A stretch of DNA of 64,000 nucleotides, from positions 620,001 to 684,000 of the forward strand of contig NZ_CP076022.1 in NCBI RefSeq assembly GCF_018622995.1, given 5' to 3'. Origin of the DNA: Arthrobacter jiangjiafuii. Its GTDB lineage: Bacteria; Actinomycetota; Actinomycetes; Actinomycetales; Micrococcaceae. Made by a program: the position numbers and the translations under genes. The notes beneath the pieces were generated by a model. That model searched no databases and was not told where the DNA came from. It saw nothing but the letters and a program-made list of their open reading frames with translations. Numbering within the stretch: position 1 is the first letter of the stretch; every line of letters begins with the position of its first letter. This document shows, piece by piece, positions 1 through 64,000 of the stretch.

Positions 1-510
1 GGACCGGAACTGAGCATCGTCCAGGTGGTGCAGGACGTGGTTGGAGATCACCACGTCGTAGGTGCGGCCTTCGGTTACCAGCTCGCTGCTGAAAGCTCGG
101 CGGAATTCCAGGCCGGGTACTGCCGGGCGCGAGGAGGCAAACGCGTGCGCCCGGTCATCCGGATCGATCCCCGTGACCTCGAGCCGAACACCGTCCCGGC
201 GGGCCCAACGGGCCAGCATCCGGGGGACATCGCCGCCGCCGGAGCCGATGTCCAGCAGTGTGTTGATCCGTTCAGGCTCTAAGCGGGGACGCAGATAGCG
301 GACGTAGTTGCGGCGCCATCCGGAGACCACCGTATTGATGAGCCAAAACTGCGCGTAGGTGCGGCGCAACTTTGCCGGGTCGCAGTCCGGCCGGTCCATT
401 TCCTCCACGGCGTCCGGGTCGCGCTCCGCCAGGGACCGCAGCACGGGTGGGGTCAGCCGCCGGGCCAGCGGGCCCTGGCGCAGGGTGCCCACGGAGGAGC
501 CGGTACTCAC
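1..510 (-). CDS. Class I SAM-dependent methyltransferase (3' end outside window)
   Basis: The reading frame starts at GTG (508-510) and stays open to the window edge, giving the first 170 residues. A Rossmann motif I, LDIGSGGGDVP, lies near residue 80, followed by an acidic motif (TGIDPDD) and the motif IV-like stretch VVISNHVLHHL. These mark a class I methyltransferase. The start overlaps the stop of the upstream type III polyketide synthase by 4 bp (GTGA), so the two are probably translationally coupled. By analogy with polyketide synthase/methyltransferase pairs such as the Streptomyces srs genes, it may methylate the polyketide product; that is inference from position. The substrate cannot be read from the sequence. 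Confidence 0.85.
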   Translation of the reverse strand, partial: MSTGSSVGTLRQGPLARRLTPPVLRSLAERDPDAVEEMDRPDCDPAKLRRTYAQFWLINTVVSGWRRNYVRYLRPRLEPERINTLLDIGSGGGDVPRMLARWARRDGVRLEVTGIDPDDRAHAFASSRPAVPGLEFRRAFSSELVTEGRTYDVVISNHVLHHLDDAQFRS

Positions 511-1748
511 ACGCCGGCCGGAGCGGGAGCCGGCTGGCGTCCAGCGTCCGCCTGCTCACCCGAGGCCTGCGCCGCATCGGCCTGGTTCGCCGCACCGGCT
601 GCCGGGACGGCGTCAACCGGCCCGCCGACGCGGGTAAACAAGCCGGTCTCCACCGTCAGGCCGGGCCCAAATGCCATGGAGCAGATACGTTCGTTGCCGC
701 CGCGGAACGGCTGGTCCAGGATGTGCTTGAGCACAAACAGCACCGTGGCGCTGGACATGTTGCCCCAGTTCCGCAGGGTGTCGCGGGCCGGAACCAGCTG
801 CTCGGGTGTCAGCTCCAGCTTGGCCTCGACTTTGTCCAGGATGCTGCGCCCGCCCGGATGGATGGCCCAGTGCTCGATGTCGCGGTACGGCTGGCTGGCG
901 ACGGCGGGCTCGTTGGCGAGCAACGGTTCCAGGGCGCCCACAATGTGCTCGTCGATGATGTGGGGAACGTAGGTCCCCAGCACCATTTCGAACCCCTCGT
1001 CGCCAATATTCCAGGCCATTGATTCCTCGCCAACCGGGGTCAGGATGGTTTCGAAATGATCCAGCTGGATGCCGGGGGAGTTGCCCGGCAGGTCTCGTGC
1101 GGTGATGACGGCCGCAGCGGCGCCGTCGGCGAACAGCGAGGAACCCATGATGGTGTCCGGGTTGTTGGAGGTGCGCACGTGCAGGGAGCACAGTTCGGCG
1201 CTGACCACGAGTACCACTGCCTCCGGGTCGGCCTCGCAGAAGGACTTCGCAGCCCGCATCGCCGGGAACGCCGCGTAACAGCCCATGAAGCCAAGGTGGA
1301 ACCGCTGCACCGATGGGTTCAGGCCGAGGGCGCGGACCACTTTGTAGTCCGGTCCGGGATTGAAAAAACCGGTGCAGGACACCGTGATCACGTGCGTGAT
1401 GTCGGAGGGGCTGATTCCCTCGCAGGCATCAACCGCCTTTTGGGCTGATTCGATAAAGAGTTTGGTGGCTTCCACGGCGAAGATGTCGTTGCGGACCTTG
1501 GTACTGGGGCTGAGCAGGTTGCCGGATGTGGGGTCGAAGAATAGGGGGTTGTCGGTCCGGTAGGAGAGGGAGAGCTCTGCCAGGGCAGTTCGCCGGGTAT
1601 CAATGGCTGCCGAGTCAAAACAAGTCCGGACGAGCCGTTGTCCCAGCCTGGTGAGGCCGGGTTGGGCGGAGAAGACCTCGCGTGCCTCGGTTTGTACCAG
1701 CACGGTAGGCGGGACAGAGATTTCCAGGGATCTGAGGGTAACCGTCAT
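507..1748 (-). CDS. Type III polyketide synthase (chalcone/stilbene synthase-like)
   Basis: The 413-residue protein has the full thiolase-fold signature. The nucleophile is Cys157 in GFMGCYAAF, the catalytic His297 is in IHPGG and Asn330 is in NWGNMSSATV; the C-terminal motif is AFGPGLTVETGLF. Such enzymes condense malonyl-CoA onto an acyl starter to give alkylresorcinols, pyrones or related phenolics; the starter and product cannot be inferred here. About 40 Ala/Pro/Gln-rich residues after position 373 extend past the usual end of the fold. The start overlaps the CtaG-like gene by 4 bp (ATGA) and the stop overlaps the methyltransferase by 3 bp, so it sits mid-operon. Confidence 0.95.
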   Translation of the reverse strand: MTVTLRSLEISVPPTVLVQTEAREVFSAQPGLTRLGQRLVRTCFDSAAIDTRRTALAELSLSYRTDNPLFFDPTSGNLLSPSTKVRNDIFAVEATKLFIESAQKAVDACEGISPSDITHVITVSCTGFFNPGPDYKVVRALGLNPSVQRFHLGFMGCYAAFPAMRAAKSFCEADPEAVVLVVSAELCSLHVRTSNNPDTIMGSSLFADGAAAAVITARDLPGNSPGIQLDHFETILTPVGEESMAWNIGDEGFEMVLGTYVPHIIDEHIVGALEPLLANEPAVASQPYRDIEHWAIHPGGRSILDKVEAKLELTPEQLVPARDTLRNWGNMSSATVLFVLKHILDQPFRGGNERICSMAFGPGLTVETGLFTRVGGPVDAVPAAGAANQADAAQASGEQADAGRQPAPAPAGV

Positions 1749-2575
1749 GGTTCATTCTTAGGGGAATGTTCTGCCGGGCACAACGGTGGTGGTTGGAGGA
1801 TGCCAGACGGTCTGCCGGACCGCACGCGGGGCCGGGTCGAGGAATACCACCGCTGGCAAAGCAGGAACACCAGCACCAGCTCCACTGCGCCGCCCGCGTA
1901 GTACAGCACCATGGCTCCGGCCTCGCCCGAGGACGCCGGCACGCCGTGCGGCGGGGCGGCGTAGAGCGACTTGGCCAGGATGTTGTGGGCCGCGCCCGCC
2001 GCAACCAGCACTGCCGCCCGGAACCGGAATCCGGCCCGGTGCGGCATCGGATCACGCCCCACCAGCACTGCCATGTAGAGGTAGCCGGCCGCCGCCAGAT
2101 GGAACGTGACCAGCCAGTGCGCGGGCGCCGATTCCTGCATGGCGCCGAACACCCCGGTCCGGAACATCACGAACATGCCTCCCACATTGAGCACTGCCGC
2201 GGTGACCGGGAACGCCGCCAGGCGCAGCAGCCGGCTGCGCAGCACACCGGACAGCCGCCTGGCCGGCACCACGTCCAGCGTGCGCAGCGCCAGGGACACC
2301 GGCCGCGAGAGCACCAGCAGCAGCGGGCCCAGCATCCCGGCCAAGACGTGGCTGACGCCCAGCGCCGTGAAGTTCTCGTGGCTGAGGGCCGCCAGCGGAT
2401 TCAGGACGGTGGCCAGGATCGCCGCGACGCCGGCGGTGAACAGCAGCGCCCGGTGCGGCGGCCAGTTCCGGGAGCGGGCGGACAGGGCGCCGGCCCAATA
2501 GGCCACGACGGCGGCTGTGGCGGGTATCAGGAACAGCAGTTCCGCACTGAACCCGGCGTGCTGCTGGCCGTGCAC
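1745..2575 (-). CDS. CtaG-like cytochrome c oxidase assembly membrane protein
   Basis: A 276-residue polytopic membrane protein with GTG start. It has several hydrophobic helices and conserved His positions (AALSHENF, GVSHVLAGMLGPLLL, PAHWLVTFHLAAAGYLY, AAHNILAKSLY), the pattern of the caa3_CtaG family. Family members are linked to copper delivery or assembly of terminal oxidases. The adjacent DUF2243 gene supports this assignment because the two families often occur together. Here the pair is fused into an operon with a type III polyketide synthase, which is less usual. No cytochrome oxidase subunits are in view, so the role in respiration is inference from family. Confidence 0.8.
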   Translation of the reverse strand: MHGQQHAGFSAELLFLIPATAAVVAYWAGALSARSRNWPPHRALLFTAGVAAILATVLNPLAALSHENFTALGVSHVLAGMLGPLLLVLSRPVSLALRTLDVVPARRLSGVLRSRLLRLAAFPVTAAVLNVGGMFVMFRTGVFGAMQESAPAHWLVTFHLAAAGYLYMAVLVGRDPMPHRAGFRFRAAVLVAAGAAHNILAKSLYAAPPHGVPASSGEAGAMVLYYAGGAVELVLVFLLCQRWYSSTRPRVRSGRPSGILQPPPLCPAEHSPKNEP

Positions 2576-2577
2576 GG

Positions 2578-3063
2578 CTAGACCCCGGCTGATCCGGCTG
2601 ATCCGGCCGTTGCGTGCCGGGTCCGGTACAGCAGGGCCGCGCCGGCAAGGATCATCAGGGCAGCGCTCGCATTCCAGATCAGGTCATAGGGCAGCAGCGG
2701 AACGTTGTAGCGGATCTGGTGCAGGCCCATCAGCTTGTGCTGCACCGTGCCGTCGTACAGCTGGAACGCGCCGGTGCCCAGCAGTACGGCGCCGGCCCAG
2801 CGGGCGGGCAGCAGGGCAGCCCGGCGTCGCAGGTCGGCGAAGAGAAAAAGTCCGGCCACCACGGCGAACCAGCCAAAGGCGTGGAACAACCCGTCGGAAA
2901 AGAGCCCGACGGCGGTGGTGGACTTGTCGTAAAAGTGGTGCCACTGCAGCAACTGGTGGAAAACCACTTCATCCACGAAGGAGGCAATCCCGATTCCGAC
3001 AAGGATTCCGGAGAGGACGTTGCGGCGCCTCGGACGGACTGGGGCTCTGCTGGACGTGCTCAT
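2578..3063 (-). CDS. DUF2243 family membrane protein
   Basis: A 161-residue protein with a short basic N-terminus (RPRRR) and four predicted membrane helices. The motifs GILVGIGIASFVDEVVFHQ and HHFYDK, followed by QLYDGTVQHKLMGLHQIRYN, are typical of DUF2243, whose function is unknown. It is the first gene of the minus-strand operon, separated from the CtaG-like gene by 2 bp. The His-rich helices could bind metal or heme; this is a guess from residue composition and from pairing with CtaG. Confidence 0.85.
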   Translation of the reverse strand: MSTSSRAPVRPRRRNVLSGILVGIGIASFVDEVVFHQLLQWHHFYDKSTTAVGLFSDGLFHAFGWFAVVAGLFLFADLRRRAALLPARWAGAVLLGTGAFQLYDGTVQHKLMGLHQIRYNVPLLPYDLIWNASAALMILAGAALLYRTRHATAGSAGSAGV

Positions 3064-3147
3064 CCAGCGAAGATAGCACCGCCGCTACCGCCTGCGCACG
3101 GCGAGGGCGGTGGCGGGCACCGGGGCGGGTGGGCCACGATGGGTGCC

Positions 3148-3444
3148 ATGTGGATGGGAATCATCGAGTTCGACCTGCTGCTCGGCGACGTGCACTCCCT
3201 CAAGGGCAAGCGGTCGGTGGTCCGCCCGATCGTGGCGGAGGTGCGCCGCAAGTTCGAGGTGTCAGCGGCCGAAACGGGGCAACTGGATCTTCACCGGCGG
3301 GCGGAGATCGGCGTCGGCCTGGTATCTGCGACAGGCGGGCATATTACCGAGGTGCTCGACGCCGTCGAACGTCTGGTGGCGGCCCGGCCGGAAGTGGAAC
3401 TGCTCAGCGCCCGCCGCCGCATCTTCAACGCCGACGACTGGTGA
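3148..3444 (+). CDS. DUF503 family protein (YlxP-like)
   Basis: A 98-residue protein beginning MWMGIIEFDLLLGDVHSLK, with the family hallmarks SLKGKRSVVRPI, FEVSAAETG and RRAEIGVGLVS. The ATG at 3148 is chosen over the upstream ATG at 3139 because family members start one or two residues before the conserved G-x-x-x-x-D segment. DUF503 proteins are small alpha/beta proteins, in many actinobacteria and firmicutes encoded next to nusA-infB-rbfA and linked to ribosome maturation. Here it is separated from that context. Its last 20 bp overlap the tail of the convergent DUF998 gene. Confidence 0.85.
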   Translation: MWMGIIEFDLLLGDVHSLKGKRSVVRPIVAEVRRKFEVSAAETGQLDLHRRAEIGVGLVSATGGHITEVLDAVERLVAARPEVELLSARRRIFNADDW

Positions 3445-4126
3445 GCTGGCCCGGGGCGTCCGCCGTCGACGTCGTCCCGGCCGCTGGAAGCCGCAGGAGC
3501 AGGAGGCCGGCGGCCAGGCTCCACAGGGTGAGGGTGTCAAAGGCGAGGCGCTCGGCAGCGCCCAGGCCAAGTCCCAGCGTCGGGCCCCCGGCTACGCCGC
3601 TGAGGAAGAGCGTAAAGCCGGCCACGGAAACCGCTACGCCTGCGAGGGAAACCACGGCGATCCCGGAGAAGCGGGCGCTGCCCCGGACCGCAAGCAGCAA
3701 AAGGATCATTCCGGCCCACTGGAAGAAGGGCTGTACCAGGGCAACCACTTCATGGGCAGCCGGGTAGAGATCCCAGGGGAGCAGGCCGACGAGCGCCACC
3801 AGGACTCCGCCAACCACCAGCAGGGCCATCGCCCACTGCCCCTGGCGGAGTTTCGGCCAGACCGAGAACAGCAAGACCGCTCCGGCTCCGGTCAGCAGGC
3901 CGTTGGCGACGGTCGAGGCGTTCGCAGCCAGGTGCCACGGCGAACAGATGGCCCGTTCCACGTCGGTCCCGACGTTATAGGTTCCGCAGGCGGTGACCCC
4001 GAGATCACTGATCAGGTTCGCGGACCAGGAATAGGTCTGCGGCCATTGCAGGGCTGCCAGGATCTGCGGCACGATCGTCACGGCACACAGAACCCAGCAC
4101 AGGGCCCCCCACCTGGTTCTTGTCAT
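3425..4126 (-). CDS. DUF998 family membrane protein
   Basis: A 233-residue protein with about six hydrophobic helices. The early segment YSWSANLISDLGVTACG, followed by a loop with C and the SPWH motif, is characteristic of DUF998, a family of unknown function. The C-terminus is a short basic tail (TSRRR). It is transcribed alone, convergent with and slightly overlapping the DUF503 gene. Nothing nearby suggests a substrate or partner. Confidence 0.8.
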   Translation of the reverse strand: MTRTRWGALCWVLCAVTIVPQILAALQWPQTYSWSANLISDLGVTACGTYNVGTDVERAICSPWHLAANASTVANGLLTGAGAVLLFSVWPKLRQGQWAMALLVVGGVLVALVGLLPWDLYPAAHEVVALVQPFFQWAGMILLLLAVRGSARFSGIAVVSLAGVAVSVAGFTLFLSGVAGGPTLGLGLGAAERLAFDTLTLWSLAAGLLLLRLPAAGTTSTADAPGQLTSRRR

Positions 4127-4189
4127 CCGCCGAGTTTACAAGCGGCAGGCCGAATCGCCGGGATGCCACGGACCCCGCAGACCGGGAAC

Positions 4190-4621
4190 TTAACGGTCAA
4201 CGGTGCGGATGTCCCGGGAACGCAGGACACCCTGCACGATCAGCAGCGCCGTGGCGGACGTGAGACCCACCGTCAGGAGTGATTGAGCGATGTAGCCGAG
4301 ATTCCGCAGCTGCGTTGTCAGCGGCGGTAGGTCAGGGCCCAGATACTCACCGGTGGGCGAGTAGTTAGAGCCCGAGTAGGACGTCTGGGTTGCGGCCTCA
4401 AAAGCGCCCCCGATCCACAGCAGGCCGATCCCGATCATCAAGGCACTGAGCACCCAGGCAGCCCGGAACGACTTGTTCAGCTTCGGTCTGGAGGCGGCAG
4501 GACCGGTGGCGACGTCGTCCTCCTCCAGGATGCGGTCAGGTCCATGACTGGCCGTGCCGACTTCACGGATCTGCACATGCTCGTTCCAACGGTCACGGGG
4601 CGCACTTCGATTGGTATCCAT
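4190..4621 (-). CDS. Hypothetical membrane protein
   Basis: A 143-residue protein if started at the ATG 4619-4621 (MDTNRSAPRD); an in-frame ATG at 4657 would add 12 residues and neither has a convincing ribosome binding site. The N-terminal half is polar and acidic, followed by one hydrophobic helix (AAWVLSALMIGIGLLWIGGAF), an exposed Ser/Tyr/Gly-rich loop and a second helix near residues 110-135. The topology of two helices around an extracytoplasmic loop is clear; I do not recognise the family. It is divergent from the GMC oxidoreductase. Confidence 0.6.
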   Translation of the reverse strand: MDTNRSAPRDRWNEHVQIREVGTASHGPDRILEEDDVATGPAASRPKLNKSFRAAWVLSALMIGIGLLWIGGAFEAATQTSYSGSNYSPTGEYLGPDLPPLTTQLRNLGYIAQSLLTVGLTSATALLIVQGVLRSRDIRTVDR

Positions 4622-4793
4622 GACGGGCAGACTAGCCTGCGGCCGGACATCCGGCATGGGTGACGCGCCGACTGATAAGAGCCCGGCCGCAGCACGGGTG
4701 GCCCGGAGGCTCCTGGTCGGTTACTGTCTGCCGCATGCCCCGCATCATCAGTACGGAGGCTCGTTCCGTTCAATGGAGAACAGGAGAAAATAC

Positions 4794-6443
4794 GTGGCTG
4801 AATACGATGTCATCGTGGTGGGGTCAGGAGCTTCCGGCGGTCCGCTTGCCGCCCGGCTGTCCGAGGATCCGGCCCTGCGGGTGTTGCTCGTGGAAGCGGG
4901 CCCTGCGCCGGCCACCCAGGATGGCTTCCCCGAAGACCTGCTGGACGCGGCACTCATGACCGGATCGATGCCGGGGCACCCCAACAACTGGGGGTTCACC
5001 GCGCACCTCACCCCTCAGCTGCCCTATTCGGTGGCCCGCGGCAAAATCCTCGGAGGGTCGACGGCGCTCAACGGCACCTATTACATCCGCGGCCGGAAAC
5101 AGGACTTCGATACCTATGCGGAGCTGGGCAATGCCGAATGGTCCTACGAAAAGGTCCTTCCGTACTTTGAACGCCTCGAACATGACCTCACCTTCGAAGG
5201 CCAGCAGGGCCATATGGGCAAGGGACCGGTGCCGATCTCCCGCGTTTCCCCGGCCGAGCAGACCACCTACACGAAGGCCTTCAACGCCGCCTGCCAGGAG
5301 CTGGGGTTCTCCTGGGAGGAGGACAAAAACGGCACCGAACCCCCCGGCGTCGGGCTGCTGCCGATGAACGCCGTCAACGGGGTTCGCATGAACACCGGCC
5401 TCACCTACATCAACCCTGCGCGCGGGCGCAGCAACTTCGATGTCTGGGGTGACACCCTGGCCCTGCGGGTTGTCCTGGACGGCACCTCGGTGACCGGCCT
5501 GGAGGTGAGCCGGAACGGTGCCGTGGAGACGGTTGGTGCGAAGGAGATCGTCATTTCCGCCGGCGCCTTCAAATCGCCGCATCTGCTGGCCCTCTCCGGG
5601 ATTGGACCGCGGGCCGAGCTGACAGCGGCAGGCATTCCCGTCGTCGTCGATCTGCCGGGCGTGGGCAAGGAATTCAGCGACCATCCGGACATTTCCTTCA
5701 ACTGGGTGCCGAAGCGCCGGCTGGATGACGCCAATTCGCGTTACGCCTTCCAAACCGTGCTGAACTTCAACTCGCAGGGATCGAAGTACGACGGCGATCT
5801 CGAGATCCTGCCGATGATGCGGACCATGATGGCGATGATGGGCATGGAACAGGGCAGCCGCGCCAAGTCCGTGTGGGACATCGCCCGCCGTCCGGTCGCG
5901 TTCCTGAAATCGATGAAGGGCGTCTCGATCAAGCGCTTCGCACAACAGCTGCAGCGCAGCAATGACCTGGCCATGGCCATCGCCGTCCAGCAGGCCGAAT
6001 CGCGGGGAAACGTGACCACCGTATCGGCCGATCCGTTGGTGCAGCCGGTCATCGAGTACAACTATCTCAGCGACGAGCGCGACGTCGTGCGCATGCGCGA
6101 GGTTGTCCGGATGACGGTGAAGCTGCTGCACAGCCAGGCGTTTAAGCCGTACTTCAAGAAGACCACCGAAATTGACGAGGCTACGCTCAACGACAACGCG
6201 AAACTGGACGCCTGGATGAAGTCGCACCTCGCCACTGCCATCCATGCCGCCGGCACCTGCAAGATGGGCAACAACCCGGCTGCCGGACACGTTGTAGACC
6301 AGTTTGGCTGCGTCCACGGCGTGACCGGCCTGCGGGTCGCCGATACGTCCATCCTGCCGTTCGCTCCGTCCCGCGGGCCGGCAGCCACCGCGATGCTGAT
6401 CGGGGAACGGATTGCCGGGTTCATGACAAAGGACAACCTGTGA
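4794..6443 (+). CDS. GMC family FAD-dependent oxidoreductase
   Basis: A 549-residue flavoenzyme. The N-terminus carries the FAD dinucleotide-binding motif (DVIVVGSGASGGPLAARL). The GMC signature ARGKILGGSTALNG is near residue 85, and the C-terminal active-site region is IHAAGTCKMG followed by LRVADTSILP. GMC enzymes oxidise alcohols or sugars (choline, glucose and others); the substrate is not evident. The GTG at 4794 is chosen because AGGAG lies 6 bp upstream; an ATG at 4773 is also in frame. It stands alone, divergent from the hypothetical membrane protein. Confidence 0.9.
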   Translation: MAEYDVIVVGSGASGGPLAARLSEDPALRVLLVEAGPAPATQDGFPEDLLDAALMTGSMPGHPNNWGFTAHLTPQLPYSVARGKILGGSTALNGTYYIRGRKQDFDTYAELGNAEWSYEKVLPYFERLEHDLTFEGQQGHMGKGPVPISRVSPAEQTTYTKAFNAACQELGFSWEEDKNGTEPPGVGLLPMNAVNGVRMNTGLTYINPARGRSNFDVWGDTLALRVVLDGTSVTGLEVSRNGAVETVGAKEIVISAGAFKSPHLLALSGIGPRAELTAAGIPVVVDLPGVGKEFSDHPDISFNWVPKRRLDDANSRYAFQTVLNFNSQGSKYDGDLEILPMMRTMMAMMGMEQGSRAKSVWDIARRPVAFLKSMKGVSIKRFAQQLQRSNDLAMAIAVQQAESRGNVTTVSADPLVQPVIEYNYLSDERDVVRMREVVRMTVKLLHSQAFKPYFKKTTEIDEATLNDNAKLDAWMKSHLATAIHAAGTCKMGNNPAAGHVVDQFGCVHGVTGLRVADTSILPFAPSRGPAATAMLIGERIAGFMTKDNL

Positions 6444-6577
6444 TCCTGGATCCGGCGCCCGGGCTGAAGAGCTACGCCGAGGGCAGCACGGTTTCCAAGC
6501 GCTAGGCTGAGCCGGAGATCAGCTGCGCGGCGCGGCCACCGGTCGGAGGCTGCGCCCGCTTCGTCAATGGGGGAACC

Positions 6578-7582
6578 ATGAGCCACAGTGCCGCGCGTCC
6601 GGGAATTACACCACCGGCAGCAACACCGCCGAACGAAAAGCCCCGCGACGGGCGGCAGGCCGCCGTGTCCGGGCCGAAACAAGCCCTGCGGGGGGTGGGT
6701 CTTGGAATCCTTGCCGGCATCATTGGGCTGGGTCCGTGGGTGGTGACCGGGATGCAGTTGCCGCTGCAGAACCTGTGGGCGGACATGACGCTGCCGGAGG
6801 ACATGCCACGGGCCGCCCTGCCGCTGAGTCAGTATCTGGGGATCACCCTGGTGGCCTTGCTGGTGACAGGCGGGCTTATCGCCGGGCTGGCCGTGCGGTG
6901 GTGGGCGCCGGCCCGGCAGGGCCATGCGCTGCTCTGCGCGGCGGCAGGCCTGCTGCTGGTCCAGATGGCGGCCACGGTGCAGTCCTTCGGCGTGTTGGAG
7001 ACCGGGCTGGGCGCAGGAAGCCTGAGCCAGCTCTATCTGGGTGGGCTGTTGGCCGGGGTGCTGGCCTCCATCGCCGTCGCCCTGTTGGTGGTGGTCTTGG
7101 TCGGTTCTCGGAAACCGGCGCTGGTCACCCTGGGTATTTCCGGGGCAGCAGTCCCGGCGGGAATCTGGCTGCTGGAGTGGGCGAATGCACCCTTCAGCAT
7201 CAACGGTCTGCCCCCGGCGCTGTACCTCATCGATAACTGGTTTCCAGCCCTCCTGATTGGCGCGGCCCTGGCCTGGTGCGGGGCAGGCACGGCCGGCCGT
7301 GCCGCGGTGTGGGTGGCCAGCCTCGGAATCCTCTGGCTGCTGCCGCCCCTGTTTGACGGTGTCTCCTATGCGCTGGGCAGCCGTGTGTTGCGTGGCGACC
7401 TGGCCCAGATGCTGCAGGCCGCATCGGACGCCTTCGCGCTCAGCATCGGCGGGCGCGAGGTCTGGCTCCCGGTGCTGGCGGCCGTCGTGATCGGCGTCGT
7501 GGGCGCGCTTGTCCTGCAGCGTGCACCGGGCAGGGGAGCCGCCGAGGCGAACCACAGCCAGGACCGGAAAGGCCTTGCCTGA
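6578..7582 (+). CDS. Hypothetical polytopic membrane protein
   Basis: A 334-residue protein with a polar, Pro-rich N-terminus of about 40 residues followed by roughly eight hydrophobic segments (for example GVGLGILAGIIGLGPWVV and LASIAVALLVVVLVG), ending in a polar tail. A GGGGGAA-type ribosome binding site precedes the ATG. I do not recognise the family and see no transporter or enzyme motif. It precedes the DUF2975 gene by 99 bp and may be independent of it. Confidence 0.65.
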   Translation: MSHSAARPGITPPAATPPNEKPRDGRQAAVSGPKQALRGVGLGILAGIIGLGPWVVTGMQLPLQNLWADMTLPEDMPRAALPLSQYLGITLVALLVTGGLIAGLAVRWWAPARQGHALLCAAAGLLLVQMAATVQSFGVLETGLGAGSLSQLYLGGLLAGVLASIAVALLVVVLVGSRKPALVTLGISGAAVPAGIWLLEWANAPFSINGLPPALYLIDNWFPALLIGAALAWCGAGTAGRAAVWVASLGILWLLPPLFDGVSYALGSRVLRGDLAQMLQAASDAFALSIGGREVWLPVLAAVVIGVVGALVLQRAPGRGAAEANHSQDRKGLA

Positions 7583-7586
7583 GCTG

Positions 7587-7597
7587 TCGATAATCGA
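7587..7597. promoter_or_regulatory. Perfect 11-bp palindrome TCGATAATCGA
   Basis: The palindrome lies about 85 bp upstream of the DUF2975/HTH gene pair, just after the stop of the preceding gene. The second gene of the pair encodes a small Cro/CI-type DNA-binding protein, so autoregulation through this site is plausible. This is inference; only one copy is seen. Confidence 0.3.
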
Positions 7598-7681
7598 TAG
7601 ATTGTCACTGTTGTTCAATGGATCGCGGTTTCATCCATACCTCGTTGTTCTCATCCAGGTGTTCCCATCAAGGAGAGTGTC

Positions 7682-8179
7682 ATGGGCAAGCTGACGATCC
7701 TGGCCCTGCGCATCGTGCTGGCCGTGGTGTTCGCGGGCACGCTGTTCCTTGAGGCCGTTATGGTCCCGCTGCTGGCCGCGGACCTGACCGAAGCCGGCCC
7801 CGGCGGTGACGCCGTCCTCGTCCCGGTCATCGTCCTGGTGGTCCTGGGCATCATCGCGGCGCAGGTGATCCTGGTCTGCGTGTGGCGCCTGGTCACCATG
7901 GCGCGGCGGGGGACGGTGTTTTCGACGGCGGCCTTCCGGTATGTGGACATCGTGATCGGCGCGGTGGCTGCCGGAGCCGTGCTCCTGTTCGCCCTCGGCG
8001 CCGTCCTTGCCCCGGGTGAAGGCGTTGCCCCGGGAATCGTCCTGCTGATCGGCGGCCTTGGCGTGGCCATCGCTGGAGTGGCCCTGATCGTGCTGGTGCT
8101 GAGGGCGCTGCTGGTGCAGGCCGTTGCCCGCGACGCCGAGGCTGCCCATCTGCGCACCGAACTGGACGAGGTGATCTGA
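7682..8179 (+). CDS. DUF2975 family membrane protein
   Basis: A 165-residue protein with four predicted transmembrane helices: two long N-terminal helices, the loop WRLVTMARRGTVFSTAAFRYVD and two C-terminal helices. That loop is typical of DUF2975. Such genes commonly sit directly upstream of a YozG-type HTH regulator, as here, where the TGA stop and the next ATG share one base (TGATG). The ribosome binding site AAGGAGAG lies 6 bp before the ATG. The pair probably works as a membrane-linked regulatory unit; the signal is unknown. Confidence 0.85.
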   Translation: MGKLTILALRIVLAVVFAGTLFLEAVMVPLLAADLTEAGPGGDAVLVPVIVLVVLGIIAAQVILVCVWRLVTMARRGTVFSTAAFRYVDIVIGAVAAGAVLLFALGAVLAPGEGVAPGIVLLIGGLGVAIAGVALIVLVLRALLVQAVARDAEAAHLRTELDEVI

Positions 8180-8436
8180 TGCCGATCATCGTGGACATCG
8201 ACGTCATGCTGGCCAAGCGGAAGATCCCGGTGGGGGTGCTGGCCGAGCGCGTCGGCATTACCCCCGCCAACCTGGCCGTCCTCAAGAACGGCCGGGCCAA
8301 GGCCGTCCGCTTCACCACCCTCGCCGCGCTCTGCGAAGCCCTGGACTGCCAGCCCGGTGACCTGCTGCGCTGGGAGCCCGGCGAGGAAGCCGCGGACGGG
8401 ATTGCCGACGACGGCGACCGCTCGCTGCGGCGCTGA
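8179..8436 (+). CDS. YozG-like helix-turn-helix transcriptional regulator
   Basis: An 85-residue protein consisting almost entirely of a Cro/CI-type HTH. The stretch LAERVGITPANLAVLKNG is the helix-turn-helix and ALCEALDCQPGDLLRWEP is the typical C-terminal motif of the YozG/HTH_26 group. It is translationally coupled to the DUF2975 gene. It may repress its own operon, possibly at the palindrome at 7587-7597; no direct evidence supports a target. Confidence 0.88.
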   Translation: MPIIVDIDVMLAKRKIPVGVLAERVGITPANLAVLKNGRAKAVRFTTLAALCEALDCQPGDLLRWEPGEEAADGIADDGDRSLRR

Positions 8437-8518
8437 ATGGGTCGGGGCTGCGTGTCATGAGCCGGCACTGAACGGGTCGAAGCTGAGGGAGCCGGCATTG
8501 AACGGGGCGAAGCACCCC
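8429..8518 (+). repeat. Decaying ~30-bp direct repeats
   Basis: Two 30-bp units starting at 8461 and 8491 share GCCGGCAYTGAACGGGKCGA with few changes, and a third, more diverged copy overlaps the end of the HTH gene (8429-8450, GGCGCTGAATGGGTCGGGGC). The first copy contains the gene's own stop codon, so the array looks like a tandem duplication of the gene's 3' end that has started to drift. Confidence 0.55.
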
Positions 8519-8564
8519 GGCGGGATTTGACCGTTTCCACCCGGCGTAGGGAACAATTGCCCGG

Positions 8565-11060
8565 GTGACTCCTTCCCCGTCCCAGCCCGTGAAATCCCAG
8601 CCCGCGAAATCCCAGCCCGCGTCCCCGGCCCCGAAGTCCTCGCCCGGCCAGGCCACCGACCGCATCTGTGCCCAGATTGCCGCCGAACTCGGCGTGGCCC
8701 CCTGGCAGGTGCGCGCCGCCGTCGACCTGTTGGATGGCGGGTCCACCGTGCCGTTCATTGCCCGGTACCGCAAGGAAGCAACCGGCACCCTGGATGACAC
8801 CCAGCTGCGCGAACTCGATGAGAGGCTGCGTTACCTGCGCGAACTCGAAGACCGTCGCCAAACGGTTCGTGACGGGATTGACGCCCAGGGCAAGCTGACC
8901 CCTGAGCTGCGGGCTGCCATCGAGGCAGCGGAGACCAAGTCCCGGCTCGAGGACATCTACCTGCCGTACAAGAGCAAGCGGCGCACCAAGGCCCAGATTG
9001 CCCGCGAGGCCGGCCTGGAGCCGCTCGCCGAATCGCTGCTGGCCAACCCCACACTGGATCCGGAACGGACAGCGGGCGGTTACCTGAACGACGCCGTTCC
9101 CGACGCCGTCGAGGCGCTCGCCGGTGCGCGGGCCATCCTGATCGAACGCGCTGGCCAGGATGCTGACCTGCTCACCGCACAGCGCGAACGGCTGTGGAAG
9201 CAGGGCCGGATGCGCTCGCAGGTCAAGAAGGGAAAGGAAGCCGAAGGGCAGAAGTTCGCCGACTACTTCGCCTTCGCCCAGTCGCCCTCGGGCCTGCCCT
9301 CGCACCGGGTCCTGGCGCTGCTGCGCGGCGAAAAGGAAGGCATCCTGGACCTGGATCTGGCCGAAGCCGATCCGGCGGACGCCGATGCCCTGGCCCAAGC
9401 GCGGCAGAAGTACGAGCGGGCGGTGGCGGCCAGCCTGGGCATCGCCGACCGCGGACGGCCGGCCGATGCCTGGCTGCTGCAGACCGCGCAGCTGGCCTGG
9501 CGCCGGATCCTGGCCAAGCTCTCCCTTGACCTGCGGGTGCGCCTGTTCACGCAGGCGGAAACCGAAGCGGTGCGGGTCTTTGCCGCGAACCTGCGCGATG
9601 TCCTGCTCGCCGCGCCGGCCGGCAACCGCCCCACGCTCGGCCTGGACCCGGGACTGCGCACCGGGGTCAAGGTGGCGGTGGTGGACGGCACCGGACAATC
9701 GGTGGCCACGGACACCATCTATCCGCATGCCCCGGCCCGCAAGTGGGACGAGGCCCTCTCCCGGCTGGCCGCCCTGGTGCAACGCCACGGCGTGGAACTG
9801 ATTGCCATCGGCAACGGCACCGCCTCACGGGAAACCGACAAGCTGGCCACGGAACTGATCCGGCTGCTGCCGCAGGCCAACCTGCAGAAACTGGTGGTCT
9901 CCGAAGCCGGGGCCTCGGTGTACTCCGCCTCAGCCCTGGCCTCGGCGGAACTCCCGGGCATGGACGTTTCACTGCGCGGAGCCGTCTCCATCGCCCGCCG
10001 GCTGCAGGATCCGCTGGCCGAACTGGTGAAGATCGATCCCAAATCGATCGGGGTGGGGCAATACCAGCACGACGTCGGTGCAGCCAAGCTGGAACGCTCA
10101 CTGAATGCGGTGATCGAGGACTGCGTGACCGCGGTTGGCGTGGACGTAAACACCGCCTCTCCGGCGCTGCTGACCCGGGTTGCCGGCGTCGGGCCGCTGC
10201 TGAGCGAGAACATTGTGGCCTACCGCAACGAAAACGGGCCCTTCGCCCGCCGCGCGGACCTGAAGAAGGTCCCCAGGCTCGGGGCCAAGGCCTTTGAACA
10301 GTGCGCGGGTTTCCTGCGGGTCACCGCAGGGTCCGAGCCGTTGGACGCTTCAAGCGTGCACCCGGAGTCCTACGGTCTGGCCCGCCGCATCCTGACGGCA
10401 GCCGGCGCCCGGATGAGCCCAGCCGGCGCGGATCTGGACAACCTGGACCCGTCAGCCTTCGTGGATGAATCGGTGGGCCTGCCCACGATCCTGGACGTGG
10501 TGGCCGAAATGCGCAAACCCGGCCGCGACCCCCGTCCGGCCTTCCGTACCGCTACCTTTTCCGACGGCGTCGAAAAGATCAGCGACCTGCGCCCGGGTAT
10601 GGTCCTGGACGGCGTCGTCACCAACGTGGCGGCATTCGGAGCCTTCGTGGATGTGGGCGTCCACCAGGACGGGCTGGTCCACATCTCGGCAATGTCCAAT
10701 ACCTTCGTCGCCGACCCGCACGACGTCGTGAAGTCCGGACAGGTGGTCAAGGTCAAGGTCATCGACGCGGATCCGGAGCGCAAACGCATCTCGCTGACGC
10801 TTCGCTTGGACGATGACGCCGCCCCCGGGGCGGAAAAGGCCCGCCCCGCCCGCCCATCCGGCACCGCGGGCTCATCCGGCTCGGCCACCCGGGGCGGGCA
10901 GCGCCCGCAACAGGACCGCGCCAGGGACAACCGGGAGCGCGGGAAAGCCGGTTCGCCTGCTCCGGCCGCCAACCGTCGTCGTGCGTCTGCTCCGGTTCCG
11001 GCCAAGAGGCCGGCTGAGGGACCGATGGCCGAAGCCCTGCGCCGGGCGGGACTGGCTTAG
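8565..11060 (+). CDS. tex: Tex family RNA-binding protein
   Basis: An 831-residue protein with the complete Tex/Spt6-core order: helical N-terminal region with the conserved FIARYRKEATGTLDD, a YqgF/RNase H-like domain (LGLDPGLRTGVKVAVVD, near 365), helix-hairpin-helix motifs (VNTASPALLTRVAGVGP and FARRADLKKVPRLG) and an S1 RNA-binding domain (GMVLDGVVTNVAAFGAFVDV, near 680). Tex acts in transcription or RNA turnover and binds nucleic acid through S1. The N-terminus has a short repeat (QPVKS, QPAKS) encoded by a 15-bp direct repeat at 8581-8621, and the C-terminal 90 residues are basic and low complexity. Start is GTG, with only a weak, distant AGGGA site. Confidence 0.93.
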   Translation: MTPSPSQPVKSQPAKSQPASPAPKSSPGQATDRICAQIAAELGVAPWQVRAAVDLLDGGSTVPFIARYRKEATGTLDDTQLRELDERLRYLRELEDRRQTVRDGIDAQGKLTPELRAAIEAAETKSRLEDIYLPYKSKRRTKAQIAREAGLEPLAESLLANPTLDPERTAGGYLNDAVPDAVEALAGARAILIERAGQDADLLTAQRERLWKQGRMRSQVKKGKEAEGQKFADYFAFAQSPSGLPSHRVLALLRGEKEGILDLDLAEADPADADALAQARQKYERAVAASLGIADRGRPADAWLLQTAQLAWRRILAKLSLDLRVRLFTQAETEAVRVFAANLRDVLLAAPAGNRPTLGLDPGLRTGVKVAVVDGTGQSVATDTIYPHAPARKWDEALSRLAALVQRHGVELIAIGNGTASRETDKLATELIRLLPQANLQKLVVSEAGASVYSASALASAELPGMDVSLRGAVSIARRLQDPLAELVKIDPKSIGVGQYQHDVGAAKLERSLNAVIEDCVTAVGVDVNTASPALLTRVAGVGPLLSENIVAYRNENGPFARRADLKKVPRLGAKAFEQCAGFLRVTAGSEPLDASSVHPESYGLARRILTAAGARMSPAGADLDNLDPSAFVDESVGLPTILDVVAEMRKPGRDPRPAFRTATFSDGVEKISDLRPGMVLDGVVTNVAAFGAFVDVGVHQDGLVHISAMSNTFVADPHDVVKSGQVVKVKVIDADPERKRISLTLRLDDDAAPGAEKARPARPSGTAGSSGSATRGGQRPQQDRARDNRERGKAGSPAPAANRRRASAPVPAKRPAEGPMAEALRRAGLA

Positions 11061-11070
11061 CGTTTAGGCA

Positions 11071-11298
11071 CTAGCCGTCGGCTGACTCCGGCGCATCGAG
11101 GGCATCCTTGTCGTCGTCGCCGGCGGGAACCGTTCCGCCGGGCGAAGTGCCCTGGGCTTCGCGGATGTTGCCGGGCTTGCCTGCTGCATCCCCCGGCCGG
11201 CCGGGAGTACGCGGTTCGCCGGTGGGTTCGGGCGCAGGAGCGCTGGGGCCCAGTGGATCGTCCTCGGGATTGGCGGGGCCGGTGGGTTCAGTTGTCAT
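11071..11298 (-). CDS. Small acidic hydrophilic protein
   Basis: A 75-residue protein rich in Pro, Gly, Glu and Asp (for example EPTGEPRTPGRPGDAAGKPG) and without hydrophobic segments; it is probably disordered. An AAAGGGA ribosome binding site precedes the ATG. No family is recognised. A comparable small acidic protein is encoded at 14218-14364. Confidence 0.55.
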   Translation of the reverse strand: MTTEPTGPANPEDDPLGPSAPAPEPTGEPRTPGRPGDAAGKPGNIREAQGTSPGGTVPAGDDDKDALDAPESADG

Positions 11299-11397
11299 GG
11301 AATGTCCCTTTCTGGTCGGGGGCTGGGTCTGGGGTTTGGTGGGATCTGGGGTGTGGGGCCTGGGATTGGGGTCTAGAGTCTGTCGGTTGCTGTTCCG

Positions 11398-12108
11398 CTA
11401 CTGTTCGGCCTGCGGGGCCGGGCGGCTGGCCAATCGCCCGATGAGCGATTGGTCCAGCTTGTCCAGCAGGTCGCGGGGACCATCGAAAATCTCCTCTGCA
11501 CCGGCGTCGCGCAGCTCCGCTTCGCTGGTACCGCCGCAGAGCAGGCCGATGGTCGGGATGCCCAGCTCGGCAGCGGCCTTGACGTCCCACACCGAATCGC
11601 CGACAAAAACCGTGTCCTCTGCCGTCAGGGAGGAGGAATCCAGGGCCGAGGCCAAAATGTCGGGGGAGGGCTTGGACTCCTCGGCGTCAGCGGAACTGGT
11701 TGCCGCGGCAATGGCGGAGTCGGCGTCGATTACGCCGCGCATCACCTTCAGTTCCGATTCCGAGGCGGAGGAAGCCAGCACTACGGTCAGGTCCTTGTCG
11801 GCGCAGGCCAGCAACAGGTCCCGGGCGCCGTCGAAGGACCTCAGCGACGGCCACCAGGCGGAGAAGATCGCTCCATGGGTGTCGTCGAGTTCTGCGTCCT
11901 GGTCCTTGTCCCGGTCCTCTCCCAGCAAATGCCCCACCAGCTTGTCGCCGCCCATCCCGATGGCCCGGTGCACCTCGGACATCGGCACGTCGTGGTCCAT
12001 CCGCCGGAACGCCTGCCACCAGGCAACGGTGTGCAGGTAGTTGGAGTCCACCAGCGTCCCGTCCACGTCAAAAAGGATGCCCCGCGCGCCGGTGCTGTTT
12101 CCTGTCAT
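11398..12108 (-). CDS. HAD superfamily hydrolase (phosphatase/phosphoglucomutase type)
   Basis: A 236-residue protein started at the ATG with GGAGG 7 bp upstream. Motif I is FDVDGTLVDS (Asp14 and Asp16), followed by a helical cap domain, motif II VVLASSAS, motif III Lys in SKPSPDIL and motif IV FVGDSVWDV. This is subclass I HAD, as in beta-phosphoglucomutases and phosphoglycolate-type phosphatases. The substrate is not determinable from sequence. The stretch TSSADAEESKPSPD matches the usual substrate-proximal loop. Confidence 0.88.
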   Translation of the reverse strand: MTGNSTGARGILFDVDGTLVDSNYLHTVAWWQAFRRMDHDVPMSEVHRAIGMGGDKLVGHLLGEDRDKDQDAELDDTHGAIFSAWWPSLRSFDGARDLLLACADKDLTVVLASSASESELKVMRGVIDADSAIAAATSSADAEESKPSPDILASALDSSSLTAEDTVFVGDSVWDVKAAAELGIPTIGLLCGGTSEAELRDAGAEEIFDGPRDLLDKLDQSLIGRLASRPAPQAEQ

Positions 12109-12160
12109 GTGAGTGCCTCCGTCGAGTGCCTGGTGCCTGATTCTGCTGAGGGTTCCGAGT

Positions 12161-12598
12161 CTACTTCGCCGGCCCCGGAGGCCCCAGGAACGAGGTGAGC
12201 TGGTCTTCCAACACGGACCGGTCCTTGAGTTCACACTCCCAAACCGTCAGGGCCTCCCACCCGGCGGAGGCAAGGGCCTGCAGGGCTGCGGCATCACGGA
12301 CGGTGGTGCGTCGGCGCTTCTCGGCCCAGAACTCGCTGTTGGTGGCCGGCGCACGCTGGCCGGCGCGGCAGCTGTGCGCGTGCCAGAAGCAGCCGTTCAC
12401 AAAGATCACCTTGCGCCGGCCGGCAAAGACCAGGTCCGGTTTCCCCGGCAGACGGGTGCCGCGGGCTGCGCCGTGCAGCCGGAAACGGTACCCCGCGGCA
12501 TGGAGAAGCCGGCGGATCAACAGCTCCGGCTTGGTGTTCTTTCCCCGGATCCGGGCCATATTGGCGCTGCGCTGTGCAGCGGAAATGGTATCGGCCAT
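12161..12598 (-). CDS. vsr: Very short patch repair (Vsr) endonuclease
   Basis: A 145-residue protein with the family motifs MARIRGKNTKPELLIRRLLH at the N-terminus, LPGKPDLVF with the catalytic Asp55, and the zinc-site segment IFVNGCFWHAH (Cys70, His73, His75). Vsr nicks next to T:G mismatches produced by deamination of 5-methylcytosine. It is normally encoded beside a cytosine-C5 methylase, but neither neighbour (HAD hydrolase, asparaginase) is a methylase or restriction enzyme, so it is an orphan here. Confidence 0.92.
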   Translation of the reverse strand: MADTISAAQRSANMARIRGKNTKPELLIRRLLHAAGYRFRLHGAARGTRLPGKPDLVFAGRRKVIFVNGCFWHAHSCRAGQRAPATNSEFWAEKRRRTTVRDAAALQALASAGWEALTVWECELKDRSVLEDQLTSFLGPPGPAK

Positions 12599-12732
12599 GA
12601 TGCCAGTCTAGGCAGCAATCCCTGGCCGCCGGCGGCTGGCGAAGGGCCCGGAAACGCCGCCCACCCCTAGCCAGGACAAGCGGCAACGGCCTACGTTGGC
12701 TAACAGAGACGAACGCGCTAAGGGGTTGCCGC

Positions 12733-13722
12733 ATGGCTTCGATTCGAATTCTCGGTACCGGCGGAACCATCGCGTCCCACACCGCCGGTGCCGGGGGACT
12801 GGTGGCCACCGAGCATGTCGCAGATCTGATCGCAGCCCTCTCCCGGCGGCACACGGTCACGGTCCAGGACCTCATGATCACCGGCAGCTACCGGCTGCAG
12901 CTCTCCGACCTGCGGATGATCGCCCAAGCAGCACGGAATGCGGTTCTGGATCCCACAGTGGACGCCGTCGTCATTACGCACGGCACCGACACCATGGAAG
13001 AGACAGCCTTCCTGCTTGACCTGGTGCATGCCTCGCCCAAGCCGGTGGTATTCACCGGGGCCCAGCAGCCGGCGGACAGCCCGGCGGCGGATGGGCCAGG
13101 GAACCTCGCGGACGCCGTCGCCGCTGCCGCTTCCCCCGAGCTGCAGGGCAGCGGCGTGCTGGTGTCCTTTGCCGGCAAGGTCCGCTCTGCCCGCGGCCTG
13201 CACCGTTTCAGCACCACCGCCGCGGACCCTTTTGCCGGCGGCACGGAGGTGGCGCACTTTATCGGCAACAACCTGCACGTGACGGCCCTGCCTATTCGTC
13301 CGGCACCGCTGGCGATGCCCACCGAAGAGTTTGACAGCATGCGGGTGGAGATTATTGTCTGCGCTGCCGGCACCGACACCGCACTTTTCTCCCATGCCGT
13401 CCATGCCGGGGCCGACGCCGTGATCCTGGCCGGCACGGGCGTGGGCAACGCCGGGCCGGGTTTCACCGAAGTTATCCAGGACGCCGTGCGGGCCGGATGC
13501 CCGGTGGTGTTGTGCACCCGGGTCCCGGAGGGTCCGGTGATACCCACCCATGGCAGCGGCGGCGGCCGTGACCTGGTCCAGGCCGGCGCCATCCCCGCCG
13601 GTGACTTGAAGCCGCCCCAGGCCCGGATTCTCGCAGCCCTGCTCACATCCCAACCGGCCACACCCGAGCAGCTCCTGCAGGCGCTGACTGCCGCATCGAG
13701 CCACAACGCCGGTACGCCGTGA
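12733..13722 (+). CDS. L-asparaginase
   Basis: A 329-residue protein with both catalytic threonine motifs: Thr12 in LGTGGTIAS and the Thr85-Asp86 pair in ITHGTDTMEETAFLL. GKVRSARGLHR carries the catalytic Lys region. It hydrolyses asparagine to aspartate and ammonia; no signal peptide is present, so it is probably cytoplasmic. The ATG is preceded by an AGGGG site. It is a single gene, divergent from vsr. Confidence 0.92.
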   Translation: MASIRILGTGGTIASHTAGAGGLVATEHVADLIAALSRRHTVTVQDLMITGSYRLQLSDLRMIAQAARNAVLDPTVDAVVITHGTDTMEETAFLLDLVHASPKPVVFTGAQQPADSPAADGPGNLADAVAAAASPELQGSGVLVSFAGKVRSARGLHRFSTTAADPFAGGTEVAHFIGNNLHVTALPIRPAPLAMPTEEFDSMRVEIIVCAAGTDTALFSHAVHAGADAVILAGTGVGNAGPGFTEVIQDAVRAGCPVVLCTRVPEGPVIPTHGSGGGRDLVQAGAIPAGDLKPPQARILAALLTSQPATPEQLLQALTAASSHNAGTP

Positions 13723-13825
13723 GCGGTGGGTGGCGGGCAGCAATTCTTCAACAGGGCGGGTTCGGCAACCCCTAAGTGGGCTTACTATTAAGGGCACAGA
13801 TATACCCCTTACAAGGAGGTAAGAG

Positions 13826-14098
13826 ATGTCGGGCTACTTTAAGCTGGTCGACGCCCACGACGGCGCGTTCCGGATCAAGCTCATTTCCGGCGACGGAGCG
13901 CTCATGGCGGTATCGGCCATGTTTCCCACAAAGCAGGCTGCAGTAGCGGGCATTGAGCAGTTGCGGGAAATTGCCGGCACCGGCCCGGTGGTCGACCAAA
14001 GCCACGACGTCGATCTGCTGGGCGACGCCAGCAGGACACCGGCCGGTGCGAGCGGGACACCGGCCAGCGGCGACGGCGGCAGGGCACGGGCGTCCTGA
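13826..14098 (+). CDS. DUF1508 (YegP-like) protein
   Basis: A 90-residue protein with one DUF1508 unit (FKLVDAHDGAFRIKLISGDG, then a Lys-Gln pair and a helical segment) and a Gly/Ser/Thr-rich tail. A near-perfect AAGGAGGT ribosome binding site lies upstream. The family fold is a small beta-beta-alpha repeat of unknown function. Expression is probably high given the ribosome binding site and the strong terminator at 14137-14174. Confidence 0.8.
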   Translation: MSGYFKLVDAHDGAFRIKLISGDGALMAVSAMFPTKQAAVAGIEQLREIAGTGPVVDQSHDVDLLGDASRTPAGASGTPASGDGGRARAS

Positions 14099-14136
14099 CC
14101 GGACCAGTCAACCGGGCAATCCAGGCGATCCAGCCA

Positions 14137-14174
14137 AAAAGGCCTTAGGTTCCAGACGGAACCTAAGGCCTTTT
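14137..14174. terminator. Bidirectional rho-independent terminator
   Basis: A perfect 17-bp inverted repeat (AAAAGGCCTTAGGTTCC, loop AGAC) with A-run and T-run on its two sides. It lies between the DUF1508 gene (plus) and the small convergent gene at 14218-14364 (minus), so it can serve both. Confidence 0.9.
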
Positions 14175-14217
14175 GGTCATTCCGGCGCCGACTCCGGCGC
14201 CGGGCTGGCGGCGCCAA

Positions 14218-14364
14218 CTACTTCCCGGGCTCGTCACCTTCCGCAGCCTCCTGGGTGTGCTGGCGGTCCGTCGCCGGACTTTCCTCAGTATCTCCTTCGG
14301 ACGGAGCCTCATTGTGGGTGCGGTTTTGGTCCTCGCCGGAAGCGGGGTTTTCCTTGTCACTCAT
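14218..14364 (-). CDS. Small acidic hydrophilic protein
   Basis: A 48-residue protein (MSDKENPASGEDQNRTHNEA at the start) made almost wholly of charged and polar residues and probably disordered. The ATG at 14364 has GGAG 8 bp upstream, and the strong terminator follows its stop. No family is recognised. Its composition resembles the small protein at 11071-11298. Confidence 0.5.
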   Translation of the reverse strand: MSDKENPASGEDQNRTHNEAPSEGDTEESPATDRQHTQEAAEGDEPGK

Positions 14365-14504
14365 GGTTTTCTCCAGTCGGTCGGGGCGGTCACCAGCTCT
14401 GTGGGGGAGAGCAACCCTTATCTCCCTAAGTCTAGGAAGGCGGGCCCGCCACAGAAAGAGGCAGGGACAGGGAGTGCTAGCCAGCGGCCAAGGGCACCGG
14501 TAGC

Positions 14505-16184
14505 GTGAGCCGGATGCAGCCAACCACAGACGCAGACGTCATTGTTGTAGGGGCCGGACTCGCAGGGTTGGTGGCCACCGCCGAACTCCTCGACGCCGGC
14601 CGTTCGGTCATTTTGGTGGAGCAGGAAGGCGAAGCCAGTCTTGGCGGGCAGGCCTGGTGGTCCTTTGGCGGGCTGTTCATGGTGAACACGCCCGAGCAGC
14701 GGCGCCTGCGGATCAAGGATTCAGTGGACCTGGCCTGGCAGGACTGGCAGGGCACGGCCGGCTTCGACCGGCCGGAGGACTTTTGGCCGCGCCGCTGGGC
14801 CGAGGCCTATGTGAACTTCGCTGCCGGGGAAAAGCGTGCCTGGCTGCACGGGATGGGGCACCGCATCTTTCCCGTGGTGGGCTGGGCCGAGCGCGGCGGC
14901 TACGGCGCCACCGGCCCCGGCAATTCCGTGCCGCGGTTCCACATCACCTGGGGCACAGGTCCCGGTGTCACGGCGCCCTTTGAAGCCAAGGTGCGCGACG
15001 GAGTCGCCCGCGGCCTGGTACGGCTGGCTTTCCGGCACCGGATGGAGGATCTGTTGGTCACCAACGGCGTGGTGACCGGGGTCCGCGGCAGCGTCCTGGA
15101 GCCGACGACGGCGGCCCGCGGCACCGTGACGACCCGCACCCCGGTGCGGGACTTCCAATTCTCGGCCGGCGCCGTCGTCGTCACCACCGGCGGGATCGGC
15201 GGCGACCACGCGCTGGTGCGGGCCGCCTGGCCGGAGCGGCTGGGCACTGCTCCGGAGAAAATGCTCAGCGGCGTGCCCGAACACGTGGACGGTTCCGGGA
15301 TCGCTGCCAGCGCGGTGGCCGGCGGGCGGATCATCAATCCTGACCGTATGTGGCACTACGTGGAGGGAATCAAGAACTGGAATCCGGTGTGGGCCAACCA
15401 CGGCATCCGGATCCTGCCCGGCCCGTCCTCCTTGTGGCTGGACGCCACCGGAAACCGGCTCCCGGTACCGCTGTTTCCCGGATTCGACACCCTGGGAACG
15501 CTCGAACACCTGCGCACCACCGGCCACGACTACAGCTGGTTTGTCCTGAACACGGCAATCATCCGCAAGGAGTTTGCGCTTTCGGGCTCCGAACAGAACC
15601 CCGACCTGACCGGCAAATCCGTGCGGGATGTACTGGGCCGGGCAACCTCCGGAGTTCCCGGCCCGGTGCAGGCCTTCCTGGACCATGGGGAGGACTTCAT
15701 CTCCGCCGGAACCCTGGAGGAACTGGTGGCGGGGATGAACGAACTGGCCAAGACATCCAGCGAGGGCGCGGCGCCGGTCCTGTCCGCCGAGGCGGTGCGC
15801 CGCGAGGTCGAAGCGCGGGACCGCGAGATCGCCAACCCGTTCAGCAAGGACAGCCAGGTCACAGCCATCCGTGGGGCGCGCAGCTATCTGGGGGACCGGC
15901 TCATCCGGACCGCAGCGCCGCGCCCGATCCTGGCACCCAAGGACGGCCCGCTGATCGCCGTCCGGCTTTCCGTGCTCACCCGCAAGACTCTCGGCGGACT
16001 GGAAACCGACCTGGACTCGCGGGTCCTGGGGGCCGGCGGCGAGCCGGTTCCGGGTCTGTTTGCCGCCGGAGAGGCGGCAGGGTTCGGCGGCGGCGGCATG
16101 CATGGCTACCGGTCCCTGGAAGGCACCTTCCTGGGCGGCTGCCTGTTCAGCGGCCGGTCAGCCGGGCGGGCTGCCGGGCGGTAG
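14505..16184 (+). CDS. FAD-binding dehydrogenase (fumarate reductase/ketosteroid dehydrogenase type)
   Basis: A 559-residue flavoprotein with N-terminal motif DVIVVGAGLAGLVATAELL, a GGQAWWSFGG segment, and a C-terminal FAD-contact region LFAAGEAAGFGGGGMHGYR. This is the FAD_binding_2 group that includes fumarate reductase and 3-ketosteroid dehydrogenases; it best resembles the uncharacterised FAD-binding dehydrogenases of about 550 residues. The substrate is unknown. An in-frame ATG at 14514 is an alternative start; neither has a strong ribosome binding site. It is convergent with the AAA ATPase, 3 bp apart. Confidence 0.85.
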   Translation: MSRMQPTTDADVIVVGAGLAGLVATAELLDAGRSVILVEQEGEASLGGQAWWSFGGLFMVNTPEQRRLRIKDSVDLAWQDWQGTAGFDRPEDFWPRRWAEAYVNFAAGEKRAWLHGMGHRIFPVVGWAERGGYGATGPGNSVPRFHITWGTGPGVTAPFEAKVRDGVARGLVRLAFRHRMEDLLVTNGVVTGVRGSVLEPTTAARGTVTTRTPVRDFQFSAGAVVVTTGGIGGDHALVRAAWPERLGTAPEKMLSGVPEHVDGSGIAASAVAGGRIINPDRMWHYVEGIKNWNPVWANHGIRILPGPSSLWLDATGNRLPVPLFPGFDTLGTLEHLRTTGHDYSWFVLNTAIIRKEFALSGSEQNPDLTGKSVRDVLGRATSGVPGPVQAFLDHGEDFISAGTLEELVAGMNELAKTSSEGAAPVLSAEAVRREVEARDREIANPFSKDSQVTAIRGARSYLGDRLIRTAAPRPILAPKDGPLIAVRLSVLTRKTLGGLETDLDSRVLGAGGEPVPGLFAAGEAAGFGGGGMHGYRSLEGTFLGGCLFSGRSAGRAAGR

Positions 16185-16187
16185 CCA

Positions 16188-17681
16188 TCATGCTCGCGGC
16201 AGCGGGACATAGCTGGCCCCGCCCTGGCCGACCCAGCCAAAGCTGTAACCCGTGCTGACCCCGGGATGGGGTTCCTGCCCGTGCGGCAGCCCGGGATCGT
16301 CAGAATCGCCGCCGCCGCCGGTGCCCAGCAGGCTGCGGGTCAGCGCCTCACCCTGGCCCATCAGCTCCTGCACTGCAGCGGCCAGATGCTCATCGGCCGG
16401 AGCCTGCCCGGCATCCACGGCACGCAGCACCGCACGCCGGACCAGTTCCCGGGCAAAGGACGCAGTGGCACCCACGGACTGCTCGGCGGCGGAGCCAAGC
16501 GCCGCAGCGGAGAACACCCCGGCCGGGGCATAGAGTTCCAGCAGCCGCAGCCGGTTCCCGGCGTCGGGCAGCGGGATTTCGACGGCGAGATCCACCCGGC
16601 CGGGCCGCTGCACCAGCGCCCGCTCCAGTGCCTCGGCCCGGTTGGTGGTCATCAGGAAGACGACGTCGGCGTCGGCATCCAGCCCGTCGAGGGCGTCGAG
16701 GACTTCGAACAGCAGCGGCTGCGGGCCGTGCCCCATGTTCCGGTCCTCAGCGACCAGATCGATATCCTCCAGGATCACCATGGAGGGCGCCATGGCACGC
16801 GCCAGCCGAGCTGCTTCCCCCACAGCATGCAGCGAGTTCCCGGCCAGGAGCACTGCCGTGGTGCCTTCGCTGGCGCTGAGCAGGTGCCGCACGGTGTGGG
16901 TCTTGCCGGTGCCGGGCGGGCCGTAGAGTAGGACGCCGCGCTTGAGGTGCTGTCCGTGCGAGAGCAGCACGTCCCGGTTCGCCGCAATGCCCAGGACGTG
17001 CCGGCCCACCCGGTCCAGCACTCCGTCCGGAAGGATCACCTCGCCGGCAGGCAATGAAGGGCGGGCCAGGAACGTGACACCGGCGCCCTGCTGGCCGTAG
17101 GGATCGAAGGCGAAGGACACCACCTGGCCACGCAGGATGCTGTTGGTGCGCAGATCCTCCTGAATCTCGGCAAGGAACCGCACGGCGGCCTCCCGCTCCC
17201 GGGCCAGGACGGCCACGTCCGGTCCCGAGCGTCCGTACTGAGGGTTGGCGGCGCGTTGCAGGACAGCCAGCGGGATGCCCTCATAGGTAAACAGCCGCAG
17301 TCCCAGAGCCACCACATCACGGCTGCGCTCGGGGCCGATCGCGAGGTTCAGGAAATCCGGCTGCCCGATACCCACCGGGCCGAATCCTTCCTGGACCAGG
17401 TCGGACAGGGACTGGTGCTGGCGCTGCTGTCCGCCGCCCACCCCGATAAGCCTGGCCCCGGGATCCCGTGCGGCGATGGTCTCCATCGCAATGTCCAGAT
17501 CCGCAAAGCGGTGGACCGGGATGTCCTGCGACACGATCGGCACATCGGCTGCGGCCACACCAACGTGGGCAGTCAGTACATCAACGAGATGCTCGCGGCC
17601 GTCGTTTTCGGCCGTGTGCGTCCGAGCGAGTTCGATGGCGCGGTTGAAGTTGGCCAGGAATTCGCCCAGTTTTTCGTCCAT
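16188..17681 (-). CDS. AAA family ATPase
   Basis: A 497-residue protein with one AAA module in its second half: Walker A GPPGTGKTHT (near 265), Walker B MVILEDIDLV, sensor 1 FLMTTNRAE and arginine finger RPGRVD. The first 230 residues are a non-conserved N-domain with a glycine-rich patch (GVGGGQQRQHQ). The C-terminus is Gly/Ser/Pro-rich. The ATG at 17681 is preferred over an upstream frame extension. It resembles single-AAA proteins of unknown substrate; no partner gene is adjacent. Confidence 0.85.
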   Translation of the reverse strand: MDEKLGEFLANFNRAIELARTHTAENDGREHLVDVLTAHVGVAAADVPIVSQDIPVHRFADLDIAMETIAARDPGARLIGVGGGQQRQHQSLSDLVQEGFGPVGIGQPDFLNLAIGPERSRDVVALGLRLFTYEGIPLAVLQRAANPQYGRSGPDVAVLAREREAAVRFLAEIQEDLRTNSILRGQVVSFAFDPYGQQGAGVTFLARPSLPAGEVILPDGVLDRVGRHVLGIAANRDVLLSHGQHLKRGVLLYGPPGTGKTHTVRHLLSASEGTTAVLLAGNSLHAVGEAARLARAMAPSMVILEDIDLVAEDRNMGHGPQPLLFEVLDALDGLDADADVVFLMTTNRAEALERALVQRPGRVDLAVEIPLPDAGNRLRLLELYAPAGVFSAAALGSAAEQSVGATASFARELVRRAVLRAVDAGQAPADEHLAAAVQELMGQGEALTRSLLGTGGGGDSDDPGLPHGQEPHPGVSTGYSFGWVGQGGASYVPLPRA

Positions 17682-17724
17682 GCGGCCAGAGCCTAGCAGC
17701 AGGCGGAAAGTGCAGGAATACAAA

Positions 17725-17759
17725 AAGGCGGGGCCTCCCTGTCCGGGAGGCACCGCCTT
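17725..17759 (-). terminator. Terminator hairpin
   Basis: AAGGCGGGGCCTCCC (17725-17739) pairs with GGGAGGCACCGCCTT (17745-17759), apart from one mismatch. In minus-strand direction it lies 27 bp after the stop of the membrane protein gene at 17787 and ends in a T-rich run. Confidence 0.8.
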
Positions 17760-17786
17760 CAGATCAAACAGGATCAGCAGCTCGCG

Positions 17787-18356
17787 CTACTGGACCTGGC
17801 TGAACTTCCTGCTCAGCCGGTACTGCTTCATCTCGCTGAAGTACGCCGGTGCCGGCTTCAGGAACAGCGGCACGGTGGCGGCAACCATCAACAGGATTCC
17901 CCACCAACCCAGCAGGTTTGTTCCCGTTAGCAGGGTCAGCACGCTAAGCCCGGCGTAGACGGCGAGGACGATCCGGGCCCAGTTGTGGCCCTTCCGGATG
18001 AAGATCGCAACCAGCAGGGTGATGGCAAAGCAGATGATGCCCATAACCACCAGCACCATGGCGCCTGCTGCGATGGCGACGTCCAGATCGAGAGTGAAGC
18101 CGGCAGCTGCTGCATCAGCCTGCATGGCTGCCTTGTTCTCGTCTGAGGCCAGGAATGCGATCCCCGCCGGAACACTGATCACCGTCAGGACCAGGGTGAT
18201 CATCAGCAGAACAAAAGACGAGTCCACCTGCTTCGGCCGCTTCGGCGGGACCGGAGCCGCGGCGGGTGCGCCCGGCATCTGGCCTCCGGCGTAGGAGTTG
18301 TAACTGTAGTTGTTGTCCTGCGGCGCTGGTGGCACCTGCGGTACTTGCTCGGACAT
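17787..18356 (-). CDS. Hypothetical four-helix membrane protein
   Basis: A 189-residue protein with a cytoplasmic Pro/Gln/Asn/Tyr-rich N-terminus (QDNNYSYNSYAGGQMPGA), four hydrophobic helices and a polar tail. GGGGGAAG lies just before the ATG. The domain layout, a low-complexity Pro/Tyr segment followed by helices, is common in actinobacterial surface or envelope proteins; I cannot name the family. It is flanked by a terminator on each side and is therefore monocistronic. Confidence 0.7.
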   Translation of the reverse strand: MSEQVPQVPPAPQDNNYSYNSYAGGQMPGAPAAAPVPPKRPKQVDSSFVLLMITLVLTVISVPAGIAFLASDENKAAMQADAAAAGFTLDLDVAIAAGAMVLVVMGIICFAITLLVAIFIRKGHNWARIVLAVYAGLSVLTLLTGTNLLGWWGILLMVAATVPLFLKPAPAYFSEMKQYRLSRKFSQVQ

Positions 18357-18487
18357 GCTTCCCCCATAGAGCTCGTTGAGCCTGCGGCGTTTTCGCCGCC
18401 GTAGAAGACACCCTAACCGGTCCCGGTCCAGGAAGACTCTCCCCCCGCGGGGCGGGTGAGCAGCACTCTGTGGCGGGTGGGCAATGG

Positions 18488-18523
18488 AAAAGCGGTGCCT
18501 CTCCAAAGAAAGGCACCGCTTTT
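18488..18523 (-). terminator. Terminator hairpin after ribokinase
   Basis: A perfect 13-bp inverted repeat AAAAGCGGTGCCT / AGGCACCGCTTTT with a 10-nt loop, 20 bp past the stop of the ribokinase gene on the minus strand. It closes the nucleoside salvage operon. Confidence 0.88.
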
Positions 18524-18543
18524 CGCGCAAAACAGCCAGCCGT

Positions 18544-19458
18544 TTAGCCCGCCAGGTCCAGCAGCGCCGAGTAGGAGGACTGCGCACCCGGAAGCGTGGC
18601 GGCCAGGGCACCGGCCCGGGCCGCAAAGGCAGCAGCTTCGGGCAACGAGGCACCCGCAGCCAGCCGGGCAGCCGTGGCTGCCGTGAAGGCATCCCCGCAG
18701 CCGGTGGTGTCCACTGCGGTGACCCGGGTGGGTGCCGCGGCAACCACCCGGTCGCTGCCGGAAGCAGTTCCATCCAGCACCACGGCGCCGTCACCGCCCA
18801 GGGTGATGATTGCCTTGGAGATCCCGAGGCCGGTGAGGGCGCTGAGGACCGCCTCCCAATCAGCAGCCGGGTCGGCCAGGCCGGTCACCTGCGCGGCTTC
18901 ATGGGCATTGACCAGCAGGACGTCGGTCACGGCCAGCAGCGAGGCAGGAACCTCCCGGTACGGTGAGAGATTCAGCAGCACTGTCGCACCGGCGTCGTGC
19001 CCTGCCTGCGCAGCGGCGGACACCGCTTCCAGCGGGACCTCCAGACTCAGGCAGAGCACAGCGGCGTCGTCGAACAGATCGGCCGGGAGCTCTGCGCCGG
19101 TGACCGTGCCGTTGGCTCCGGGGGAGACGATGATCGTGTTCTCCCCGGCAGCATCGACCACGATCATGGCCGTTCCGGTCGCCGTGGCCGGCCGGCGCAG
19201 CACCCGGGAGGCGTCAACACCGGCCTCTGCCGCTGCCTTCAGCAGCAGATCTCCGTGGCCGTCAGCTCCAACGGCCCCGAACAGGCGCACATCCGCTCCG
19301 AGGATGGCTGCGGCGGCGGCCTGATTGGCGCTTTTCCCGCCCGGGACGATAACCAGTTCCGAGCCGTTGAGGGTCTCCCCGGGAGAGGGGAAACGATCGG
19401 TGCGGACGGTCAGGTCCGCATTGAGCGACCCTACAACTACGACTTTTCCGGCGGTCAT
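18544..19458 (-). CDS. rbsK: Ribokinase
   Basis: A 304-residue PfkB-family sugar kinase. The N-terminus VVVGSLNADLTVRTDRFP and the glycine-rich VPGGKSANQAAAAAILGA are the ribokinase substrate site, and DTTGCGDAF carries the catalytic base Asp256. It phosphorylates ribose to ribose 5-phosphate. It is the last gene of the operon nucleoside hydrolase - MFS - ribokinase, so it most likely handles the ribose freed from imported nucleosides. The gap to the transporter gene is 29 bp. Confidence 0.92.
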   Translation of the reverse strand: MTAGKVVVVGSLNADLTVRTDRFPSPGETLNGSELVIVPGGKSANQAAAAAILGADVRLFGAVGADGHGDLLLKAAAEAGVDASRVLRRPATATGTAMIVVDAAGENTIIVSPGANGTVTGAELPADLFDDAAVLCLSLEVPLEAVSAAAQAGHDAGATVLLNLSPYREVPASLLAVTDVLLVNAHEAAQVTGLADPAADWEAVLSALTGLGISKAIITLGGDGAVVLDGTASGSDRVVAAAPTRVTAVDTTGCGDAFTAATAARLAAGASLPEAAAFAARAGALAATLPGAQSSYSALLDLAG

Positions 19459-19487
19459 GCTGGAGATTCTCCTTGGGATGGCGGGGG

Positions 19488-20912
19488 TTAGCGGTTGCCT
19501 GCGTCGGCGTGGACTTCAGCTTCAACCGGCTTGGGGATCAGGAAGGAAACGGCCAGGGCCAAAACCAGAATGATCAGACCGGCAATAATACCGGCGTAGT
19601 AGCCTTCGGTGCCCGTGCCGTCCGCCGGGGTGGCAGCCGTCTTGACGGCGTAGATCACCGCGAAGCTGAGCCCGGCGCCCAGGTTGAAGGCGCCGGCGTT
19701 CAGGCCCGGCAGGAAGCCGGGGTTCTCCTTGGGGGAAAGCACGATTCCCAGGCCGTTGAGCATGATGTTGCCAATGCCGGCGTAGGTGATGCCGACCAGC
19801 ACCGAAATGCCCAGCAGGCTCAGCTTGGAATCGCTGCCCACCACCAGCAGCATCAGCGCCAGGGCGATGACGGAGCCGATCGTTCCGATCCGCAGCACCT
19901 TGCCATAGCCCCAGCTGGCGGCGAGGCGTCCGGCGAACGGACCGACAACCAGGCCGGCGATGGCGTAGGGCGTCAGCGTCCACCAAGCTGATTCTTCGGC
20001 ACCCAGCCCGAGGCCCACGGCGCCGTCCTGGGCGAGGGCGGGAATGATGCCATTCATGACGGCAAAAACGCCGGTCATGGTCAGTAGTGTGGTCAGCAGC
20101 AGTGCCCAGGTGGAACGCTGCTTGAGCAGGTGCGTAGCCACGAGGGGTTGGGCGGTGCGGTTCTCCACCTTCCAGAAGATGGCGAACGCGATGACGGCAA
20201 TGACGATGAGCCCGGCCACCAGCGGCCAGTTGGCGGCTGCCAGCTTGCCGGCCTCGTTGAACGCGGTCAGCAGGGTGCCCACCGAGATGACCAGGGGAAC
20301 CACGCCCACCCAGTCCATCTTTTCCTTCTTCTCCGCCGTGGACTCCGGCGCCAGGAAGATCAGCAGGGCCGCGGCAACAGCGCCCACAACAGCCATGGCC
20401 CAGAACACGGACGCGAAGCCGTGGTTCTGTGCCAGGTAGCCGCCGGCAACGGCGTCGACACCGGCAATGCCGCCGTTGACAGCGGTGATCACACCCATCA
20501 GGGTGCCGTAGAGCTTCGGTTCACGGATTTCCACCCGCAGCATGATCAGGGCCAGCGGAACCACAGGTCCGGAGACGCCCTGGATCAGGCGGGCAACGAA
20601 CAGCACTTCAATGCTCGGTGCCAGTGCGGCAACCACGGAGCCGATGGTGAGAACCACCAGCATGCCGCCGAGGACCTTCTTGCGGCCGATTATGTCCCCG
20701 AGGCGGGGCAGGAACAGGGAGAACAGGGCGGCGGAAGTGAAGAACGCCGTCTGGGTCAGGCCCACCGCCGCCGAGGTGGTGTTCAGTTCCTCTTCGATGG
20801 TGACCAGGGCGGGGGACAGCATGGAGGCGTTCAGCTGGAACGCCACACAGGCGGCCAGCAGTGCCGTCATCAGCACTGCCACGTTTACGCGGCGCTGGGA
20901 TGTTTCAGTCAC
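19488..20912 (-). CDS. MFS transporter, probable nucleoside importer
   Basis: A 474-residue protein with 14 predicted helices and the MFS loop motif FLPRLGDIIGRKKVLGG. The start is GTG with GAGGTAA upstream. It overlaps the stop of the nucleoside hydrolase gene by 4 bp (GTGA). Together with nucleoside hydrolase and ribokinase, uptake of ribonucleosides is the most economical role; this is inferred from context, since the MFS family does not show the substrate. It is strikingly similar along its length to the transporter at 22960-24438. Confidence 0.88.
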   Translation of the reverse strand: MTETSQRRVNVAVLMTALLAACVAFQLNASMLSPALVTIEEELNTTSAAVGLTQTAFFTSAALFSLFLPRLGDIIGRKKVLGGMLVVLTIGSVVAALAPSIEVLFVARLIQGVSGPVVPLALIMLRVEIREPKLYGTLMGVITAVNGGIAGVDAVAGGYLAQNHGFASVFWAMAVVGAVAAALLIFLAPESTAEKKEKMDWVGVVPLVISVGTLLTAFNEAGKLAAANWPLVAGLIVIAVIAFAIFWKVENRTAQPLVATHLLKQRSTWALLLTTLLTMTGVFAVMNGIIPALAQDGAVGLGLGAEESAWWTLTPYAIAGLVVGPFAGRLAASWGYGKVLRIGTIGSVIALALMLLVVGSDSKLSLLGISVLVGITYAGIGNIMLNGLGIVLSPKENPGFLPGLNAGAFNLGAGLSFAVIYAVKTAATPADGTGTEGYYAGIIAGLIILVLALAVSFLIPKPVEAEVHADAGNR

Positions 20913-21856
20913 AGGTTTACCTCGCCAATTCGCTCCAGGGCGTCCACAACCAGGTCCCAGAACTTCTGGTGATCCAGGTCAACGGCCACGGACGTGTTGC
21001 AGTCAGCGGGCGCCGGCGCGCGGAAGTCCGCCACCGTCATGCCCAGGGTCAGGGTGCCGGTCAGCTCGACGTCCAGCGGAACGCGCCGGGTGGTCATGAC
21101 CGAAGGGTCGATCACGTACGCGACGGCGCACGGGTCATGGACGGGCGGGAAGTCGAAGCCCTGCGCGTCCTTGTAGGTCTTGCCGAAGAATTCCAGCAGT
21201 TCACCAACAAACTTGGCCGGCTTGGTGCCCACAGCGGCGATGCGTGCGGCAACCTCGTCGGTAGCCAGCGCCTGATGGGTCAGGTCCAGGCCAACCATGG
21301 TCAGCGGCCACTTTTCATTGAAGACAATGTGCGCGGCTTCGGGATCGATCTTGATGTTGAACTCGGCCACCGCGGACCAGTTGCCCACGTGATAGCCGCC
21401 GCCCATGAGGACAACTTCCTTGACCCGCTCGGCAAGGCGCGGTTCCTTGCGCACGGCCAGGGCGATGTTGGTCAGCCCGCCGGTCGGCACCAGGGTGACG
21501 GTGCCCGGGTCATGGGCCATGACCGTGTCGATGATCAGGTCCACGGCGTGCCGGCGGTCCAGTTCGATGCTCGGCTCGGGCAGTTCGGGGCCGTCCATGC
21601 CGGACTCGCCGTGAATATCTGGAGCGTTTTCGATGGTCCGTACGAGCGGGCGCGGACTGCCTGCAGCGAAGGGAACGTTTGTGATATTTGCAACACGGGC
21701 AATTGCCAGCGCGTTGCGGGTCACCTTTTCCAGGGTCTGGTTTCCGACGACGGTGGTCACCGCCAGAAGGTCGATCTCCGGGCTGCCGTGGGCCAGCAGC
21801 AGGGCGACCGCATCATCATGACCGGGATCGCAGTCGAGGATGATCTTGGTGGGCAT
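20909..21856 (-). CDS. Nucleoside hydrolase
   Basis: A 315-residue protein of the inosine-uridine nucleoside hydrolase family. The calcium-binding motif DCDPGHDD is at residues 8-15, followed by the conserved VTTVVGNQTLEK and the C-terminal HDPCAVAYVIDP. It splits ribonucleosides into ribose and base. It is the first gene of the salvage operon, with GGAGAAG before the ATG. The base preference (purine, pyrimidine or both) cannot be fixed from sequence alone. Confidence 0.93.
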   Translation of the reverse strand: MPTKIILDCDPGHDDAVALLLAHGSPEIDLLAVTTVVGNQTLEKVTRNALAIARVANITNVPFAAGSPRPLVRTIENAPDIHGESGMDGPELPEPSIELDRRHAVDLIIDTVMAHDPGTVTLVPTGGLTNIALAVRKEPRLAERVKEVVLMGGGYHVGNWSAVAEFNIKIDPEAAHIVFNEKWPLTMVGLDLTHQALATDEVAARIAAVGTKPAKFVGELLEFFGKTYKDAQGFDFPPVHDPCAVAYVIDPSVMTTRRVPLDVELTGTLTLGMTVADFRAPAPADCNTSVAVDLDHQKFWDLVVDALERIGEVNL

Positions 21857-22230
21857 AACTTCTCCGCTTCGTTGAGGTTCTAGCTAAGGGACCGCGAAGT
21901 CCCGGTGGTGCGGTGCCCCGTTGTGGCGGTCCGAGCCGTGGTGCGCAGCGGTGCGGATACGGGCCGGGCCACGGCGGAGTGCAGCGGACAGCGGAGCGGG
22001 TTCGGGGCTGGCCCCAAGACGGTTCGAAGCGCGGCACAGGCCCCGGTAGGGGCGGGCACTGCATTAAAGATAGCGACGATTTTCACCCCGCATTTCCCTC
22101 GGGGGGCGGCCGGCCCATTGGCCTCTGCCGCTGATTTGCATACGGCAGGAACGCCACTTAACCTGTGCGCTGCGGCTGCAGCTGCGGCCGTCCGGGCATC
22201 TCCTGACAGGTCCCCTCCTGTCAGGATCCC
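21857..22230. other. Gene-free intergenic region upstream of nucleoside hydrolase
   Basis: I see no convincing gene in these 374 bp. The region carries the promoter of the salvage operon, which I could not place confidently, and a GC-rich stretch (21900-22050) with no recognisable element. Its right end holds the hairpin listed separately at 22201-22226. Overlapping open frames here have no ribosome binding site or family features. Confidence 0.5.
22201..22226 (-). terminator. Inverted repeat after the GNAT gene
   Basis: A perfect 10-bp inverted repeat TCCTGACAGG / CCTGTCAGGA with a 6-nt loop, a few bases beyond the stop of the GNAT gene on the minus strand. It lacks a clear T-run, so it may be a weak terminator or an operator. 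Confidence 0.5.
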
Positions 22231-22860
22231 CTAGGAGCGGCGCAGCTTGCCAGCGAGTTTGCTGGAGAGGGCAAGACGGACCGTGGGCCATTCGGACTCA
22301 ATGATCGAGAAGACGACGACGTCGCGCAGCGTGCCGTCCGTCCAGAGATCCTGGTTGCGCAGGACGCCGTCCTGCTTGGCCCCCAGCCGGGCGATGGCGG
22401 CGCGTGAGGGGTGGTTGTGCCAGTGGGTGCGGAATTCCACCGCAATACAGTCCAGGTCCTCGAAGGCGCGGGTGAGCAGCAGCAGCTTCGCTTCGGTGTT
22501 GATCATTGTGCGCTGGGCGCTGGCAGCCAGCCATGTGGAGCCGATCTCCAGCCGTCGGTGCTCAGTCCTGATGTTCATGTAAGTGGTCATGCCGCAGACC
22601 GCGCCGGTATCGGTGCGTCGGAGCGCAAACGGCACCATGGTCCCGGCGGTGTGCCGCGCCAGCCGTGCCTCGACCTCTGCTGCCATGCCCGACGGCGTCG
22701 GAATCCTGGTGTACCAGGTGTTCCACAGTTCGCCGTCATGCACGGCCTCGACCAGCCCGGGGATGTGGCCCGTGGAGAGCGGCTCCAGGATCACGTGCCT
22801 CCCGGCAAGGGTGACAGGTGCCAGGAACGACGCCGGTGCGGAGGCGGGCTGCTCACTCAT
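22231..22860 (-). CDS. GNAT family N-acetyltransferase (RimJ/RimL type)
   Basis: A 209-residue protein with the RimJ/RimL pattern: N-terminal LAGRHVILEPLSTGHIPGL, then CGMTTYMNIRTEHRRLEIGSTWL and the acetyl-CoA region (SAQRTMINTEAKLLLLTRAFE), and the closing segment RTHWHNHPSRAAIARLGAKQDG. It transfers an acetyl group to an amine; the substrate, protein N-terminus or small molecule, is unknown. It separates the two MFS transporter loci and is unrelated to nucleoside metabolism as far as can be seen. Confidence 0.88.
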   Translation of the reverse strand: MSEQPASAPASFLAPVTLAGRHVILEPLSTGHIPGLVEAVHDGELWNTWYTRIPTPSGMAAEVEARLARHTAGTMVPFALRRTDTGAVCGMTTYMNIRTEHRRLEIGSTWLAASAQRTMINTEAKLLLLTRAFEDLDCIAVEFRTHWHNHPSRAAIARLGAKQDGVLRNQDLWTDGTLRDVVVFSIIESEWPTVRLALSSKLAGKLRRS

Positions 22861-22959
22861 GGGAACAGCGTAAGCCGTGCACCGGCGTCGGGCCGCTGAC
22901 GAGGGCCTTTTATGACGGCAGGCGGGCCGGGAGCGTGCGGCACCCGGCCCGGGCTGGTG

Positions 22960-24438
22960 CTATCGGGCGGAGGTGCCCGCGCCGACGGGTTCGCTGCCGG
23001 TCCGGTCTCCGGCGTCGGCAGCCTTGGGCTCGATGACGGTTTCGGCCTGCACCGGCTTGGGAATCAGGAACGAGACGGCCAGGGCCAGGGCCAGGATAAC
23101 CACTCCGGCGATGATGCCGCCGTAGTAGCCCTCCGTGCCGGATCCGTCCGCGGCAGTGGTTGCGGTTTTGGCCGCGTAGATCACGGCGAAGCTGAGCCCG
23201 GCGCCGAGGTTGAAGGCTCCGGCGTTCAGGCCCGGCAGGAAGCCGGGGTTCTCCTTGGGGGAGAGCATCACGCCCAAGCCGCTGAGCATGACATTGCCAA
23301 TACCGGCATAGGTGATGCCGACCAGGATGGACACAGCCAGCAGGCCCAGCCGCGAATCGCTGCCAACGACCGGGAGCATCAGCGCCAGCGCAATGACGGA
23401 GCCGATGGTGCCGATCCGCAGCACCTTGGCGTAGCCCCAGCTTCCCGCAAGGCGGCCGGCGAAGGGGCCAATGACCAGGCCCGCGAGGGCGTACGGGGTG
23501 ATGGTCCACCACGCGGATGCCTCGGCACCCATCCCGAAGCCCACGACGCCGTCCTGCGCCAGGGCGGGAAGGATGCCGTTCATGACCGCAAAGACACCGG
23601 TCATGGTCAGCAGCGTGGTCAGCAGCAGCGCCCACGTGGAGCGCTGCTTGAGCAGGTAGGTGGCGATCAAGGGGTGGTCGGTCCGGTTTTCCACCTTCCA
23701 GAAGACGGTGAAGGCAACGACGGCGACGACGATGAGCCCGGCCACCAGGAGCCAGTTGGCTGCTGCCAGCTTGCCGGCCTCGTTGAAGGCGGTGAGCAGG
23801 GTGCCCACGGAGATGACCAGGGGAACAACGCCCACCCAGTCCATCTTGTCCTTCTTGGCCGCGCTGGATTCGGGCACCGCAAAGATGACCAATGCGGCCG
23901 CGATGGCACCCACGACGGCCATGGTCCAGAAGACCGAGGCGAAGCCGTGGTTCTGTGCCAGGTAGCCGCCCGCGATGGCGTCGACCCCGGCGATGCCGCC
24001 GTTGACTGCGGCGATAATACCCATCAGGGTTCCGTAACGCTTCGGCTCAGTGACCACCACGCGCAGCATGATCATGGACAGCGCAACTGTGGGCCCTGAA
24101 ACGCCCTGGATCAGGCGGGCCAGGAACAGCACCTCGACGCTGGGGGCCAGCGCGGCCACCACGGAGCCAACGGTCAGGACCGCCAGCATGCCGCCAAGGA
24201 CCTTCTTGCGCCCGATGATGTCACCCAGCCGCGGCAGGAACAGGGAGAACAGGGCTGCGGAGGTGAAGAACGCCGTCTGGGTCAGCGCAACCGCTGCAGC
24301 GGTGGTGTTCAGCTCCTGCTCGATGGTCACCAGTGCGGGGGAGAGCATGGAAGCGTTCAGCTGGAACGCCATGCAGGCGGCCAGCAGCGCCGTCATCAGT
24401 GCGGTCACACTGACGCGGCGTTGGGTTGTTTCACTCAC
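22960..24438 (-). CDS. MFS transporter, paralog of 19488-20912
   Basis: A 492-residue protein with the same 14-helix plan and nearly the same sequence as the transporter in the salvage operon (shared stretches include FQLNASMLSPALVTIE and FLPRLGDIIGRKKVLGGML), ending with a longer polar tail. GTG at 24438 is chosen because it aligns with the start of the paralog; an ATG at 24471 is also in frame. Substrate is presumably also a nucleoside or similar. It now stands without hydrolase or kinase genes, and a possible hydrolase remnant lies just upstream. Confidence 0.85.
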   Translation of the reverse strand: MSETTQRRVSVTALMTALLAACMAFQLNASMLSPALVTIEQELNTTAAAVALTQTAFFTSAALFSLFLPRLGDIIGRKKVLGGMLAVLTVGSVVAALAPSVEVLFLARLIQGVSGPTVALSMIMLRVVVTEPKRYGTLMGIIAAVNGGIAGVDAIAGGYLAQNHGFASVFWTMAVVGAIAAALVIFAVPESSAAKKDKMDWVGVVPLVISVGTLLTAFNEAGKLAAANWLLVAGLIVVAVVAFTVFWKVENRTDHPLIATYLLKQRSTWALLLTTLLTMTGVFAVMNGILPALAQDGVVGFGMGAEASAWWTITPYALAGLVIGPFAGRLAGSWGYAKVLRIGTIGSVIALALMLPVVGSDSRLGLLAVSILVGITYAGIGNVMLSGLGVMLSPKENPGFLPGLNAGAFNLGAGLSFAVIYAAKTATTAADGSGTEGYYGGIIAGVVILALALAVSFLIPKPVQAETVIEPKAADAGDRTGSEPVGAGTSAR

Positions 24439-24519
24439 GGGTCTATCACCAATTCGTTGGAAGGCATCCATGGCCAGGGTCTGTGCAAAGTCAGAAACGG
24501 CCTCGGAAGGAATGGACGC
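24439..24519 (-). pseudogene. Possible remnant of a nucleoside hydrolase C-terminus
   Basis: Read in frame directly upstream of the transporter GTG, this segment gives TLAMDAFQRIGD, which resembles the last residues of the intact hydrolase (DLVVDALERIGE). At DNA level the junction also matches: CCAATTCG and the flanking GGC-TCCA blocks align with the corresponding hydrolase-transporter junction at 20925-20950. This suggests a duplication that once carried the end of the hydrolase. The match is short and could be chance. Confidence 0.4.
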
Positions 24520-24728
24520 GTACTAACGATATCGGCGTTTAGGCAGGCGGTTTTCTCCATAGATGGCCTGGCTGCGGTTACCTCCCGCGGCGATTTGGCT
24601 GCAGGCGGCGGCAGCTTTATCCTTGTCCGTGCCGCTGGGGGATAGCGGACGCGCGGCGGGAATAACCCGAGGTGCGCCTGCGGTTGAAGTAGATGCAAAT
24701 GCATGAAACAACCGAGGAGGCCGCCGAG

Positions 24729-25394
24729 ATGGCGCAGCGCAGGATCGTAGTCATTACAGCAGGGCTGGGCGTCCCCTCGTCAAGCCGGATGCTGGCCGAC
24801 CAGCTCGGCGAGGCAGCCCGGGCGGCATTCGCCGCGGCGGGCAGCGATGCCTCGGTGCGCACATTCGAACTCCGGGAATACGCCGTCGACATCGCCAACA
24901 ACATGGTGGCCGGCTACGCCCCGCCCAAGCTGGAAGCCCTGATCAACGAGGTGGTCGACGCCGATGCACTGGTAGCAGTGACCCCGGTCTTCACGGCATC
25001 AATGAGCGGGCTGTTCAAGTCCTTCTTCGACGTGATCGACAACAGGGCCCTGGACGGCAAGCCAGTGATCCTCGGAGCCACCGGCGGCAGCGCCCGGCAC
25101 TCCATGGTCCTGGACTTCGCGATGCGGCCCATGTTCAGCTATCTGCGCGCCAGGACAACCCCCACCGCCGTCTATGCGGCCCCCGGCGACTGGGGTTCCG
25201 GCGACGCCGGAGCAGCCACCCTGGATTCCCGCGTACGCCGGGCAGCCGCCGAACTGGTGGCACTGCTCGGCGCACAGCCCGTTCAGCCCTCTCAGCCCCC
25301 TCAGCTCTCCGGGGACCGGCAGCTGCCGGCCCGGCCCGATCCCTTGGCATCGCTGCCGTTCGAGGAGCTGCTGGCCCAAACCCAGCGGAGATAG
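24729..25394 (+). CDS. NAD(P)H-dependent FMN reductase (CE1759-like)
   Basis: A 221-residue flavodoxin-like reductase. The N-terminus RIVVITAGLGVPSSSRML is the phosphate-binding loop, TPVFTASMSGLFKSFFDV and GKPVILGATGGSARHS are typical of the CE1759 family of LLM-partnered FMN reductases. These feed reduced FMN to a luciferase-like monooxygenase. The ATG at 24729 has GAGGAGG 8 bp upstream; an earlier in-frame ATG at 24693 is possible. Neighbours offer no obvious monooxygenase partner, so the reductant user is unknown. The C-terminus has an extra Gln/Pro-rich stretch. Confidence 0.85.
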   Translation: MAQRRIVVITAGLGVPSSSRMLADQLGEAARAAFAAAGSDASVRTFELREYAVDIANNMVAGYAPPKLEALINEVVDADALVAVTPVFTASMSGLFKSFFDVIDNRALDGKPVILGATGGSARHSMVLDFAMRPMFSYLRARTTPTAVYAAPGDWGSGDAGAATLDSRVRRAAAELVALLGAQPVQPSQPPQLSGDRQLPARPDPLASLPFEELLAQTQRR

Positions 25395-25571
25395 GCGAGG
25401 GACAGGGGGATAGGTGCTCGGGGATAGGGGCGCGCCGGGTCGGGCGCCCGTCCCGAGCGCCGCCGCTTCCTGCCTTTCCTGGCGGCGCATGCGGAATTAG
25501 ACTCGCAGGAACCGGCCCGATACCGCCCCGCCCGGTGGCACTGGGAACCCCTCCAGCCGCAGGAGCCGTCC

Positions 25572-26552
25572 ATGGCCAAGCATGCTGACCCCTTCAATCC
25601 GACCCCGGCATCTGCCTCGGGTCCTGTGGTGCCCGCCCCTTCCATTGCCATTCTTCCCGCGCCCACCGCCGAGCTTGCCGCCGCCGTCACGGGCGGGGGC
25701 GGCGTCGTCGAGCCTCTTTCCGACACCACGGTTGGGGTGGTGCTGGCCGATGCTGTGGGCGCCGCTGAGCTGGAAAAGGTCCTTGACGAGCACCCCGGCA
25801 TTCGCTGGATCCAGCTTTATCTCGCCGGGGTGGACCAGTATGAGCACCTCATGCGGGCCAACCGCGCCCGCGAGTGGACCAGCGGCAAGGGCGCCTTCGG
25901 CCAGCCGGTGGGGGAGTTCGCGCTCACCCTGACACTGGCGATCATGCGCGGTATTCCCGTATTCCCGTCTTCGCGCGGGCGGAGCGCTGGGGGCCGCCGC
26001 GGGGAACGTCCCTGCACAGCCGAAATGTGGTCCTGGTCGGCGCCGGGGGTGTCGGCTCCGAAATCCTGCGGTTGCTGCAGGCATTCACCGACCACGTCAC
26101 TGTGGTCCGGGCGCACAACCGGCCGGTGCCCGGAGCGGACGGTGACTGATGACGGGCTGGACGAGGCCCTGGCGGGCGCCGACGTCGTGATCCTTGCCGC
26201 GGCGATGACGGGCGGCACCGAGCACCTCATCGACGCCAGACGGCTCGCGCTGCTGCGGCCCGAAGCGTTCCTGGTCAACATCAGCCGCGGACCCATGGTG
26301 GACACGGAGGCACTGGTTACGGCACTTGCCGGCGGGAAACTGGCCGGTGCAGCGCTGGACGTCACGGATCCGCAGCCGTTGCCCGAAGGGCACCCGCTCT
26401 GGGCCGAACCGCGGGCCCTGATCACGCCGCACACCGCCGAAACCCCCGACATGGTGGCTCCGCTGCTGGCCGCCCGGGTCCAGGAGAACGTGCGCCGGTT
26501 CTCCGCCGGGCAGCCGCTGGACGGCAAGGTGGACGTGGACGAAGGCTACTGA
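25572..26552 (+). pseudogene. D-2-hydroxyacid dehydrogenase with two compensating frameshifts
   Basis: The single open frame codes for 326 residues, but only the two ends look like a D-isomer-specific 2-hydroxyacid dehydrogenase: AAELEKVLDEHPGIRWIQLY at the front, and ADVVILAAAMTGGTEHLID, LVNISRGPMVD, GAALDVTDPQPLP and LITPHTAETP at the back. Between about 25955 and 26140 the frame is shifted; the missing NAD-binding motif VVLVGAGGVGSEILRLLQ is found in another frame at 26021-26074. The first shift is an 8-bp tandem duplication (ATTCCCGT at 25953-25960 and 25961-25968); the second is near 26135. The start follows GGAG with good spacing. Likely inactive, unless these are assembly errors. Confidence 0.8.
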
Positions 26553-26592
26553 CCATCGTGCCTGACAGCGGCGCCGGTCTGCGGGCTGGGGC

Positions 26593-27087
26593 CTACTGGG
26601 CCAGGACCTGGCGGATGAACTGCTCGGTCCGGGACTGCAAGCCGTCGATCCGCTCCTTGATGACCACTTCGGGATCGGGATGGATGGGGGAGGGCTCAAC
26701 CTCGGCGCGCACGCTCTGGGTGCAGATGAAATCGGCGTGGATCAGGGTGCCTACCGAATTGCCGTTGCGGCCCGATGCTCCTGCCCTCCGCGCCACATAA
26801 AGGAACACTTCGTCCTTGGATTTCACGTCCTGGCACAGGGCGCACATGACCCGCCGGTTTTTGGGGGCGGCGATATCGGGAGCGCGCAGCAGCACGCCGA
26901 CAACCGACCCTTCAAAGGGCGCCAGCAGGTAGCCGCGCTTGGGCATTTTGTGATCCCGCCAGCCCAGCTGTTCCAGGTTCTCCCAGTCCAGGGATTCCAA
27001 GTCCTGGGGAAGGTTCAGTGCGGCAGTTTCCGAGCGGCTGGCATTAATGAAGGAGCGGCGGATCTCTGATTCGGTGAGCGGCTGCAT
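26593..27087 (-). CDS. FBP-domain (FusB-like treble-clef zinc finger) protein
   Basis: A 164-residue protein. The C-terminal half carries a four-cysteine-type zinc motif: VMCALCQDVKSKDEVFLYVARR, then HADFICTQ. This is the FBP domain seen in FusB-type proteins that bind elongation factor G; actinobacterial relatives are widespread and mostly uncharacterised. The ATG at 27087 with TGGAG upstream is preferred to the TTG one codon earlier. The gene stands alone, facing the dehydrogenase pseudogene. Fusidic acid resistance should not be assumed. Confidence 0.82.
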   Translation of the reverse strand: MQPLTESEIRRSFINASRSETAALNLPQDLESLDWENLEQLGWRDHKMPKRGYLLAPFEGSVVGVLLRAPDIAAPKNRRVMCALCQDVKSKDEVFLYVARRAGASGRNGNSVGTLIHADFICTQSVRAEVEPSPIHPDPEVVIKERIDGLQSRTEQFIRQVLAQ

Positions 27088-27209
27088 CAAACTCCAGTGG
27101 GCGGGTGCTGCTAGGCGATGGGCGCACCAAGTCTAGCAACCCGGCCTCCACCCCGGGTGGAACCGCCTGACCATCGGCAAGCACAAAAGCGATAGTGCAT
27201 AGACCCGGG

Positions 27210-27962
27210 TTAGTCCCGGAATTCCTCGCGAACCGGCTTTAGATGGAATGGGACGTCGTCGCCGGTGACCGCGGGGAAGTCGCAGGTGAATTCTCCGCGG
27301 TAGCCGAAGAGGAAACCGAACAGTGGATTCCTCACCTGCAGCTGGATGGTGAAGACCTGGCGGGCGTCGTCAAACGCCTCGTACAGATCCGCGCTGCCGG
27401 TCAGGAACCCCGGCACGGTGAAGCTGAGGGGACCCTCATGGAACCGCAGCGCTGTCGAGCGCAGATGCAGCGACCCGTCCTCACGCACCGCCAGCTGCAG
27501 ATCGGTGGCCAAGTGCTGGTGCGTGCCCAGATAGTCGACGACGGCGCCGCGGCCGGGGCTGTAGATCATCGTGGCGTCGAACCGCCGGCGCCTGCCGGGA
27601 CGGATGTCCAGGGTCCGGATGAACGTGACCGTGGGGCGGCCAAACCTGTCGATGTAGGGGTAGTTCTCGATGGTGAACGGCACATTGGTGCCCTGATCGG
27701 GGAAGAGGATGTTGCGGAACGCGCCGAACTTCAGGAATGGCACAGTCCACCACGCGCCACGGCGGACCTCGGCAAAAACACCGTTGCCTACGCAGGCATA
27801 ACCGGCGCCGGGATCCACTCCAAAGCGGCGCTGCAGCATCGGGTGCAATCGGTCAAAGTCGTCGCCGAGAGCCTGCCGGAAGACGGACTCCGATGTGGTG
27901 GCCGGCTGCGCCGGTTGTGCCGGTGCGCCGGTTTGGTTGCGCGCTGCGCTCGCGGTACTCAT
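27210..27962 (-). CDS. DUF4166 domain protein
   Basis: A 250-residue protein. After an Ala/Thr/Gln-rich leader, it shows the DUF4166 pattern: FDRLHPMLQRRFGVD, GVFAEVRRGAWWTVPFL, FTIENYPYIDRFGRPTVTFIR and, at the end, LFGFLFGYRGEFTCDF. The function is unknown. The ATG at 27962 overlaps the stop of the upstream SRPBCC-like gene by 4 bp (ATGA), so the two are translated together. DUF4166 proteins often sit beside saccharopine-dehydrogenase-like or SRPBCC proteins; here only the latter is present. Confidence 0.82.
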   Translation of the reverse strand: MSTASAARNQTGAPAQPAQPATTSESVFRQALGDDFDRLHPMLQRRFGVDPGAGYACVGNGVFAEVRRGAWWTVPFLKFGAFRNILFPDQGTNVPFTIENYPYIDRFGRPTVTFIRTLDIRPGRRRRFDATMIYSPGRGAVVDYLGTHQHLATDLQLAVREDGSLHLRSTALRFHEGPLSFTVPGFLTGSADLYEAFDDARQVFTIQLQVRNPLFGFLFGYRGEFTCDFPAVTGDDVPFHLKPVREEFRD

Positions 27963-28717
27963 GCCGGCTCCGGCAGCGTGGCCAGGTGCGAGGGCGCTTG
28001 GGAATTCCGCCGGTCCGTTGGGGAGCGGAGGCATCTGCCGGCCCGCGGCACACGGGGGCCGGCAGGAGCGCGCAGTACGGCGGCGAGCAGGGCGACGGCG
28101 GCCGGCAGGGCCGCTAGGACAGTGGTGACGCTTCGGTTGCGGGCGGCGGCTGTGAGCAGGGCAGCGGCGGCACCCATCCCGGCGGTGCGCGTGGCCGCAT
28201 CGACGAGCCACGCATTGCGGGCGGTTGCCGGATCAAGATCCTGTTCCGCCCATAGCCGCAGCCGGTCAAAGCTCAGGGCTGTGGCCCAGCCCAAGGCCGG
28301 TCGGATGAGGCGGGCATCGAGGACCGTTCCCAACAGGCCCCAACCCGGCTGGTAGGTGTAACCGGTGCTGAACCGGACACCGCCGTCGTACGGCTGGTAC
28401 CGCCAGTATCCGGAACCGGGCCCAATCGGTGAGAGAGCGTCGGCGGTGGTGAATTTCAGGACGGACGTGGCATGGCCGTCCGTGCCGGTCCGGGTGCCCA
28501 GCGAGGTCCCGGTGCCGGTGATGGTGTGGAACGGAAGCCGGAATTCGTAGCTGAACCGCTGCGTGCCGTCAGCCTCCGACCGGGTAGGACGAATGGCGGT
28601 GAATCGCAGGTCCCAGCGGGGGTGCAGCCCGGTGTCCTGGCTGAGCTGCCAGAGCCGGTCCATGTCAGCTGCAATTGGTATTTCAACGTAGATCTGCCCC
28701 GCGGCCCTTTTCCCCAT
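27959..28717 (-). CDS. SRPBCC-like protein with C-terminal membrane segments
   Basis: A 252-residue protein. The first 150 residues look like a START/SRPBCC ligand-binding fold (YVEIPIAADMDRLWQLSQDT, then PRWDLRF and FSYEFRLPF, and W-Y-P motifs), followed by a hydrophobic C-terminal region (VTTVLAALPAAVALLAAVLR) and a basic tail. The 4-bp overlap links it to the DUF4166 gene downstream. A lipid- or ligand-handling role is possible; the ligand is unknown. Confidence 0.65.
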   Translation of the reverse strand: MGKRAAGQIYVEIPIAADMDRLWQLSQDTGLHPRWDLRFTAIRPTRSEADGTQRFSYEFRLPFHTITGTGTSLGTRTGTDGHATSVLKFTTADALSPIGPGSGYWRYQPYDGGVRFSTGYTYQPGWGLLGTVLDARLIRPALGWATALSFDRLRLWAEQDLDPATARNAWLVDAATRTAGMGAAAALLTAAARNRSVTTVLAALPAAVALLAAVLRAPAGPRVPRAGRCLRSPTDRRNSQAPSHLATLPEPA

Positions 28718-28769
28718 GGCGGGAGCCTAACCCATCAACTGCGCCGGGAAGTGCAGCCGGCCCCCGGGT

Positions 28770-29216
28770 CTAAGTGACCGGCGGCTTGTCCTTTGATTCG
28801 TCCCAGCCGAGGTTGGTGGCCATCCGCTGCAGCACTGTCACCAGGGCCGTGTATTCCTCCTCGGAAATGTTTTCCGTGAGCTGTTCGCGGATGCGCTCGA
28901 CGGCGCCGCGCAGGTTTTCGAGGCTGCGGCGGCCCAGATCCGTGAGCTGGTACTGGCCATCGTCCAACGCAACCCATTCGCTTTCGCGCAGTTCCTCGAT
29001 GAGTTCCACTGAGGTGCCGGTTTCGACGACGGGAAAGAACGGTTTCAAGCCGTCGGTGAGCTGCTTTTCCGTGGCCGGACCGTCGGTCAGCAGGTTCATC
29101 ATCTGCCACTGCCGCCGGGTAACGCCGTGTTCTTCGAAACTGGAGCCGAATTCGTCATCTACCAGTTGGTCTACAAGCTTGAGCCAGAATCCGATGGGAC
29201 GTTCGTCAGTAGCCAT
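28770..29216 (-). CDS. MarR family transcriptional regulator
   Basis: A 148-residue winged-helix protein. HGVTRRQWQMMNLLTDGPATEKQLTDGL is the DNA-binding helix pair and the following LIEELRESEWVALDDGQYQLTDLGRRS forms the wing region. The ATG at 29216 is chosen over an upstream frame extension. It lies directly upstream, on the same strand, of the SRPBCC/DUF4166 pair, with a 52-bp gap, so it may regulate them. The ligand is unknown. Confidence 0.85.
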   Translation of the reverse strand: MATDERPIGFWLKLVDQLVDDEFGSSFEEHGVTRRQWQMMNLLTDGPATEKQLTDGLKPFFPVVETGTSVELIEELRESEWVALDDGQYQLTDLGRRSLENLRGAVERIREQLTENISEEEYTALVTVLQRMATNLGWDESKDKPPVT

Positions 29217-29323
29217 TCCCCCACTGTACAAATCAAACGGGGTGCTGGGAATGGCCCGCTGGCGGCGTCTGAGGGGACCGCCATTCTCCAGGGAGGAGGG
29301 CGTCGTTCCCCCGGGGAGTGAAG

Positions 29324-29581
29324 TCAGAGCAGGGCACGGGTGCCGCAGCGGGAGCAGGGGCCGGACCGCGCCAGATCCAGGCACACCACGCAAACCGGGA
29401 GCTGGCCGTTGTCATCACGCAGTGGACGGTTGGGCATCGGCTTGCCGCAAAACGGGACGGGCCGCCGGGCATGGTGCATGGCACGGCGCTTGCAGGGCGT
29501 GCAGAAGATATGCACCAGGTCATCTTCATCCTTCGGCCGGACATTCAAAGGGCGTATAAGAGTGGATTCCTGAGTGCTCAT
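29324..29581 (-). CDS. Small zinc-ribbon-like protein
   Basis: An 85-residue protein with six conserved-looking cysteines: FCTPCKRR, PFCGKP and CVVCLDLARSGPCSRCG. The spacing fits one or two zinc-binding sites. The ATG at 29581 has an AGGAAAGGA site upstream. I cannot name a family. Just downstream on the same strand is the MarR gene, after a 107-bp gap. Confidence 0.6.
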   Translation of the reverse strand: MSTQESTLIRPLNVRPKDEDDLVHIFCTPCKRRAMHHARRPVPFCGKPMPNRPLRDDNGQLPVCVVCLDLARSGPCSRCGTRALL

Positions 29582-29859
29582 GTTCCTTTCCTGATGACAG
29601 CACGGAAAAACACGCAGCCAGCCAGACAAACTGACTGTTTTCCAGATTAATCGTGCCGCTGAGGGGCTCCGATCCGGGGCAGCCCTGCGGTCCCTTGCAA
29701 TTCCTTGCAGCTAAGCGGATTGCGCAGGTTCCGCCGCACAGGAAGGTGCCCAAATTCATACGGTGACGCCGGCATGAAACCCGGCTGTGCCCTGTGGATC
29801 CGGAACCAGCCGGACGACCTGCCGTCTGACCTGATACCTGCCGCGTGGGAGCTGCTGCG

Positions 29860-32800
29860 TCAGTCGAGCAGGGCCCGGATATCGTCGGCGGTGAGCGCGG
29901 AACTGAACACGGCGTCGTCGTCCATCACTGAACTGAACAGCTTGGCCTTCTGCTCCTTGAGGGCCATGACCTTTTCCTCGATGGTGCCGCGGGCGACCAT
30001 CCGGTAGACCATCACATTGCGGGTCTGCCCGATCCGGTGGGTGCGGTCCACTGCCTGCGATTCCGCGGCGGGGTTCCACCACGGGTCAAGCAGGAACACG
30101 TAGTCGGCCTCGGTCAGGTTCAGGCCGAAGCCGCCGGCCTTGAGGCTGATCAGGAAGACCGGCGCCTTGCCGTCCTTGAACGAGTTGATGACGTCGCCAC
30201 GGTTGCGGGTGGAGCCGTCCAGATAGGCATACGGAATGCCTGCCGCGTCCAGCCGCTCGGCGGCCTTCTTGAGGAAGGAGGTGAACTGGCTGAAGATAAG
30301 CGCCCGGTGCCCCTCGGCGGTGACGTCTTCGAGCTGTTCGAAGAGCGCGTCGAGTTTGGCTGAGGGGACGCCGGCGTAGTCCTCGTCCACCAGCGAGGCA
30401 TCCAGGCTCAGCATCCGGAGCAGGGTCAGGGAGCGGAAGACGATCATCCGGTTGCGGTCCAGATCTTTGATCAGGCCCATCAGCTTCTGCCGCTCGCGCT
30501 GCAGATGCATCTCGTAGATCTTGCGGTGCTTGGGGCTCAGCTCCACTTCGAGGACCTGTTCCTGCTTCTCGGGCAGGTCCTTGGCCACGGCTTCCTTGGT
30601 GCGCCGCATCAGCAGCGGGCGGATCCGGCGCCGCATCCGGGCGAGCAGCTTGGCATCTTCGCCGCGCTCGATGGGCCGCTGGTATTCCTCGATGAATTTG
30701 CGGGCCGACGGGAACAGCCCCGGTGCCACGATGGCGAACAGGCTCCACAGTTCGAGCAGGTTGTTTTCCATGGGCGTACCGGTGATCGCCAGCTTGAACG
30801 GCGCTTGCAGGTCCCTGGCGCACTGGTGGGCTCGGGTGGTCCTGTTCTTGACGAACTGCGCCTCGTCCAGGATCAGCCCGTCCCATTCCAGATTGCGGTA
30901 GGAGGCAAAGTCCAGCCGGAAGACCGCATAGGAGGTGATGACGATGTCGGCGTCAGCGGTCAGGTCGGCCAGCGGGACCTTGGATTTGGCGGTGGTGTCG
31001 GGGATGGCCACCGCACGCAGGCCCGGCGTGAAGCGGGCCGCTTCGGAGAGCCAGTTGGGCACCACCGAGGTGGGCGCGACGACAAGGAAGGGGCGGCGCG
31101 GGGCCGAGACTCCTTCCAGAGCGGGGGCGGCGCCGTCGTCGGCAGCCTCACCCGGAGCGGAAGCGGCACCGAGAAGCGCGGCGCCGTCGTCGGCCTGTTG
31201 GCGGGCGTGCGCCAGCAGCGCCAGGGTCTGCAGGGTTTTGCCCAGTCCCATATCGTCGGCCAGGATGCCGCCCAGCCCGTGCTGCCAGAGGAAGGCGAGC
31301 CAGTTGAATCCTTCGGCCTGATAGGGGCGCAGTTCGGCCTTGAGCCCGCTGGGCAGCGGCACCGGTGCCACTGATTCCAGCTCCAGCAGCCCGGTCACCG
31401 AAGCCCGCCAGGCGGCGGCCTGCTCGGTTTCTTCGGCCAGTTCCTCCAGCTCGGACCACAATCCGGCCTGGTACCGGCTGATGGTCATTTCGCCGGTTTC
31501 CCATTCCTGCAGGCCTTCGGCTTCCTCGAGCAGGGCATGCAATTGGGCGAATTCCGGCCGGTCCAGGGCCAGGTAGGTGCGGTCGGGCAGGAGCAGTTTG
31601 GTCTTGCCCTGGGACAGGGCCTTGAACACATCGGCGAAGGGCACGAGGCGGCCGTCCACCGTGATCATGATGCCCAGATCGAACCAGTCCCGCCGCTCGG
31701 TTTCCACCGTGGTGATGCGAAGCTCAGGGACGCTGGTGAGCTCGCGGTAATTGTGCCGCTCACCGATGACGTCCACCCGGACGCCGTCGACCTTTTCGAT
31801 CTTGGGCAGCAGATACTCGGTGAACTCGGCGGTATCGATGCCCGAGTAGGAGCGGCTGCGCGGCACTGATCCGAGGGCCTTGCCCACGTTGGTCAGCAGT
31901 TCCGCTTCAGCAGCCACATCACGGTAGTCCGCGGCCGGATCTGGACGGGTGCCGAGCGGGAAGCGCGTGATGTCACCGCCCTGCCGGTACTCCCATTCCC
32001 AGTCCAGGAACAGCTCGTCCTCCGGCTGGAAGGACGCCGTGAGCACCAGCAGCGGCGGGGAGATTTCGGGGAATTCCACCGAATTGTCGCTGCTGGTCAC
32101 CGGCAGGACCTGGCGGAGCTTGGGGTAGAACTTCTCCAGGAAGAGGGGTGCATCGCCTTCCGGGATCATGACGGGGGCGCCCTTCAACAGCAGCCCCTTG
32201 TCCTGGTCGGTGAGCGGCCGGGCGGTGGGAGCCAGGGCGATGACGTTCTCGGGGCTCCGCACATAGATTCCGTGCCCGGCGACCAATCCGGCCGCGTCGG
32301 TGGGATAGGGGTGGCCGTCGATTTCCAGCACCGGCAGCAGCTGCAGGGGGCCGGGGCCGTCGGCTTCGGCGGCGCGGATGTCCAGGGACAGGGTGGCCCG
32401 CTTTCCGAGCTGCACCGTGGTGTCCTTTTTGGTGCCGACGAACTCAACACCGATGCGCCGGGCCTCTTCCAGGAGCTGCCACAGCAGGGGGTTGGAGAAG
32501 TCGTCCAGGTAGAGCCAGGAATCGTTCTGGCCGAAGTAGCTCACACCGTTGGAGCGGTGCAGGGCAGGGAACTGGGAGAACCAGCGGTGCTGTTCAGGAT
32601 TCAGTTTCAGCCCGTAGGTCTGGTACGCGATGTTGCTCCAGGCCAGGTTGTTCTTGACCCAGTTGCCCTTGGTATTGCGGACCACGGGACGGACCCCCAG
32701 CCGGAAGGCGGTGGCCCGGTGCGCGCTGCGCGGTGCGGGAGTTCCCCAGCGGGTGCCGATTCCGGCGTCGGACGGGCGTAGTTCGAATTGCAGGGCCAAC

Positions 32801-33237
32801 GGGGTTGCCGCCGCAGGAGTGCCGGTCAGTGCACCCAGGTCTGCGTCGATCAGGGTCTGCAGTGATTCCTGCCAGGCAGGAACTGCCGTTTTGCCGGGGA
32901 TGCCCGGGCGGATGAACTCCTGCCGCGCGATCAGGTGGTCGGTGTTGCTCTGCAGCGCGACGGCGGCGACGTGCTTGCAGTCAAACCCCACCGGGCAGCT
33001 GCAGTGGTTGTCCAGGAGCCGGTAGTCGCCCTGCCGTTTTTCACCCAGCTGCAGCATGGTGCGGTACGGAACGGAGGAATGCCCCCGGACCTTGGCCCGC
33101 AGCACTTCGGCTTGCGGATCCCACTCCATCGTGTCCACCGCGCCGCCTTTGGCGTAGGTCTGGCCGCGTTGAAAGGCGGCGCCGCCCACGACGCGGATGA
33201 TGTCGGTGACATCGATCAGAGGCGGTGAGGAAGGCAT
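29860..33237 (-). CDS. SNF2 family helicase with N-terminal SWIM zinc finger
   Basis: A 1125-residue protein. A SWIM motif is near residues 79-89 (CSCPVGFDCKH). After a long middle domain, the SNF2 ATPase core follows: ILADDMGLGKTLQTLALL (Walker A), ILDEAQFVKNR (Walker B region) and TGTPMENNLLELWSLF, with the second lobe ending YVFLLDPWWNPAAESQAVDR and RIGQTRNVMVYRMVARGTIEEK. Such bacterial SNF2 proteins are DNA translocases with roles in repair or transcription. It is an isolated, monocistronic gene. Confidence 0.92.
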   Translation of the reverse strand: MPSSPPLIDVTDIIRVVGGAAFQRGQTYAKGGAVDTMEWDPQAEVLRAKVRGHSSVPYRTMLQLGEKRQGDYRLLDNHCSCPVGFDCKHVAAVALQSNTDHLIARQEFIRPGIPGKTAVPAWQESLQTLIDADLGALTGTPAAATPLALQFELRPSDAGIGTRWGTPAPRSAHRATAFRLGVRPVVRNTKGNWVKNNLAWSNIAYQTYGLKLNPEQHRWFSQFPALHRSNGVSYFGQNDSWLYLDDFSNPLLWQLLEEARRIGVEFVGTKKDTTVQLGKRATLSLDIRAAEADGPGPLQLLPVLEIDGHPYPTDAAGLVAGHGIYVRSPENVIALAPTARPLTDQDKGLLLKGAPVMIPEGDAPLFLEKFYPKLRQVLPVTSSDNSVEFPEISPPLLVLTASFQPEDELFLDWEWEYRQGGDITRFPLGTRPDPAADYRDVAAEAELLTNVGKALGSVPRSRSYSGIDTAEFTEYLLPKIEKVDGVRVDVIGERHNYRELTSVPELRITTVETERRDWFDLGIMITVDGRLVPFADVFKALSQGKTKLLLPDRTYLALDRPEFAQLHALLEEAEGLQEWETGEMTISRYQAGLWSELEELAEETEQAAAWRASVTGLLELESVAPVPLPSGLKAELRPYQAEGFNWLAFLWQHGLGGILADDMGLGKTLQTLALLAHARQQADDGAALLGAASAPGEAADDGAAPALEGVSAPRRPFLVVAPTSVVPNWLSEAARFTPGLRAVAIPDTTAKSKVPLADLTADADIVITSYAVFRLDFASYRNLEWDGLILDEAQFVKNRTTRAHQCARDLQAPFKLAITGTPMENNLLELWSLFAIVAPGLFPSARKFIEEYQRPIERGEDAKLLARMRRRIRPLLMRRTKEAVAKDLPEKQEQVLEVELSPKHRKIYEMHLQRERQKLMGLIKDLDRNRMIVFRSLTLLRMLSLDASLVDEDYAGVPSAKLDALFEQLEDVTAEGHRALIFSQFTSFLKKAAERLDAAGIPYAYLDGSTRNRGDVINSFKDGKAPVFLISLKAGGFGLNLTEADYVFLLDPWWNPAAESQAVDRTHRIGQTRNVMVYRMVARGTIEEKVMALKEQKAKLFSSVMDDDAVFSSALTADDIRALLD

Positions 33238-33389
33238 GTTTTTATCGTCTCACGCACTCCCGACACTTCCGCGACTGATGTCTGGGACTGCGGATCCATG
33301 ACACCCCAGCTTGGTTCCTGCAAACCTCGGGTAGAACCGCTAGCATCTGAGGAGCGCAGATCACAATGGAGTGGTCTGCGTCTTTCCTG

Positions 33390-34619
33390 TCACTTCCTGC
33401 GGTCCGCCGATTCGGTTGATCCGGCCTTGGCACAGGCGGCGGTGACGAAAGCGTAGACCGAACGGGTGAACTCCTCGTCGGGTTTCAGCAGCAGCTGCCC
33501 CGACCACTCTCCTGCCGTGATATCCACCGGCAGCCTGGTGCCTGCCTTGTCTTCCGCGATGGCGTGGGGATCGCAGCGCGCCGGCAGGACAGACACCTCC
33601 ACCACTGAGGCAGAGCCCGTGCCCGCAATGGATAGATTCCGGGGCCAGGGCTGCTCCGGGTCCTCCGTCAGCAAGGTTGTTCCGCGGATGCCGTTTAGCT
33701 CCATGTCCCCGCTGTTTCCGGTCGGGACTACGGAAAGGCGGACGACGGCGGTCCTCTGGTCCGGGGCGACGTCCAATTCGCCAGGGAGGCTTAGCTCCGC
33801 CACCTCGCGTGCCGCTTGCCCCAGACAATCCTGGTGTTGCAGCGAGGAAAGAACTTCATGGGGATCCGTTGCCGGAAACTGATGCTCCGCTCCGTCCAGC
33901 GTTAGGAACACTATTGGCTGCGGGGACGGGGACGGGGACGGGGACGGGGACGGGGACGGGGACGGACGTGGCGGTGGAGTTGGGGCCGGGGCAGGGGAGG
34001 GTGCCGGGACCGGGGAGGGCGCCCGGGGTGCGGACGGCGCCGTGGTTGGGGATTTACGCGGCGATGCTCCCGGGTCTGCTGCTGCCTGGCCGCAGTTGGC
34101 TGCCGTTAGCGGAACAGGCAGGGCCACAGTTGCGCCGGAACGCAGGACGCTTGATCCCGAAGGACCGGGAGTCCAGAAGGGCATGCCGTCAAAAAGCGGC
34201 GTGGCGAGCTTGGCCGCCGTAATGGAAACCGGTGCTGCAGTCCCGTTGAAAACACGAATGCTGATGATGCGCTCGCCGATGTTCAGCCTCATGGCGTTGA
34301 GGCTGACGGTGATGCCACCGTCTGGTGAGGGCGAGGCTGACGGCCTGGATGAGGGCGGCAAGGACGGCGAGGACGACGGCGGCGATGAGTCCGACGGCCA
34401 GGGCTCGGGCGTGGGGGACGGCGCAGGCAGCGACTGCGTGACTGTCCCGGGCGCAGGCTCCGAAGGTTCCCCTTGCGTGCATGCTGCCATCGCCAGGGCC
34501 AAGCAGCCGGCAATCAGCAGCCCGCTCAACCGGCTCGCGGGGCGCCGTTGTTTTCCCGTAGAGCGGGTCTTACGTGCTCTGACTTGATCTTTGCATTGAT
34601 CGCTGCCGGGACATGGCAT
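33390..34619 (-). CDS. Pro/Ser-rich lipoprotein
   Basis: A 409-residue exported protein starting at ATG 34619, with a basic N-terminus (QRRPASRLSG) and a lipobox at LAMAAC, so Cys about 37 would be the lipidated residue. Two Ser/Pro-rich linkers separate three globular-looking portions; the second linker is coded by a hexanucleotide repeat (33922-33963). The final part has several well-conserved-looking beta segments (VVRLSVVPTGNSGDMELNGI). The family is not recognised; it is anchored outside the membrane. Confidence 0.75.
   Translation of the reverse strand: MPCPGSDQCKDQVRARKTRSTGKQRRPASRLSGLLIAGCLALAMAACTQGEPSEPAPGTVTQSLPAPSPTPEPWPSDSSPPSSSPSLPPSSRPSASPSPDGGITVSLNAMRLNIGERIISIRVFNGTAAPVSITAAKLATPLFDGMPFWTPGPSGSSVLRSGATVALPVPLTAANCGQAAADPGASPRKSPTTAPSAPRAPSPVPAPSPAPAPTPPPRPSPSPSPSPSPSPSPQPIVFLTLDGAEHQFPATDPHEVLSSLQHQDCLGQAAREVAELSLPGELDVAPDQRTAVVRLSVVPTGNSGDMELNGIRGTTLLTEDPEQPWPRNLSIAGTGSASVVEVSVLPARCDPHAIAEDKAGTRLPVDITAGEWSGQLLLKPDEEFTRSVYAFVTAACAKAGSTESADRRK
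33922..33963 (+). repeat. Hexanucleotide repeat (GGGGAC)7
   Basis: Seven perfect units, reading GTCCCC on the coding (minus) strand and giving Pro-Ser dipeptides in the second linker of the lipoprotein. Because the unit is six bases, copy-number change would lengthen or shorten the linker without shifting the frame. Confidence 0.9.
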
Positions 34620-34696
34620 GGGTGCATAGTAGATCCAAGGCCGCATCCGGAACAGCAGAATCTATGGAATTGCTCCGGGCCCCAAACATTTGATCG

Positions 34697-36187
34697 TCAG
34701 AATGGTGGAGGATCCGACTCGTACCCCTCGGGAACGGGAGAGCCCACTGGTGCTGGAGCAGAGCCTGGTGCAGTGGCGGGCGGTTTCGGAATTCCTGGCG
34801 GTTTCGAAACCAAGGCGAGGTGCGGATCGGTGCGGTAGGTCCGCCCACCCGGTGAGGTCCACTCGATAATCCCCGCTTCCGGTTGGCAGGCCTTCCAGAA
34901 CCCTTCGGTTTTGAACATGTGGTGCCGCCGGCAGAGGTGCTCGAGATTGTCGTGATCGGTTTTCCCGCCCTGCGCCCAGGGTCGGGTGTGGTCGATCTCG
35001 GAGATCACGGCGTTCGACCGGCACCCCGGGAACCGGCAGGTTCCGTCCCGTGCGCGCAGCCAGCGCTGAAGTCCGGCCGGGATCTTTCGTCGTCGGCCCA
35101 CCCTCAGGATTTCCTCAGTCTCGGGATCCCGTTCGACCGGTGTCCATTTCGCTGCTTCCCGGGCCATCCGGCGGGCGGTTTCCGGGCTGATGGGTCCGTA
35201 ACCATGCAACTCTGCCGGCTGTTCGTCCGCGCCGAAGAGGGTTTCGGCGTTGATCAGCACCAGGATCTCGCCCCGTGCCCGGTTGCTGTTGGTCTTTCCG
35301 CCGCCGCTGGGGGTTTTGCCGCACGAGGTATCCCGGTCGTCATGGTCCAGCAGCAGGTCCTCGAGAATGTCTGCCCGCAACTGATCCACCATCCGCGGGT
35401 CCCCGGCGGACTGCTCACCCCGGGCGGCCTTCGAAAGCTGAGTGAAGATCGCTTGCGCCTTCTCCGCGGGCAGGAACGCCGAGAGCCAGGACATTCCGTC
35501 ACAGCCCGGGTCCAGCACCACGCGGCGCTTCTCAAACGCCGTGCGTTGCCGTTTCTGAATCGTCTCCGGATATTTGTTCTCCCGCAGCCGCCGGGCCTTG
35601 ACCCGGAACTGGGAACCCGTCTGCCCCGCAACCGCCACCGCCAACAGTTCCGCTTCGAAGCCCGGCAGTTCACCGGCGGGAATGTTCTGGGACTGATCCA
35701 ACACCGCCTGAACATGTCCGTAGCTCAGCGCCCCGGACTCGAGTTTCGCGAGCGTGGCGGAGTGCGTGTCACAGAGGGTTCCGGCTTCGTTCATCCGCAT
35801 GGCAGCGGTGCCCGTGGGGACCCCGAGGATGGTCGCGGCTTCCTCGGCGGCGAGACTGAACGCCAAACCCGGCTCGAGTTTCCCTGATGCGAAGAACATT
35901 TCGTCCCGGAAGATGCCCTCGATCCGGTGCAGGACTTTGGCCTGCTGCGCCTGCACCCACCTGCCCAGCTGATCCAGCCGGGTCAACACCACCCCTGCCT
36001 GGTCCTGATCCAGAATTTCGACGCCCTGCAGGACCAAGGATCCGGTGAAGGAATCCAGGCCGGCGTCGAAAACCGACCGGCTGCGCTGCGCCGCGGTCGC
36101 GCCCGCCCCGCCACAACCGCCGTCGGCCCCACCGCCGCCGTCGTCGCCGCCGGCCTCGTTGCCGGGAAAAGTCCTGTCCTGATCCAT
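34697..36187 (-). CDS. DUF222/HNH endonuclease (13E12 repeat family)
   Basis: A 496-residue protein with a long helical DUF222 region (residues about 40-340) and a C-terminal HNH nuclease: CRFPGCRSNAVISEIDHTRPWAQGG, then HLCRRHHMFK. This layout is the actinobacterial 13E12-type HNH family, which is multi-copy in many genomes and linked with mobile DNA. The N-terminus is acidic and Gly-rich. A hairpin and a 26-bp tandem array lie upstream of its ATG. No partner gene is evident. Confidence 0.88.
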   Translation of the reverse strand: MDQDRTFPGNEAGGDDGGGGADGGCGGAGATAAQRSRSVFDAGLDSFTGSLVLQGVEILDQDQAGVVLTRLDQLGRWVQAQQAKVLHRIEGIFRDEMFFASGKLEPGLAFSLAAEEAATILGVPTGTAAMRMNEAGTLCDTHSATLAKLESGALSYGHVQAVLDQSQNIPAGELPGFEAELLAVAVAGQTGSQFRVKARRLRENKYPETIQKRQRTAFEKRRVVLDPGCDGMSWLSAFLPAEKAQAIFTQLSKAARGEQSAGDPRMVDQLRADILEDLLLDHDDRDTSCGKTPSGGGKTNSNRARGEILVLINAETLFGADEQPAELHGYGPISPETARRMAREAAKWTPVERDPETEEILRVGRRRKIPAGLQRWLRARDGTCRFPGCRSNAVISEIDHTRPWAQGGKTDHDNLEHLCRRHHMFKTEGFWKACQPEAGIIEWTSPGGRTYRTDPHLALVSKPPGIPKPPATAPGSAPAPVGSPVPEGYESDPPPF

Positions 36188-36238
36188 GTCTTCAGGCTTT
36201 CATCTGCCTCTGACATTTCCGGGTCAAAATCAGCCCAA

Positions 36239-36270
36239 AAGACCCCGAAAAGGGGCCTTTTCCGGGTCTT
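36239..36270. terminator. Strong hairpin upstream of the HNH gene
   Basis: AAGACCCCGAAAAGG (36239-36253) pairs with CCTTTTCCGGGTCTT (36256-36270) with one mismatch and a 2-nt loop; T-rich sequence flanks it on the minus strand. It lies between the PPK2 gene and the HNH gene, and may stop read-through from PPK2. Confidence 0.7.
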
Positions 36271-36305
36271 GAAATACCTGTCTTTTTGGACAGGACTACC
36301 TACCC

Positions 36306-36477
36306 GGGGCGTTCCCTTACCTACGAGGATCGCCGGTGCGCGACACCTACGAGGATCGCCGGTGCGCGACACCTACGAGGATCGCCGGTGCGCGACACCT
36401 ACGAGGATCGCCGGTGCGCGACACCTACGAGGATCGCCGGGGCGTTCCCTTACCTATGAGGATCGCCGGTGCGCGAC
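36306..36477. repeat. 26-bp tandem repeat array
   Basis: Four full 26-bp copies start at 36319, 36345, 36371 and 36397 (core ACCTACGAGGATCGCC, then GGTGCGCGAC), a truncated copy at 36423-36440 and one more at 36452-36477. A 13-bp block GGGGCGTTCCCTT precedes the first copy (36306) and the last (36439). Units are nearly identical, with no unique spacers between them. Confidence 0.92.
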
Positions 36478-36486
36478 GCAGCCGGA

Positions 36487-37542
36487 TCAGCCCTTGGGCT
36501 TGACCACGGGGAAACGGCCGCTGGGCTCCTCGTCTTCCTCGAAGTGGCTTGCAGCCGGCCCCACGATCAGGGGATCGGGCGCATGCACCAGTGAGGTGTC
36601 CTTGTTGGGGTAGTCCACGGAATGGAGGACCTGGCGCATGGCCTCAAGCCGCGCGCGCTTCTTGTCGTTGGACTTCACCACCGTCCACGGCGCATCACCG
36701 GTATCGGTGTAGAAGAACATGGCTTCCTTGGCTTCGGTGTAGTCATCCCACTTGTCCAGGCTGGCCAGGTCGGTGGGGGAGAGCTTCCACTGTTTCACCG
36801 GATCTGTTTCGCGGGCAGCAAACCGGGCCACCTGCTCGGCTCGGCCCACGGAAAACCAGAGTTTCGTGAGCAGCACACCCGAGTTCACCAACATGCGCTC
36901 CAACTCGGGCACTTCGCGCATGAACTCCAAATACTGCGCCGGCGTGCAGTACCCCATCACGCGTTCCACCCCTGCCCTGTTGTACCAGGACCGGTCCATC
37001 ATGACGATCTCACCACCGCTGGGAAGTCTGGCGATATACCGCTGGAAGTACCATTGCGTCCGCTCACTGTCGGTGGGCTTCTCCAGCGCCACGATCCGCG
37101 CACCGCGGGGATTGAGGTGTTCATTGAAACGCTTAATGGAACCGCCTTTGCCGGCGGCGTCACGGCCCTCGAAGATGAGGAGCATTTTCTGCCCGGTGTC
37201 CTTCACCCAGAGCTGCATTTTCAAGAGCTCGATCTGCAGTGCCCGCTTCTGCCGTTCGTAGCTGCGCCGCGACATTTTTTTGTCATACGGATAGTTGTGC
37301 CGCCAGGCGTCATCGTCGGCGTTTTCCTTCATTTTCTTGGTCTTGATTTTGAGCTCGCGCAGTTCGTCCAGCTCGCTGGTGTAGTCCTCGGTCAGAGCTG
37401 ACGGCTGGCCATTCCCGTCGGGTGATATCCCGTCAGCTGCTGCATCACGGTCGGCCGGCTTGCTGCCGTTCCCTGTGGCCGCGGCCTTTGCCTTGTTCGT
37501 AGCCTCGGTAGCCTCGGTAGCCGTGGTCTTGTTCGTAGCCAT
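36487..37542 (-). CDS. ppk2: Polyphosphate kinase 2 family protein
   Basis: A 351-residue protein. The N-terminal 50 residues are low-complexity (ATEATEATNK repeats). The kinase core starts near 80 with WRHNYPYDKKMSRRSYERQK; Walker A is FEGRDAAGKGG (residues 124-134), and Walker B is MDRSWYNRAGVERVMG. The closing VDYPNKDTSLVHAPDPLIVG is typical of class I PPK2, which transfers phosphate between polyphosphate and nucleotides. AGGGAGA precedes the ATG at 37542; the upstream extension is rejected. Confidence 0.92.
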   Translation of the reverse strand: MATNKTTATEATEATNKAKAAATGNGSKPADRDAAADGISPDGNGQPSALTEDYTSELDELRELKIKTKKMKENADDDAWRHNYPYDKKMSRRSYERQKRALQIELLKMQLWVKDTGQKMLLIFEGRDAAGKGGSIKRFNEHLNPRGARIVALEKPTDSERTQWYFQRYIARLPSGGEIVMMDRSWYNRAGVERVMGYCTPAQYLEFMREVPELERMLVNSGVLLTKLWFSVGRAEQVARFAARETDPVKQWKLSPTDLASLDKWDDYTEAKEAMFFYTDTGDAPWTVVKSNDKKRARLEAMRQVLHSVDYPNKDTSLVHAPDPLIVGPAASHFEEDEEPSGRFPVVKPKG

Positions 37543-37789
37543 AACATCTCCCTGCGCTGACGGTACTAACGAATCTACGTCCCAGTGTTGGGGGAAGGAA
37601 GGGGCGCCGGCTAGGGAAAACGGCGGACGACGGCGGGAGCATAGCGATAGTTTCCTCCTGCGGCGGGGTGCCACTCACCGGAGTTTCGGGAGAACAGCGG
37701 CAGGAGCAGACCGAAATCCGGCACAGAACCGGCAGCGACCCGAGAGTCGCGGAATTTCCGCACCGGAAAATCACCCATAATAAATACCG

Positions 37790-38770
37790 ATGACTTCTCT
37801 ACATTCCAAGGTTCTGTCCCTTATAGCGCTGCCCGTCATTCTGTTCGGTTCCGCCGCCTGCACGCCGCTGGCCGAAACCGAAACCGGAAACGCCTCCTCT
37901 TCGATCTCCGCCACGGCCGAGGCCCCAGCCCCAGCTGAAGCGGCCGGGCCGGCCGAAGCCCCGGAGCCGGCCGGACCGGCAGCAGCGGGAACCGCACTGG
38001 AACAACTCGCAACCCTGCCGATCAAGGGCCGCGCCCCCAAGACCGGTTATGACCGGGATCAGTTCGGACCGGCCTGGGCCGACATCGACCACAACGGGTG
38101 CGATACCCGCAACGACATCCTGGCCCGCGATCTCACCGCCGTCGTCTATAAGGACGGAACCAAGGAGTGCGTGGTGGCCTCGGGCAGCTTCGCCGACCCC
38201 TACACCGGGACCACCATCAGTTTTGTGCGCGGCAACGAGACCAGCACCGCCGTCCAGATCGACCACGTCGTGGCGCTCTCCGATGCCTGGCAGAAGGGTG
38301 CCCAGCAGCTCTCTGCCGAGGACCGCCGCCAGCTTGCCAACGACCCGCTGAACCTGATGGCCGCCGACGGTCCTGCCAATGGTGCCAAGTCGGATTCCGA
38401 CGCCGCCAGCTGGCTGCCGCCAAACAAGGCCTTCCGCTGCGGCTACGTTGCGACGCAGACAGCCGTCAAGGCCAAGTACAGCCTGTGGATGACCCAGGCC
38501 GAGCACGACGCGATCGCCTCCGTCCTGTCCACCTGTCCGGACCAGCCGGTGCCCGACGGCGCCGGGTTGCCTCCGGCGGTTGCCGTTGCCGGCGCGGATG
38601 CAGGGGCAGAGGATGTTGCGGCTGATCCCGCAGCCGGTGTCGGCAGCGCACCGGTGTATGCGAACTGCACTGCGGTGAAGGCCGCCGGGGCAGCTCCGAT
38701 CCGGCCCGGCGACCCGGGCTGGGATCCGAAGTTCGACGGCGACGGCGACGGCGAGGGCTGCACCTCCTAG
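37790..38770 (+). CDS. Secreted HNH (DUF1524) nuclease with excalibur motif
   Basis: A 326-residue exported protein with lipobox GSAAC near residue 24 and a Pro/Ala/Glu-rich linker. The DUF1524-type HNH region carries VQIDHVVALSDAWQKGA, then DPLNLMAADGPANGAKSD and ASWLPP, as in small secreted HNH nucleases. The C-terminus is an excalibur-like calcium-binding motif (YANCTAVKAAGAAPI, ending in FDGDGDGEGC). It probably degrades extracellular DNA; this is an inference from the family. The gene is monocistronic. Confidence 0.85.
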   Translation: MTSLHSKVLSLIALPVILFGSAACTPLAETETGNASSSISATAEAPAPAEAAGPAEAPEPAGPAAAGTALEQLATLPIKGRAPKTGYDRDQFGPAWADIDHNGCDTRNDILARDLTAVVYKDGTKECVVASGSFADPYTGTTISFVRGNETSTAVQIDHVVALSDAWQKGAQQLSAEDRRQLANDPLNLMAADGPANGAKSDSDAASWLPPNKAFRCGYVATQTAVKAKYSLWMTQAEHDAIASVLSTCPDQPVPDGAGLPPAVAVAGADAGAEDVAADPAAGVGSAPVYANCTAVKAAGAAPIRPGDPGWDPKFDGDGDGEGCTS

Positions 38771-38910
38771 CTACACCTGTCCACAATTGCAGGACCGCAT
38801 TCTTCCCACCGTCAAACTCGGGACGGCCGGCAAGCGTTGAGGTCCTGCCGGGCGCGTAATCGGAAACATTTGTTCTTTCTTTCGCAATGTCACGGTGTCA
38901 GGATCGGGGC

Positions 38911-39915
38911 ATGACTTCTTCCCTCACCATCGGTTATGCGGCAATGCTGGAGCAGTTTCATCCCACGGAGGCGGTGGCACTGGCTGAATACGCCGAGAGC
39001 AAGGGCTTTTCGGGCGTGATGGCGGCGGACCATTTCCAGCCGTGGGTGCCGGCCCAGGGCCAGAGCTCATTTGTCTGGAACGTCCTGGCTGCATTGGGGG
39101 AGCGCACCAAAGGGGATATCGGCCCCGGCGTCACCGCGCCGACTTTCCGCTGGCATCCGGCCATGGTGGCGCAGGCCTCGGCCACGCTCGCGGCCATGTA
39201 TCCCGGCCGGCACTGGCTCGGGCTGGGATCCGGCGAGGCCCTGAACGAACACATCACCGCGCAGTACTGGCCCGAACCGCCCGAACGCATCAACCGGATG
39301 TTCGAGGCCATCGAGATCATCACCAAGCTTTTCACCGCGTCGCTGGCCGGCAAGGATGTGCGGCACAAGGGTGAGTTCTACACGATGGAATCCACCCGGC
39401 TGTGGACTATGCCCGAAACGCCGCCGGAAATCCTGGTGGCCACGGCCGGACCGGTCACGGCAAAACGGGCCGGCCGGCACGCCGACGGCCTGATCACGGT
39501 GGGCGCGCCGCTCGAGAAGATCGGGATGCTCTTTGACCGGTTCCACGCCGGTGCGCGCGAGGCGGGCAAGGTCCCGGACACCATGCCCAAGGTCCTGCAG
39601 CTGCACATGAGCTGGGCCGAGACGGATGAGGAAGCGCTCACCAACGCCATGGTGGAGTGGCCCAACGGCGGCATGAAGTTCCCCAAGGCGGATATCCGTT
39701 CTCCCTTCGAGCTGGAGCAGATGGCCAAGCTGGTCCGGCCGGAGGACTTTGAGGGACGGATGGTGATTTCCAGTGACCCCGATATCCACCGCGCCTACAT
39801 CCAGAAGTTCGTGGACCTGGGATTCGACCGGATCTACCTGCACAACGTGGGACGGAACCAGCGGGACTGGATCGACGTGTTCTCCCGCAGCGTGCTCCCG
39901 GCCCTGAAGCGCTGA
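38911..39915 (+). CDS. F420-dependent LLM-class oxidoreductase (TIGR03557-like)
   Basis: A 334-residue TIM-barrel protein with [20 protein letters not shown] at the N-terminus, [26 protein letters not shown] and the F420 contact regions typical of glucose-6-phosphate-dehydrogenase-like F420 enzymes (FGD group, TIGR03557 type). The substrate is unknown. The ATG at 38911 has a weak AGGAT site; an earlier in-frame ATG at 38887 is possible. The next gene, cofE, starts 4 bp after its stop, and this pairing links both to the coenzyme. Confidence 0.88.
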
Positions 39916-39919
39916 CCCC

Positions 39920-40789
39920 ATGCGCGCCGTGACACTGTTTGTGCTGCCGGGGATCGGCGAGATCACGCCGGGCACGGATGTGGCGGCGGTGATCCTGGCA
40001 GCGGCAGGCTCAGCGCCCGACGCCGCGCTGCAGCCCGGCGATATCCTCGCCGTCACCTCCAAGATCGTGTCCAAGGCCGAGGGCCGGCAGGTCCTGGCAG
40101 CGGACCGGGAGCAGGCGATCACCGACGAAACGGTGCGTGTGGTGGCCAGCCGGAAACATGCCGGCGGGGTGACCCGGATCGTGGAGAACAAGCTGGGGAT
40201 CGTGGCCGCGGCCGCCGGGGTGGACAACAGCAACACCCCGGCCGATACCGTGCTGCTGCTGCCCGTGGATCCCGACGCCTCCGCCCGCGCCCTGTGTGCC
40301 CGGTTGCGCCGGGAACTGGGGTTCGACGTCGGCGTCATCATCACCGACACCCTCGGCCGGGCCTGGCGCGAGGGGCAGACCGACGCCGCCATCGGCGCCG
40401 CCGGGATAGAGGTGCTGACGGACCTGCGCGGCACGCCGGACAGCTTCGGCCAGGAGATGAGAGCGACCATGACCGCAGTGGCTGACGAAATCGCAGCCGC
40501 CGCGGACCTCGTCAAGGGCAAGACCAGCCAGTGCCCGGTGGCGGTACTGCGCGGCCTGCCGGAGCTGGTGCTTCCCGGGGGGACCGGTGCCGAACCTGTT
40601 CCGGGCCGGGCTGAACGGGCCGAACCTGTTCCGGGCCGGGCTGATGCAGGCGCCAGGTCGCTGATCCGACCGGCAGCGCAGGATCTGTTCCGGCAAGGCA
40701 GCGCCGAAGCCTGGCGCGATGGCTACGCGGCGGCCTGCCGGGATGCGGGCCTGCCGGTGCCGGTTTTTCAGGAGGATGAGCCCTCGTAG
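39920..40789 (+). CDS. cofE: Coenzyme F420-0:L-glutamate ligase
   Basis: A 289-residue protein of the CofE family, with the conserved [49 protein letters not shown] and [20 protein letters not shown] stretches. It adds glutamate to F420-0 to complete the coenzyme tail. Only the ligase domain is present; the nitroreductase domain of mycobacterial FbiB is absent. An extra segment with a 30-bp direct repeat (40590-40644) encodes two EPVPGRA units before the C-terminus. Its end overlaps the tail of the convergent ABC transporter ATPase gene by 22 bp. Confidence 0.93.
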
Positions 40790-41640
40790 CTGAGCCCGGC
40801 CCGGTCTGTCGCCTCGCTGGCCGGATCCCGGCCTGCTTGCGGAAGAGACAGTGCGATCAGCGGCCGGCCGGTGGCCGGATGCACCAGCACGTCCGCCTGC
40901 ACCCCATAGACCTGCCGGATCAGAGCGGGGCTTAACACGGTGCGCGGTTCCCCGGCCGCCACCACCGTGCCCCGGTGCAGGACAATCACATGGTCACAGT
41001 GTGCTGCGGCGTGCGTCAGGTCATGCAGGGCGGCGACGACGGCGATGCCCCGTCCGGCGAGCTGCCGCATCAGCTGCAGGGTGGCCAGCTGGGCAAACGG
41101 ATCCAAATGGTTGGTGGGTTCGTCCAGCAGCAGCAGTTGCGGCTGCTGCGCCAGGGCCCGGGCCAGCTGGACACGCTGCCGCTGACCGCCGGACAGCTCG
41201 CCGTAGAGACGGTCCCTCAGTTCGGGCACTCCGGCGGATTCCAGCGCGGCCAGCACCGCGTCGTCGTCCCCGCTGTTCCCAAAGCCCAGCAGCGGCCGGT
41301 GCGGCATCGTCCCCAGCGACACCACTTCGCGGACGGTCAGGGGAACCCCGGTCCCGGATTCCTGATCGACCAGCGCCGCAATGCGCGCCCGTTCCCGGCG
41401 CGGCCGGCGCAGCAGGTCGCTGCCCTGCCACTGAATGGTGCCCCGGCGCGCGGGCACCACCCCGGCCAGTGCCCGCAGCAGCGTGGACTTCCCGGCGCCG
41501 TTGGGGCCCACCAGGGCGGACAGGGCGCCGGCCGGAACCGTACAGTCCACGCCGTCGACCACCAGTGTGCCGCCCAGGCTCACCGCCAGGTCGGAAGCCC
41601 GCAAGCCGTCGTCGGGCCCACCGCCCGTCCCCGCGCTCAT
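40768..41640 (-). CDS. ABC transporter ATPase, proposed F420-0 importer
   Basis: A 290-residue FecE-type ATPase with Walker [13 protein letters not shown], signature [15 protein letters not shown] and Walker [14 protein letters not shown]. It is the last gene of a minus-strand operon with its permease and binding protein, overlapping the permease stop by 4 bp. To my knowledge, this three-gene set beside cofE corresponds to the proposed F420-0 transporter families TIGR03868, TIGR03869 and TIGR03873. Without that context it would be called a siderophore/cobalamin-type importer. Confidence 0.85.
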
Positions 41641-42698
41641 GCCCCGCCCTTCCGCCGCGCCAACACCCAGGCAAAGACCGGGGCGCCGATCACCGCGGTC
41701 ACCACGCCCACGGGCAGTTCCCGGGGTTCAAACACAAACCGGGCGGCCGTATCCGCCCAGATCAGGAAGACCGCGCCCAACAGGGCCGACAACGGCAGCA
41801 GCGCCCGGTGCCCGGGTCCGGCCACCAGCCGGACCAGGTGCGGAAACACCAGGCCGATAAAACCGATCGCCCCGCTGACCGACACCATGGCACCGGTCAG
41901 CAGGGCCGTTGCCGCCAGCAGTGTCCACCGCGCCGCCGGAACATGGATGCCCAGGGCGGAAGCGGCGTCGTCCCCGAACGCGAAACCGTCCAGGAGGCGG
42001 GCGGCCGCGAGCAGCGGAATGCCCACGGCCAGCAGTGCGCCGGCGGCGATCCCGGCACTGGACCACTGGGTGCCGCTGAGCGAGCCGAGCAGCCAGCCCA
42101 GGATGTTCCGGTAGGAATCTCCGGTGGCCGTCCAAAAAATCACCAGGCTGGTCAGGGAGCTGCCCAGGGAGGAGACCGCCACACCGGCCAGGACGGTCCG
42201 CGACGGCGTCAGCCCTCCGGCCAGCCGTGCCAGCAGCAGGGTGGCGGCGAGCGCGGCCAGCGCACCGATGAATGCCGCGAGCGGCAGCAGCAGCTGCAAC
42301 CCCAGCAGCAGCACGCAGACCGCACCCAAGGAGGCCCCCGAGGACAGGCCCAGCAGATACGGATCAGCCAGCGCGTTACGGGTCAGTGCCTGCATCACCG
42401 CGCCGCTGACCGCCAGCCCGGCACCTACCGCGGCGGCCGTCAGCACGCGGGGCAGGCGCAGCTCCCAGATGATGCCGTCCTGCAGCGCCGACAGCGGGCT
42501 GGTGCCGATGCCGAGGTGGGACAGCATGCTGCCAAATGCGTCGGCCACGCTGATATCTGCCGGACCCACCGCCGCTGCCGCTGTTATGGACAGGACCAGT
42601 ACCGCGGCCAGCACCGCCGTCGCCGGTCCCGTTCGGATCGAACGCCGCGGCGCCGGTCGCACGACGGCGCCCTGACGGGAGGCCACAGCGGCGCTCAC
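41637..42698 (-). CDS. ABC transporter permease (FecCD family), proposed F420-0 importer
   Basis: A 353-residue permease with about ten helices and the FecCD pattern: GAVMQALTRNALADPYLLGLSSGASLGA, then GAIGFIGLVFPHLVRLVAGPGHRALLP near the end. It forms the membrane channel for the ATPase encoded downstream. The start is GTG, overlapping the stop of the binding-protein gene by 4 bp. The assignment to F420-0 rests on the neighbouring cofE and F420-dependent gene. Confidence 0.85.
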   Translation of the reverse strand: MSAAVASRQGAVVRPAPRRSIRTGPATAVLAAVLVLSITAAAAVGPADISVADAFGSMLSHLGIGTSPLSALQDGIIWELRLPRVLTAAAVGAGLAVSGAVMQALTRNALADPYLLGLSSGASLGAVCVLLLGLQLLLPLAAFIGALAALAATLLLARLAGGLTPSRTVLAGVAVSSLGSSLTSLVIFWTATGDSYRNILGWLLGSLSGTQWSSAGIAAGALLAVGIPLLAAARLLDGFAFGDDAASALGIHVPAARWTLLAATALLTGAMVSVSGAIGFIGLVFPHLVRLVAGPGHRALLPLSALLGAVFLIWADTAARFVFEPRELPVGVVTAVIGAPVFAWVLARRKGGA

Positions 42699-43753
42699 GG
42701 CAGCACCGCCAGCTGTTCGGCGAGGTCCGCCACCGCTTCGGCATTGCGAACCCCGGCCTCGGCGGCGGCAAAGGGCAGGACCAGATAGCGGTTATTGACC
42801 ACTGCATCCATGCCCGCCGTCGCCGGATGTGAGGCGAGCAGCTCCTTCTTGGATTCGGCTGTGTTCCGGTCTGCGTCCACCAGGATGATGACGTCGGGAT
42901 TGGCAGCCACCACGGTTTCCCAGCTCAGCGAGGCCCAGGAATCCTGCACGTCTGCGGTTATGTTCTGCAGCCCGAGGGTGTCCATCATCATCTGCGGGGC
43001 ACCCAGCCCGGCCCCTGCATACGGAGTGTCCCGGCCGGACGAGAACCAGAAGGCAGTCCTTCCGCCGCCGGCCGGTTCAATGCCCTCCACGGTTGCGCGC
43101 TGCTGGGCGACCAGCTTGGCGGCGGCCTCGGAAGCGCCAAAAACGGCACCGGCCTCGGTGATGCCGGCAAAAACGTCTTCGAAGTCCAGCTTCTGCACCG
43201 GCTTGCCCGTCTCCCGGCAGGCATGCGGGGAGACATAGCTGCCGATGCCGAGCGAAGCCAGAAAATCCCGTTCACCGGCGGTATCGGCACTGAGGTTCGA
43301 TTCCCAGCCGGCATAGATGAAGTCCGGTTCCAGGTCCAGGACCGGCTCCTGGGACGGCGCGGAGTCGGAGAGGATGTTCAGCGGCGGCGCATCGGCGGCC
43401 AGCGCTGCGGGGAGCGGGCCGTCCAGGAATGCCGCACCGGCCACCTTGCTGCCCAGGCCCAGGGCCAGCAGGGTTTCGACCGCCGTGGACTTGATCGCCA
43501 CAATCCGTTCCGGCGGCGCCGACAGGGTCACCTCGGTGCCGCAGTTCATCACGGTCAGCGGGTATCCCGTCGAACCGGCACCACCGGAACCACTGGAACC
43601 ACCGGCGGTAGCGGAAGCCGGCGGCGTCGTCGTCGAACCCGAACCGGCAGGGGAGCCCGGTGCCGCCGGGGCGGAGGCCGCAGAGCAGCCGGCGAGCCCG
43701 GCCGCCATGGCGGCCAAGAGCAGCGAAACGGCAGGAAAAAGGGATCGGTTCAT
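42695..43753 (-). CDS. ABC transporter substrate-binding lipoprotein, proposed F420-0 binder
   Basis: A 352-residue lipoprotein with signal peptide and lipobox GLAGC near residue 22, a Gly/Ser/Thr linker, then a TroA/FecB-like fold: ERIVAIKSTAVETLLALGLG, LEPDFIYAGWESNLS, and VAANPDVIILVDAD. It captures the substrate outside the membrane. The ATG at 43753 is preferred over a longer frame. It is the first gene of the transporter operon, and position suggests F420-0 as ligand; iron-siderophore or cobalamin binding cannot be excluded from the family alone. Confidence 0.82.
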   Translation of the reverse strand: MNRSLFPAVSLLLAAMAAGLAGCSAASAPAAPGSPAGSGSTTTPPASATAGGSSGSGGAGSTGYPLTVMNCGTEVTLSAPPERIVAIKSTAVETLLALGLGSKVAGAAFLDGPLPAALAADAPPLNILSDSAPSQEPVLDLEPDFIYAGWESNLSADTAGERDFLASLGIGSYVSPHACRETGKPVQKLDFEDVFAGITEAGAVFGASEAAAKLVAQQRATVEGIEPAGGGRTAFWFSSGRDTPYAGAGLGAPQMMMDTLGLQNITADVQDSWASLSWETVVAANPDVIILVDADRNTAESKKELLASHPATAGMDAVVNNRYLVLPFAAAEAGVRNAEAVADLAEQLAVLP

Positions 43754-44112
43754 GATTCCTCGCAGCTGGTAGGGACATCGGAGGGATCCATGGCCCAAAT
43801 CCAGACCAGCTGTACCGGCCATACCCGGCCGGTGATCTATTCGAGGAAGGCTAGCACTGCATTGTTTCCGATGCTGGCGTTTGCCCTGGAACGGCTACCC
43901 CGGCGGCGAATTAAATAACCGGTCGCCAAATACCCTTGCGGGCACCGGCGGTACTGGTTGAAGGTAAAGGGGCCGCGGCATGCCGATCCTGCTTTACCCT
44001 CCAGCTTTTACGCCGCGGAAATGCCGGGGAAATCTCTAGCCCAAAGACTGGGAACGGCCCTTCAACCGGCCGATCGGAACCGCGGCCGGGTAAGCCGCTT
44101 AGAGGAGGCACA
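43754..44112. other. Divergent intergenic region
   Basis: These 359 bp lie between the divergent transporter and ureidopropionase operons and carry no convincing gene. They must contain both promoters. A perfect 7-bp inverted repeat ACCGGCC / GGCCGGT (43814-43820 and 43827-43833) sits about 60 bp upstream of the binding-protein ATG and could be an operator. I see no cobalamin riboswitch. Confidence 0.5.
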
Positions 44113-44961
44113 ATGACAATCATCCGTACCGCCCTGACCCAGACCACCTGGACCGGGGATGAGGAATCCATGGTCGCCAAGCACGAGGACTTTGTCCGCA
44201 AAGCCGCGGCCGAGGGCGCGCAGATCATTTGTTTCCAGGAGCTTTTCCACGGACCGTATTTCGGAATCGTGCAGGACAACAAGTATTACGACTACGCGCA
44301 GAAGGTGCCGGGGCCGCTGACCGAACGGTTCTCGAAACTCGCCGCGGAGCATCACATGGTGATCATCCTGCCCGTGTATGAGGAGGAACAACCCGGGGTC
44401 CTCTACAACACGGCCGCCGTGATCGACGCCGACGGAACCTACCTGGGGAAGTACCGCAAAAACCACATTCCGCACGTCGAGAAGTTCTGGGAGAAGTTCT
44501 ACTTCCGGCCGGGGAACCTGGGCTGGCCGGTTTTCGACACCGCTGTCGGGGCCGTGGGTGTGACCATCTGCTATGACCGGCACTTCCCCGAGGGCTGGCG
44601 GGTCCTGGGCCTGAACGGCGCCCAGCTCGTCTTCAATCCCAATGCCTCCAAACCCGGCCTGTCCAACCGGCTGTGGGAACTGGAACAGCCCACCGCCGCC
44701 GCGGCCAACGGCTACTACGTGGTGGTCCCGAACCGGGTGGGCGCCGAAACCAACGAATTCGGCGACGAAGCCGTGGATTTCTACGGGACGTCCTATATTG
44801 CCGATCCGCAGGGCAACTACGTCGGCAATCTCGGTGCCCGCGACAGCGAGGAACTGATGATCCGGGACCTGGACATGGACCTGGTGCGCACCGCCCGGAA
44901 CAGCTGGCAGTTCTACCGCGACCGCCGCCCGGACGCCTACACGCCCATCACCAACCCGTAG
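44113..44961 (+). CDS. Beta-ureidopropionase / N-carbamoyl amidohydrolase
   Basis: A 282-residue nitrilase-superfamily amidase with the catalytic triad Glu43 (FQELFHGPYF), Lys116 (YRKNHIPH) and Cys153 (TICYDRHFPE). The long HVEKFWEKFYFRPGN insert is typical of beta-ureidopropionase. It converts N-carbamoyl-beta-alanine to beta-alanine, CO2 and ammonia, the last step of reductive pyrimidine breakdown, or acts on a related N-carbamoyl amino acid. AGAGGAGG precedes the ATG. It opens the operon with the dihydropyrimidinase gene, 45 bp downstream. Confidence 0.9.
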   Translation: MTIIRTALTQTTWTGDEESMVAKHEDFVRKAAAEGAQIICFQELFHGPYFGIVQDNKYYDYAQKVPGPLTERFSKLAAEHHMVIILPVYEEEQPGVLYNTAAVIDADGTYLGKYRKNHIPHVEKFWEKFYFRPGNLGWPVFDTAVGAVGVTICYDRHFPEGWRVLGLNGAQLVFNPNASKPGLSNRLWELEQPTAAAANGYYVVVPNRVGAETNEFGDEAVDFYGTSYIADPQGNYVGNLGARDSEELMIRDLDMDLVRTARNSWQFYRDRRPDAYTPITNP

Positions 44962-45006
44962 CCACTGCCGGCTGGACGGAAACACACCAGGGACAAGGGA
45001 GTCGTT

Positions 45007-46428
45007 TTGAGCACAACACTGATCACCGGGGGAACAGTCGTGACCTCCACCGGCCGCAGCGAAGCGGACGTCCTTATCGACGGGGAGAGGATCGCCGCGG
45101 TGCTGGCGCCGGGATCCACCCTCCTGGGCCACGACCTTGCCGGCTCAGTGGACACCGTCCTGGATGCCGCCGGCAAATACGTGGTGCCCGGCGGCATCGA
45201 CGCCCATACCCACATGCAGATGCCCTTCGGCGGCACCGAAGCCTCCGACACCTTCGAAACCGGCACCCGTGCCGCAGCCTGGGGCGGCACGACGACGATT
45301 GTGGACTTCGCGATCCAGCGTTACGGGGAGCGGGTGATGGACGGCCTGGCCCAGTGGCACGAAAAGGCGGCAGGGGAGTGCGCCGTCGACTACGGGTTCC
45401 ACCAGATCGTGGGCGATGTCAACGACGACTCGCTCAAGGCCATGGCCGGACTCATTGATGAAGGCGTGTCCAGCTACAAGCTGTTCATGGCCTATCCCGG
45501 GGTCTTCTACAGTGACGACGCCCAGATCTACAAGGCCATGCGGGTGGGCGCGGACACCGGGCTGATGACCATGATGCACGCGGAGAACGGGCCGGCCATC
45601 GACGCCATGGTCAGCGAACTGCTGGCCCAGGGCAAAACCGATCCCTACTATCACGGGGTGGCGCGCGCCTGGCAGATGGAGGAGGAAGCCACGCACCGGG
45701 CGATCATGCTGGCCAACCTCACCAACGCACCCCTCTACGTTGTGCATGTCTCCGCCAAACAGGCTGTCGAGCAGCTCGCGGCTGCCCGGGACAACGGGCA
45801 GAACGTCTTCGGGGAGACCTGCCCGCAGTACCTGTACCTGAACCTGGAGGACCAGCTCGGCGCCGAGGGCTTCGAAGGGGCCAAATGGGTCTGCTCCACG
45901 CCGCTCCGCTCCAAGCACGAACACCACCAGGACCACATGTGGCAGTCGCTGCGCACCAACGACATCCAGATGGTCGCCACCGACCACTGCCCGTTCTGCA
46001 TGAAAGGCCAAAAGGACATGGGTGTGGGCGACTTCTCCAAGATCCCCAACGGCATCGGCTCGGTGGAGCACCGCATGGACCTGATGTACCAGGGCGTGGT
46101 GGACGGGAAAATCAGCCTGGAACGCTGGGTGGAGATCACCAGCACGACGCCGGCACGCATGTTCGGCATGTATGGCACCAAGGGCCTGATCGCCCCGGGA
46201 GCCGACGCCGACGTCGTCATTTACGACCCGGCGGGCCACACCTCGATCGGCCTGGAAAAAACCCACCACATGAACATGGACTACTCCGCCTGGGAAGGCT
46301 ACGAGATCGACGGGCACGTGGACACCGTGCTCTCCCGCGGCCGGATCCTGATCAACGACAACGAATACCTCGGCGCCAAGGGCCACGGCCGGTATGTGCG
46401 CCGGGCTCCCAGCCAGTACCTGATCTGA
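45007..46428 (+). CDS. hydA: Dihydropyrimidinase / hydantoinase
   Basis: A 473-residue cyclic amidohydrolase with its metal ligands in place: His67 and His69 (DAHTHM), Lys158 (SSYKLFM), His191 (MMHAEN), His247 (VVHVSA) and Asp326 (ATDHCPF). It opens dihydrouracil or hydantoin rings to the N-carbamoyl product used by the preceding enzyme. The start is TTG with AAGGGAG just upstream. The order ureidopropionase-dihydropyrimidinase-LLM oxidoreductase suggests one degradation route. Confidence 0.93.
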   Translation: MSTTLITGGTVVTSTGRSEADVLIDGERIAAVLAPGSTLLGHDLAGSVDTVLDAAGKYVVPGGIDAHTHMQMPFGGTEASDTFETGTRAAAWGGTTTIVDFAIQRYGERVMDGLAQWHEKAAGECAVDYGFHQIVGDVNDDSLKAMAGLIDEGVSSYKLFMAYPGVFYSDDAQIYKAMRVGADTGLMTMMHAENGPAIDAMVSELLAQGKTDPYYHGVARAWQMEEEATHRAIMLANLTNAPLYVVHVSAKQAVEQLAAARDNGQNVFGETCPQYLYLNLEDQLGAEGFEGAKWVCSTPLRSKHEHHQDHMWQSLRTNDIQMVATDHCPFCMKGQKDMGVGDFSKIPNGIGSVEHRMDLMYQGVVDGKISLERWVEITSTTPARMFGMYGTKGLIAPGADADVVIYDPAGHTSIGLEKTHHMNMDYSAWEGYEIDGHVDTVLSRGRILINDNEYLGAKGHGRYVRRAPSQYLI

Positions 46429-46461
46429 GCAGCGGTTGACCTTGGAGCGAACCCAGCCAGT

Positions 46462-46473
46462 CTCTATATAGAG
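46462..46473. promoter_or_regulatory. Perfect 12-bp palindrome CTCTATATAGAG at the ribosome binding site
   Basis: The palindrome overlaps the GAGGAG ribosome binding site of the LLM oxidoreductase gene, in the 57-bp gap after hydA. As RNA it could fold and mask the site; as DNA it could be an operator. Either reading is inference. Confidence 0.4.
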
Positions 46474-46485
46474 GAGCGGAACAGT

Positions 46486-47502
46486 ATGGAATTTGGAGCA
46501 GTCCTGCAGTGCAATCCGCCCGCGGCGCGGACGGTGGCACTGGCCAAGCTGGCAGAGGAGCACGGGTTCGAGTACGTGTGGACCTTCGACTCCCACATCC
46601 TGTGGCAGGAACCGTACGTTCTCCACAGCCGCATCCTCGCGGAAACCCGAACCATCACGGTGGGTCCCATGGTCACCAATCCGGCGACCAGGGACTGGAC
46701 CGTCACCGCATCGACGTTCGCCACCCTGAACCAGATGTACGGGAACCGGACGGTGTGCGGAATCGGCCGGGGCGACTCGGCGCTGCGGGTGAGCGGCGGA
46801 TCCCCGACCACGCTGAAGACGCTGCGCGAGTCGATCCATGTGATCCGGGAGCTGGCCAACTCCCGTGCGGTGGAATACAACGGCACCACCCTGCAGCTGC
46901 CGTGGAGCACCGGATCGACGCTGGAGATGTGGGTGGCGGCCTACGGCCCGCTGGCGCTGAAGCTGGCTGGTGAGGTGGGGGATGGGTTCATCCTGCAGCT
47001 GGCGGACCTCGACATCGCGGAATGGATGATCGCTACCGTCCGCTCCGCTGCTGCCGCAGCCGGACGCGACCCGATGTCGATCAAGTTCTGCGTGGCCGCT
47101 CCTATGTATATAGGGGAGGACTGGGAGCATATGCGCCAGCAGTGCCGCTGGTTCGGCGGCATGGTGGGCAACCACGTTGCGGACATCGTGGCCAAGTATG
47201 GGGCCGACGCCGCGGTGCCGCAGGCGCTGACCGATTACATCGCCGGCCGGGAAGGCTACGACTACAACGAGCACGGCCGGGCCGGCAACACCCACACCGC
47301 CTTTGTGCCCGACGAGATCGTGGACCGGTTCTGCCTGCTGGGCACCGCGGAAGCGCACATTGAAAAGCTGGAAAAGCTCAAGGCACTGGGGGTCACCCAG
47401 TTCGCCGGGTACCTGCAGCATGACAACAAGGAAGAGACACTGCGGGTCTACGGCGAAACGGTCATCCCGGCCCTGCGCGAGCAGGTCAGTGCGAGGGGAT
47501 AG
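46486..47502 (+). CDS. LLM-class oxidoreductase (TIGR03842-like)
   Basis: A 338-residue luciferase-like TIM-barrel protein (MEFGAVLQCNPPAARTVALA, then EYVWTFDSHILWQEPY and CGIGRGDSALRVSGGSP) resembling the CPS_4043-type family of LLM oxidoreductases, predicted to use F420 or a flavin. It is the third gene of the pyrimidine/hydantoin operon, so a role on a pyrimidine or hydantoin ring is plausible, either as an F420-linked reductase or a RutA-like monooxygenase; neither is shown by sequence. GAGGAG lies about 10 bp before the ATG. The C-terminal segment FAGYLQHDNKEETLRVYGE is typical of the family. Confidence 0.85.
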   Translation: MEFGAVLQCNPPAARTVALAKLAEEHGFEYVWTFDSHILWQEPYVLHSRILAETRTITVGPMVTNPATRDWTVTASTFATLNQMYGNRTVCGIGRGDSALRVSGGSPTTLKTLRESIHVIRELANSRAVEYNGTTLQLPWSTGSTLEMWVAAYGPLALKLAGEVGDGFILQLADLDIAEWMIATVRSAAAAAGRDPMSIKFCVAAPMYIGEDWEHMRQQCRWFGGMVGNHVADIVAKYGADAAVPQALTDYIAGREGYDYNEHGRAGNTHTAFVPDEIVDRFCLLGTAEAHIEKLEKLKALGVTQFAGYLQHDNKEETLRVYGETVIPALREQVSARG

Positions 47503-47613
47503 CAGCGCTTGGCAAGGGCCCCAGGGCCGGGCGCCGGCAGGGGTCTAACGCTGCGGGTCTGAAGCGCTTCTCCCTGCGGGAATCAGGCCTCCGGGAGGGC
47601 CGTCGGAGCCGAG

Positions 47614-47642
47614 TTGCGGCCGGGCCCAAACCTGTGTAAAGT
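47614..47642 (+). promoter_or_regulatory. Candidate rrn promoter P1
   Basis: TTGCGG, a 17-bp spacer and TAAAGT, about 110 bp after the LLM oxidoreductase stop and 440 bp before 16S. Spacing is ideal and the elements are fair matches to a housekeeping promoter. Confidence 0.45.
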
Positions 47643-47813
47643 CTTCTAAGTCGCCGCGGCCGGGAGTTGAGAAACTTCTGAGAGCATGGCGGCCAAACCC
47701 CACCAAAAACATCCTGGTGATCCACCCTGCGCCTCACGGCCCGGGAGCGGAAAGCCGGGGATTTTGCGTGGGATTATCCGGACAAAATGAAGCAGACCGC
47801 GGAATATCCCGAA

Positions 47814-47843
47814 TTGCCAAATACGGTCCGGATGGAATAGAAT
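47814..47843 (+). promoter_or_regulatory. Candidate rrn promoter P2
   Basis: TTGCCA, an 18-bp spacer and TAGAAT, the best promoter match upstream of 16S, in an AT-rich tract. Transcription would begin near 47850, giving a leader of about 235 nt that contains the boxA-like sequence. Confidence 0.55.
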
Positions 47844-47911
47844 AAAGAAACACTGCAGCGAAGAGAAAAGAAAAACAAGTAATTGTTTTCTCCGAGTATT
47901 TCGTATGCATC

Positions 47912-47934
47912 TGTTGTTTGAGAACTCAATAGTG
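47912..47934 (+). promoter_or_regulatory. boxA-like antitermination element in the rrn leader
   Basis: TGTTGTTTGAGAACTCAATA, followed by GTG, matches the conserved actinobacterial rrn boxA region, as in mycobacteria. A near-identical copy is in the 16S-23S spacer (49984-50006). Confidence 0.75.
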
Positions 47935-47980
47935 TGCCAAGTTTATTGATACCAATTTATTTTAATTGGTTGAACTGGTT

Positions 47981-48015
47981 CTTCCGCCCACCCCGTGGGT
48001 GGGAAGGACTTTTTT
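47981..48015 (+). terminator. Terminator-like hairpin in the rrn leader
   Basis: The segment CTTCCGCCCACC - CCGT - GGGTGGGAAGG can fold, with a bulge, and is followed by TTTTTT (48010-48015). Lying between boxA and 16S, it may act as an attenuator that the antitermination complex passes, or form part of RNase III processing structure. Confidence 0.4.
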
Positions 48016-48086
48016 AGCTGGTTTCGAATTTAGTGCAGGACCGTGCAGCCAATTTTCCTTGGCTCCGGTGCTGTGTCTGTAACACA

Positions 48087-53276
<5,190 letters not shown>

Positions 53277-53568
53277 CCACAACCTCACCTGGACGGACAC
53301 GACTTCAAACGGTCCGTCAAAGTATAAAGGGTGTTGTTAGATCATGTGCTGCTTGCGTCCACTATGTGGTTCCCGGATAACAAACCCGTGTGGTTTGTCA
53401 CCGTGGAACCGGCACCAACGTACCCTTGCGGGTGTGTTTGTGCCGTATAATTACAACTGTTGTTTGTTGTGATGAGTATATTGCATCGAAACACTACGCG
53501 TGTTTTTGTTGTGACCATTGATTTCCCCTCACCCTGGGGTTTGTTTGCCGGGGTGGTGTGGGTGGAAG

Positions 53569-53688
53569 GGTTACGGCGGTCATAGCGTGGGGGAAACGCC
53601 CGGTCCCATTCCGAACCCGGAAGCTAAGACCCACAGCGCCGATGGTACTGCATCCGGGAGGATGTGGGAGAGTAGGTCACCGCCGGAC
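53569..53688 (+). rRNA. rrf: 5S ribosomal RNA
   Basis: About 120 nt, GGTTACGGCGGTCATAGCG to AGTAGGTCACCGCCGGAC, with the conserved CCCATTCCGAACCCGGAAGC loop. The 5' and 3' ends pair (ACGGCGGT with ACCGCCG). It is 292 bp after 23S; that gap holds processing sequence and no gene that I can see. Confidence 0.95.
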
Positions 53689-53723
53689 AATATTTACGGT
53701 TGAAATACACCGGTTGTTCAGAG

Positions 53724-53755
53724 AGTAAGGCCCCGCATTCGTGCGGGGCCTTACT
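53724..53755 (+). terminator. rrn terminator 1
   Basis: A perfect 14-bp stem AGTAAGGCCCCGCA with a TTCG tetraloop, followed by TTGTTT. It lies 36 bp after 5S. Confidence 0.93.
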
Positions 53756-53791
53756 TGTTTAACCAGGGGAACGATACCGGTTGTTCAGAGG

Positions 53792-53823
53792 CGTGGGGCC
53801 CTGCATTCGTGCGGGGCCCCACG
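53792..53823. terminator. rrn terminator 2 (duplicated module)
   Basis: A 14-bp stem CGTGGGGCCCTGCA / TGCGGGGCCCCACG with the same TTCG loop (one G-T pair). It is a second copy, 67 bp on, of the module with flanking ACCGGTTGTTCAGAG. It may also end the convergent ThuA-like gene, whose stop lies 35 bp away. Confidence 0.88.
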
Positions 53824-53857
53824 TGTTTAACCACCATATTCACCTTCCGCGAAGGTG

Positions 53858-54478
53858 CTACTCCGCGGGCGCGCCAACAGGCAGGAGCGAGTCGGCGAGC
53901 CAGGAGATGCCCTCGCTCAACAGTTCGCGGTACTGAGGCTGTTGAAATGCCCCGGCATCGTGTCCGCCTGTGGCAAAGACCGTGCGCCCGCCGTCGGGCC
54001 GCTCATAGGTCCAGCCCAGAGGGTGGGGGTACTCGGCGGCTGGATCCGGGTCGGGGACTATCCGGAGCGTGCCGGCAAGACCGCCGGTCTCATCGCCCGT
54101 CGGGCCTTGTCCGAGCGCATCACTCCACTCGGACACGTCGGTAAAGCTTGTTGCGCTGGTGTGGATGGCAAGCAACGGCCGGCCACTGCCCAGCCAGGAG
54201 CGCAGGCCCGAGGCGGCAGCTTCTGCCGGGACAGGCTGCCCGTCGCGGGGGAGGCCCACATTGACAGCCAGGAGGTCGGGCCAGTTCCACGGGCTGGAAA
54301 GCCACGTCAGGGCGGCCTCCAGATCGGAGGCGATGACGACGTCGAACCCGGCCTCCTCCAATACGCCGGCGAGTCCCTCCGACGTCGCGTCGTAGTCGTG
54401 CTGCGGGTCCGAATACCGGCCGGTGCCGCTGAGCAGCAGGGCGCGGGGATTGTTCTCTCTGTCCAGCAATGTGTCCAC
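53858..54478 (-). CDS. ThuA-like domain protein
   Basis: A 206-residue protein with a class I glutamine amidotransferase-like fold of the ThuA type: ALLLSGTGRYSDPQHDYDAT, then GLAGVLEEAGFDVVIASDLE, and HTSATSFTDVSEWSDAL, ending with the HPLGWTYERPDGGRTVFATG segment. ThuA-like proteins act in sugar or polyol metabolism; this one's substrate is unknown. GTG start at 54478. Gene is co-directional with, but separated from, the TetR gene (about 175 bp) and may be on its own. Confidence 0.75.
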   Translation of the reverse strand: MDTLLDRENNPRALLLSGTGRYSDPQHDYDATSEGLAGVLEEAGFDVVIASDLEAALTWLSSPWNWPDLLAVNVGLPRDGQPVPAEAAASGLRSWLGSGRPLLAIHTSATSFTDVSEWSDALGQGPTGDETGGLAGTLRIVPDPDPAAEYPHPLGWTYERPDGGRTVFATGGHDAGAFQQPQYRELLSEGISWLADSLLPVGAPAE

Positions 54479-54654
54479 CCGTTTCTCGTTGTTCCGGGCC
54501 GCCTGAGGGCGTCCGGAAAGCTCAACCGCGGATCCAGACGGCGCCGCGGGGTGTCAGGAGCGACGTTACCATCGCGCCGGGACCGGCCCTGGCAGCGACC
54601 CGGGGCTCCTGCCGGCTACAGGTAGTGCCCTGTCGATGAGGCCGGCTCCGGTGT

Positions 54655-55389
54655 TCAGTTCTTGATCTCAGCCCCGGTCTCCAGCCACGCCACCACTACA
54701 TCCCCGAGCATGCTTCGGAGATGGTCGCTGAGCGGCGGCTCCTGCAGGTCACGCCCAAACAGGTAACCGAACGTGTACTGGTTGGCCACCTGGAACACGC
54801 AGTAGGAACTGATGACCAGGTGGACGTCAAAGGCATCAGCGTCGTGCCGGAAGACGCCCTCGGCACGGCCGCGTTTCAGGATCTCCTCCAATAATCCGAC
54901 GGCGGGCTGCACCAGGTCGCGGATCGATTCCACCTGCCGGATAAAGACTCCGCGGTGGATGTTTTCGATCATGACCAGCCGAATGAAATCGCTGTGCTGC
55001 GCATGGTGGTCGTAGGTCAGCTCAGCAAGCCGGCGAACGGCATCACGGGGATTCAGGGACCCAACCTGGATTTCACGCTCAGCGGCCCGGATTCCGCCGT
55101 AGGCATCCTTCAGCACCTCAAGGTAAAGCTGTTCCTTGCTGCCGAAATAGTAGTAGATCATCCGCTTTGTGGTGCGGGTCAGTGCCGCGATCTCATCCAC
55201 GCGGGCGCCCGAGTAGCCCTGGGCGGCGAAAACCCCGGTGGAGACTTTCAGGATCTCGGCCCGGGTGCGCTCAGGATCCCGCTTCCGGCCGGTTGATTGC
55301 CCGCGGGCGTTTCCGTCGCCCTGCCCCGCAGGGGCAGCCGCAGCGCGTCGCGTTCCGCGGACAACGGCAGTATCCAGATCCTCAGTCAC
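54655..55389 (-). CDS. TetR family transcriptional regulator
   Basis: A 244-residue protein. After a polar 35-residue leader, the HTH is RAEILKVSTGVFAAQGYSGARV, then DEIAALTRTTKRMIYYYFGSKEQLY. The rest is a helical ligand domain (TetR_C_33-like; the MIENIHRGVF motif is visible). It starts at GTG, directly after the stop of the phosphotriesterase-like gene. As the last gene of the TRAP operon it probably regulates that operon; the ligand may be the imported compound or its product. Confidence 0.9.
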   Translation of the reverse strand: MTEDLDTAVVRGTRRAAAAPAGQGDGNARGQSTGRKRDPERTRAEILKVSTGVFAAQGYSGARVDEIAALTRTTKRMIYYYFGSKEQLYLEVLKDAYGGIRAAEREIQVGSLNPRDAVRRLAELTYDHHAQHSDFIRLVMIENIHRGVFIRQVESIRDLVQPAVGLLEEILKRGRAEGVFRHDADAFDVHLVISSYCVFQVANQYTFGYLFGRDLQEPPLSDHLRSMLGDVVVAWLETGAEIKN

Positions 55390-56382
55390 TCAGTAAGCCT
55401 TCCCATTTGCCAATAGACGCCGGGGATTCCCGATCATCAGCTCCTGAAGCACCAACTCGTCGAAACCGGCCATTCGCAGCTGCGGCAGAACGCGCAGATG
55501 CACATTTTCCATATGCCAGTGCGGCACGACCCGGGAACGCCATGACGGCGGCGTGATCCGGCTGAAAAAGGCGGCGTCATGCGAGAGGAGTATCCGGTCG
55601 GCGTAACCCCTGCCCAGGAGTTCGCACAGCATTCTGAACCGCTGCGCGTCGGGGACCACATGCTCCATTCCAAAGCGGTCAAAGCCAAGGAAGGAGCCGG
55701 CGTCTGCCAGGGACATCAGATAGTCCAGGTCATCCGAATCCCCGGCATGACCGATCACCACCCGGTCCAGGGGTACGCCCAGGCGTGTGAGCAGCTGCTG
55801 TTGTGCGGTGCCGCCGCGGGACTTGGAATCCGAATGGGTGGTGATCGGAACGCCGGTCTCCAAATGGGCGTGCGCCGCTGCGGTGAAGACCCGTTCGGTA
55901 TCCGGTGTGATGCCGCCGGCGTCGGAGAAGACCTTAAGGATGCCGGCCCGGACCGTGGTTCCGGCGATCCCCTCCCGGATATCGCGCAGGAACAGTTCGA
56001 TGAGCGGGTCCGGACCGTCAACCAGACGGCCGGGTCCGTGGGTCCGGAAGAACTGCGGGAGCCCGTCTGCGGTGTAGTAGCCCGTGGAGGCGATCAGCCG
56101 TACCGGGCTGCGTTCGGCCACGCGCTGGATGCGGGTGACGTTGCGGCCCAGGCCCGGGACCGTGAGGTCGACGACGGTGCGCACCCCGAGCGCGTAGAGC
56201 CGCTCGAGACCTGCCACGGCCCGGTCCTGGGCCTGGTCCTCATCCCATTCAGGATGGGGGAGGTTCAGGTCCAGTTCCGGGTGGCCCACGAAGACATGCT
56301 CATGGACCAACGTGGTGCCCAGCTCATCGGGCGTCACGTCTCCGGTGAAGGTCGGAATGGCGCGCGCCGTCGTCGTGCCCAT
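55390..56382 (-). CDS. Phosphotriesterase-family amidohydrolase
   Basis: A 330-residue metalloenzyme. Its metal ligands are intact: His27 and His29 (LVHEHVF), the carboxylated Lys150 (AGILKVFSD), His183 (TTHSDSK), His212 (IGHAGD) and Asp269 (LSHDAAF). Family members include lactonases and organophosphate-degrading enzymes; most are lactonases by nature, so a lactone or ester from the TRAP-imported compound is likely. The start is ATG at 56382, 1 bp from the DctP stop. It is followed by the TetR gene without a gap. Confidence 0.9.
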   Translation of the reverse strand: MGTTTARAIPTFTGDVTPDELGTTLVHEHVFVGHPELDLNLPHPEWDEDQAQDRAVAGLERLYALGVRTVVDLTVPGLGRNVTRIQRVAERSPVRLIASTGYYTADGLPQFFRTHGPGRLVDGPDPLIELFLRDIREGIAGTTVRAGILKVFSDAGGITPDTERVFTAAAHAHLETGVPITTHSDSKSRGGTAQQQLLTRLGVPLDRVVIGHAGDSDDLDYLMSLADAGSFLGFDRFGMEHVVPDAQRFRMLCELLGRGYADRILLSHDAAFFSRITPPSWRSRVVPHWHMENVHLRVLPQLRMAGFDELVLQELMIGNPRRLLANGKAY

Positions 56383-56383
56383 G

Positions 56384-57406
56384 CTAGTTAGTTGCTGTTG
56401 CCTGGATTGATTCAAAGACGGCGAGCGAATCGCCGCTGTACTCACCCTCCAGGTATTCGAGGGCGGCGCTGCGGAAGGCCTCGGTGTCCACATCCTCGAC
56501 GATTTCCCAATCGCCTGCTTCCTTCCATTCAGCCAGGGTGGCTTCCTCGTCGGCAGCGATGCATTCGGTCACTTCCCCGACTGCCTTGTCCACCGCTGCG
56601 TTCAGGGCGGTCTGCTGCTCTTCGGAAAGCTCGTTCCAGACGGGGCCGGCAATGACGAGGTTGGTGTTCAGCTGGTGGTTGGTCATGCTCAGGTAGTCCT
56701 GCACCTCGGCGAGGTTCTGGGACTTGATATTCGTGATGGGGTTTTCCTGGCCGTCGACCGTACCCTGCTGCAGGGCAAGGTACAGCTCCTCATAGGCCAC
56801 CTCGGTGGCTGAGGCACCCATGGCCTTGGCATTCATCAGGAACTGCGGCGAACCGGGGAAGCGGATCCGCAGTCCTTCCAGATCCGCCGGTTCGGTGATG
56901 GGCTTGTTGGCGGTGAACTGGCGGGCTCCCGCGGACCAGGCCCCGAGGGTCTGTACGCCGGCTGCCTCAGCGAAGCCGTCAACCACGGTCTGTGATTCCT
57001 CACTTTCCATGAACGCAGCCAGATGATCGGCGTCTTCAAAGACATAGGCAGCGTCAAGCACGCTGATGGGTTCATACACCGCGCCCAGCGCGGATGCCCC
57101 CTGGATGTCGATGTCGATGTCGCCCGCAGCGACGGAGGAGATCCGGTCTGCATCGCCGCCGAGCTGGCTGGATGCGAAAATTTCGACCGTCAGGCCGACA
57201 TCCGCAGCAGCAACCTCATCAGCGATGACCTGGGCGCCGCAGCGGTGCTGCGGCTGCTCCTCGTTGTAGCTGTGGGCGAGCGTAAGCTCTCGGGTTTCCC
57301 CGCCGGCTTCTGTCCCTGATCCGCCGCCGGAGCAGCCCACCAGCATCAGTGCCGGCACAGCGGCCAAGGCAGTCCAGGCTGCGCGCTTTGTTCGTCGTGC
57401 ATTCAT
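56384..57406 (-). CDS. dctP: TRAP transporter solute-binding protein DctP
   Basis: A 340-residue lipoprotein: basic N-terminus, hydrophobic helix and lipobox LMLVGC (about residue 25), then the TRAP fold ELTLAHSYNEEQPQHRCGAQ, GDIDIDIQGASALG, LRIRFPGSPQFLMNAK and the conserved TVDGQENPITNI. It captures an organic acid-type solute for DctQM. The ATG at 57406 has AGGAA upstream; 57424 is an alternative. It follows dctM after 142 bp. Confidence 0.92.
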   Translation of the reverse strand: MNARRTKRAAWTALAAVPALMLVGCSGGGSGTEAGGETRELTLAHSYNEEQPQHRCGAQVIADEVAAADVGLTVEIFASSQLGGDADRISSVAAGDIDIDIQGASALGAVYEPISVLDAAYVFEDADHLAAFMESEESQTVVDGFAEAAGVQTLGAWSAGARQFTANKPITEPADLEGLRIRFPGSPQFLMNAKAMGASATEVAYEELYLALQQGTVDGQENPITNIKSQNLAEVQDYLSMTNHQLNTNLVIAGPVWNELSEEQQTALNAAVDKAVGEVTECIAADEEATLAEWKEAGDWEIVEDVDTEAFRSAALEYLEGEYSGDSLAVFESIQATATN

Positions 57407-57512
57407 TGTCTTGTTCCTCTCCATCGTGGAACCTCCCGGCGTCGGTGCCGAACGGGTGTTTCGGGGTGCGGGGATTGGTCCCGCAGGCTCTTTGCGGTCA
57501 GTCATCGACCTT

Positions 57513-57546
57513 GTTTCACGGCGCGTTTCACGGTCTTGTTTCACGG
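57513..57546. repeat. Three direct repeats of GTTTCACGG
   Basis: Copies at 57513, 57525 and 57538 (12-13 bp apart) lie in the dctM-dctP gap, the only sizable gap of the operon, just after the dctM stop. They could be a protein-binding or processing element; nothing more can be said. Confidence 0.6.
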
Positions 57547-57548
57547 CC

Positions 57549-58823
57549 TCACAGCCCCAGCATGTTCGGCAGCAGCTGCACTGCGTCAGGGAAGAAGACG
57601 ATGAGGACAACGATCACCAGGAACGGGATGGTGAACGGCAGCGAGCCGCGGAACACCTCGCCGATCCGGGTCTTGGACACGGCGGAGACCACAAAGAGCA
57701 CTGTTCCCACCGGTGGTGTCAGCAGGCCGATCATCAGGGAGATGATCAGCAGCACGCCGAACGAAATCGGATTCACGCCGTACTGGATGGCGATCGGCAT
57801 GAGGATGGGCACGACCAGCACGAGGATGGCGGTGGCGTCGATAACGGTGCCCAGCACCAGGGCCAGCAGGACGACCAGGGCCAGGAACACGGTGGGGTTA
57901 TCGGTGAACCCGAACATGGCCTCTGTGAGTGTCTGCGGCAGCCGCTCCCGCGCCAGGATGTAGCCCAACAGGGATGCGCTCGCGACGATAAGCATGATGC
58001 CGCAGGTGGTCAGGACGGTTTCCTTGATGGCTGCGACCAGTCCGCTCCAGGTGAGGGTCCGCTGGATGAGGCCCAGCAGCAGCATGTACATCACGCCGAC
58101 GGCGGCGGCCTCGGTGGGGGTGAAGATTCCGCCCAGGATGCCGCCCAGGATGATGATCGGTGCCAGCAGCGGCAGCACGACGCCTTTCAGGGACGCCATG
58201 AACTCCTCACGGTCAAACTTTCCGCGCACGATGTTCGGCTGGCGCCGTACCAGGAAGAAGACGACGATGCCCAGGCCGAGCGTCATCAGCAGGGCCGGGA
58301 TGACGGAAGCAGCGAACAGGGCGCCGGTGGAGACCGCCGCGAGGCCGGAGAAGATCACGGCCGGGATGCTCGGCGGCATCACCGGCGCAATCAGCGATGA
58401 GGAGGCGACGACGCCGGTTGCGAACCGGCGGCTGTAGCCGTTGCGCAGCATGGCGGGGATTTCGACCTTGCCCAGGGCTGCGGCATCGGCAACGGCCGAT
58501 CCGCTCATCCAGGAGAAGCCGAGGCTGACGCCCACGCTCACGTAACCGAGGTTGCCGCGGACCGAGGCGAAGGCGGCCATGGCGAAGCGGAACAACCGGT
58601 CGGCGATCCCGGCATGGTTGGCCAGGGCCCCGAGCAGGATGAAGAGTGGCACGGCAAGCAGCGGGAAGCTGTCGGCAGCGTTCGCGACTTCGCGCAGGGC
58701 GCTGCCGGGGGAGTGGTTGTTGGCCATCATGTACACCAGGGACGGGCCGAGGAACGCGATGGCCACGGGTACCCGCAGGACGAGCAGCACCGCGATGGCG
58801 AGGCCGAGCAGGGCGAGCATCAT
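57549..58823 (-). CDS. dctM: TRAP transporter large permease DctM
   Basis: A 424-residue protein with about 12 helices of the DctM family: VPIAFLGPSLVYMMAN, ASSSLIAPVMPPSIPAVIFS, GGIFTPTEAAAVGVMY and TPPVGTVLFVVSAV. It is the sodium-coupled transport subunit. Its ATG overlaps the stop of dctQ by 4 bp. Confidence 0.93.
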   Translation of the reverse strand: MMLALLGLAIAVLLVLRVPVAIAFLGPSLVYMMANNHSPGSALREVANAADSFPLLAVPLFILLGALANHAGIADRLFRFAMAAFASVRGNLGYVSVGVSLGFSWMSGSAVADAAALGKVEIPAMLRNGYSRRFATGVVASSSLIAPVMPPSIPAVIFSGLAAVSTGALFAASVIPALLMTLGLGIVVFFLVRRQPNIVRGKFDREEFMASLKGVVLPLLAPIIILGGILGGIFTPTEAAAVGVMYMLLLGLIQRTLTWSGLVAAIKETVLTTCGIMLIVASASLLGYILARERLPQTLTEAMFGFTDNPTVFLALVVLLALVLGTVIDATAILVLVVPILMPIAIQYGVNPISFGVLLIISLMIGLLTPPVGTVLFVVSAVSKTRIGEVFRGSLPFTIPFLVIVVLIVFFPDAVQLLPNMLGL

Positions 58824-59374
58824 GCGAGCACCTCCGGGCCTTCATCGCTGTCGTATTCGGTGAGCATGGGCCCGTTCTTGGCGACCAGCACGGCAGCGAT
58901 TACGGCGCGGATGGACATGCTGATGACGCCGATAAGCACCGGAATATAGACGAAGGACATCGGGACGCGGAGGACCGGGGACTTGATGATCTGCTGTGAA
59001 TCGATCAGGTTGACGGCCTCGACCGCCAGACCGACGCCGGTGGCTGCCACGACGGTGAGGGCGAAGACCTGGACCCAGCGGACGACGTTCTGGTTGCGGA
59101 CGGAGTCCATGATCTCCAGGGCGATGTGGCCGTTGTTGGACACCAGCACTCCGGCTGCGGCGAAGGTGAGCCAGATCAGCGCAAAGCGGGCCAGCTCGCC
59201 GGTCCAGGCGAATCCGTCGCCGGGGAAATACCGCTGGAGGGCCTGCAGGAACACCATGGTGAGGATGATCAGAAGCGACACCGCGCCGATGGCCATCTCA
59301 ATGCGGGTTATCCAAACGTTGAAACTCTGCCATCGGCCGCGCGATGCGCGCGGCCGGGGTGGGTGATCCGTCAC
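58820..59374 (-). CDS. dctQ: TRAP transporter small permease DctQ
   Basis: A 184-residue protein with four helices and the family motif FAWTGELARFALIWLTF, followed by AGVLVSNNGHIALEIM. It pairs with DctM. It starts at GTG 59374 with AAAGGAG 5 bp upstream, making it the first gene of the operon DctQ-DctM-DctP-phosphotriesterase-TetR. Confidence 0.9.
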   Translation of the reverse strand: MTDHPPRPRASRGRWQSFNVWITRIEMAIGAVSLLIILTMVFLQALQRYFPGDGFAWTGELARFALIWLTFAAAGVLVSNNGHIALEIMDSVRNQNVVRWVQVFALTVVAATGVGLAVEAVNLIDSQQIIKSPVLRVPMSFVYIPVLIGVISMSIRAVIAAVLVAKNGPMLTEYDSDEGPEVLA

Positions 59375-59424
59375 GTGACTCCTTTGTCGACTACTGCCTA
59401 CTGCGGAGTAACGTACTAGTTATT

Positions 59425-59466
59425 ACATAGTGGGACAAATCACATTTCGATCAAGGCGCACTATGT
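59425..59466. promoter_or_regulatory. Inverted repeat ACATAGTG-N26-CACTATGT at the TRAP operon promoter
   Basis: The two 8-bp arms are perfect. On the minus strand the proximal arm overlaps the likely -10 (CACTATGTAAT) and the distal arm lies just before TTGATC, a candidate -35, so bound protein could bridge the promoter. The TetR protein at the operon's end is a candidate binder. Confidence 0.45.
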
Positions 59467-59506
59467 CGTTTTGTTGGAGGGTCCGGCGGGCGGTCCGGCG
59501 GACGAG

Positions 59507-60790
59507 CTACCCCTCGGAAATCCAGACGCCGTGGCGCATGACCGCGGTGGCCTGCAAGCCGGCATCCAGGAGCAATACATCGGCGGTGGCGCCGGCAGCG
59601 AGCGTGCCGATCTTCCCTGAAGCACCCAGCACCCGGGCCGGAACTTCGGTGGCCGAACGCAGGGCGGCTTCCAGCGGCACCCCGGCCGTTACGGCGTTCC
59701 GGACCAGGTCCAGCATGCTGGCCGTGCCGCCGGCGATGGCCCCGGACTCCAAACGGGCCACGCCGTTCTGCACCAGGACTTCGGCCGGGCCAAGCCGGTA
59801 GGTTCCGTCGCCCAGGCCGGCGGCGGCCATGGCATCAGTGACCAGGACGATGTTGCCTGCGCCCAGCAGCTCGAACATGGTGGCGACCAGATAGGGGTCC
59901 AGATGGACGTTGTCGGCGATCAGTTCCACCACTGCCTTCCCGGCCCGGGCAGCCCGCAGCGCGGCGGCGACGGCCCCGGGGGAGCGGTGGTGAAGGGGGT
60001 CCATGCCGTTAAAAAGATGGGTGACAGTGGGGACCGCCGGGCCGGATGCGACCGACCCGGACATTGCCAGATCCGGGTCCCCGGATGCCCGGGCCGACGC
60101 CAGTCCGGCAGCAGCCCGCGCCAGGGAGGCGCCGGCGTCGTGCGCGGCGGCAGCGGTATGTCCCAGGGACGGAACCACACCGTGGGCGGTGAGCAGGTCC
60201 ACCAGCTCGTGGGCACCGGGCAGCTCGGGTGCATACGTCATGGTGCGCAGCTGGCCGCGGCCGGCCGCCAGCAGTGCGCCGGCAAAATCGGGGTCGAAGG
60301 CGCGCAGCCAACGGGGATCCTGCGCCCCGCAGCGGGCTGTGGAGAGGAAGGGGCCTTCCAGATGGACTCCGGCTACGTCGCCGGCCTCGGCCAGCCCGGC
60401 GAACACTTCCAGCCCCGACAACAGGTCGTCCGGCGCAGCCGTGACCAGGCTTGCCAGCACCGTGGTGGTGCCAGCGGCATGCATCCGGCGCAGGGCGGTC
60501 CGGGCGGAAGCGGCATCGGCAGACGGGAAATCGGTGCCGTAGCCGCCGTGGCAGTGCAGATCCACCAGCCCGGGAACGGCCAGCTGCCCGGGCGCCAGCT
60601 GCACCTCGTTCAGGGTGCCGGCACCCGCGCCGGGCAGCTCGGCGGCGAGACCGGAGGCCAGCCCGGCCTCCGGCCCGGCATAGAGGATGCCGGCCCCGGC
60701 AACGGCAACCGCGCTGTCCGAAACGATCCGGGATCCAAGCAGCGCCCGGCCGCGGATGACAGTGACGGGCGGGCCGGAAGGCTGGGTCAC
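59507..60790 (-). CDS. nagA: N-acetylglucosamine-6-phosphate deacetylase
   Basis: A 427-residue amidohydrolase: DLHCHGGYGTDF, HLEGPFLS, SLGHTAAAAHDAG, THLFNGMDPLHHRSPG and VLVTDAMAAAGLGDG hold the metal ligands and catalytic Asp. It removes acetyl from GlcNAc-6-phosphate. The GTG start overlaps the nagB stop by 4 bp. It is the last gene of the GntR-nagB-nagA operon. Confidence 0.93.
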   Translation of the reverse strand: MTQPSGPPVTVIRGRALLGSRIVSDSAVAVAGAGILYAGPEAGLASGLAAELPGAGAGTLNEVQLAPGQLAVPGLVDLHCHGGYGTDFPSADAASARTALRRMHAAGTTTVLASLVTAAPDDLLSGLEVFAGLAEAGDVAGVHLEGPFLSTARCGAQDPRWLRAFDPDFAGALLAAGRGQLRTMTYAPELPGAHELVDLLTAHGVVPSLGHTAAAAHDAGASLARAAAGLASARASGDPDLAMSGSVASGPAVPTVTHLFNGMDPLHHRSPGAVAAALRAARAGKAVVELIADNVHLDPYLVATMFELLGAGNIVLVTDAMAAAGLGDGTYRLGPAEVLVQNGVARLESGAIAGGTASMLDLVRNAVTAGVPLEAALRSATEVPARVLGASGKIGTLAAGATADVLLLDAGLQATAVMRHGVWISEG

Positions 60791-61554
60791 GACGTCGGCC
60801 CGGGAGTGCCTTGCGTACCGGGAGTGCCGAATCCGTGTCCCGCCAGCCCTGCGGCGGCGGCGCGGTCCAGCACTACGGTCACCCGGGGGTGCAGCTGCAG
60901 CGCGGAGGCGGGACAGTCCGTATCGACCGGGCCCTGCAGTGCGCGGGCGATGATGTCCGCCTTGTCTGCTCCATGGGCAATGAGTAGTAGGTGTCCGGCC
61001 TCCAGGATAGTGCCGAGGCCCTGGGTGATGCACAGCGTGGGAACCTGGTCCGGGGAATCGAAAAAGCGGGCATTGGCACGCCGGGTGCGCTCGGCCAGCT
61101 CTTCCACCCGGGTACGCGAATCCAGTGCGGCCCCGGGTTCGTTGAAGGCGAGGTGGCCGTTGTGGCCGATGCCCAGGATCTGCAGGTCCACGCCGCCTGC
61201 GTCGCGGATCGCCTGCTCATAGTCCCGGGCTGCGGCTTCCAGATCGGCGGCGGCAACATCGGGCAGGCGCACGGCGCCGGGCTGCAGCCCCAGCCGCTGC
61301 ACCACCTCGGACTCGATCACCGCCGCGTAACTGCGGGAATCACCCGGGTCAAGTCCCACATACTCATCCAGCGCGAAGCCGCGGATGCGGGAGAAATCCA
61401 CGCCGGAACCGGTCAGGGCGTCATAGAGCGGCAACGGTGAAGAGCCCGTCGCGAAGCCCAGGACAGCGTCGGGCTTGGCCTGCACGCACTCCTGCACGAC
61501 GGCGGCGGCTGCTGCCCCGGCTGCCTGCGGAGTGTCGAGAACCGCGAGGCTCAT
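60787..61554 (-). CDS. nagB: Glucosamine-6-phosphate deaminase
   Basis: A 255-residue protein with VLGFATGSSPLPLYDAL (sugar-phosphate loop), GFALDEYVGLD (catalytic Asp) and LGIGHNGHLAFNEPG. It turns glucosamine-6-phosphate into fructose-6-phosphate and ammonia. The ATG at 61554 with AGGAAG upstream is preferred; a GTG at 61578 that overlaps the regulator's stop by 4 bp is the alternative. It leads nagA. Confidence 0.93.
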   Translation of the reverse strand: MSLAVLDTPQAAGAAAAAVVQECVQAKPDAVLGFATGSSPLPLYDALTGSGVDFSRIRGFALDEYVGLDPGDSRSYAAVIESEVVQRLGLQPGAVRLPDVAAADLEAAARDYEQAIRDAGGVDLQILGIGHNGHLAFNEPGAALDSRTRVEELAERTRRANARFFDSPDQVPTLCITQGLGTILEAGHLLLIAHGADKADIIARALQGPVDTDCPASALQLHPRVTVVLDRAAAAGLAGHGFGTPGTQGTPGPTS

Positions 61555-61574
61555 GCGGTCTTCCTGCACCCCGA

Positions 61575-62351
61575 TCACCGGCTGACCAGATCGGCGATGG
61601 CTTCACGGATGCCGTCGAAATGCCTGTCGAGGCGCACGGAGGCCAGCGCCTGGTCACCGGCCCGGACCGCATCGAAAATCTCGCGGTGCACCCGCGCGGT
61701 GGCGTGCAGGCTGGTGACCTTGACGCGTGCTTCGGCGTGGATCCGGCTGTAGACATCCCAGAACACGGACATGAGATGGGTGAGCAGTTCGTTGCCCAGC
61801 GGTTCGAACAGTTGGCGGTGGAACTCGGAGTCCACCGCGGCCAGGGCCTGGCCCTGGTCTGCCAGCGATTCCATCTCCTGCACGGTGGCCTCGATCCGGG
61901 CCAGATGCTCGGGGGTCATCAGGGTCATGGCCGCTCCGATCAGACCGGATTCCAGCGTCTGCCGGACATCCACCAGCTCGAGCGCCTCCTTGCCCTGCTG
62001 CCGCAGCGAGAGCCGCCCGCGGAAGCTCAGCCCGGCGGTCAGCGCGTCAAAATTGGTGGGGGCCACGAACATGCCGTAGCCGTGCCGGATCTCCACCACG
62101 CCCAGTGCCTGCAGGACCTTCAGGGATTCACGCAGGGTGTTCCGGCCCACGCCGAGGGCGGCGCAGAGCTCTGCTTCGGTCGGCAGCGGGCTGCCGGCTG
62201 CCAGGTTGCTGTCCAGGATCAGGTCCATGATGTCGCTCTGCAGGGCGGCGAGCCGGGCCTGCGCGCTGAACCGCGGCGCGGCCGCCGGGCGGGCCGGGGC
62301 GGGGGCAGGTGCAGCATCGCCGGAAATCTTCGGCGCGGTGTCGTTCACCAA
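61575..62351 (-). CDS. GntR family (FadR subfamily) regulator
   Basis: A 258-residue protein with a low-complexity Ala/Pro leader of 25 residues, the winged-helix domain LQSDIMDLILDSNLAAGSPL, then ELCAALGVGRNTLRESLKVL, and a helical FCD domain (ELVDVRQTLESGLIGAAMTL, EFHRQLFEPLGN). Positioned directly before nagB, it probably controls the amino-sugar genes, perhaps the divergent transporter too. Start is TTG at 62351 with AAGGAG at good spacing; GTG at 62348 is an alternative. Confidence 0.9.
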   Translation of the reverse strand: MVNDTAPKISGDAAPAPAPARPAAAPRFSAQARLAALQSDIMDLILDSNLAAGSPLPTEAELCAALGVGRNTLRESLKVLQALGVVEIRHGYGMFVAPTNFDALTAGLSFRGRLSLRQQGKEALELVDVRQTLESGLIGAAMTLMTPEHLARIEATVQEMESLADQGQALAAVDSEFHRQLFEPLGNELLTHLMSVFWDVYSRIHAEARVKVTSLHATARVHREIFDAVRAGDQALASVRLDRHFDGIREAIADLVSR

Positions 62352-62549
62352 AATCGGAGCTCCTTCGGAAGCGGTGTATCGTCGAGCGGCGAATCACAGG
62401 AGAGGGCGCAGGTGCCTCGCCACTGCGTCTTGGATAGTCACGGAAAACCACTGCTTGACCCGGTCCTGTGATACAGCTTACAGTCTAATCACCCCGCATG
62501 GGATGTCCTACGTCCGATGATCCGCACACCCGAATGGTGAGGCACCTTG

Positions 62550-64000
62550 ATGAGCACAACCTCAGAGGGCACCGGTTTTATCCGGAGCTCAAGCCGCCGT
62601 GATTTCCTCCGCATCGCCGGCGTCCTCGGCACTGCTGCCGCGTTTGCCAGTTCCGTGGCAGCCTGCAGCCCCGGGGGCGCCCCCGCAGCAACCGGCACCG
62701 GAGCCGCTGCCGCTGATTCCATCGAAGCCGGCATCTCGTATTCACTCTCCACCGGCTTTGACCCCATGACGGCCAGCGGAGCCACACCGGTAGCCGCCAA
62801 CCTCCATATCTTCGAAGGCCTGACGGAACTGCACCCGGCCACCCGGAAGCCGTACCTGGCCCTCGCCGCAGCTGAACCGGAAAAGGTCGACGACACCACC
62901 TACCGCGTCACGCTCCGGAAGGGTGCAACCTTCCACAATGGCGATCCCGTCACCGCCGACGACGTCGTCTACTCCTTCCAGCGCGTACTGGACCCGGCCA
63001 ACAAGTCCCTGATGGCCGGCTTTGTCCCCTTCATCGCCTCGGTCACGGCCCAGGGCGACGCAGTGGAGTTCAAGCTGAAGTACCCCTTCGCTGAATTCGG
63101 CCCGCGCATCTCCGTGGTCAAGGTGGTTCCCAAGGCCCTGGCCTCCAACCAGGCCGCCTTCGACCTGGCCCCGGTGGGCAGCGGACCGTACAAGTTTGTT
63201 TCAGCGGTCAAGGAAGACCGGATTGTCTTCAAGAAGTTCGAGGAATACAACGGCTCCTACCCGGCCCGGGTCACCGACATGACCTGGCTGCTGCTGGCCG
63301 ACCCCGCGGCCCGCGTGGCCTCGGTACCGTCCCGCACGCAGGCCATCGAGGACATCCCGTACCTCGACGTGGACCAGCTCAAGGCCAAGCTCGACGTCAA
63401 TTCCGTGCAGTCCTTCGGCCTGCTCTTCATGATGTTCAACTGCGTCTCGGAGAAGTTCGCCGACAAGCGGGTCCGCCAGGCGCTGCACTACGCGACCAAC
63501 ACCGAGGACATCATCAAGAAGGCGCTGCTGGGCAACGCCGCCGCAGCCACCTCGTACTTCCAGAAGGGGCACCCCTCCTACAGCGAGGCGTCCACGGTCT
63601 ACGGCTACGATCCGGAAAAGGCCAAGGCGCTGCTCAAGGAAGCCGGCGTCGAGAACCTGACCATCACGCTGACCTCCACCGACACCGGCTGGGTCACCCG
63701 GGTGACGCCGCTGATCAAGGAAAACTGGGACGCGATCGGCATCACCACCACCCTGGAGCCGCTGCAGTCCGCAGCCGTGTACGCCCCGGAAAAGGTGGGC
63801 GGCCAGAACTTCGACGTCCTGGTGGCTCCGGGTGATCCCTCGGTCTTCGGCAACGACGGCGACCTGCTGCTGAGCTGGTTCTACCGCGGCGACACCTGGG
63901 CCAAGAACCGCATGGCCTGGGCCGGAACCCCGGAATACGCCGATGTCCAGGCGAAGCTGGATAAGGCAGTGCAGCTGGGCCCGGACGAGGCCAAGAAGGT
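62550..64000 (+). CDS. ABC transporter family 5 substrate-binding protein (3' end outside window)
   Basis: The first 483 residues of an extracellular solute-binding protein. A twin-arginine-like signal ([10 protein letters not shown]) is followed by a lipobox (VAAC) near residue 39, suggesting a Tat-exported lipoprotein. The SBP_bac_5 fold is shown by [40 protein letters not shown] and [10 protein letters not shown]. It is divergent from the nag operon, with about 200 bp of shared promoter region, so its ligand may be an amino-sugar oligomer or muropeptide; oligopeptides are also possible for this family. Confidence 0.9.

What the first reader, a model, noticed from the sequence alone, without database searches (positions are those of the whole stretch)
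38911..43753. F420-0 scavenging cassette: F420 oxidoreductase, cofE and a three-gene ABC importer
Seen: an F420-dependent LLM oxidoreductase and cofE (4 bp apart) converge with a binding-protein/permease/ATPase operon whose genes overlap by 4 bp each; the transporter looks like a FecCD/siderophore type. Known: TIGR03868, TIGR03869 and TIGR03873 were proposed as F420-0 import genes because they occur with cofE in actinobacteria lacking the other F420 synthesis genes. Inference: this strain may take up F420-0 from neighbours and finish it itself. That would be a dependency in a soil community, and the transporter has, to my knowledge, little direct proof.
Basis: partly seen in the sequence, partly recalled or inferred. 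Interest (0 to 1): 0.75.

Follow-up and report, generated by a model that had tools for sequence, protein, structure and literature searches.

The report
Deazaflavin (F420 precursor) scavenging gene cassette
This actinobacterium seems unable to build the redox cofactor F420 but carries an importer and one finishing enzyme that probably let it take up a nearly finished F420 from neighbours; in most surveyed relatives the genome also keeps enzymes that start one step earlier, so the importer's real cargo is an open, directly testable question.

Summary
CofE, permease and binding protein pass the curated cut-offs of TIGR01916, TIGR03869 and TIGR03868. The ATPase fits TIGR03873 best but falls below its cut-off. 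The complete 3.59 Mb genome has no match to cofC, cofD or cofH, yet carries an F420H2-type reductase gene, so uptake of F420-0 (or short-tailed F420) plus CofE glutamylation is the best reading for this strain.

The wider survey changes the picture of the family. In two genome samples, 44 genomes carry the binding protein over cut-off: all 44 have cofE, 1 has cofH (half of FO synthase FbiC), but 33 also have cofD. Most carriers therefore lack only the FO-making step and should need FO, not F420-0. The window shows the gene order of cofD-bearing loci without cofD and cofC. cofD presence changes at least 7 times on the importer tree, and no alignment column cleanly separates the two kinds, so I infer an importer that recognises the shared deazaflavin head. 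Homologous cassettes occur in Alphaproteobacteria (Devosia, Pelagibacterium). A family member's structure is solved (4mlz), but its title names no ligand. The paper listings I saw showed no transport assay. The substrate remains inference.

The parts
38911..39915 (+). LLM-class oxidoreductase of the FGD-like TIGR03557 family, probable F420-dependent dehydrogenase or reductase
   Evidence: TIGR03557 276.6 bits, over cut-off; solved relatives 9hav (427 bits) and FGD 5lxe/3b4y (188/186 bits); a homologous LLM gene (some as distant as 33% identity) lies within 500 bp of cofE on the same strand in 22 of 27 cofD-lacking and 19 of 53 cofD-bearing named loci
39920..40789 (+). cofE, F420-0:L-glutamate ligase without the FbiB C-terminal domain
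   Evidence: TIGR01916 205 bits, over cut-off; aligned to solved CofE 7uld/2g9i with the AG(I/V)D.SN and IITDT.GR segments kept
40768..41640 (-). ABC transporter ATPase, closest to TIGR03873
   Evidence: 329.4 bits, best of 190 families, under the cut-off of 372.4; of 7 relatives tested 5 are also under it, and TIGR03873 is best in all 7
41637..42698 (-). FecCD-type permease, TIGR03869
   Evidence: 467.6 bits, over cut-off of 437.35; next family BtuC 235 bits
42695..43753 (-). lipoprotein-like substrate-binding protein, TIGR03868
44113..44961 (+). amidase, closest to AguB family (under its cut-off); conserved neighbour
   Evidence: TIGR03381 250.6 of 410.25 bits; next to the cassette in 11 of 12 carriers of the family survey, window included; the twelfth (G105) is cut off by its contig end
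45007..46428 (+). dihydropyrimidinase/hydantoinase; conserved neighbour
   Evidence: TIGR02033 546.7 bits, over cut-off; synteny
46486..47502 (+). second LLM oxidoreductase, TIGR03842 family; conserved neighbour
   Evidence: 585.6 bits, over cut-off; synteny

Best explanation
A scavenging cassette for the deazaflavin cofactor. The lipoprotein catches an F420 precursor outside the cell, the FecCD-type permease and ATPase import it, and CofE adds glutamates so that it becomes F420 and is kept inside. The neighbouring LLM enzyme, and a Ddn-like reductase elsewhere in the genome, use the cofactor. Because this genome has no CofC or CofD, the imported form must already carry the phospholactyl group, i.e. 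F420-0 or a short-tailed F420. The importer belongs to a family whose other surveyed members mostly serve genomes that have CofD and CofE but no FO synthase and so would need FO; I infer that the importer recognises the shared deazaflavin-ribityl head. Shown: gene content, absence of the other pathway genes, co-occurrence, synteny. Inferred: substrate, direction, physiological role.
For: Scores. No cofH, cofD or cofC match at E <= 0.001 in the complete genome. Family survey of 149 genomes: 12 carriers; over cut-off, cofE 12/12, cofH 1/12, cofD 1/12, cofC 1/12 (all three in G085, which has a second cofE). Congeneric genome G131 has neither the transporter (best match 20 bits) nor cofE. Class survey of 394 genomes: 33 carriers, cofH 0/33 against 271/361 of the rest at E <= 1e-50 (Fisher p = 7e-19, not corrected for relatedness); cofD and cofE in 32/32 of the other carriers. 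F420H2 quinone-reductase family PF04075 in 6/149 genomes, all carriers of the window's genus, window genome included; the window genome's protein is TIGR00026 over cut-off and matches solved deazaflavin nitroreductases. Same gene order with and without cofD/cofC. FO is typically found in culture supernatants of F420 producers (PMC11917521, passages).
Against: No transport or binding data. ATPase under its curated cut-off. The LLM neighbour scores higher in raw bits to an FMN family (TIGR03885) than to TIGR03557. In 33 of 44 surveyed carriers cofD is present, which points to FO rather than F420-0. G085 has both the full pathway and the transporter. PF04075 is absent from the carrier G080 of the same genus and from the five carriers of the second genus. 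CofG's own model (TIGR03550) was not run. No column of the binding protein cleanly separates cofD+ from cofD- carriers, and a charge trend did not hold in independent pairs.
Confidence: 0.72

Rival explanations
1. The importer carries FO only, in all carriers. In Arthrobacter, FO itself is used as a cofactor or photolyase antenna, and cofE is a leftover.
For: 33 of 44 surveyed carriers have cofD but 1 of 44 has cofH, so FO fits the family at large. FO can replace F420 in some enzymes (PMC11917521, passage).
Against: cofE is over cut-off in 44 of 44 surveyed carriers, including the 11 without cofD; a leftover should decay. 24 of 27 named cofD-lacking loci have cofE in the held flank of up to 10 kb.
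Confidence: 0.13
2. The importer carries F420-0 in all carriers, while FO reaches the cofD-bearing ones by diffusion.
For: FO accumulates in culture supernatants (PMC11917521, passages; PMC11104420, passages), so it can at least leave cells. G015 has cofC, cofD and cofE but no cofH and no TIGR03868 match at E <= 0.001, so FO may enter without this transporter.
Against: cofD follows the ATPase on the same strand within about 300 bp in 19 of 80 named loci, which links the transporter to a CofD substrate. For the window's strain this rival makes the same prediction as the best explanation.
Confidence: 0.12
3. An ordinary siderophore, haem or cobalamin importer that lies next to cofE by chance.
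For: Fold and domains are those of that superfamily; 4n01, 5cr9 and, lower, haem-binding proteins and BtuF are structural neighbours.
Against: Best family scores are the F420-0 ones for all three proteins; cofE in 44 of 44 surveyed carriers; cofH in 1 of 44.
Confidence: 0.03

Closest known systems
Putative F420-0 ABC importer, NCBIfam TIGR03868/TIGR03869/TIGR03873 (hypothetical equivalogs)
   Same: Three-gene cassette beside cofE; two of three proteins over cut-off, third best to its model
   Different: ATPase under cut-off. As I recall the model notes (no call), most founding genomes lacked all synthesis genes but cofE; here 33 of 44 surveyed carriers also have cofD
4mlz, periplasmic binding protein of Jonesia denitrificans
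   Different: 46% identity; the title names no ligand
BtuFCD-type and haem importers (FecCD superfamily)
   Same: Fold and domain make-up
   Different: Lower family scores (BtuC 235, BtuF 20 bits); linked to cofE in every surveyed carrier genome
F420 glucose-6-phosphate and sugar-6-phosphate dehydrogenases (FGD/FSD; PMC6279831, passages)
   Same: LLM gene beside cofE belongs to TIGR03557 and aligns to FGD 5lxe over its length
   Different: FGD equivalog TIGR03554 208.6 bits, far under its cut-off of 420; substrate unknown

Membership tests
TIGR03868 binding protein | Score at or over 392.4 bits | tested here: met
   403.1 bits; in the class survey carriers score 403-493 bits and the next lower match 328; in the family survey G140 lies between, at 360
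TIGR03869 permease | Score at or over 437.35 bits | tested here: met
   467.6 bits
TIGR03873 ATPase | Score at or over 372.4 bits | tested here: not met
   329.4 bits, best of 190 families; 5 of 7 relatives also under cut-off. Filed as closest to, not as a member
F420-0 scavenging cassette | cofE present | tested here: met
   205 bits against 180.65
F420-0 scavenging cassette | cofC, cofD, cofH/FbiC absent from the genome | tested here: met
   No match at E <= 0.001 in G000; cofG model TIGR03550 not run
F420-0 scavenging cassette | Genome encodes F420-dependent enzymes | tested here: met
   PF04075/TIGR00026 protein at G000:C1:711518-711901; TIGR03557 LLM protein. Family membership only; activity not tested
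F420-0 scavenging cassette | Binds and imports F420-0 | not testable with these tools
   Needs binding and uptake assays
TIGR03554 FGD | Score at or over 420 bits | tested here: not met
   208.6 bits

The most novel reading that the evidence does not exclude
TIGR03868/69/73 is not an F420-0 importer family but a general deazaflavin importer. Its main job across Actinomycetes is to bring in FO for genomes that kept CofC, CofD and CofE and lost only the radical-SAM FO synthase. Several lineages, Arthrobacter among them, then dropped cofC and cofD and moved to F420-0, and the cassette crossed into Alphaproteobacteria. F420 precursors would then be traded like a B vitamin in soil communities.
Probability: 0.5. 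Interest if true: 0.72.

Novelty: new member of a known kind. Interest (0 to 1): 0.56.

Why it matters
If right, many actinobacteria counted as F420 producers or users by cofD/cofE content cannot make the cofactor alone and depend on FO or F420-0 from others. That would make F420 a shared resource, explain F420-dependent enzymes in genomes without FO synthase, and name the importer to test. The claim is testable with one purified binding protein and two ligands.

Tried and rejected
Substrate shift visible in the binding protein: compared 75 cofD+ and 37 cofD- rows. cofD- rows have more K/R at several columns (e.g. 239: 54% against 8%) and a less negative net charge on average (-24.4 against -33.7), but in 7 independent pairs the net-charge label agreed in 2.0, disagreed in 0.1 and did not differ in 4.9 on average, and the K/R-count label agreed in 1.0 and disagreed in 1.1. 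This is clade signal at most. Rejected as evidence.

Riboswitch or RNA element near the cassette: none at gathering threshold in 36000-48000.

Literature: no held paper names the three TIGR models. Of the papers listed (5 of 5; 19 of 19; 20 of 1,011; 12 of 35; 8 of 9), no title or abstract start was about an F420-0 or FO importer. The F420 review PMC8498797 uses the word transporter once, for a possible 3PG-F420 exporter, and uptake and scaveng- not at all (passages). One search (9hav) found nothing. The 2010 proposal of the F420-0 transporter was looked up and is not held, so what I say of it is recalled. The library lacks most subscription journals.

In one search my cofH and cofC queries were translated from the wrong strand, because loci of the genome search are not turned; their positions stand, their strands do not. 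The queries were corrected.

Rows left out: the 112-row tree used the window, 11 of 12 other family-survey loci held (L011 left out: it is the genome of L128), 20 of 30 class loci held (10 left out: L085, L088, L090-L097) and 80 of 80 named loci. Alignment A2 used 41 rows. In one search CofE rows under 200 aa, with stops, or repeated were dropped, leaving 77. Neighbourhoods of the class carriers were taken for 18 of 32.

The syntenic empty site in G131 was not located.
Full report
OBSERVATION. The five ORFs are present at the stated places. The LLM oxidoreductase (38911-39915) and cofE (39920-40789) are 4 bp apart on the plus strand. Binding protein, permease and ATPase lie on the minus strand and overlap by 4 bp each. 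The two operons meet tail to tail, and the cofE and ATPase 3' ends overlap by 22 bp. The binding protein begins with a lipoprotein-type leader (...AGLAGCS..., sequence; motif recalled, no call).

FAMILY SCORES. cofE: TIGR01916 205 bits (cut-off 180.65). Permease: TIGR03869 467.6 (437.35); the next family, BtuC, scores 235.3. Binding protein: TIGR03868 403.1 (392.4); next, EitA, 126.0. ATPase: TIGR03873 329.4, under its cut-off of 372.4, but the best of 190 families. Five of seven ATPases from related cassettes, both Arthrobacter ones included, are also under that cut-off with TIGR03873 as best match; Cellulomonas denverensis and Actinotalea sp. K2 pass. The LLM protein passes TIGR03557 (276.6 against 210.4), is far under the FGD equivalog (208.6 against 420), and has a higher raw score to the FMN family TIGR03885 (306.3), under that cut-off (398.7). 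Its best solved relative is 9hav, 'Luciferase family protein' (427 bits), then F420-dependent FGDs. Its F420 dependence is therefore likely but not shown.

THE REST OF THE PATHWAY. The window lies in a complete single-contig genome of 3,593,579 bp. Over the same 149 genomes of its family I searched TIGR03868, cofH, cofE, cofD and cofC. The window's genome has no match at E <= 0.001 to cofH, cofD or cofC. Twelve genomes carry TIGR03868 over cut-off: 7 of 8 of its own genus and 5 of another genus. All 12 have cofE over cut-off. One (G085) also has cofH, cofD and cofC over cut-off and a second cofE. The other 11 have none of the three over cut-off; some have weak partial matches (cofH about 32 bits in G062 and G122, cofD 20-23 bits in eight of them), which I take to be other radical-SAM and CofD-like proteins. 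The one congeneric genome without the transporter (G131, best match 20 bits) lacks cofE too. cofE is over cut-off in 18 of 149 genomes: the 12 carriers, G140 (below), G015 (cofC, cofD, cofE, no cofH and no TIGR03868 match at E <= 0.001), and four makers: G030, G066, G082, G096 (in G066 and G096 the cofH match is full length but under the curated cut-off). An F420H2-dependent quinone reductase (PF04075) occurs in 6 of 149 genomes, all of them carriers of the window's genus, including the window genome at C1:711518-711901; it is absent from G080 of that genus, from the five carriers of the second genus and from the four makers. The window genome's protein is TIGR00026 over cut-off and matches solved deazaflavin nitroreductases. 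A 2010 paper noted no annotated FDR-A sequences, the family of Ddn, in the Arthrobacter genomes then published (PMC3034190, passages).

WHAT THE FAMILY AT LARGE SAYS. In a class-wide sample of 394 genomes, 33 carry TIGR03868 over cut-off, with a clear score gap (403 and up, then 328). cofH is found at E <= 1e-50 in 271 of 394 genomes but in 0 of these 33. Of the 32 carriers other than the window's genome, all 32 have cofE over cut-off, and all 32 have a cofD match: 30 over cut-off, G332 at 202 bits, G356 in two pieces. (One further handle, G166, with an under-cut-off transporter and with cofH, was included and is not counted.) Both samples together give 44 distinct carriers: cofE 44/44, cofH 1/44, cofD 33/44. 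So the commonest pathway gap is the FO synthase alone, and the missing compound is FO. In the window's lineage the gap extends to cofC and cofD, and the missing compound is F420-0 or later.

G140 shows the FO-type layout clearly. A TIGR03868 relative (360 bits, under cut-off) is divergent to cofD, cofC, cofE and an NADPH-dependent F420 reductase (TIGR01915 209 bits, cut-off 149.8); the only cofH match in that genome is 19 bits (E 6e-4). That assembly has 90 contigs and 6% contamination.

NAMED RELATIVES. 32 of 80 have cofD in the held flank. The genomes of the other 48 were searched at E <= 1e-20: 21 have cofD elsewhere and 27 lack it (both controls positive; several of the 27 are MAGs). Among the 27, cofE is in the flank in 24 and cofC in 0; among the 53 with cofD, 26 and 26. 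In 19 of 80, cofD follows the ATPase on the same strand within about 300 bp. Of 106 loci in which I could map a binding protein and an ATPase, 15 have the order ATPase > cofD > < cofC < cofE < LLM, 27 (window included) have ATPase > < cofE < LLM, 13 have ATPase > cofD with another or cut-off continuation, and 51 are arranged otherwise or cut by the flank. Only homologues of the query genes were mapped, and the gap between ATPase and cofE varies (window: overlapping; other Micrococcaceae-survey loci 27-208 bp; others up to several kb), so further genes may lie there. The upstream amidase-hydantoinase-LLM block is complete in 9 of the 15 and 18 of the 27. The window thus looks like the same island without cofD and cofC in the place where they lie in FO-type loci.

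TREES (quick search, SH-aLRT support). On a tree of 112 binding proteins the cofD label needs 11 changes, at least 7 by well-supported branches. In both the binding-protein tree (support 82) and the 77-row CofE tree (95) the window's clade joins Brevibacterium, whose loci have cofC and cofD. For this clade that fits a cassette that travels as a unit and loses (or regains) cofC/cofD. A search for a matching change in the binding protein failed the independent-pairs check, so I infer a site that reads the shared head of the molecule. In Pelagibacterium sp. SP179 (a MAG) an LLM gene 77% identical to the window's, cofE, the three transporter genes and a second LLM gene lie in one direction; in Devosia isolates the order is the same but the first LLM protein is only about 33-36% identical. 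cofH was not searched in these genomes.

MECHANISM. Shown: gene content, pathway gaps, co-occurrence, synteny, fold. Inferred: the lipoprotein binds a deazaflavin, the FecCD-type permease and ATPase import it, and CofE glutamylates it so it is retained. FO is typically found in supernatants of F420 producers, at up to 2.6 umol/L in flasks (PMC11917521, passages), and in the supernatant of Mycetohabitans rhizoxinica (PMC11104420, passages), so a supply of FO is real. A supply of F420-0 in nature I did not find documented in the passages I saw.

NOVELTY. The window itself is a further member of a known, unproven kind. What I did not find reported in the listings is that most carriers lack only FO synthase, that cofD sits in the transporter operon in part of them, and that the cassette occurs in Alphaproteobacteria.

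Noticed in passing
window 40590-40644: 25-bp exact direct repeat, 30 bp apart and in frame, inside the 3' part of cofE (read); it gives a doubled AEPVPGRA segment, and the TIGR01916 match of this CofE ends early (profile 3-223 of 244).
   Followed up: no
window 48087-53688: Complete rRNA operon (16S 48087-49614, 23S 50111-53280, 5S 53572-53688) downstream of the cassette block.
   Followed up: no
L053 8341-14583 (genome G140): Transporter divergent to cofD-cofC-cofE-npdG with no credible cofH in the genome: a compact candidate FO-scavenging locus, and a good place to test FO import.
   Followed up: partly
L054 6184-9727 (genome G015): cofC, cofD and cofE present without cofH and without a TIGR03868 match: FO source unknown (other importer, diffusion, or assembly gap; 130 contigs).
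   Followed up: no
L174 7909-13936 (Pelagibacterium sp. SP179 MAG): Six genes of this cassette type in one direction in an alphaproteobacterium, with an LLM protein 77% identical to the window's: probable transfer between phyla (or a binning error, as this record is a MAG).
   Followed up: partly
L067 2364-12896 (genome G096): The amidase-hydantoinase-LLM block beside the cassette in the window lies in G096 beside a full F420 synthesis set (LLM, cofD, cofE, FbiC), so this block may be a user of F420.
   Followed up: no
window 37790-38770: Secreted-looking protein with a GmrSD C-terminal nuclease-type domain and an Excalibur calcium-binding domain.
   Followed up: no
class survey, G347, G330, G311, G356, G249, G166 and others: A second binding-protein group scoring about 270-330 bits to TIGR03868, partly in genomes that also have a true member; its cargo is unknown.
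   Followed up: no
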